Below the pieces are notes generated by a model. The model did no database searches. It saw only the letters and a list, made by a program, of their open reading frames with translations, and was not told the DNA's origin. From Raineya sp. (GTDB lineage: Bacteria > Bacteroidota > Bacteroidia > Cytophagales > Thermonemataceae): DNA of 35,942 nucleotides. The translations under genes were made by a program, and so were the position numbers. The stretch lies in NCBI GenBank assembly GCA_025054975.1, contig JANWZC010000003.1:1-35942 (forward strand), given 5' to 3'. Shown here piece by piece: positions 1 to 35,942 of the stretch. Positions within the stretch are counted from its first letter, which is position 1; every line of letters starts with the position of its first letter.

Positions 1-1
1 T

Positions 2-112
2 TTCAATATCTTACAAGAAGATAGCGAGCTTAAACTCTACAAAAATGCCTGCATTAAACATCAATTAGAGAGCCTCAAAAAAAGTACTACCAATTGGGCT
101 AGAATCTCGTAG
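2..112 (+). CDS. C-terminal fragment of an unidentified protein, truncated by the window edge
   Basis: Open frame from position 2 encodes FNILQEDSELKLYKNACIKHQLESLKKSTTNWARIS, then TAG at 110-112. Vaguely like a glycosyltransferase C-terminus, but too short to assign. Confidence 0.4.
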   Translation, partial: FNILQEDSELKLYKNACIKHQLESLKKSTTNWARIS

Positions 113-2611
113 CTATCCAAACAAACTCAATCCATTTTCTTGCAAGGTGGTTTGAGTTTGGTGTTGTAACAAGCTAATTTCTTTGATGTTCTGAATGGGC
201 AATTTATTTCCGATAGCTTTCCAACCTTTCACTTCTGCTAAAATATCCAAATCATATACAAATTCGCTTAATACTTTTTCGTTGGGTTTGTGATATTTGA
301 TTTTCACTTGGGGTTGCGACTCGGTGCTTACAACAAGCATTTTGGATTCGGGGTGTTCGCCGATGAAACTAAAAATTTTATCTTGGGTGGAAGTCTCAAT
401 GCGGAAACGTTTTACAAAATATTGTTGATGCTCTCCACTGAAATAAATGCAGGAAATCACTTTTTCGGGTATAAATTTCTCAACAAGAGCTACTTGTAAA
501 GTATCAAAACGGCGTAAATCATAATTTTTCACTTCATAACTTCCGTCTTTGTAGATGACTAAAATTTTGTCATCTCCTTCAAAACCGCCTAAAAGTGTGC
601 CTTTGCCTTGCGTGTTTAGCTCACCTGTGAGCGTATCGTACCAGATTTGTAATTTACCCAACGTAGAAACCCCTTCGGATATTTTTTCAATTTTCTTGAC
701 AGGATATTTAGTCAAGATGTTGCCTATGCTACCTCGCCCTTTGATGTCCAAAGTAGCGAAATCGTATTCAAAAACTTTATTTTTGGCTTTGCAGTTAGCA
801 GAAAGGGTGATACGTATTTTTTCTGCCTCGCCGTTGGGGTTTGCCGAAAAATACAAAACTTTTGATTTGGGTTCGCCTTTGGTGAGGTCATATTCTTTAT
901 CGCGTGTAACACCTCCAATCTGAAAACGTTTGACATACGTATTTCCTACCAATCCGTCTCGGTAAGCCATGTTGTAGGTCATGCGGTTATCGTCTTTGTT
1001 GAAGACGGCTACGTGAATTATATCTTTGCCTACAAAGGTTTTTTCAGCAATTTTGGTAACCAGAAATTTGCCGTCAGAGCGAAAAACAATAATATCATCA
1101 ATATCGGCACAATCGCAAACGAATTCATCTTTTTTCAAGCCATAGCCAATAAAGCCATCGGCTCTATTTACATACAATTTGGTATTATTCGCCACTACTT
1201 TGGTAGCTTGGATAGTGCCAAAAGTAGCTATGGTAGTTTTGCGTTCTTTGCCTTTGCCGTATTTTTTAAGCAGATTTTTGAAATACCAAATGGTGTAATC
1301 GGTAAGGTTTGCCAAGTTGTTTTCGGTTTCTTCTAAATCGGTTTGCAGTTTTTGGAGTTCTTGCTGGGCTTTTTGACTATCAAATTTGGAAATCCGCTTG
1401 ATTTTAATCTCCGTAAGACGAGCAATATCTTCATCAGTAATTTCTCTGAAAAAGTTTAATGCAAAAGGTTCAATTCCCTTGCGAATGATTTGCAAAATAG
1501 CTTCCCAAGTTTCAGCGTCCTCAATTTGTCGGTAAATTTTTTGTTCTATGAAAATTTTTTCAAGACTCAAAGCTAAGATTTTTTCTTGCAGTTCAAATTT
1601 TTGGAGTTCTAATTCTTTTCGCAAAAGTTCTTTGGTGTTCAAAGTAGATATTCTCAGAATTTCATCAACATTTGTGAATACAGGTTTTTGGTTAATGATT
1701 ACACAAGCATTGGGGGAGATAGAAATTTCGCAATCTGTGAAAGCATACAAGGCATCAATCGTGATTTCAGGCTCAACGCCTTGTGGTAAGGTAATGATAA
1801 TTTCTACTTCTTTGGCAGTATTATCAACGATGTTTTTAATTTTGATTTTACCTTGTTCTACGGCTTTGAGTATGGAGTCAATAAGGCTGGTAGTAGTAGT
1901 ACCAAACGGAATTTCCCGAATAACAATAGTTTTGTTATCAATTTTTTCAATTTTAGCCCGAATACGCACTTTACCTCCTCTTGCTCCTGCTTTGTAATCG
2001 CTCACATCTATGATGCCACCCGTAGGAAAATCAGGTAAAATTTGAGTAGCTTTGCCTTTGAGAATATCTATGGAAGCCTCAATGAGTTCGCAGAAATTAT
2101 GAGGTAAAATTTTAGTGGAAAGTCCTACGGCAATTCCCTCAACGCCTTGTGCTAAAAGCAAAGGAAACTTTATAGGTAAGGTAATGGGTTCTTTTTTTCT
2201 GCCATCGTAGGAGAGTTGCCATTCGGTAATAGCAGGATTAAAAGCTACTTCCAATGCAAACTTTGTAAGACGAGCCTCAATATAACGGCTTGCAGCGGCA
2301 CTATCCCCTGTACGAATATCACCCCAGTTGCCTTGTGTATCAATGAGTAAATCTTTTTGCCCAAGTCCAATAATTGCTTCTGAAATAGCCGCATCACCAT
2401 GAGGATGATACTGCATAGCTTGTCCGATGATGTTAGCAACTTTATTATATCTGCCATCGTCCATTTGATACATGGCATGCAAGATGCGTCTTTGTACAGG
2501 TTTTAAACCATCTTCAATGGCAGGAACAGCTCGTTCCAAAATTACGTAAGACGCATAATCTAAAAACCACTCTTCAAATAATTCATTGACAGGCACTAAT
2601 TCTTTGGTCAT
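113..2611 (-). CDS. parC: DNA topoisomerase IV subunit A (ParC/GyrA family)
   Basis: 832 aa; MTKELVPVNELFEEWFLDYASYVILERAVPAIEDGLKPVQRRILHAM and the active-site region GNWGDIRTGDSAAASRYIEARL; beta-propeller C-terminal half. Confidence 0.93.
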   Translation of the reverse strand: MTKELVPVNELFEEWFLDYASYVILERAVPAIEDGLKPVQRRILHAMYQMDDGRYNKVANIIGQAMQYHPHGDAAISEAIIGLGQKDLLIDTQGNWGDIRTGDSAAASRYIEARLTKFALEVAFNPAITEWQLSYDGRKKEPITLPIKFPLLLAQGVEGIAVGLSTKILPHNFCELIEASIDILKGKATQILPDFPTGGIIDVSDYKAGARGGKVRIRAKIEKIDNKTIVIREIPFGTTTTSLIDSILKAVEQGKIKIKNIVDNTAKEVEIIITLPQGVEPEITIDALYAFTDCEISISPNACVIINQKPVFTNVDEILRISTLNTKELLRKELELQKFELQEKILALSLEKIFIEQKIYRQIEDAETWEAILQIIRKGIEPFALNFFREITDEDIARLTEIKIKRISKFDSQKAQQELQKLQTDLEETENNLANLTDYTIWYFKNLLKKYGKGKERKTTIATFGTIQATKVVANNTKLYVNRADGFIGYGLKKDEFVCDCADIDDIIVFRSDGKFLVTKIAEKTFVGKDIIHVAVFNKDDNRMTYNMAYRDGLVGNTYVKRFQIGGVTRDKEYDLTKGEPKSKVLYFSANPNGEAEKIRITLSANCKAKNKVFEYDFATLDIKGRGSIGNILTKYPVKKIEKISEGVSTLGKLQIWYDTLTGELNTQGKGTLLGGFEGDDKILVIYKDGSYEVKNYDLRRFDTLQVALVEKFIPEKVISCIYFSGEHQQYFVKRFRIETSTQDKIFSFIGEHPESKMLVVSTESQPQVKIKYHKPNEKVLSEFVYDLDILAEVKGWKAIGNKLPIQNIKEISLLQHQTQTTLQENGLSLFG

Positions 2612-2834
2612 AGCTTGTATTTTGAGGCAAAATTAAGGGATTTTTGGAAAAACAATGAAATTTTACGTGTTTAACGTGAGTTATTATTAAGTTTTTGTAT
2701 GCAATTTAGAGCAATTGAAAAAATGACTATACTGAACGAAAATTGGTTTTCTTGAGAGTAGTTATCAAAACTCCTCTTTTTGGTCGTTAAGCATGTTTCT
2801 GTTTGTTACTGTTCTTGCCAAAGTATGTCAGTAA

Positions 2835-2866
2835 CAAAATCTAAAACAAAATCTAAAACAAAATCA
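2835..2866. repeat. 12-nt tandem repeat (CAAAATCTAAAA), 2 perfect copies plus a degenerate third
   Basis: Read directly: caaaatctaaaa caaaatctaaaa caaaatcaaatt. Confidence 0.8.
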
Positions 2867-2887
2867 AATTCCTTTGAGTGTAAAAAT

Positions 2888-2908
2888 CCCTCCTTCTTTC
2901 AAGGAGGG
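2888..2908. repeat. Perfect 8-bp inverted repeat CCCTCCTT-ctttc-AAGGAGGG
   Basis: Stem 2888-2895 and 2901-2908 with a 5-nt loop; followed by G-rich GGAGGGAGTAGGGGG. Confidence 0.8.
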
Positions 2909-3051
2909 AGTAGGGGGTAGTTCTAATAAGACTATGAAAATCAGGTATAAAACTTAAAAAAATAAGTATTAAAATTTCAAGACTTTCGGTTTAATAATTT
3001 TGTATCCTAATAATAGCCTTTTAAGGAGGGGTTAGGGGTAGTTATGAATAA
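2898..3051 (+). repeat. Pair of diverged direct repeats (about 31-33 nt, about 120 bp apart), consensus TYAAGGAGGGRKTAGGGGKTAGTT..AATAA
   Basis: Copy 1 2898-2929 ttcaaggagggagtagggggtagttctaataa; copy 2 3019-3051 ttttaaggaggggttaggggtagttatgaataa. Confidence 0.7.
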
Positions 3052-3269
3052 TTTTCCCCATAAAACCACTTTTCGTTTAGCATAAATGCATTGTAACTTA
3101 AAAAAGATACCACCCAAAACAATGAAACTTAGTAAAATTGAATTTCCTCTACAAAAGAGATGAAAAATAAACTCAATTGGCAATTATGGTAGCTATAAAA
3201 ATGGCAATCAGCTAAAATTTAAGGAATTTAAGTTCCAATGTACTAAATTATTTCTTTGTTAATCGGATG

Positions 3270-3812
3270 TTAAACCCATTCTTTTTCAATGAGTTCGTCA
3301 AGTTTTTCGGGAGTAAGATTTTCGTAATATTTGTATATACCATCTTCGGATTTGAGTTTCACTTGCAGGCAAGGAGCCCCACCACAAGCCGCTAAACATT
3401 CAACGGCTTTGATAGTAAATTTGCCGTCTGGGGTAGTTTCGTTCAAACCAATACCTAAACGTTTTTGCAGATGCTCAAAGATTTCCTCTGCTCCGCAAAT
3501 CATACAAGGACCTGTACGACAAACCTCCAACACGTATTTGCCCACAGGTTGCAAATGAAACATAGTGTAAAAAGTAGCTACTTCATACACTTCAATCGGC
3601 TGAATTTGAAGTATTTCAGCTATGTAATCCATTACATTTACGCTAATCCAGCCGAATTCTGTTTGAGCAATATGCAAAATAGGCAAAATCGCCGACTTCT
3701 GACGCCCCTCAGGGTAACGCTTGATAATCTCTTGAATTTGCTTCATTCGCTCCTCCGAAAAACGAGGATTTTGATGATAACTTCTATCTGTGTTGAAAAC
3801 TGGGTGTCCCAT
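3270..3812 (-). CDS. nuoE: NADH-quinone oxidoreductase subunit E (24 kDa, thioredoxin-like 2Fe-2S)
   Basis: 180 aa; AILPILHIAQTEFGWIS, VYEVATFYTMFHLQPVGKY, CRTGPCMICGAEE, ECLAACGGAPCLQV (2Fe-2S cysteines). Confidence 0.93.
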   Translation of the reverse strand: MGHPVFNTDRSYHQNPRFSEERMKQIQEIIKRYPEGRQKSAILPILHIAQTEFGWISVNVMDYIAEILQIQPIEVYEVATFYTMFHLQPVGKYVLEVCRTGPCMICGAEEIFEHLQKRLGIGLNETTPDGKFTIKAVECLAACGGAPCLQVKLKSEDGIYKYYENLTPEKLDELIEKEWV

Positions 3813-3817
3813 AGTGG

Positions 3818-3880
3818 TAGTTAGTAGTTAGTACAGAGTAGTTAGTACAGAGTAATTAGTAATTAGTAGTTAGTAGTTAG
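3818..3880 (-). repeat. Array of 9 contiguous 7-nt repeats ending 5 nt before the nuoE start codon
   Basis: Coding strand: CTAACTA CTAACTA CTAATTA CTAATTA CTCTGTA CTAACTA CTCTGTA CTAACTA CTAACTA CCACT-ATG. Confidence 0.9.
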
Positions 3881-3958
3881 TGTAAATTAGTTGATATTAA
3901 GTATTTTGAGACTTCTACTTTTTGCTTTCTGAACATAACCAAAGAACGCATATCTAAC

Positions 3959-3981
3959 AACTTTTTACAAAGTAAAAAGTT
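3959..3981 (-). terminator. Candidate hairpin/terminator downstream of the PDH E2 gene
   Basis: Perfect 10-bp inverted repeat AACTTTTTAC-AAA-GTAAAAAGTT, 9 bp past the E2 stop codon. Confidence 0.4.
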
Positions 3982-3990
3982 TAACTTTTC

Positions 3991-5622
3991 CTACACTAAC
4001 ATTCTCATAGGCTCTTCTAAGTTGGCTTTGAGTGTTTTGAGAAATTCTGCTCCTGTTGCTCCATCTACAACACGATGGTCGCAAGTGAGAGTTACTTTCA
4101 TCAAATTTGCTACCTTGATTTCTCCCTTTTCGACTATCACAGTTTCTTTGATACTACCCACAGCCAAAATACACGCATCAGGCGGATTGATAATTGCTGT
4201 AAATTCATCAATATCATACATTCCCAAATTGCTAATGGTGAAAGTGCTACCTTCCCAATCTTTGGGTTGCAGTTTCTTTTCTTTTGCTTTTTGGCTAAAT
4301 TCTTTCACTTCGGCGGCAATTTGTGAAAGCGACTTCATATCGGCATTTCTCACCACAGGCACCAATAAACCATCTTCTACTGCCATAGCTACTCCAATAT
4401 TTACGTGGTAATTGACACGTATCTTATCCCCCTGCCAAGATGAATTAATTTTGGGGTGTTGTTTGAGAGCCATAGCCGTAGCTTTAATGACAATATCGTT
4501 GAAAGAGATTTTTACAGGGGAAAGCTCGTTTAGGCGGCTACGCATTTGTATTACGTTATCCATTCGGATAGAAACCGTCAGATAAAATTCAGGAGCTGAG
4601 AATTTGCTCTCTGAAAGACGCCGAGCAATGGTCTTACGCATCTGCGTAATGTTGATTTCTTCATAATTCTCCAAGCCTGCTCCTGTGGTGGTAATAGTTT
4701 TAGTTTCAGTAGAGGTTTGAACAGGGGTAGTTTGTGTAACAGGCTGAGGTTGCACAGAGGGTTTGAAGTTTTCTACATCTGCTTTGGTAATTCTACCTCC
4801 ATCGCCTGTACCCTTAATTTGAGCTAAATCATAGCCTAATTCTCTTGCCATTTTCCGAGCAAGCGGTGAGGCTTTAATTCTACCATTGCTGTCCGAAGAG
4901 TCGATTTTTGTGGAAACAGGGGGTTCGGAAGTAGTAGGAGTGTTAGTTTGTGAAACAGCAGGAGCAGTACTGCTTGTTTGAGCGGCTTGCAATAAAGTTT
5001 TCCAGTCGGCATCGGGTTCGCCAATGATGTAAAGAATTTCATCCACAGCAACTTTTCCACCTTCTTGCACGCCTAAATATAAAATAGTGCCTTTCTCATA
5101 CGCCTCTAACTCCATTACTGCTTTATCGGTTTCTATTTCAGCAAGTAATTCTCCAGGTTTGACGTAATCACCTACTTTTTTGTGCCATTTTACTACCACG
5201 CCTTCGGTCATGGTATCGCTCATTTTGGGCATGCGTTCTATTTTGGCACGAATTTCAGAAATATCTACCGAAATCGCAGATTGTACTGATGGAGTAGGTT
5301 GCTTACTTTCTACTTGTGAAACAGGTTGAGGAGTAGATTCTGTTGTTTTGGCTGAGCCTTGCAAAAGATGTTGATATTCTTCACCAGGCTTTCCCACAAT
5401 ATACAAAATACCATCAACAGGAACGGGCTTGCCTACTTCTGCACCAATGTAAAGTATTGTACCACTTTCATAAGCCTCCAAGTCCATTGTGGCTTTATCG
5501 GTTTCTACTTCAGCAATTATTTCACCTGCCTTGATAGTATCTCCTACTTTTTTATGCCACACTGCCACCACGCCTTCGGTCATGGTATCGCTCATTTTGG
5601 GCATTAGAACTACTTGTGCCAT
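3991..5622 (-). CDS. pdhC: Pyruvate dehydrogenase complex dihydrolipoamide acetyltransferase (E2) with two lipoyl domains
   Basis: 543 aa; two lipoyl motifs (ETDKATMDLEAYE, ETDKAVMELEAYE), an E3-binding domain (KASPLARKMARELGYDLAQIKGTGDGGRITKADVE) and catalytic TLTCDHRVVDGATGAEFL. Confidence 0.95.
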   Translation of the reverse strand: MAQVVLMPKMSDTMTEGVVAVWHKKVGDTIKAGEIIAEVETDKATMDLEAYESGTILYIGAEVGKPVPVDGILYIVGKPGEEYQHLLQGSAKTTESTPQPVSQVESKQPTPSVQSAISVDISEIRAKIERMPKMSDTMTEGVVVKWHKKVGDYVKPGELLAEIETDKAVMELEAYEKGTILYLGVQEGGKVAVDEILYIIGEPDADWKTLLQAAQTSSTAPAVSQTNTPTTSEPPVSTKIDSSDSNGRIKASPLARKMARELGYDLAQIKGTGDGGRITKADVENFKPSVQPQPVTQTTPVQTSTETKTITTTGAGLENYEEINITQMRKTIARRLSESKFSAPEFYLTVSIRMDNVIQMRSRLNELSPVKISFNDIVIKATAMALKQHPKINSSWQGDKIRVNYHVNIGVAMAVEDGLLVPVVRNADMKSLSQIAAEVKEFSQKAKEKKLQPKDWEGSTFTISNLGMYDIDEFTAIINPPDACILAVGSIKETVIVEKGEIKVANLMKVTLTCDHRVVDGATGAEFLKTLKANLEEPMRMLV

Positions 5623-5850
5623 ATGTAAAAAATTTACTTTTGCGTTTTGGTGATTTTGTTTTCAGCAAGCAATATAAGGAATGTTTTTATTTGGAAAAAA
5701 TTTTTTTGGTTTTGAAATCGTATAAGATTTTCAATTTCACATAAAATGTTGCGATACAAGCTATTTTGTTATTGATTACAAAGTTTTTGTCAGATTTTTA
5801 CTTGCCCTGAACACAAAGCAAATTACTGGAAATTGTATTTTCCCAGCCTC

Positions 5851-5883
5851 TCCCTTACTTGACTTCGCTCAGTAGCAAAGGGA
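5851..5883. repeat. Dispersed repeat with TCCCTT/AAGGGA arms around CTTGACTTCGCTCAG
   Basis: tcccttacttgacttcgctcagtagcaaaggga; core resembles the reverse complement of the element at 12053-12076. Confidence 0.55.
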
Positions 5884-5923
5884 AGCAGAAACTATCCGAC
5901 ACTATCGCTTTATCATTTCGTAA

Positions 5924-5940
5924 AAAACTTGGCAAGTTTT
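5924..5940 (-). terminator. Candidate intrinsic terminator downstream of lptB
   Basis: AAAACTT-GGC-AAGTTTT; on the minus strand the second arm runs into TTTTTTACG. Confidence 0.45.
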
Positions 5941-5960
5941 CGTAAAAACTTCAAAAATTT

Positions 5961-6701
5961 TCAAACTTCAAATTTTTTTCGCTTAAATTCGTATAATTCA
6001 CCCAGATACTTGGCTCTTACTTCTTTATCATTGACTAATTCTTCGGGTACGCCTTCCTTGAATACTTTGCCCTCGCTCATTACATACACCCAGTCGGTAA
6101 TGGAAAGGGTTTCATCGGCATTGTGGTCGGTGATAAGTACCCCTAAATTCTTGAATTTGAGCTTATAGACAATCTTTTGAATTTCCTCAACTGCCAGCGG
6201 ATCTACGCCTGCAAAAGGTTCGTCAAGCAAAATAAATTTAGGATTTGTAGCTAAAGCACGAGCAATTTCAGTACGTCTGCGTTCTCCGCCTGATAGCACT
6301 TTGCCCATACTTTTCCTGACGTGCGTAAGATTAAACTCTTCTAAAAGTGCTTCGGTGCGTTCTTTTTGTTCTTGTTTAGAAAGATTAGTCATTTCTAAAA
6401 CAGCTTTGATATTATCCTCCACGCTCAAATTCCTAAAAACCGATGCCTCTTGTGCCAAGTATCCCAGTCCCATTCTTGCTCGTTTGAACATAGGTAAGTG
6501 GGTAATGTCTTCATTATCAACAAATATTTTACCTTCATCAGGTTTTACGAGTCCTACGGTCATGTAGAAAGTAGTTGTTTTTCCTGCTCCATTATGCCCT
6601 AATAAACCTACAATCTTTCCCTGCTCCACCTGAATAGAAACGTGATTGACCACATAACGCTTACCATATTTCTTAACTAAATTTTCAGCACGAAGTTGCA
6701 T
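5961..6701 (-). CDS. lptB: LPS export ABC transporter ATP-binding protein
   Basis: Walker A GLLGHNGAGKTT, signature LSGGERRRTEIARALA, Walker B FILLDEPFAGVDP. Start chosen at MQLRAENLVKKYGKR; the ORF extends to 6743. Confidence 0.9.
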   Translation of the reverse strand: MQLRAENLVKKYGKRYVVNHVSIQVEQGKIVGLLGHNGAGKTTTFYMTVGLVKPDEGKIFVDNEDITHLPMFKRARMGLGYLAQEASVFRNLSVEDNIKAVLEMTNLSKQEQKERTEALLEEFNLTHVRKSMGKVLSGGERRRTEIARALATNPKFILLDEPFAGVDPLAVEEIQKIVYKLKFKNLGVLITDHNADETLSITDWVYVMSEGKVFKEGVPEELVNDKEVRAKYLGELYEFKRKKFEV

Positions 6702-6870
6702 AAATTTAAGTTTTGATTGCAGAAAACGCAAAATTTGCTCCAAAATTGAATGATTTTTTTCGTATTTTTTGTGAAAATGTGTTCAAAGTCTTAACTTGCT
6801 AAAAAATGTTGAAGCTCAATCCTGCTTGGAAATGCAAAAATACACTTTTTTGAAAAATACGACTATTTGA

Positions 6871-7761
6871 ATGATAAATAGTACTTGTATGAAAATTAGA
6901 ATTACGCTTGTTTTTTTATTTTTTTACCAAGTGCTTTTAGCTCAAAATCCAACCATTTCAGGAGCGGCAGGGGCAACCCAAGCAGGTATGGCAGGTATTG
7001 GTACGGCACTTGCAAACGAATGGGCAATTTTTAACAACATTGGAGCTTTATCTGCTTATACAGAAGTTTTGCCAAGTGCTATGCTGGCTTTTGAAAATCG
7101 TTTTGGAATAAAGGCTCTAAATAGTTATCATTTTAGTGTGGTAAGTCCTTTGGCTTTTAGTGGCGTAGGCGGACTGACTTTCAATCGTTTTGGAGATAAA
7201 TATTTTAACCAAACTCAAGTGGGAATAGGCTATAGCCACCAAATTAGCTCGGTAAGCGTAGGGGCAAAAATCAATTATTTTCAGATTGCCGTAGATGACC
7301 AAATCGGTATTACACAAGGTGCAAGAGGGAATGTTCTTTTAGAATTGGGCGGTATGGCACAACTTTCTAAAAAGTGGGCTGTGGGCATTTATGGATACAA
7401 TTTCACACAATCCAAACTCAAAGTTTTAGATGCAGGTGAAGATAGAATTCCTGTTATTTTGAAAGCAGGAGTAAGTTACCAGCCGATTGAAAAAATCTTT
7501 TTGAGCATAGAAACCGAAAAAAATATTGATTATCCTGCTACTTTCCGAGCAGGGCTGAATTATCAAGTGCATAAGTATTTTTACGTACGCACAGGGATTT
7601 CTACCGAACCTTTTTTTTCTGCTTTTGGTATAGGTTTTCACCCCAAAGACTTGGCTTTCGATTATGCTTTGAGTAACCAGACAGCCTTGGGGTGGGTACA
7701 TCAAATTTCTCTACGTTATGCTTTAAGAAAATTAAGGCTATGTCAAGAAAATGTAGATTAA
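6871..7761 (+). CDS. PorV/PorQ-like outer-membrane beta-barrel protein
   Basis: Signal peptide MKIRITLVFLFFYQVLLAQ, then SGAAGATQAGMAGIGTALANEWAIFNNIGALS, a pattern typical of the PorV/PorQ/UPF0164-like barrels, and alternating beta strands. Confidence 0.6.
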   Translation: MINSTCMKIRITLVFLFFYQVLLAQNPTISGAAGATQAGMAGIGTALANEWAIFNNIGALSAYTEVLPSAMLAFENRFGIKALNSYHFSVVSPLAFSGVGGLTFNRFGDKYFNQTQVGIGYSHQISSVSVGAKINYFQIAVDDQIGITQGARGNVLLELGGMAQLSKKWAVGIYGYNFTQSKLKVLDAGEDRIPVILKAGVSYQPIEKIFLSIETEKNIDYPATFRAGLNYQVHKYFYVRTGISTEPFFSAFGIGFHPKDLAFDYALSNQTALGWVHQISLRYALRKLRLCQENVD

Positions 7762-9936
7762 CTAAATCCTTATTCCTATAATCATCATATCGTCTCTTTG
7801 CTCTGTGCCTTCCATGTATTTATTGATGATTTCTGCAATGATTTTTTCCTGTTGTGAGCAAGGCATCGGAGCAATTTTTTCAAAAAGTTTTCTAAGTTTT
7901 TCTTCTGAAAACTTTTTTCTGTTTAGGTCGTTTTGGTCAGCATAACCGTCGGAAAAGAGATAAATCATACTATTTGGAGGAATTTGGAGAATATGATTTT
8001 CAAAATGAATATTCTCATTTTGGTCACCGCCAATAGAACGTCTTTGTCCTTTTATTTCAAGTATTTCTTTGGTAAGGCTGTTGAAAACAACCAAAGGTCT
8101 TTTAGCCCCTGCAAAAGTAACGTGTTGGTTTTCATCTATACTTATCAAGGCTATGTCCATTCCGTCTCGGTTACCTGTTTCGTCTTGGGCGAGAGCGTGT
8201 TTGACTTCTTGGTGCATTTTTTCTAAAATATCAGCAGGATTGGTAATGTGATAGACATGGACGATGCGGTCAAGAATACTGTAAGCAAGCATGGTCATCA
8301 TAGCCCCCGAAACACCGTGTCCTGTGCAATCTATGGCGGCAATAATTTTATACTTATCTTCTTTATCTATCCAATAGAAATCCCCTGAAACTACATCTTT
8401 GGGCTGATAGAATACAAAAGCATCTTTCAAGAATAGTTGAATCCGACTACGATAAGGCAGAATAGTATTTTGAATAAGTCTTGCGGCTCTGATACTTGCC
8501 TGAATCTGCTCGTTCTTGAATATAAGTTGTTTATTTTTCTCCTCAATCGCATCTCTTTGAGCGGCAATTTCTTCCTTTTGTTGTTCAAGAATAACATTTT
8601 TGCGTGAGATATCATCATTGGCGGCGGCGAGTTCTTCGGCTTGTTGTTTAAGCAACTGATTGGTGCGTTGTTTTTCTCTGTTATTTTTATAGAGAATAAC
8701 AGCCAGCGTTCCTACAAGAGCTAAAACTGCAACAGAAGCAAGTAGGAATATGTTTTTTCTTTCATTTTCAGAGTCTTTCAAAGCATTTTCTTTGCGTAGG
8801 AGTTCATTTTCAGCTTCTTTTTTATCGCTTTCATAGATTTCTCGCATTTTGGCAATCGCTTTCGCCTGATTTTCTGTAAATAAGCTATCTTTCAAGCCTT
8901 TGAATTGTTTGTGATAGTAAAGAGCTTCTTTGTAATTACCTTGCAATTCGTAATATTGAACTAATCCGTCATATACCTTGCTAATTTCATTTCTGGCTCC
9001 TGTTTCTTGCAACAAGCTCAAACCTTTTTTCAGATTATCATAGGCTTCGCCAAAATTTTGCAGGCGTGCTAATGCATTACCTTTACTTGCATACAACAAG
9101 CCTAATAAGATTTTATCATTGATTTTTTCGGCAATAGGTAAGGCTTTGTTGTAAGAGGCTAAGGCCTGAGTATAGTCTTGGGCATCTAAATAGACATCTC
9201 CTAAATTGAGGTCGGTAATAAGCACTCCACGAGGATTGCCAATTTTTTCAAAAATTTCAGCCGCTTTGCTAAAAACTTCTATGGCTTTGGTCGTTTTTTT
9301 CTGGCGTTTGTAGATATTGCCCATATTGTTGTAATTGTTGGCTAAATCTACAAGTAGGTTGATTTTCTCGCAGATTTGAGCACTTTTCTGGTAATATTTC
9401 AAAGCCTCGTCCAAATTTTCTTGATTGAGATACACATTACCTATGTTAAGCAAACTTTTAGCAATACCTTTATCATCTTTAATTTCTTCACGCAATTTGA
9501 GCGTTTTGAGGTGAAATTTCATAGCTTTTTCATAATCTCCCATATCATTATACACCAAACCAATGTTATTTTCACAGCTTGCGATTCCGTCAATGTTATT
9601 GATACTTGCATATTCTTGCAAACCCTGCTCGTAATAGGTGATAGCTTCTTTCAATGCACCCTGCATGTATTGAGTATTTCCCAAAGTTTTGTAACTTAAC
9701 CCTTTCCCCTTGATATAATCCAACTTTTCAGCAAGTTTTAGGGCTTCTACGGCAATTTCGTAGCCTTGTTTGGGGTTTATTCCCATTGTCATAGTAGCAA
9801 CTTCATTAAGTTTAAGAACTTTATTGGTGTCTTCGGGCATTTTTTGAGCAACCAAAAGCAAACTATCAATTTTGGCAATTTGTGCCTGAACTTCCCCTAA
9901 TAACACAATAAACAGACAAAAAAATATTCTCATCAT
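7762..9936 (-). CDS. TPR-repeat sensor with a SpoIIE/PP2C-type phosphatase domain
   Basis: Signal peptide, about 7 TPR repeats, TM helix (IFLLASVAVLALVGTLAVILY), coiled coil, SpoIIE domain (DVVSGDFYWIDKEDKYKIIAAIDCTGHGVSGAMMTML; YLFSDGYADQ). Confidence 0.9.
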   Translation of the reverse strand: MMRIFFCLFIVLLGEVQAQIAKIDSLLLVAQKMPEDTNKVLKLNEVATMTMGINPKQGYEIAVEALKLAEKLDYIKGKGLSYKTLGNTQYMQGALKEAITYYEQGLQEYASINNIDGIASCENNIGLVYNDMGDYEKAMKFHLKTLKLREEIKDDKGIAKSLLNIGNVYLNQENLDEALKYYQKSAQICEKINLLVDLANNYNNMGNIYKRQKKTTKAIEVFSKAAEIFEKIGNPRGVLITDLNLGDVYLDAQDYTQALASYNKALPIAEKINDKILLGLLYASKGNALARLQNFGEAYDNLKKGLSLLQETGARNEISKVYDGLVQYYELQGNYKEALYYHKQFKGLKDSLFTENQAKAIAKMREIYESDKKEAENELLRKENALKDSENERKNIFLLASVAVLALVGTLAVILYKNNREKQRTNQLLKQQAEELAAANDDISRKNVILEQQKEEIAAQRDAIEEKNKQLIFKNEQIQASIRAARLIQNTILPYRSRIQLFLKDAFVFYQPKDVVSGDFYWIDKEDKYKIIAAIDCTGHGVSGAMMTMLAYSILDRIVHVYHITNPADILEKMHQEVKHALAQDETGNRDGMDIALISIDENQHVTFAGAKRPLVVFNSLTKEILEIKGQRRSIGGDQNENIHFENHILQIPPNSMIYLFSDGYADQNDLNRKKFSEEKLRKLFEKIAPMPCSQQEKIIAEIINKYMEGTEQRDDMMIIGIRI

Positions 9937-10100
9937 AATTGAAAAATTTTAGGTTATAGTATCAAATGATTATAGTGAAATAGACAATGAGTTTAGGCTT
10001 TTGCGTCATGTGTAAAGCAATGGTAGGCAAACTGCTTCCATTATCTTGAAACAAAAATGCAGAACTTGTCTAGTATTGTTAAGTTTGCATAACATATTGT

Positions 10101-10118
10101 ACTACAATCTCTTGTAGT
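10101..10118. promoter_or_regulatory. Perfect palindrome ACTACAA-TCTC-TTGTAGT in a divergent intergenic region; possible operator or hairpin
   Basis: 7-bp arms 10101-10107 and 10112-10118. Confidence 0.4.
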
Positions 10119-10190
10119 GGCTATTTAGATATTTGCAAAATTAGGAAAAAATTAGGAGATTTGTGTCATAGAATTACCAAATCTTATAGA

Positions 10191-11129
10191 ATGAAAGAAA
10201 ATTCACTTATATCTATTCAGCAGTACGTCAAATTTATCAATCAAGTACTAGATTATATGCAAGAAGCTATTTGCTTGATTGATAAAGAGTGGAAAATATT
10301 GAAATATAACCAAAGTTTTTTAAGTAAATTTCCTAATACCCAAGAATTTTCCAACTTTTGGGAAATTTGTGATAAAGATAAAATGCCTGAAAATTATTCA
10401 AGAGCCTTACACAAGGCTATGAAAAACAATGAGTTACAAAATGACAATTTTTTCTGCCCAGATAATCAAAAATGGTTTCATTACACCATATATCCTTTTG
10501 AATTAGGCATAGTTCTTATTTTAAGAGACATTACCGAAACCAAAGAAAAAGAAGAAACACTCAAAACCTCGCAATACCTTTTGAAAGCTATCTTAGATAG
10601 TACCACAGATAGCAATTTTTTAGTTAGCAGAACAGGAGAAATTCTATGTTTCAACAAAGCTGCCAAAGAAAATATCAAAAAACTTTTTGGTAAAGAGATT
10701 ACCGAAGGGCAAAACTTTTTTCAAGAATATTCGCTTCCTACTACAAAAGAAATCCTCAGACAAAACTTTATAGATGCTCTCAATGGCAATCCCGTAGAAA
10801 CCGAACGTTTGCTTTCTTTTCCCAACGGTGAACAAATTTGGGTACATTTACGTATCTTTCCTGTTTTTGATGAAAAAGGTGAAGTCTGGGCGATTGCTTT
10901 GAATTACACTAATATTCAAGAGTTAAAGAGCCAATATCAAAAATTAGAAGAAATTGCTCGTTTGCAGTCGCATAGTATCCGCAGACCTCTTTCCTCTATT
11001 TTGGGACTAATAGATATTTTAGATTTGGAAGGAGTAAGTACAGAGAATAAACAAATTATTCAACTTCTAAAATTATCTGCCCAAGAATTAGATAATGTTA
11101 TTCACGAAATTATTTATAAAACATATTAA
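10191..11129 (+). CDS. PAS-domain protein ending in a HisKA-like dimerisation helix, with no HATPase domain
   Basis: Two PAS-like regions (ICLIDKEWKILKYNQSF; NFLVSRTGEILCFNKAA) and C-terminal LQSHSIRRPLSSILGLIDIL; stops about 55 aa past the H-box. The ORF extends to 10161. Confidence 0.7.
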   Translation: MKENSLISIQQYVKFINQVLDYMQEAICLIDKEWKILKYNQSFLSKFPNTQEFSNFWEICDKDKMPENYSRALHKAMKNNELQNDNFFCPDNQKWFHYTIYPFELGIVLILRDITETKEKEETLKTSQYLLKAILDSTTDSNFLVSRTGEILCFNKAAKENIKKLFGKEITEGQNFFQEYSLPTTKEILRQNFIDALNGNPVETERLLSFPNGEQIWVHLRIFPVFDEKGEVWAIALNYTNIQELKSQYQKLEEIARLQSHSIRRPLSSILGLIDILDLEGVSTENKQIIQLLKLSAQELDNVIHEIIYKTY

Positions 11130-11135
11130 TGCAAA

Positions 11136-12008
11136 TTACACAAATCTATCTACAATACGTTCAATAGCAGGTAAGTACGATTTACCAAATAAGTTCAAAT
11201 GCACAAATAACGGATATAAATTGTAGATACTCGCTCGTTCTACAAAATCCTTTTGCAGAGGAAAATGGTAGTTGTAAGAATCATAAAAATCTGCCTCAAA
11301 ACCACCAAATAATTGCGTAAAAGCAATTTCAGCTTCTCGTAAGCCGTAGTAAATTGCAGGATCTATTACTACTGCATAGCCTTTGTTATGCGTAATGACA
11401 TTGCCACTCCACAAATCCCCGTGTAAAAGTGCTGGTTTTTCGTTAGGGAGTAAATTAGGTAGCTTTTCATATAATTTATTCAACTTTTCCAGGAAAGATT
11501 TTTCAATCAATCTGTTGTAAAATGCCAATCCTGCCTGCACTTTCAACCTCTGCTCAATAAAAAATTCTATTCCATTGCGAGTAGGTGTATTAGTTTGTCG
11601 CAATGCACCAATATAATTGTCGTATTCCAAACCAAAAAAATCACTTGTATTTTGGTGTAATTCAGCTAAATGCCTACCTAAATCTTTCCAAAAAGTTTTA
11701 TTCGGATATCCCTCCAAGTATTCCAAAAGTAAATAGTTTTTGCCTTGTACCCTGCCCGAAGCAATAACTTGAGGCGTTGGAATACCACAAGAAGCAAGTT
11801 TCTGCAAACCTTTGATTTCTATTTCAAAGGTATCGTCAGGGGTATTTTCATTCCATTTGATAAAAAAAGTACCTCTGTCAGTAGCTACTTTTGCCGCATT
11901 ATTGATACACCCACCCGAAACTGCCTGAAAATGCTCTAATACAGGTAACTTCCCGAAACTTTGTACAAAAACAGCTTCTAAAAAATCATTAGGTTCAAAG
12001 CCAAACAT
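11136..12008 (-). CDS. Fructosamine kinase family protein
   Basis: FIKWNENTPDDTFEIEIKGLQKL, LLLEYLEG, LLHGDLWSGNV, VIDPAIYYGLREAEIAFTQLFGGF. Confidence 0.9.
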   Translation of the reverse strand: MFGFEPNDFLEAVFVQSFGKLPVLEHFQAVSGGCINNAAKVATDRGTFFIKWNENTPDDTFEIEIKGLQKLASCGIPTPQVIASGRVQGKNYLLLEYLEGYPNKTFWKDLGRHLAELHQNTSDFFGLEYDNYIGALRQTNTPTRNGIEFFIEQRLKVQAGLAFYNRLIEKSFLEKLNKLYEKLPNLLPNEKPALLHGDLWSGNVITHNKGYAVVIDPAIYYGLREAEIAFTQLFGGFEADFYDSYNYHFPLQKDFVERASIYNLYPLFVHLNLFGKSYLPAIERIVDRFV

Positions 12009-12013
12009 GTTGG

Positions 12014-12048
12014 TAGTTAGTAGTTAGTACAGAGTACAGAGTATTGAG
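12014..12048 (-). repeat. Array of 5 contiguous 7-nt repeats ending 5 nt before the fructosamine-kinase start codon
   Basis: Coding strand: CTCAATA CTCTGTA CTCTGTA CTAACTA CTAACTA CCAAC-ATG. Confidence 0.9.
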
Positions 12049-12052
12049 TACT

Positions 12053-12076
12053 TGCCCTGAGCGAAGCCGAAGGGCA
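12053..12076. repeat. Hairpin-forming dispersed repeat TGCCCT-gagcgaagccga-AGGGCA
   Basis: 6-bp arms; interior GAGCGAAGCCGAAGG resembles a common bacterial intergenic repeat (TGAGCGAAGTCGAAGG). Confidence 0.65.
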
Positions 12077-12254
12077 GAGTATTGATACAAAATGCAAAGT
12101 AAATATGCTTCAAGATAACCAAAAGTGTAAAAAAAAGTTTATGATTTTTCAAATTTATTTCAAAAAGCTATCTTGCAAAACAAAAACATTCAAAATATCA
12201 ATACTCACTACTTGCCCTAATTTTCCCAAAGGGTTATAATCAAATACTAAAATA

Positions 12255-12282
12255 CTCATTACTCATAACTCATTACTAACTA
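12255..12282 (+). repeat. Array of 4 contiguous 7-nt repeats ending 8 nt before the asnB start codon
   Basis: CTCATTA CTCATAA CTCATTA CTAACTA CTATCCCA-ATG. Confidence 0.88.
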
Positions 12283-12290
12283 CTATCCCA

Positions 12291-14198
12291 ATGTGTGGCA
12301 TAACAGGACTTTTAGCTTTCAACGAAGTAGGACGTTTCTCAATGATAAACTTACAAAATGCAACTGATGTACTTTCTCAGCGAGGTCCCGACTGGGGAGA
12401 TACTTATCTTGCTTATTGGGCAGGATTAGGGCATCGCAGACTCTCTATTATTGATACTTCTCCAAGCGGCAATCAACCTATTTCTGACCATACAGGTAGA
12501 TACACGATTGTATTCAATGGTGAAATCTATAATTATCAAAGTTTACGTCAGCAACTTGCTGAAAAAGGTATTCTCTTTCGTACCCAAAGCGATACAGAAG
12601 TGTTACTCTATGCCTACATTGTTTGGGGAACTTACGCTTTGGAACTTTTGCACGGCTTTTTTGCTTTTGCAATTTACGATAAAGACGAAAACTCTCTATT
12701 TTTGGCTCGCGACCGCTATGGTGTCAAGCCCCTACTCTACTATCTTGACGAAGACCGCTTCCTATTTGCCTCCGAAATGAAATCCCTTCTTCAATACGGC
12801 ATTGAAAAAAAACTTAATCTTGTAGCTTTGAGGCATTACTTACATCTCAATTACATTCCCGCACCACACACTATTTTTGAAAATATTTACAAACTTTTGC
12901 CTGGACATTTCGCCAAAGTTCAACGTGGTAAAATGGAAATTCAATGTTATTATCAAATTCCCAAAAATTATGAGGAATACCCCTCCCAACTTTCATATCA
13001 AGAGCAACAAATTCGCCTCAAACAACTACTTACTTCCTCCATTCGTAAGCGTTTGGTAGCAGATGTGCCTGTGGGAGCGTTTTTGAGCGGTGGTGTGGAT
13101 TCTTCAATAGCAGTAGCTTTGGCTTCACAAGAAGTTGAAAATCTGCAAACATTTTCTATTGGTTACTATGAAAATCGTTTTTTTGATGAAACCCACTATG
13201 CCGAAATAGTTGCCAAACATTTTCGCACTAAACATACTACTTTCAAACTTTCCAACAAAGACCTTTTAGACCACTTGGAAAGCATGCTCAATTACTTAGA
13301 TGAGCCTTTTGCTGATTCTTCGGCGTTGCCTGTGTTTATTTTGAGCAAATTTGTCAAACAGCATGTCAAAGTGGCTATTTCAGGCGATGGAGCAGATGAA
13401 ATGTGGGGTGGTTACAACAAACATTTTGCCGAATATCAAATCCGCAAGGGAGGGCTTTTGGCGAATTTAGTAACTATTTTACTTCCTTTATGGAAACAAT
13501 TTCCTCAATCTCGGAACAATTTTTGGAGCAACAAATTCAGGCAATTGGTTCGTTTTGCTGAAGGAAGCCAACTTTCAGCACAAGAACGTTATTGGCTTTG
13601 GGCAGGCTTTTGCAAGAACGATGAAGTAGAAAAACTTTTACACCTAAATTTGCGTACGCAGGCTCAAAACGAATACCAAAACGATAAAATGCAAATCTTA
13701 CAACATCTTCAAAAAAATGACGTAGAAGGCTTAAATGAAGTTTTTTATACGGATATGCAGTTAGTTTTGCCTAATGATATGCTCACGAAAGTAGATTTAA
13801 TGTCAATGGCAAACGGCTTAGAACTGCGAGAACCTTTTTTAGACCACGAATTGGTAAGTTTTGTATTTTCTTTGCCTGTAAGTTCAAAAATCAATCAAAA
13901 TATTCGCAAGCGACTCTTGCAAGATACTTTCCGAGAAATTTTGCCCGCTGAAATTTACAAGCGTCCTAAACATGGTTTTGAAGTACCTCTTTTAGATTGG
14001 CTTCGCACCGACTTGCGTTCTATGCTTGAAAATGAACTTCTGCAAGATAGATTTGTAGAAGAGCAAGGAATTTTTGATGTGGTAGAAGTCAAAAAACTTA
14101 AAAATCAGCTATTTTCCAATAATCCACAAGATAGCCATGCTCGTATTTGGGGACTTTTAGTATTTCAGCATTGGTGGAAAAGACTGATAAGAAAGTAA
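12291..14198 (+). CDS. asnB: Asparagine synthase (glutamine-hydrolysing)
   Basis: 635 aa; MCGITGLLAF N-terminal nucleophile, RGPDWGD, GHRRLSIIDTS, VFNGEIYNY, VGAFLSGGVDSSIAVAL, ISGDGADEMWGGY. Confidence 0.96.
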   Translation: MCGITGLLAFNEVGRFSMINLQNATDVLSQRGPDWGDTYLAYWAGLGHRRLSIIDTSPSGNQPISDHTGRYTIVFNGEIYNYQSLRQQLAEKGILFRTQSDTEVLLYAYIVWGTYALELLHGFFAFAIYDKDENSLFLARDRYGVKPLLYYLDEDRFLFASEMKSLLQYGIEKKLNLVALRHYLHLNYIPAPHTIFENIYKLLPGHFAKVQRGKMEIQCYYQIPKNYEEYPSQLSYQEQQIRLKQLLTSSIRKRLVADVPVGAFLSGGVDSSIAVALASQEVENLQTFSIGYYENRFFDETHYAEIVAKHFRTKHTTFKLSNKDLLDHLESMLNYLDEPFADSSALPVFILSKFVKQHVKVAISGDGADEMWGGYNKHFAEYQIRKGGLLANLVTILLPLWKQFPQSRNNFWSNKFRQLVRFAEGSQLSAQERYWLWAGFCKNDEVEKLLHLNLRTQAQNEYQNDKMQILQHLQKNDVEGLNEVFYTDMQLVLPNDMLTKVDLMSMANGLELREPFLDHELVSFVFSLPVSSKINQNIRKRLLQDTFREILPAEIYKRPKHGFEVPLLDWLRTDLRSMLENELLQDRFVEEQGIFDVVEVKKLKNQLFSNNPQDSHARIWGLLVFQHWWKRLIRK

Positions 14199-14249
14199 TT
14201 TCCAAGCAAAATTTTTGTATTTTTGTTTGAAATTACTTTGGGTTAAGCT

Positions 14250-15803
14250 ATGCAATCTTTACCCCTACTACCCATAGGACAACAAGAATTCAGCGAAATT
14301 CGTCAGACTAAACGTTTATACGTTGATAAGACCGATTTTATTTATCGCCTTGTAACGCATAGCAGTTACTTTTTCTTTCTTTCACGTCCTCGTAGATTTG
14401 GTAAAAGTTTGCTTATCAACACGCTTAAAGAACTTTTTTTGGGCAAGAAAGAACTCTTTGAAGGACTCTTTATCTATGATAAAATTCAATGGCAAACTTT
14501 TCCTGTCATTCATTTGGATTTCAGTAAGTTACCTTTTCGCAAAGAAGGACTTGAAAAAGCCCTTGCCACCAGAATGAAAATGATTGCTGACAATCATCAA
14601 GTAAAACTCTCTGCTGAAAGTATAGGAGCATTGTTTGAAGAACTTATCCAAAAACTTTCTGAGAAATATCAACAAAAAGTCGTTATTCTCATTGACGAGT
14701 ACGATAAGCCTATCACTGATGTTTTAGAAATAGGCAACAACCAACAAGCCCACGAAAACAGAGATATCCTAAGAAATTTTTACAGCATTGTCAAGGGCAG
14801 TTCCACCTACATTCGCTTTTTCTTTCTCACAGGTATCACACGTTTCACCAAAGTCTCTCTTTTCTCCGAACTCAATAATTTGGTAGATATTTCTTTTCAC
14901 AAAGATTTTCATAACTTGCTCGGATACACCCAAGATGAAATCGTACAATATTTTCAACCTTACCTGCAACTATTTGCCCTTGAAAATAACTGCTCAATCC
15001 AAGAAGCCCTTGAAAAAATAAAATTCTGGTACAATGGCTATTCGTGGAATGGTAAAGATAAAGTCTATAACCCATTCTCAGTGCTTTGTTGTTTAGAAGA
15101 AAGGGCTATCAAAAATTATTGGTTTGAAAGTGGCACACCGAAAATGTTAGTTAATTTGTTGTATAAACAAGGCATCTATGATTTGCGAGACGTAAAAGCT
15201 AATTTCAGTCTTATCAATAATTTTGATATTGATAACCTTAATGCCGAAACCTTACTTTTTCAGACAGGCTACCTGACCATTACAAGCATTGATGAATTTG
15301 ATGATTATGTCCTCAATTATCCCAACAAAGAAGTAGAACTTTCCCTCACACAACATCTTTTAGGGGCTTATGCCTATCAAATGAAACACGCTACTACTGC
15401 CAATCAAATTGCCAAAGCCATTCGTAATCACGACCTTAACCTTTTGGTGGAAACTATCAATATCCTGTTTGCTGATATACCTGCTGAAATCTTTCTTGCC
15501 AAAAAAGAAGCCTATTATCATTCCGTTTTATTTCTGGCTCTCAAGCTTGCTGGTTTTCACGTACAAGCAGAAGTCAGAACCTCCAAAGGTAGAATTGACG
15601 CTATCCTGCAATACGATAACCGAACCTATTTATTTGAATTCAAACTTGACCAAAATGCTCAAATCGCTCTCCAACAGATTGAGCAAAAAGAATATTTCAA
15701 AAAATACCTTCAACAGCCTAATCAACACAAAATTTACTTGGTGGCTATCAATTTCAGTAGTGAAAAAAAGGAAATTACAGATTTTTCTATTCAGAGCTAT
15801 TGA
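14250..15803 (+). CDS. AAA-ATPase-like protein with a C-terminal PD-(D/E)XK nuclease-like domain
   Basis: [29 protein letters not shown]...[35 protein letters not shown]-terminal [31 protein letters not shown]. Confidence 0.9.
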
Positions 15804-18800
15804 CTTCAGCAACGGAAGAAGCATTAGCATTATTTTCGTTTTCTTCATATTCCATTTTTTCAATTTTAGCCACTGATGAAATTTCATCATCTTTGTTGAG
15901 TGTAATGAGTTTTACGCCTTGTGTGGCACGCCCTTGTAAGCGTAAATCGCTTACGCGTATGCGTATGGTAATGCCCGACTTATTGATAATCATCAAATCA
16001 TCTTTGTCTGAAACTTCTTTGATAGCTACTAATTTACCTGTTTTTTCGGTAATATTCATAGCTTTTACTCCTTTGCCACCTCTTGCTGTAATTCTGTACT
16101 CCTCTACCTCCGACCTTTTGCCAAAACCTCTCTCTGAAACTACCAACAAATGTTGATTTTGACTTTGCACACATACCATACCAATTACGACATCATCAGG
16201 GTTATTTTCATCTAACCAGATTCCTTTTACTCCTGTGGCATTGCGTCCCATAGGGCGTACATCTTCCTCGTGAAAATGAATAGCTCTGCCCGACTTGGTT
16301 GCCATAATAATATGGTCGTTACCCGTAGTCATTCGGACTTCAATGAGTTTATCACCTTCGTTGATATTGATAGCATTGATACCCGTTGCTCTCGGACGCG
16401 AATAAGCCTCCAAAGTTGTTTTCTTGATAATTCCTTTCTCGGTACACATCACCAAGTAATGGTTGTTGATGTAGTCATCATCGTCCAAAGTTTCTACATT
16501 AATGACAGCTCTCACCTTATCGCCACTTTCAATTTGAATAAGATTCTGAATAGCACGACCTTGAGCAGTTTTGCTACCTTCGGGAATTTCATACACTTTT
16601 ATCCAAAAAACTTTACCGCTTTCTGTGAAAATGAGCAAATAGTTGTGGTTAGTGGCTACAAAAAGATGTTCGGTAAAATCATCTTCTCTGGTAGATACAC
16701 CTCGTGAGCCTACGCCTCCACGTCCCTGTACGCGATACTCTGAAAGTGGAGTACGTTTGATGTAGCCCTTATGTGAAATCGTAATAACTACCTGCTCATC
16801 GGCAATCATATCTTCCTCCTGAAATTCCTCTGCTGAGTACACAATTTCTGTTCTACGTTTATCGCCATAGCGTTCTTTGATTTCAAGCAGTTCTTGCTTG
16901 ATGATATTCATTCTGCGTTTTTCATTTATCAGAATGTTTTCTAAATCCGCAATAAGAGCCGTAATTTCTTGATTTTCAGCAATAATTTTTTCTCGCTCCA
17001 AACCTGTAAGGCGTTGCAAACGCATATCCAAAATGGCTTTGGCTTGCACTTCGGAAAGAGCAAAATTGTTTATCAAATCTGCTTTGGCAGTATCGGGGTC
17101 TTGGGAATTGCGTATAAGCGTAATGACAGCATCTAAATTATCCAAAGCAATCAGTAATCCTGCTAAAATGTGAGCCCTTTTTTGAGCCTCGTTCAAATCG
17201 TATTTGGTGCGGCGAATTACTACCTCGTGGCGATGTTCAACATAAAATTTAATAAGTTCTTTGAGGTTCAAAGTGGCTGGTCTTCCTTTTACGAGAGCAA
17301 CATTATTGACACTAAACGCTGTTTGCAACTGCGTGTATTTGAATAAGTTATTCAGCACTACGGCTGGAATAGCATCTTTTTTGAGTTCATATACAATGCG
17401 TAAGCCATCGCGGTCGGATTCGTCTCTAATGTCGGAAATTCCCTCAATTTTCTTTTCATTGACTAATTGAGCGGTTTTTTCAATCATTGCCGCCTTATTG
17501 ACCATATACGGAATTTCCGTAACTACAATCAAATCCTTGCCCGACTTGCTTTGCTCAAAATTCGCTTTGGCACGAATAATAATTCTGCCCCTTCCTGTTT
17601 TGTAAGCATTTTTCACGCCTTCATAGCCGTAAATAATGCCTCCTGTGGGGAAATCAGGAGCTAAAATGTACTTCATTAAATCGTTGATGGTAATGTCAGG
17701 GTTATCAATATATGCCAAAATGCCATCAACAACCTCTGAAAGATTATGTGGAGGCATATTAGTTGCCATACCTACCGCAATACCTGATGTTCCATTGATA
17801 AGCAAGTTAGGAATGCGAGCAGGCAATACCGTAGGTTCTGTGAGAGAATCATCAAAATTAGGTTGAAAATTGACAGTGTCTTTATTGATTTCGCCGATAA
17901 GTTCTTCGGCAATGCGTTGCAAACGAGCTTCGGTGTTGTGATTGATAAAACCATTTGCCACAAACGAATGGCAAGCACTATCTACTTTCACCGAATACAC
18001 AATTTCAGGTTCAGATTGTTTTTCGCAACTTGCTACCGTGGCATAATAATAACGTTTGGCTATTAGTTCCTGAAATAAAGTCTGCAAATAGGTGTTATTG
18101 AGAGCGGCAAGAATTTGCTCACTATAACGCTCAATTCTTTCATATCGGTCAAGATTATGTTTCTGCAAGAATTTCTTGGGAACATACTTGCGAATATACT
18201 CGGCAATATACGGAATGAAATCTCTGCTCAGAGCGTATTTTACAGGATTTTCTTGTTGTCTTTTACGTTCTTGTTCAAGGAGATGAGCTAATTTTTCGGC
18301 TTTTTGGGTGGCAAAATTGATATTTTCATAAAATAGCTGAATATTATGAAAACCACTAACGCTCAATTTGTACTCTTTTCTATTTTTTGAACGACTAATA
18401 CGACTCACCACTCCAAATTCCAAAAGTAAAACTTGTAACTGCTCTGCTAACGTGAGGCTTTGCGTACAATATTGCAAGCAAATAGTATTTTTTTCAAGCA
18501 AGGAAACACTGCCATCGCCTTCAAACAAGTATTGCAGAAATACTTTTTGGGCTTCTTTGGGGGCTTGCAGAACACAATCAGGAATTTGCTTTTGAGTAGA
18601 TTTTTGCCCCACTAATTGAGCAAAAAGTTCATCTTTGGCAAATTCTTGTGTATTTTGCACATCAAATTCGTAAATAACTTTCCCCGAAGGCAATCTTCTT
18701 TGATAGCTATAAAATCTTGAACCAATCAATTCTTGGTAAGCCTGCAAAAATTTTTCAAAATATTGCTTATCAGTATTGTTGAAGGTAACTCTTTTCTGCG

Positions 18801-19596
18801 ATACAGAGCCTTCGGCAATTAGGCAAGCCGCTACAATACTCCGATTGATTTGCTCAGCGGTAGCTTTTTCTGCGTAAATATTTGTTTGGCTTCTTTCTAT
18901 AACAATTTTATCCCCTGCTTGAACTTTGTCAAGGGTTTTCCAAACGAATATAGGTTTGCCTGAATTATCTTTACTGAATACAAGTACAGGGTGATTAGCT
19001 GAACCTTTGATTTTATAGCCTTCTTGCGTAATAAGTTGCCAAACAGGGTGATAACCTGAATTGAAAAATTTAGTTGCTTGATGTACTTTTTGATGCATAG
19101 AAAGCACTTTTACATCAATGGTTTGTTCGCTGTTGAGAGCAGAATTTTTGACCACATCTTGCAAGCGAATAAGTCCTAAATGTGTTTTGATAAGGGTATC
19201 TCCTGTAAGGCAATAACGCATAGCCGCTGGGCTATCTCCGTCAATAGAGCCAAAATTGCCTTGTCCATCTACTAATGGGTAGCGTAAAGACCATTCCTGA
19301 GCCATACGCACCATAGTTTCATAGACGGAAGAGTCGCCGTGAGGGTGATATTTACCTAAAATTTCTCCAACAATACGAGCCGATTTCTTATAGGGTTTGT
19401 TATGCAAAACGCCCAATTCCATCATTCCATACAAGACGCGTCTATGGACAGGTTTTAAGCCATCGCGTACATCGGGCAAGGCTCGCGAAACAATTACCGA
19501 CATAGAATAATCTATGTAAGCGGTTCGCATTTCGTCTTCAATATTGACAGGAAAGATATTGGAGGGGCTTTCAAGAGTTTTGTTATCGTCTAACAT
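15787..19596 (-). CDS. gyrA: DNA gyrase subunit A precursor containing an in-frame intein
   Basis: 1269 aa; N-extein ends ...[14 protein letters not shown]-extein starts [30 protein letters not shown]. Removing 426 aa leaves an 843-aa GyrA. Confidence 0.96.
17935..19212 (-). mobile_element. GyrA intein (426 aa) with LAGLIDADG/DOD homing-endonuclease motifs
   Basis: Begins Cys ([21 protein letters not shown], block A), block B-like [14 protein letters not shown] motifs [11 protein letters not shown] and [12 protein letters not shown], blocks [24 protein letters not shown], +1 Thr. Codon boundaries checked on the DNA (tgc at 19212-19210; aac at 17937-17935). Confidence 0.95.
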
Positions 19597-19711
19597 TTTT
19601 CAAAAATTTTATTTAGCCCGCTAAATTACAAAAAACCACCAAACCAAAAAAGCCAAATTCATTTATTTTCCCGAAAAATCATTCATTCAGGTTTTTGCTT
19701 GAATTATACTT

Positions 19712-20746
19712 TTATGGGTTTATGGTTGAATTGAACCACAATTTTTCTCCTTCTAAACGTAACTTTGCAGGAAAGTTATTTTCATAAATTTGCCCTGTGC
19801 CTAATCCTTGATGTCCTGTAATAGGCAAGGTTGCAGTCCATTGGGCAATGGCACTTAAACCGATACTGCTTTCCAAAGCCGAAGTTATCCACCAACCTAT
19901 TTGCCATTTTTGAGCAAGTTGTATCCATTGCTCGCATTCTGCAAAACCTCCCAGCAAAGCAGGCTTCAAAACAATAAATTGAGGACGAATAGTTTGCAAT
20001 AAATTTTCTTTTTGGTGTGAATTGCCAATCAGTTCTTCGTCTAATGCAATCGGAACAGGAGAGTTTTCACAGAGCCAAGCCAAAGTTTCAATCTGACGTG
20101 GAGCAATAGGTTGCTCAATGGAATGAATATGCAATTCAGCGAGTTTTTTGAGTTTTTCCAAAGCCTCTTGGGGCAAAAATGCACCATTGGCATCTACACG
20201 CAAAATCATTTCTTGTGGAGAAGGAAATTGCTTGCGAATTTGTCGTAAAATCTCTAATTCTGTTTCAAAATCCAAAGCACCAATTTTCATTTTTAGGCAT
20301 GTAAAACCTTTTTCAATTTTTTCTTGAATTTGCGAGAGCATCCACTCACGGCTTCCCATCCAAATTAAGCCGTTAATGGGAATGAATGTTTTGCCTTCGG
20401 TAAAGGGGCTTGGAAAAACAATGCCGTTGCCACCATTTTGTAAATCTTTCTCAGCAGTTTCCAAAGCAAAACGAATAGCAGGAAAATCATCTAAATCACT
20501 GACTTGCAAAGTGCGATTTTCGTATTTTTGCAAGATTTCTGTAAGTTTTACCTCTAAATCTGCTCTATCATCAAGGCTCAAACCTTTTAGTATATTCACT
20601 TCTCCAACGCCTTGTAAATCAGGGTTTTGAGCATCAAAAATGCGAATAAAGTAATTTTTCTTTTCCTTCAAAATACCTCTTGAAGTACCTGCTTCAAAAC
20701 GAAAACGAAGTGTATATGCTTCAAAAGTTGCACGTAAGTTTTGCAT
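19712..20746 (-). CDS. menC: o-Succinylbenzoate synthase (enolase superfamily)
   Basis: FRFEAGTSRGILKEKKNYFIRIFD, CLKMKIGALDF, LRVDANGAF, IEQPIAPRQIE, IALDEELIG. Confidence 0.82.
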   Translation of the reverse strand: MQNLRATFEAYTLRFRFEAGTSRGILKEKKNYFIRIFDAQNPDLQGVGEVNILKGLSLDDRADLEVKLTEILQKYENRTLQVSDLDDFPAIRFALETAEKDLQNGGNGIVFPSPFTEGKTFIPINGLIWMGSREWMLSQIQEKIEKGFTCLKMKIGALDFETELEILRQIRKQFPSPQEMILRVDANGAFLPQEALEKLKKLAELHIHSIEQPIAPRQIETLAWLCENSPVPIALDEELIGNSHQKENLLQTIRPQFIVLKPALLGGFAECEQWIQLAQKWQIGWWITSALESSIGLSAIAQWTATLPITGHQGLGTGQIYENNFPAKLRLEGEKLWFNSTINP

Positions 20747-20764
20747 TTTCAGTTTTTTTTACAT

Positions 20765-20781
20765 TAAATTTGAGCAAATTT
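20765..20781. promoter_or_regulatory. Candidate divergent promoter/operator between menC and tpiA
   Basis: TAAATTTG (fits the Bacteroidetes TAnnTTTG -7 element, + strand) overlaps the perfect inverted repeat AAATTTG-AG-CAAATTT at 20766-20781. Confidence 0.4.
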
Positions 20782-20809
20782 CTATTTTTCACCTCAAAAT
20801 GAAAAAACA

Positions 20810-21571
20810 ATGCCACAAAAAATTGTAACCGCCAACTGGAAAATGAATTTGACCTTGCCCGAAGCCAATACCTTGATTTCCGAAGTTACCAACATTTTGA
20901 AAGATGAAAAACGAAATTCCGCAGAAGTAATTTTTGCTGTTCCGTTTGTGTATGTGCAATATTTCAGTAGTTTTCTGAAAGGACAACCTTTTGCTATTGC
21001 CGCACAAAACTGCTCCGAATACGAAAAAGGAGCATATACAGGTGAAATTTCAGCTCAAATGCTTGCTTCGGTGGGAGCAACTTGGGTGATTGTAGGACAT
21101 AGTGAAAGACGCTTGTATTACCACGAAACGTATCGTATTGTTGGTGAAAAGATACAAAGGGCTTTGGAAGCAGGCTTGAAAGTAATTTTCTGTTGTGGAG
21201 AAACTTTGGAAATTCGTGATAAAAATGAACATTTTGAATTTGTTAAAAATCAGTTGGAGGGCAGTTTAGCAGAAATTACAGCTGAACAAATGAAAAATAT
21301 CGTAATTGCCTATGAGCCTGTGTGGGCAATAGGAACAGGCAAAAATGCCACTCCCGAGCAAGCACAAGAAATGCATGCTGTTATTCGTAATTATTTGAAA
21401 CAAAAATTTGGCTCGCAAATTGCCCAAGATACAAGTATTTTGTACGGAGGTAGTGTGAATGCTCAAAATGCTAAAACTCTTTTTGCTTGCCAAGATGTAG
21501 ATGGCGGTTTGGTAGGAGGGGCTTCTCTGAAATCCCGAGAATTTGCTGAAATTGTGAAAAGCTATAATTAG
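20810..21571 (+). CDS. tpiA: Triosephosphate isomerase
   Basis: TANWKMN, VIVGHSERR, IAYEPVWAIGTGKNATPEQAQEMH, ILYGGSVNAQNA, DGGLVGGASL. Confidence 0.97.
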   Translation: MPQKIVTANWKMNLTLPEANTLISEVTNILKDEKRNSAEVIFAVPFVYVQYFSSFLKGQPFAIAAQNCSEYEKGAYTGEISAQMLASVGATWVIVGHSERRLYYHETYRIVGEKIQRALEAGLKVIFCCGETLEIRDKNEHFEFVKNQLEGSLAEITAEQMKNIVIAYEPVWAIGTGKNATPEQAQEMHAVIRNYLKQKFGSQIAQDTSILYGGSVNAQNAKTLFACQDVDGGLVGGASLKSREFAEIVKSYN

Positions 21572-21604
21572 ACGCAAGACATAAGACGCAAGACGCAAGA
21601 CACA
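21570..21604 (+). repeat. Array of 5 contiguous 7-nt repeats (AGACGCA-like) starting inside the tpiA stop codon
   Basis: AGACGCA AGACATA AGACGCA AGACGCA AGACACA; the first AG belongs to the tpiA TAG stop. Confidence 0.9.
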
Positions 21605-21645
21605 AACTTTTGTTAAGAATTTACGAACCTAAAAAAAACAATTCT

Positions 21646-22095
21646 ATGACACTCAAAGAACGTATCAATGAAGACATCAAAGAAGCCATGAAAGCCAAAA
21701 ATCAGGCGGCACTAACGGCTCTGCGTGAATTGAAATCTATGATTTTGTTGGAAGAAACCAAAGAAGGCGGTACAGGCGTACTCACCGAATCCGATGAAAT
21801 AGCTATCATCAACAAGGCTTTGAAGCAGCGTAAGGAGTCTTATGAAATGTTTGCCTCGCAAGGCAGAACCGAACAAGCCGCTGAACAGCAAGCAGTTATT
21901 GCTGTTATGGAAAAATACTTGCCCAAACAACTTTCTCCCGAAGAAGCAGAGGCTCAAATCAAAGAAATCATTGCAAGTGTAGGAGCTACTTCTGCCAAAG
22001 ATATGGGCAAAGTGATGGGACAAGCTACAAAAATCCTTGCAGGTAAATTGGATAACAAAACCATTGCAGAAATTGTCAAAAAGTTGTTGAGTTAG
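21646..22095 (+). CDS. yqeY: GatB/YqeY domain-containing protein
   Basis: MTLKERINEDIKEAMKAKNQAALTALRELKSMI ... AVMEKYLPKQLSPEEAEAQIKEII ... DMGKVMGQATKILAGK. ATG preferred over the upstream TTG at 21610. Confidence 0.92.
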   Translation: MTLKERINEDIKEAMKAKNQAALTALRELKSMILLEETKEGGTGVLTESDEIAIINKALKQRKESYEMFASQGRTEQAAEQQAVIAVMEKYLPKQLSPEEAEAQIKEIIASVGATSAKDMGKVMGQATKILAGKLDNKTIAEIVKKLLS

Positions 22096-22119
22096 AGTGA
22101 GGGCTTAACAATTTAGTCT

Positions 22120-22695
22120 ATGAATAGTCTTGACCTTTTCATATTGATACCTATTTTGTGGGGGGCTCACAAAGGCTACCAATCAGGCTTGTTGATGAAT
22201 ACTCTTTCGTTTATTTCGTTTGTAGTTGCCATTATTTTGGGCTTTAAGTTTTGGGTAGTCGCCTTGAAAATCTTAAAGCCCCTTATGGGAGATATGTCGG
22301 AAAGTGTAATGCCTTATGTAGCTTTTGTGGCTACATTTGCTTTATTTTTCTTTCTTGCCAATCGGTTTGCACGCTACCTGAAAAAAACCATAGATACTAC
22401 GCTTTTAGGGAGTTTTGATAATCTTTTGGGAGCGTGTTTGGGAGGCTTGAAGTTTGCTTTCATTGTAAGTCTTTTTCTGATGATTTTTCACAAAATTGCT
22501 AACGAAACCACTTCCAACAAAGAACTCTTACAAGGCAGTTTGCTTTATCCTGTGGTAGAGCCGCTTGCTCCGTATGCAGTGAAAAATATTTCGTCTATTG
22601 TAGCCTTTGGAGAAGATATTATCAAGGAAGCGAAAGATATTATCAACGAAAAGCCGAAAAATACCCAAGAAAACAAAAAAACTCAAATCAAATAA
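22120..22695 (+). CDS. CvpA family membrane protein
   Basis: LDLFILIPILWGAHKGYQSGLLMNTLSFISFVVAIILGFKF; four hydrophobic helices; LLGSFDNLLGACLGGLKFAFIVSL. Confidence 0.88.
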   Translation: MNSLDLFILIPILWGAHKGYQSGLLMNTLSFISFVVAIILGFKFWVVALKILKPLMGDMSESVMPYVAFVATFALFFFLANRFARYLKKTIDTTLLGSFDNLLGACLGGLKFAFIVSLFLMIFHKIANETTSNKELLQGSLLYPVVEPLAPYAVKNISSIVAFGEDIIKEAKDIINEKPKNTQENKKTQIK

Positions 22696-23618
22696 TGGCA
22701 GAACCTTTGCTGTTTTCTATTCAATCTTATTTGTATTTGCAAGAAAAACTTTTGCAACTTGGCGATTTTCGTAAAGGTGAAGTAGAAGTTAAAACCTTTC
22801 CTGATGGAGAACGTTATCAACGCATACTCAATAATGTAGAGGGCGAACACGTAATTCTTTTAGGCGGAACACCCACCGATACCGACACACTGGAACTTTA
22901 TGATTTGGCTTCGGCAATTAGTATGTATGGAGCAAAAAATTTGACGATTGTCGTACCTTATTTTGGCTATTCCACTATGGAACGAGCCGTAAAAAAAGGT
23001 GAAGTTGTTACGGCTAAAACCCGAGCCAAATTACTTTCAGCTATTCCCAAAATAGGTAGCCGAATTACTTTTGTACTTATGGATTTGCATACCGAAGGCT
23101 TGCCTCATTACTTTGAAGGAGATGTGCAAGCAGTGCATTTGTATTGCAAGGAAGTAATTATGCAGGCTTGCAGGGAAATGGCAGGTACAGACTTCATTTT
23201 AGCCTGTACTGATGCAGGTAGAGCCAAATGGGTAGAATCGCTTGCCAATGATATGGGTGTGCTTGCGGCTTTTGTATTCAAAAGGAGAGTAAGCGGCGAG
23301 GAAACCATTGTTACAGGTATTAGTGCAGATGTTGCAGGCAAAAATGTAATCATCTACGACGATATGATACGCACAGGCGGTTCGCTTATCAATGCTGCCA
23401 AATCTTACAAAGAAGCAGGTGCAAACCGCATCTTTGCTATCACTACACACGGACTTTTCTCTAACAATGCTCTACAAAGATTACAACAAAGCCAACTTTT
23501 TGAAAAAATCTATTGCACCGATACACATCCTAATAGTCAAAAAGAAAATGCCAATTCGTTTTTAGTGGTGAAAAGCGTAGCAGAAATCATCAAGAAAAGA
23601 ATTTTTTCAAATTCATGA
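22695..23618 (+). CDS. Ribose-phosphate pyrophosphokinase family protein (divergent)
   Basis: VKTFPDGERYQRI, PYFGYSTMERAVKKGEVVTAKTRAKLLS, PRPP loop VIIYDDMIRTGGSLINAA. Start overlaps the cvpA stop (TAATG). Confidence 0.85.
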   Translation: MAEPLLFSIQSYLYLQEKLLQLGDFRKGEVEVKTFPDGERYQRILNNVEGEHVILLGGTPTDTDTLELYDLASAISMYGAKNLTIVVPYFGYSTMERAVKKGEVVTAKTRAKLLSAIPKIGSRITFVLMDLHTEGLPHYFEGDVQAVHLYCKEVIMQACREMAGTDFILACTDAGRAKWVESLANDMGVLAAFVFKRRVSGEETIVTGISADVAGKNVIIYDDMIRTGGSLINAAKSYKEAGANRIFAITTHGLFSNNALQRLQQSQLFEKIYCTDTHPNSQKENANSFLVVKSVAEIIKKRIFSNS

Positions 23619-24547
23619 AGCCTCATATTTCCGTAGTTGTGCCTGTGTATAAGTCGGAAGGAACTTTAATTGCTTTGGTGGAAAGATTGCAGACAAGTCT
23701 GACCCCAATCACTCCTGCTTTTGAAATTATCCTGATAGAAGACGGCAGTACAGGCAAAGACTGGGAAGTTATATGGCAAATTTGTCAAAAAAACTCACAG
23801 GTGAAGGCTATCAAATTGAGCCGTAATTTCGGACAACATCAAGCCATTACCGCAGGATTAGACCTTGCACAAGGCGAATGGATTGTCGTAATGGATTGCG
23901 ACCTGCAAGACATGCCCGAAGAAATTCCTGCACTCTATCAAAAAGCCCAAGAAGGTTATGATGTAGTATTAGCCTCTCGGCAGGTTCGGCAAGATAATTT
24001 TTTCAAAAAGTTTTATTCCAAAGCATTTTACTACGTGCTTTTTGTGCTTACAGGAGTGAGGTACAATTTCACTACGGCAAATTTTGGTATTTATCATGCC
24101 AAAGTAATAGAAGCCATTAGACAAATGCGAGAAAGCAGTCGTTTTTTGCCTACTATGGTGCAATGGGTAGGCTTTCGGCAAACTGCTATTCCTGTAAAAC
24201 ACGCTGAAAGTCAGAACTCCAAAAGTTCTTACAATTTCCTTAAAAGAATGAATTTAGCTTTGGACATCTTGCTTTCCTACTCCGATAAACCTATTCGTCT
24301 GATAATTGCCTTTGGTTTAATGGTGGCTCTGCTTTCTTTGGGAGTGATAACCGTATATTTGGTCAAATATTTTTTAGGGCAAATCAAAGTTTTAGGCTAT
24401 GCCAGCCTGATACTTTCTATTTGGTTTCTTTCGGGAGTAATTATTGTTACTTTGGGTGTAGTGGGGCTATATGTAGGAAAAACATTTGAAAATGTCCGAA
24501 AACGTCCTATTTACATCATTGAGCAAAAACTTAATTTTAATGATTAA
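23615..24547 (+). CDS. Family 2 glycosyltransferase (polyprenyl-phosphate glycosyltransferase-like)
   Basis: ISVVVPVYKSEGTL, ILIEDGSTGKDW, VKAIKLSRNFGQHQAITAGLDLAQGEWIVVMDCDLQDMPEEIP; two C-terminal TM helices; ATGA overlap with the preceding gene. Confidence 0.93.
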   Translation: MKPHISVVVPVYKSEGTLIALVERLQTSLTPITPAFEIILIEDGSTGKDWEVIWQICQKNSQVKAIKLSRNFGQHQAITAGLDLAQGEWIVVMDCDLQDMPEEIPALYQKAQEGYDVVLASRQVRQDNFFKKFYSKAFYYVLFVLTGVRYNFTTANFGIYHAKVIEAIRQMRESSRFLPTMVQWVGFRQTAIPVKHAESQNSKSSYNFLKRMNLALDILLSYSDKPIRLIIAFGLMVALLSLGVITVYLVKYFLGQIKVLGYASLILSIWFLSGVIIVTLGVVGLYVGKTFENVRKRPIYIIEQKLNFND

Positions 24548-25250
24548 CTATTTAGAGTGGGATAGCCATTTTTTTGGCTATAAGGTTGGTAAAATTTACA
24601 TCAGCGATTTAGTAGTAGATTTACAAGTTCTTTTGCAAGATGCCCAAAAACACCATTACAAACTCTTATATGTGCGAATTGCTAATCAAGCACTTTTTCA
24701 GACACTCAAAGCAGAGTTAGAAAAATGGGGTAAGTGGGTTGATGAAAGAATTACATTTCTGAAAGATATTAGTCATTTGCAAAATAAACCTCAATCTGCT
24801 TTCGTAAAAGATTTCCAAGAATTGCAACCTACTGCGGAAATGTATGCTCTTGCCTTGCGAAGTGGAGAATATTCTCGTTTTAGGTTAGATAGCAGTTTTC
24901 AAAACAAAGAGTTCGAAAGACTTTACACGATTTGGTTAGAAAGGTCGGTGGCAAAGCAAATAGCCGATAAAGTTCTGGTGTATGAAAAAGATAGTAAAGT
25001 AGTAGGAATGGTTACACTGACATTTCAGGAAGGAATCAGCAAAGTAGGTTTAGTTGCCGTAGATAAAGATTTTGAAGGGCAAGGAATTGGATACGAGTTG
25101 TTTCAAGTGGCATTTGAGCAAAGCAAACAAAATAATTGTAAGCAGATGTGGCTCACCACACAAGGAGCAAACCATAAGGCTTGCGAATTTTACCAAAAAT
25201 TAGGCTTTGAAATCCAAAAAAAAGAATATACTTACCACATTTGGCTTTAA
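24540..25250 (+). CDS. GNAT family N-acetyltransferase
   Basis: MINYLEWDSHFFGYKVGKI start and acetyl-CoA motif VGLVAVDKDFEGQGIGYELFQVAFE...GANHKACEFYQKLGFE. ATG at 24540 preferred over 24486. Confidence 0.85.
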   Translation: MINYLEWDSHFFGYKVGKIYISDLVVDLQVLLQDAQKHHYKLLYVRIANQALFQTLKAELEKWGKWVDERITFLKDISHLQNKPQSAFVKDFQELQPTAEMYALALRSGEYSRFRLDSSFQNKEFERLYTIWLERSVAKQIADKVLVYEKDSKVVGMVTLTFQEGISKVGLVAVDKDFEGQGIGYELFQVAFEQSKQNNCKQMWLTTQGANHKACEFYQKLGFEIQKKEYTYHIWL

Positions 25251-26728
25251 TCAGAGATTTGTTTGAGGGCAATTTGCCATTTTCTTTTGCTTAATTTCTC
25301 GCTCAATTTGACGGCATTTTGCCACTTTAAGCCTGTGTATTGTATGTTTTCAAGGCTCAAAAATGGATTACAAAGGCTTTTTTCTTCAAAATAGTGGTCG
25401 TATTGCCAATTTTTAAGGCTTGTAAGCGACTTATGCAACGAAATTTCTCCGTAACTATCATAAAGCAGGAATTTCTTACCTTTGTACTGCTGAAATTTGA
25501 TAGTATCGGAGGCTTCACGTAAAATCTCTAATTTGATATTTTTATCCAAAAACGGATAAATCCCTATACCAAGCGTTGTAAAAACCACTTCGGCTTGTTC
25601 TTTTTGGAGAATTTCGGCAACTTTGGGGTAGTTCGTTTCGGCATAAGGATAGATTTTTTGCCAAATACCCCAAATTTGCCAAATAAGCAAAATGGATACC
25701 GCCACAAAATATAGAAAAGGTTTATTCAATTTTTCAGTAAAAAATTTTTTCATTTGTTCAATTCCAAGCAGATATAGCAGTGGCAAAATGAAAATCAAAC
25801 CGCGAGGGGCTTTGGGAAGTAGAAACATCACCAAAAAAGTAAGTAAAACAAGCCAAGTAAGATTTTTCCAAAATAAATAGTTTTTTTCGGGAAACTTCAA
25901 AATTCTCCTAATTTGCCAAATAGCAAGCAACATCAAAATAACATTCTCATATTCGGCTAAATATTGAAAGTAAAATCTACCATTAAACGGGTGAGCGGGT
26001 GTATCTTGTGCCACTGCAAAAATGCTTAAAATAGTTGCAGGATATTGATACCAACGCAAGCCCATAAGTATGCCTACAAGCATAAAAAAGACAATCATTG
26101 CGAAAAAGCCCAAAGCCACTTGTATAATTTGAATGGTTTGGAGTTGTTTTTGAAGTTTTTTTCTGTGAAGCCAAATCCCTAAAATCAGAAAAAACAGCGG
26201 AACAATGGCTTTGTAATTAGTCATAAGTAGCAATGCTCCTACAATGCCTATGCTCAAAGGTTTGTTCCAAAAAAGTGATTTTTGCTCAAAAAAACTTTTG
26301 ATTTGAAGTCCCAAGATTGCCCCCAGTAGTAGTCCCAAAGTTTCAATACCTAATGTTCGGCTATAAGCTACTGCAAAAAAAGCCGTTCCCAGCAATAAAA
26401 ATGCTCCGATTTCATAAGTTTTTTGCCGAAAATCAGCTAATTTTACCCAAAGAAAAATACTCAAAACATTCAGCATTGAATTGATAAATACCAAAAACCA
26501 AAAATTTGGATAAACAAGGTAAAAAGGCAAAAAACATACATACAATACAGGAGAAGCATGATGAAAAAAGTTATGGAAGTCTCCTTGCGTAAGTTCTTGA
26601 ATAATTTGAAAATTTTTTACTGAGTCGTAGTCAAAGGGAGCGGAATGAAAAAGTTGGTAAATGCGAATTAGAAACAAAAAAAGTCCTATCAAAAAAATGA
26701 TAAAGCAATTTACAAAATGGGAAAACAT
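25247..26728 (-). CDS. Multi-pass membrane protein, glycosyltransferase family 39-like
   Basis: About ten hydrophobic segments; early FDYDSVKNFQIIQELTQGDFHNFFHHASPVLYVCF as in GT-C type transferases. Confidence 0.55.
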   Translation of the reverse strand: MFSHFVNCFIIFLIGLFLFLIRIYQLFHSAPFDYDSVKNFQIIQELTQGDFHNFFHHASPVLYVCFLPFYLVYPNFWFLVFINSMLNVLSIFLWVKLADFRQKTYEIGAFLLLGTAFFAVAYSRTLGIETLGLLLGAILGLQIKSFFEQKSLFWNKPLSIGIVGALLLMTNYKAIVPLFFLILGIWLHRKKLQKQLQTIQIIQVALGFFAMIVFFMLVGILMGLRWYQYPATILSIFAVAQDTPAHPFNGRFYFQYLAEYENVILMLLAIWQIRRILKFPEKNYLFWKNLTWLVLLTFLVMFLLPKAPRGLIFILPLLYLLGIEQMKKFFTEKLNKPFLYFVAVSILLIWQIWGIWQKIYPYAETNYPKVAEILQKEQAEVVFTTLGIGIYPFLDKNIKLEILREASDTIKFQQYKGKKFLLYDSYGEISLHKSLTSLKNWQYDHYFEEKSLCNPFLSLENIQYTGLKWQNAVKLSEKLSKRKWQIALKQISD

Positions 26729-26944
26729 AATACCATGCGAAATTTAGGTGTTTGCAAAATTAGAGAAAAAATAAAGACATTTGAGGCACAAGAAATACAT
26801 TACCTAAAAGAGAGTGAGTAAATTACATAAAAGTCCAAAAAAGTAGATAAAGCAAATAAGTTAATAGGAATTCATTTCTTTGATGAGCCGTAAGGGATTT
26901 TATTTGGTGCAAATCAAAGATTTGATTATCAGTATTTACGAAAG

Positions 26945-27961
26945 TTATTGATAAGTTCTAATAGTCTGTTCCCAACGCCAAGCATCGGCAAGAGCATCGG
27001 CAAGAGTACGTTTAGCTTTCCAACCTAATACTTTTTCAGCTTTGGAGACATCTGCATAAATAGCTGTTACATCACCACTTCTGCGAGGTACAAACTGATA
27101 AGGTAACTTTTTACCACTAACCTGTTCAAAAGTCTTAATGACCTCCAAAACAGAATTTCCTTTGCCCGTACCTATATTGATAAAATCTATAAAACTTCCA
27201 TTTTGTTGTTGCAAAAATTCAAGAGCCTTTACGTGGGCTTCGGCAAGGTCACATACGTGTATGAAATCGCGTATGCACGTACCATCAGGGGTGGGATAGT
27301 CATTGCCGAAAACATTTAAGATACTTCTTTTCCCAATAGCAGTTTGCGTAATGTAAGGCACTAAATTGTTGGGAACACCACGAGGCAATTCTCCAATCAG
27401 TGCCGAAGGATGAGCCCCAATCGGATTGAAGTAGCGTAAAGAAATTATTTGTAAATCAGCATTGCTGCGTACTACATCTTGTAAAATTTCTTCTCCAATT
27501 TGTTTGGTATTTCCGTAGGGCGAAAAAGCAGGTAGGGTAGGGGTAGATTCATCAACAGGTAATTTTTCGGCTTGCCCATACACAGTGCAAGAAGATGAAA
27601 AAACTAATTTTTGCACCGCATATTTCTGCATTAGTTTGAGCAAGTTGATAAGTGAAAATAAATTGTTTTCGTAGTATTTGAGTGGCTCTGCAACAGACTC
27701 TCCAACAGCTTTATAAGCGGCAAAATGTATGATGCCTTGCAAAGCATTTTCTTGGAATATTTTTTCCATAGCTTGCAAGTCGTTGCAGTCGGTTTCATAA
27801 AATTTTACTGCTTTTCCTATAATCTGCTCAATGCGTTCTTTGATAAAAAATTCCGAATTACTTAAATTATCTACAATAATAGGCGTAAAACCTTGTTCTG
27901 CAAGGGCTACTACGGTGTGCGAGCCAATAAAACCTAATCCTCCTGTAACTAATATTTGCAT
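26945..27961 (-). CDS. galE: UDP-glucose 4-epimerase
   Basis: MQILVTGGLGFIGSHTVVAL, FSSSCTVYGQAEKLPVDE, SPYGNTKQIGE, LRYFNPIGAHPSALIGE, DGTCIRDFIHVCDLAEAH. Confidence 0.96.
   Translation of the reverse strand: MQILVTGGLGFIGSHTVVALAEQGFTPIIVDNLSNSEFFIKERIEQIIGKAVKFYETDCNDLQAMEKIFQENALQGIIHFAAYKAVGESVAEPLKYYENNLFSLINLLKLMQKYAVQKLVFSSSCTVYGQAEKLPVDESTPTLPAFSPYGNTKQIGEEILQDVVRSNADLQIISLRYFNPIGAHPSALIGELPRGVPNNLVPYITQTAIGKRSILNVFGNDYPTPDGTCIRDFIHVCDLAEAHVKALEFLQQQNGSFIDFINIGTGKGNSVLEVIKTFEQVSGKKLPYQFVPRRSGDVTAIYADVSKAEKVLGWKAKRTLADALADAWRWEQTIRTYQ
26981..27004. repeat. Perfect 12-bp tandem duplication inside galE (LADA-LADA)
   Basis: agcatcggcaag agcatcggcaag. Confidence 0.9.
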
Positions 27962-28003
27962 AGAAAAAATTTTGGGCAAAAATAGAAATAACTATGAAAA
28001 AGA

Positions 28004-28035
28004 AAAAACCTCATAGCTATTCCTATGAGGTTTTT
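28004..28035 (-). terminator. Strong intrinsic terminator downstream of the T9SS lipase gene
   Basis: AAAAACCTCATAG-ctattc-CTATGAGGTTTTT, 13-bp stem; the minus-strand 3' arm continues into GGTTTTTTCTTTTTC. Confidence 0.8.
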
Positions 28036-28065
28036 GGTAGAGTTTTGTAAGTATTTTGTAAAAAG

Positions 28066-29898
28066 TTATCTTTTCAATACTAATTTTTTGGCAACTTTCT
28101 TATCATTGCTGATAAGTTCGTAGATGTAAATGCCATTAGGCAAAGAGGCATCAGCTTGCCAAGTGATTTCGTGTTTGCCTGCGTCAAGGTGTGAAAGATT
28201 TTCGCTATACACTTTTTTACCTGTGAAATCATAAATATTGAGGAAATGCACACCTTTTTTCTGAATTTCAAAATGGATTTGTGCTTTATCGCTCACAACA
28301 GGGTTAGGATAGGCTATCAGACCTTCTAAATTATTTTCCACTTGCACACCTTTTTCAGAAGGCACAATCGCAATGCTGGTAACAATAGAGCGAGTTACAT
28401 CTTTACCTTTCACTTGAATAGCCACGTTATACACACCTGCGGGTAAAGTACCTCTTTGTAAGGCTACGAATTGTCCGTTTTTCTTAACAAATTTCAAAGC
28501 ACTGCTAATTTGGCTATTATCGTCAGAACCATCGGCATTGAGAGTTTTCATTAGAGTTCCTGTAACACTCTCAATTTCAGCACCGTCAAGGCTCACACGG
28601 AAATTCATATCTTCACCTTCCTCATAGAAAAATTTTTCATCATTCAGGTCGGTTTCCAGAGTAGCAGTGATGTTTCTATCTGTTTCAACCACTGCAAAAT
28701 AAGGTTTATCGGAACTCAACTCATAAGTAGCAGTAGGGCTGTATTGTTCAAAATCGTAAATTCTTACATTAGGTTCATTTGAAGCATACACATTGTCTAT
28801 ATTGGCTTCTACATTACCTTTGGCAGTGATTTTGATAGCAGGGCTTCCTTCTTGATACACACGAATTCTCACTCTGCTTGCATTGTGAATAGTTACACTT
28901 CTTGAACCTGCATCAGCACTTAAAAATTCACCAGCACTTTTTACCACTGCAAAAGGATTATGTTTTTCAGGAGCGATTTCAAAGTTTTCTACTTCTCGGG
29001 TGAGCGAACTGGGCAGTTGAGCTTTGATGTGATTCCACATAGGCGTTCCTTTGGCAATATCAAAATGATGAACATTACCACGACTATCTAAACAGCCAAA
29101 AATAACATCAGAATTAGGTCTGCGAGTGCTTCTGTAATTTACAACACCGTCATTACCGCATTCTGTATTGTTTTTAGCCCCTCCGTTATTGCTCAAATAT
29201 ACTCCTGAAACCCACAAAGAACCATAGTAATTCCAGCTACCAAAAGTTCTGAAATTAGTTTTGGGACGATTGGGGTGGTTATCAGTTTGGCTTCTGAAAG
29301 TAGCCATATTACCTGTTTGTAAGCATTTGGTAGCGTTGTTATTTTGCCCAAAAATGCCTGCTAGCCAAGAAGTCCAACCACTGGAAGCAAGGTCAGCGAG
29401 AGGCGTACCCCAGTGAGGTGAGCCGAGCGTAATTACCCTTTCTACTCTATTCCAAGCCCCGTAATGCACAAGTGCCGCATCGCTATCTACTCCACCTTTG
29501 CTATGTGCAATTACAACTACTCTACTCACACCATAATGGTTACGAATAGTATTGAGCATATTGGCAAAAAGTTGCCCATTCGTCCACATATTTTGGTCAG
29601 GATGAACAGAAACAAAAGCAGTACGATAGCCATCGGCAAAAGCCTTGCTGTACATATCATTATCTTGCCACCAAGTGCTGGCACTGCTGTTGTAGCCGTG
29701 AATAAATACTAACACAGGTTTTGTACCATGATTAGCAGGAACTGCACCATAATAAATAGTGCCAACATCATTGCTTCCTCCCGAAGAGCCACCTTGCACC
29801 ACTAACATTTCAGAAGGGGCAGGTAACTGAATTTCTTTTTGGGCAAAAGCCAAAGTTGAAACTAATAAGCAAACGAGGGTTGTGCGAAGTAGAAGCAT
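28066..29898 (-). CDS. Secreted lipase/alpha-beta hydrolase with a type IX secretion C-terminal sorting domain
   Basis: Signal peptide MLLLRTTLVCLLVSTLAFAQ; PVLVFIHGYNSSASTWW; VVVIAHSKGGVDSDAAL; C-terminal AYPNPVVSDKAQIHFEI...GIYIYELISNDKKVAKKLVLKR. Confidence 0.88.
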   Translation of the reverse strand: MLLLRTTLVCLLVSTLAFAQKEIQLPAPSEMLVVQGGSSGGSNDVGTIYYGAVPANHGTKPVLVFIHGYNSSASTWWQDNDMYSKAFADGYRTAFVSVHPDQNMWTNGQLFANMLNTIRNHYGVSRVVVIAHSKGGVDSDAALVHYGAWNRVERVITLGSPHWGTPLADLASSGWTSWLAGIFGQNNNATKCLQTGNMATFRSQTDNHPNRPKTNFRTFGSWNYYGSLWVSGVYLSNNGGAKNNTECGNDGVVNYRSTRRPNSDVIFGCLDSRGNVHHFDIAKGTPMWNHIKAQLPSSLTREVENFEIAPEKHNPFAVVKSAGEFLSADAGSRSVTIHNASRVRIRVYQEGSPAIKITAKGNVEANIDNVYASNEPNVRIYDFEQYSPTATYELSSDKPYFAVVETDRNITATLETDLNDEKFFYEEGEDMNFRVSLDGAEIESVTGTLMKTLNADGSDDNSQISSALKFVKKNGQFVALQRGTLPAGVYNVAIQVKGKDVTRSIVTSIAIVPSEKGVQVENNLEGLIAYPNPVVSDKAQIHFEIQKKGVHFLNIYDFTGKKVYSENLSHLDAGKHEITWQADASLPNGIYIYELISNDKKVAKKLVLKR

Positions 29899-30238
29899 AC
29901 TTTTAGTTTAATTTTTTAGATGTAATTTTACGTTGCAAAGTAAAAGATACTTTTTCAATCTTGCAAGAAAATTTTTACTTTTTTATTATAAAATTCATAA
30001 AAATCTGAAAAAAGTGCAAATTAGAGCTAAAAATAGTATGCAAGCCAACTTGTAATTACATTATAAAAATTAAACTAAAATTAACAAACTAATAGTTCAT
30101 TTTTTTGTAATCATAAAAAATTTGCTTCAAGGTTCGTTTTTTGTGTTGTTTATGGACGTACTTAAAGCATAGTTGAAGTGTCTCAAAAATGGGAGAATGA
30201 ATACAGTTTCGGATAACATCTTGTACCTTAACTACATC

Positions 30239-31498
30239 TCACCAACTCACACGAATTACCTCCAAATGCAGTTTTTCATTTTCAAGAACTTCAAATTTGC
30301 CTTTGGTGCTTTCAGCTTCATCAAGGGCGGTTTGCAAAATTTCCTGTACTAATTCTTTGGTTTCAAAATAAAAACGCAACGTGGGAATAACCTGATGGTT
30401 CAGAATACGTAAGAAATCCAAACTTTCCGCATTTTGCATAAAATACCCATGACCAAACATAAAATCACTACCCTTGTAATAAGAAATCTTGCGGTTAAGT
30501 GCTTTGAGAAAGTCGGAATAGGCTAAATTGATGTGGTCGTAACGAGGATACACAGGTATCATTTCAAAATGTTGCAAAAAACTGCTATCGGTCTGATAGT
30601 CAATTTCAGCAATGTTGATTGTACCAATGATGTACAAATTAGGCGGTAGAGCAAAAATTTCTCCTGAATAAGCCAAAGAAACTTGTACCTCATTTTCTTG
30701 TCCAAGTCTTTTATCTGAACCAAGCAAACTGATAGTTTCACCGAAAATTTCAGCAGGCTCGCTACGATGCATTTCATCAATAATAAGCACAAAATTTTTA
30801 GAGTTTTGAGGATTTTTTTCATATTCATTTCTTGCCCTAATAGCAATTTTTTTCAAGATGCCGTCTTTGATTTTGCCTTTGGGGTCAATATCTTCTAGGA
30901 AATGCTCATAACGATAATTAGGATGCAAAGAAATCATTTCAAATTGCTTACCTTGCATTTCTCGTAGGGCTTTTTTAGCTTCGGCAGCTTTATGTTTATC
31001 TAATCCTAAAATCCCGATTGCCATTTCAATAGCTTTGGAGGTTTTACCTGTGGCAGGAGGTCCGTAAAGGATAGTATTTTTGCTGTAATTTATGGTTTGC
31101 TCTCTTTTTTTGCGAGAAATTACTTTGGGGACAAAAATCTTGGATACATTTTCTTGCTTTTGGATATTCTTTCGTATATTGCGTTTTACCTCTCGGATTA
31201 GCTCTTCTTCATTGACCTGCAATTGCTTGCCATATTCGGTAAGAAACCAACCCTTTTTCTGATAAGGATTTTTTTTTGTTGTGTAAATGATACCTGCTTC
31301 AGCCAAATGATTTGCCGCCTGACGAATACGATTTTTGAGTTTGAGTCTTACCATTGCCCAAAACTCTGAATTTCTATCCAAAGGCAAGTCGGCTATAATT
31401 TTTTGAGCCACCTCCGATGCCCGTAAAGGTTTATGAGCAGATTTCAAAACTTCATAAATAGGAAAGAAAAAATCTTTGGTTTTATAATTGAGGTTCAT
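30239..31498 (-). CDS. McrB-like AAA+ ATPase with an N-terminal winged-helix/Mrr-N-like region; no McrC adjacent
   Basis: Walker A TILYGPPATGKTSKA, Walker B FVLIIDEMHRSEPAEIFGETISLL, sensor region YIIGTINIAEID; N-terminus FFFPIYEVLKSAHKPLRASEVAQKI...GWFLTEYGKQL. Confidence 0.78.
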   Translation of the reverse strand: MNLNYKTKDFFFPIYEVLKSAHKPLRASEVAQKIIADLPLDRNSEFWAMVRLKLKNRIRQAANHLAEAGIIYTTKKNPYQKKGWFLTEYGKQLQVNEEELIREVKRNIRKNIQKQENVSKIFVPKVISRKKREQTINYSKNTILYGPPATGKTSKAIEMAIGILGLDKHKAAEAKKALREMQGKQFEMISLHPNYRYEHFLEDIDPKGKIKDGILKKIAIRARNEYEKNPQNSKNFVLIIDEMHRSEPAEIFGETISLLGSDKRLGQENEVQVSLAYSGEIFALPPNLYIIGTINIAEIDYQTDSSFLQHFEMIPVYPRYDHINLAYSDFLKALNRKISYYKGSDFMFGHGYFMQNAESLDFLRILNHQVIPTLRFYFETKELVQEILQTALDEAESTKGKFEVLENEKLHLEVIRVSW

Positions 31499-31604
31499 AA
31501 AAGTAGCTGTTATAGGTGTTTTTGTTTTTTGTAAAGTTGCACTTTCTTGAATAGAAATGCAAATCTTTGTGTCAAAAAACGACTACTATTTTGAATTGTG
31601 GCAA

Positions 31605-32942
31605 TTAACTTTGCTCAATTATTCCGATTTTATCATTGAAAGATAAAACACAAATTTTTTGAGTATTTTCAGTAATTTTGGCAAACTCACTGCTTCGCAA
31701 ACCTGCTACATAAATAATTTCTTTGCCACTTTCTACTACAAAAATTCTTTTTTTCAGATTTTTAGGAATTTTGCAATCTACAAGCAAGTCGCTAATTTTC
31801 TTTTTGCCCCGCATACCCAAAGGCTGAAATATATCACCTTCACGCCACACACGCACACGCAAAGGAAACTCCAACTTTTGAGCATCAAAATAGGCTTGTG
31901 AGTGGTTTTGAGGTATTGCAAAGTGCTTAACCTCTAAAATTTTACTTTGTAATGTAAAATATAACGTTTGCAAAATATCATTTTCTTGCAGTTGCCAAAT
32001 GGTTAGCTCATTTTCGTGATAATGCATAGGTACTGCCACCCAAGCCGTCCTATCTCTAACAAGCCAGTGCGAAGCCGAAAAAAACTCTGTACCTACCTGC
32101 TTGCTACAATAAATATCCTGACATTGCCGAAACGAAAAACCTAATTTTTCTAAAAAATGATGTAAAATCACTACATCAACTTTTGATGAAAATTGCAGTT
32201 TCCAAATGTCGGCATTTACCTGCAAATATTCTTGGGCAATCTGTTGCAGTTTTTCTTGCCAAACTTTCTCAACGGAATATAATCTTTGAGCAGTCTCTGC
32301 AAAATTTTGCAAAAAGTTTGGGTTAATTTCTTCTAAACGAGGTACTACCTGATGCCGAATAAAATTTCGTGTATAATCATCGGTAGCATTGGAACTATCT
32401 TCCAACCACTGCAAATGGTGACTTTGAGCATACTCTCTGATTTGCTGTTTTGTGGCAAAAAGCAAAGGACGTACTATGTAGCCATTTTTTGCCAAAATTC
32501 CTCGCAAACCTGCAATACCTGTACCTTTGGTGAAATTGAAAATAGCTGTTTCCAAGCTATCGTTAAGGTGGTGAGCCGTAGCAATATAGTTGTAACTTTC
32601 TTGTTTGCGGATTTGTTCAAAAAAATTATAACGCAACTGCCGAGCCGCCATTTGAATAGAAACACCTGCTTTTTCAGCAAATTCAGCAGTATTAAATTGC
32701 CGAAAATAAAAAGGTACTTGCCAAGTGTTTGCCAAATTTTCTACAAATTCTGCTTCTTTATCGGCTTCGGCTCGCAAGCCAAAATGACAATGAATTACAC
32801 CAATATTATACCCCAATTCACACAACAAATGCCCCAAAACCACCGAATCTACTCCCCCGCTGATTGCTACCAAAATTTGGTGGTTTTTGGTGAATAGATT
32901 ATTTTCCACTATGTATCTTTGTAAGTCTTTTGCTAAATTCAT
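31605..32942 (-). CDS. tilS: tRNA(Ile)-lysidine synthetase
   Basis: ILVAISGGVDSVVLGHLL, VIHCHFGLRAEADKEAEFV, IATAHHLNDSLETAIFNFTKGTGIAGLRGI, C-terminal RVWREGDIFQPLGMRGKKKISDLLVDCKIP. Confidence 0.95.
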   Translation of the reverse strand: MNLAKDLQRYIVENNLFTKNHQILVAISGGVDSVVLGHLLCELGYNIGVIHCHFGLRAEADKEAEFVENLANTWQVPFYFRQFNTAEFAEKAGVSIQMAARQLRYNFFEQIRKQESYNYIATAHHLNDSLETAIFNFTKGTGIAGLRGILAKNGYIVRPLLFATKQQIREYAQSHHLQWLEDSSNATDDYTRNFIRHQVVPRLEEINPNFLQNFAETAQRLYSVEKVWQEKLQQIAQEYLQVNADIWKLQFSSKVDVVILHHFLEKLGFSFRQCQDIYCSKQVGTEFFSASHWLVRDRTAWVAVPMHYHENELTIWQLQENDILQTLYFTLQSKILEVKHFAIPQNHSQAYFDAQKLEFPLRVRVWREGDIFQPLGMRGKKKISDLLVDCKIPKNLKKRIFVVESGKEIIYVAGLRSSEFAKITENTQKICVLSFNDKIGIIEQS

Positions 32943-32964
32943 TGGCAAAGCAAAATTTTTTTTG

Positions 32965-32972
32965 TAAATTTG
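32965..32972 (+). promoter_or_regulatory. Candidate -7 promoter element upstream of the tail-specific protease gene
   Basis: TAAATTTG fits TAnnTTTG; weak upstream TTGG at about 19-nt spacing. Confidence 0.3.
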
Positions 32973-33045
32973 CATAGAAAAAACTTACAACAAAAATTTA
33001 ACTTGTACGTTATTCAACATCTATTCAAATCAAAATCCATTCAAA

Positions 33046-35253
33046 ATGTTTCTTATGCGTAAATTCTTGATTGCCATTCCTGTTGCTATCCTGGCGGCTT
33101 GGGCGGTGCATTGGGGCGTAGAAAAATACCAACAACAACTGGAGGATATGCCTTCGGCGGATTTGTTTGTGCTTTCCAAAGAAAATAAAATCTTTGCCGA
33201 TGTAGATAGCCTTGAACTAAAGCCTACTCCACATCACGAAAGAAAAGCTACTACTATTGTGGCTCTTATTGTCAATAGACACTACAAACGAATGAGCCTT
33301 GACGACAAGGTTTCAGAAATGATTTGGGACAACTACATCAAAGATTTGGACGAAAACCGCTTGTATTTGCTTCAAAGTGATATTGATGAATTCAAAAAGT
33401 TCAAATATACTCTGGATGATGAATTACGTCAGGAAAAAAACAATCTCAATTCGGCTTATTTCATTTACAACCGCTACATAAAACGTGTTTTAGAACGATT
33501 GGAGAGGAATAAAACCCTTTTGAAAGAGAAATTTGACTTCACCAAAGACGAATATTTTGAAACCGACCGCAAAAAATTGCCTTTCCCCAAAGATATGCAA
33601 GAAGCCGATAATGAATGGCGAAAAGTTTTGAAAAACAGCATTTTGGAAGGAAAACTTTCAGGTGAAAAGTTAGAAGAAAGTGTTAGCAAGTTAGAAAAGC
33701 GTTATGAGAATTTTCGTAAAAATCTGCTCAAAACTACCGTAGAAGACGTTTTTCAGACCTACATGAATGCCCTTGCAATGGCTTATGACCCCCATACGAA
33801 TTATTTTTCACCGCTCAATGCCGATAATTTCAATAACTCTATGAAACGTTCATTAGAAGGTATTGGAGCAGTTTTAGGTAGTGAAAACGATTATATTGTA
33901 GTGCGTGAAGTCAGACCAGGGGGGCCTGCGTTTAAGAGCAAAAAGATTTTCAAAAATGATAAAATTATAGCTGTTGCCCAAGGCGATGATGGAGAAATGG
34001 TAGATATAGTAGGCTGGCGAGTGGATGAAGCTGTACAACTTATTCGTGGCAAAAAAGGAACAGTAGTGAGGCTTAAAATTTTGCCCGCTCGTGAAGGGGC
34101 TGCTGCCAAGCCTATTGAGGTACGTATGGTGCGTGAAAAGATTACCTTTGAGGAGCAGTCTGCTACTAAGCAAATCATTGAAATTGAAGAGGGTAAAAAG
34201 AAACGCCGTATAGGAATTATCAGTATTCCTGCGTTTTACATCAATTTTGAAGAATATCGTGAGGGCAAAAAAGACTACAAAAGTACTACTAACGACGTAA
34301 AAAAACTTTTGGAAGAACTGAAAGCTGAAAAGGTAGAAGGCATTATTGTAGATTTGCGTTATAATGGAGGTGGCTCGCTCAAAGAAGCCATAGACCTAAC
34401 GAGTCTTTTTATCAAAGGTGGGGCGGTGGTGCAAATCAAAGATGCTAACGGCAGAATTAGTGTGGGTGAGACAGAAGATTTTACGCAAGTTTATCAAGGA
34501 CCACTCGTTGTAATGACTAATCGTTTCAGTGCTTCGGCTTCGGAGATTTTTGCAGGAGCTATTCAGGACTACAAAAGAGGAGTAATTGTAGGCGAAAGCA
34601 CTTATGGCAAGGGTACCGTGCAAAATGTAGTAGAATTGGCTCGCTTTATGCCTAATGAACCCAATCCTAACCCCAATAGCAATGGAATCGGACAACTTAA
34701 CTTGACCGTTTCTAAATACTATCGGGCTTCTGGCAGTAGTGTGCAAAATAAAGGTGTAGTACCTGATATTCTTTTGCCTAGTCCTTTTGAGGCAAACGAA
34801 TTGAGTGAAGCCTCGTATCCTACTTCGCTTCCTTGGGATGAAATTACCCCTGCAAGTTCTTTCAAACCTACTAATGAAGTAAAAAGCAAAACTTTGATTA
34901 GTTTGCAAAATAATTTCCAAAAGCGTTTGAAAACTGATGAAGACTTGAAAAAACTGATTGCCAATACCGAAAAAGCTCGTCAGAGACGCAAAGAAACTTT
35001 AATTTCGCTTAATGAAGCCAAACGCAAAGCTGAAAAAGAAAAACTTGAAAAAGAACGTAAAGAATTAGAAGAACAAACCAGCAATTTAGAAGACGAAGAA
35101 ATCAAAACTGAAGAGAAAAAAGAAGGTGAAAATGAAGAAAATACCGAAAACAAGCCTAAAATTAAACCTGTGGAGCAGTACAAAAACATCAAAGATTTAT
35201 ACAAGAAAAATGCCATTCAAATTCTTTTAGATTTAATTAAACTCAATTCTTAA
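33046..35253 (+). CDS. prc: Carboxy-terminal processing (tail-specific) protease, S41 family
   Basis: 735 aa; DUF3340-like N-terminus, PDZ (GIGAVLGSENDYIVVREVRPGGPA), S41 motifs GIIVDLRYNGGGSLKEAIDL and TNRFSASASEIFAGAIQDYKRGVIVGESTYGKGTVQ. Confidence 0.93.
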   Translation: MFLMRKFLIAIPVAILAAWAVHWGVEKYQQQLEDMPSADLFVLSKENKIFADVDSLELKPTPHHERKATTIVALIVNRHYKRMSLDDKVSEMIWDNYIKDLDENRLYLLQSDIDEFKKFKYTLDDELRQEKNNLNSAYFIYNRYIKRVLERLERNKTLLKEKFDFTKDEYFETDRKKLPFPKDMQEADNEWRKVLKNSILEGKLSGEKLEESVSKLEKRYENFRKNLLKTTVEDVFQTYMNALAMAYDPHTNYFSPLNADNFNNSMKRSLEGIGAVLGSENDYIVVREVRPGGPAFKSKKIFKNDKIIAVAQGDDGEMVDIVGWRVDEAVQLIRGKKGTVVRLKILPAREGAAAKPIEVRMVREKITFEEQSATKQIIEIEEGKKKRRIGIISIPAFYINFEEYREGKKDYKSTTNDVKKLLEELKAEKVEGIIVDLRYNGGGSLKEAIDLTSLFIKGGAVVQIKDANGRISVGETEDFTQVYQGPLVVMTNRFSASASEIFAGAIQDYKRGVIVGESTYGKGTVQNVVELARFMPNEPNPNPNSNGIGQLNLTVSKYYRASGSSVQNKGVVPDILLPSPFEANELSEASYPTSLPWDEITPASSFKPTNEVKSKTLISLQNNFQKRLKTDEDLKKLIANTEKARQRRKETLISLNEAKRKAEKEKLEKERKELEEQTSNLEDEEIKTEEKKEGENEENTENKPKIKPVEQYKNIKDLYKKNAIQILLDLIKLNS

Positions 35254-35270
35254 CCCAAATCCCAAATTTT

Positions 35271-35942
35271 ATGAAACGGATTTTCATTTTCTTGCTTGCA
35301 GTTGCAGTATTTGCCAATGCTGATGCAGTTTTTGCACAAAAGAAAAAGAAAAAAGATAAAGAAACTACCGAAAATACTGCCATACAAAGTGGTAAGGTAC
35401 TTTTACGCTACAACTTACCCAAAGGTAGTACCTATACCCAAAGTGTAAATATGGATATGACCATTGAGACAATGGGTATGCAAATTCCGCAGAAACAAGA
35501 TTTAAGCCTTAGAGTGGTAGTTACTGATGTTGCCAGTAATGGCAATCAAACTCACGAGGCTACTTACGAAAAAATTTACATGAAACAAACTTCCCCTATG
35601 GGAGAAATGGAATTTGACTCTGACAATCCTGCTAAACAACCTGCTGAATTAGCACAATTCAAAGAAATGAAAGGTTCAAAATTCACAATGCTTATTTCTC
35701 CTCGTGGAAAAATTCTAGAAACCAAAACCGCAGGGAAAGCCATTGAGTCGCCCGCACAAACCACAAACGTAGAATACCCCGAAAATCCTGTGGGGGTAGG
35801 AGATACTTGGACAAGTGAAGTAATTGACAAAAGCGAAATGGGAGAAGTAGAAATGAAGGTAAATACCACTTATAAAATCATTTCTATAAGCAATAACGTA
35901 GCAGAAGTACAAATAAATGGTAAAATATTCGTTGATAACAAA
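35271..35942 (+). CDS. Secreted protein, DUF6263-like, truncated at the window end
   Basis: ATGAAACGG...: signal peptide MKRIFIFLLAVAVFANADAVFAQ, then VLLRYNLPKGSTYTQSVNMDMTIETMGMQIP; frame open to the window end. Not in the supplied ORF track. Confidence 0.75.
   Translation, partial: MKRIFIFLLAVAVFANADAVFAQKKKKKDKETTENTAIQSGKVLLRYNLPKGSTYTQSVNMDMTIETMGMQIPQKQDLSLRVVVTDVASNGNQTHEATYEKIYMKQTSPMGEMEFDSDNPAKQPAELAQFKEMKGSKFTMLISPRGKILETKTAGKAIESPAQTTNVEYPENPVGVGDTWTSEVIDKSEMGEVEMKVNTTYKIISISNNVAEVQINGKIFVDNK

Follow-up and report, generated by a model that had tools for sequence, protein, structure and literature searches.

Why should nine perfectly phased heptads end directly in front of a start codon, and is the start codon what they are anchored to? 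The question is raised by the nuoE locus of Raineya sp., a species of a slightly thermophilic genus whose first isolate came from a hot spring. It was addressed in the 35,942-nt stretch of DNA that carries the locus (hereafter, the window), across the genome and in other Bacteroidota.

The nuoE array and other arrays of the window

On the minus strand, positions 3880 to 3818 hold two CTAACTA units, two CTAATTA, one each of CTCTGTA, CTAACTA and CTCTGTA, and two further CTAACTA, followed by a CCACT spacer (3813–3817, minus strand) and the nuoE ATG (3812–3810). The first-pass annotation had described nine perfect CTnnnTA heptads ending 5 nt ahead of the ATG, and TRF agrees, reporting a period-7 array at 3817–3881 (score 74); in the ACTnnnT register used below, the array occupies 3819–3881. 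The gene itself (3270–3812, minus strand) encodes the 180-aa subunit E of NADH-quinone oxidoreductase (NCBIfam nuoE_fam, 181 bits against a cut-off of 142). Its start codon is sound, since the R. orbicola protein (96% identity) aligns with it from residue 1. Upstream, a spacer of about 110 nt (3882–3990, minus strand) separates the array from the stop codon of the gene for the pyruvate dehydrogenase E2 component, dihydrolipoamide acetyltransferase (3991–5622, minus strand). This spacer is without counterpart at the R. orbicola locus (L061), and no further substantial copy of it was found within 1.55 Mb of the genome. It contains a perfect AT-rich inverted repeat, AACTTTTTAC-AAA-GTAAAAAGTT (3959–3981), a putative terminator for the E2 gene. 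Neither an Rfam match nor a tRNA gene was found in the window.

The first-pass annotation had left out two sibling arrays, a second heptad family and a stop-codon class. An APH-like phosphotransferase gene (11136–12008, minus strand) is preceded, 6 nt from its ATG, by five ACTnnnT units (12015–12049, minus strand), and a divergent asparagine-synthase-like gene (asnB; 12291–14198, plus strand), 9 nt from its ATG, by four ACTnnnW units (12254–12281, plus strand). Between the two lies a conserved promoter core with a putative −7 box, TATCTTG (12168–12174, plus strand), which reads TATATTG in genomes G001 and G002. The second family is represented by an array of AGACGCA units (reverse complement TGCGTCT; 21570–21604, minus strand), which abuts and overlaps the TAG stop codon of the triosephosphate isomerase gene (20810–21571, plus strand) in antisense. 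Separately, a palindrome, GCCCTGAGCGAAGCCGAAGGGC, lies within the APH-side heptad region (12054–12075) and was the sole copy of its pattern found in 1.55 Mb, and gyrA (15787–19596, minus strand) carries an apparent intein, matching NCBIfam GyrA_w_intein and an intein N-terminal splicing region.

Heptad families and their polarity at CDS edges

The genome comprises 2.73 Mb in 353 contigs, of which 1.55 Mb entered the array census. Contigs with known ACT arrays were deliberately included, which inflates the number of ACT arrays per Mb but leaves orientation unaffected. Genes were called with a simple codon-model caller (86% coding), which recovered the expected genes of the window. Three consecutive CTnnnTA units matched 155 times in the 2.73-Mb genome against 2 in a reversed-text control, and these arrays are therefore not due to chance. 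A unit-free lag-7 scan of the 1.55 Mb returned 48 intergenic period-7 arrays, compared with 0–8 at each other period from 5 to 13; nearly all belonged to two families, ACTnnnT (27) and [GA]TCTnnT (18). Four-unit ACTnnnT arrays gave 116 matches in this genome against 0 in the control, and at least one was detected in 53 of 148 Bacteroidota genomes, a rough figure given control matches in some of them. The [GA]TCTnnT family, with GTCTTGT as its commonest unit, occupies many loci in this genome, is also abundant in G009 and is present in G002 and G023.

Within the unit-free ACT arrays, positions 1–3 and 7 deviate from the array consensus in 11–16% of units and positions 4–6 in 29–54%, a contrast somewhat inflated because the register was set on ACT. 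The conserved positions of the TCT family are 2–4 (T, C, T). Instead of a fixed TAACTGA unit, the ACT arrays contain variants that include ACTAACT, ACTCTGT and ACTCAAT, and G follows ACT in 3 of 274 units. Start arrays favour the G-free ACTAACT adjoining the ATG, and the ratio of ACTA to ACTC units is 36:45 in start arrays versus 6:71 in stop arrays (p about 1e-7).

In both families, it is the strand containing CT that reads into the CDS, whichever end the array adjoins. When the 3′ end of an array was required to lie at most 40 nt from the edge, 15 ACTnnnT arrays were found at start codons and 12 at opposite-strand stop codons; the corresponding numbers for [GA]TCTnnT were 12 and 7. This amounts to 27 start arrays in sense and 19 stop arrays in antisense, with only one clear reverse case (L212, minus strand); the excess of 46 over 1 has a p of about 7e-13 if arrays are treated as independent. 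Nine arrays lie mid-region, two fill short intergenic regions with genes close on both sides (L206, L267), and one ends at a contig end (L252). Since stop codons, approached in reverse orientation, account for about 40% of the edge arrays, the anchor is the CDS edge and not the start codon alone: placement relative to start codons is nonrandom, but it is not start-specific.

Most stop arrays sit between tandem genes. The TAG codon terminates 7 of 12 stop-array genes versus 19% genome-wide (p 0.003), and some stop codons fall within the array itself; small as the numbers are, this may be a sign of arrays spreading into gene ends. Start and stop arrays never occurred together on one gene, against 0.4 such genes expected, which has little weight at such numbers. 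In other Cytophagales, where genes were called as longest ORF only, start-sense loci (e.g., L176, L189, L195, L348) and stop-antisense loci (e.g., L167, L172, L185, L336 on both strands, L341, L352, L354, L361) recur. The rule is strong there but not complete, some loci being mid-intergenic or in other repeat contexts.

Several compound arrangements were also observed. At L269 (about 240–390), the space between two leftward-read genes holds one stop and one start array, some 15 nt apart and facing away from each other; together they make up a long, imperfect inverted repeat with the potential to form a hairpin. At L259 (1057–1148), about ten AGACACA units follow a TAG stop and lead directly into an ACTnnnT start array; the counterpart in the congener G002 has the ACT array only. 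At three G002 loci (L323, L325, L342), ACTATCT/ACTAATT heptads lie inside a longer repeated unit ending ATTGTGGAATTGAAAT, and these repeats are possibly CRISPR-like.

Leader properties and turnover between congeners

Judging from the sequence layout, start arrays are very probably part of 5′ UTRs and would be transcribed throughout: at nuoE the gap to the ATG is too short for a promoter, exact −7 boxes, where they occur, lie upstream, and at asnB and APH the heptads stand between promoter core and ATG. The 5′-leader position that had been proposed for the nuoE array is thus very probably correct. In this genome, the Bacteroidota −7 box TAnnTTTG occurs about 5-fold above reversed text and peaks 20–40 nt ahead of starts; several start-array genes have no exact box, and in the others it is found upstream of the array.

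Leaders with start arrays are predicted to fold weakly: their mean MFE is −4.7, compared with −10.0 across all genes and −15.3 once the array is reversed. Letter-shuffled arrays fold as weakly as real ones (−4.9), so composition accounts for the lack of structure and no specific heptad function is needed. ATG and GTG are absent from the 634 nt of ACT start-array sequence, and TTG occurs once, whereas reversal would give 6 ATG, 4 GTG and 16 TTG; this avoidance of start codons is not general, since the TCT family contains TTG and GTG. Leaders across the genome carry A at positions −11 to −14 and at −6, and SD-like G enrichment was not found in them. This profile matches the SD-less, A-rich initiation region of Bacteroidota described in F. 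johnsoniae, where low structure and A at −12/−13 and −6 promote initiation (Baez 2019, PMC6847099). Start arrays score 0.54 on the profile, versus −0.82 reversed and 0.79 on average for non-array genes, and hence do not outscore ordinary leaders.

Two candidate roles were rejected. The F. johnsoniae consensus is a single site and not an array, and the Raineya arrays are not phase-locked to its A−6/A−13 spacing: the gap modulo 7 is mildly in excess at 6 (6 of 18), and shifts of 1–6 nt bring no clear drop in the initiation score. As for stop codons in all frames, noted in the first-pass annotation, the nuoE array does hold them in all three, but as a general rule the property fails: it is found in 5 of the 16 start arrays of the ACT family, and stops would be more numerous in flipped arrays.

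Copy number differs across species. The nuoE upstream gap is 178 nt with nine heptads here, about 35 nt with about three in R. orbicola, and about 40 nt with one at L062. In two congeners, the divergent APH/asnB region consists of the promoter core, roughly 110–130 nt, heptads being absent, whereas here heptads lie between the conserved core and each ATG. The L267 start array has 13 units versus 5 at the orthologous position in G002, and the L269 stop array persists at the orthologous position in G001 with different unit content. A mobile element with the arrays as terminal repeats is not favoured, as the nuoE spacer lacks another substantial copy in the 1.55 Mb and heptads were added separately at the core edges.

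Competing explanations and known systems

Established for the class are its placement and polarity, the conserved core, the predicted absence of structure and the turnover between congeners. We tentatively prefer, with somewhat less than even confidence, to regard the nuoE array as a member of a genome-wide heptad class (ACTnnnT, [GA]TCTnnT) that expands at CDS edges, its start arrays acting as leader linkers. The translation-compatible linker is suggested by the low structure, the absence of ATG and GTG from ACT arrays and the F. johnsoniae-like leader profile. Before a start codon, the array would form the final part of the 5′ UTR and could serve as an elastic, unstructured, G-poor, AUG-free linker that leaves Bacteroidota ribosomes, initiating without a Shine-Dalgarno sequence, an open initiation region and so presumably affects translation. 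Units would be gained and lost quickly between species, while selection would keep the structure-free orientation for the strand reading into the gene, together with the CT core; single-strand binders, e.g., bS1 or cold-shock proteins, might bind it. The antisense stop arrays share the polarity, but they are not leaders and are not explained by the linker mechanism.

Nearly as likely is a neutral account, in which the arrays would be functionless microsatellites, made by slippage or recombination and persisting only at intergenic edges that tolerate them, clear of promoter cores. Their polarity may then be a by-product of purging bad orientations, namely those with structure or extra starts before a gene or missing stops at its end. 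Quick congener turnover, absence at orthologous sites and the sufficiency of composition for the lack of structure all fit such an origin. At stop edges the array does supply stops, as the TAG over-use indicates, and sense-strand stops number 73 there versus 10 if flipped. Against it stand the abundance of period 7 alone, the lower variability of the core positions relative to the triplet, and the TCT units, which supply no sense-strand stops yet obey the stop-edge rule. Neither the neutral nor the linker account explains the stop-side antisense arrays in both families.

A 7-nt pitch, combined with conservation of the CT core and a freely varying triplet, would also suit tandem single-strand sites, one heptad being one cold-shock-domain or S1 (OB-fold) site on the pyrimidine-rich RNA or DNA strand. 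The bound protein would regulate translation or transcription of the neighbouring gene, much as MacGregor proposed post-transcriptional regulators including CSPs for TAACTGA (PMC4679880). By analogy, GTCTTGT resembles the DNA consensus of B. subtilis CspB, GTCTTTG/C (PMC7825780), and one rule in two families fits Y-rich single-strand binding; we nevertheless consider these sites unlikely, as the sense RNA at stop edges is the purine-rich strand, ACTnnnT does not fit the CspB consensus, and the case is one of resemblance. The mirror symmetry of the rule at both CDS edges could instead reflect an outward Rho gate, RNA leaving the intergenic region either way carrying a G-poor unstructured array; the start-side transcript would be ribosome-protected, and an antisense transcript entering via the stop end would be unprotected and terminated by Rho. 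The prevalence at stops of ACTC units, each offering a UC step, agrees with such a gate. It is nonetheless very improbable, for most stop arrays have tandem genes on either side, a setting in which antisense transcription is not known, and TCT-family units are not C-over-G. We also give little credence to a general Bacteroidota CDS-edge mark, made up of 7-nt-pitch arrays with a CT core and free triplet in at least two unrelated families, the CT strand pointing into the CDS from either end and being read by a single-strand-binding or termination factor. Were it true, the mark would help translation at the start side and act against antisense or read-through transcription at the other.

In several bacterial groups, heptads are the prevailing tandem repeats. 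Two unrelated heptad families that follow one strict polarity at both gene ends in one genome, and a polarity that recurs in other Cytophagales, turn this into a testable rule, which would bear on how SD-less leaders are constructed, on the origin of new 5′ UTR sequence and on sequence marks at gene ends.

Heptameric tandem repeats in intergenic DNA are familiar from cyanobacteria as STRRs, which are used in strain fingerprinting. The Raineya arrays share their period and intergenic location; STRR unit sequences probably differ, and no CDS-edge anchoring of STRRs was found reported in the literature searched, whereas the Raineya arrays are edge-anchored. The first-pass annotation knew of no described start-codon-anchored class, which is contradicted by MacGregor (2015, PMC4679880), who reported TAACTGA direct repeats from marine Beggiatoaceae, from cyanobacteria and from five Bacteroidetes. 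Of 170 sets, 147 are oriented to a start codon and 12 to stop codons. In the Bacteroidetes member Flexibacter litoralis, 12 of 14 sets precede starts, and the Microcystis sample is mixed in its orientation. These repeats are mostly intergenic, a few nt before starts, and often replace the SD sequence. Both classes consist of direct 7-nt intergenic repeats, forward and within several nt of the start (5 nt at nuoE), with little or no RNA secondary structure, here as predicted; in another register TAACTGA reads ACTGATA, i.e., ACT plus four letters. MacGregor's class has one fixed unit, related heptamers being rare as repeats, whereas Raineya has numerous unit variants built on an ACT...T core, with the TCT family as its second. 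Within the open-licence literature searched, a degenerate core-plus-triplet unit, a second unrelated family under one rule and mirror placement at stops were not found described. Stop-side antisense arrays make up about 40% of edge arrays in Raineya versus 7% in MacGregor's collection, and the rule that arrays always point in, at both ends, appears to be new.
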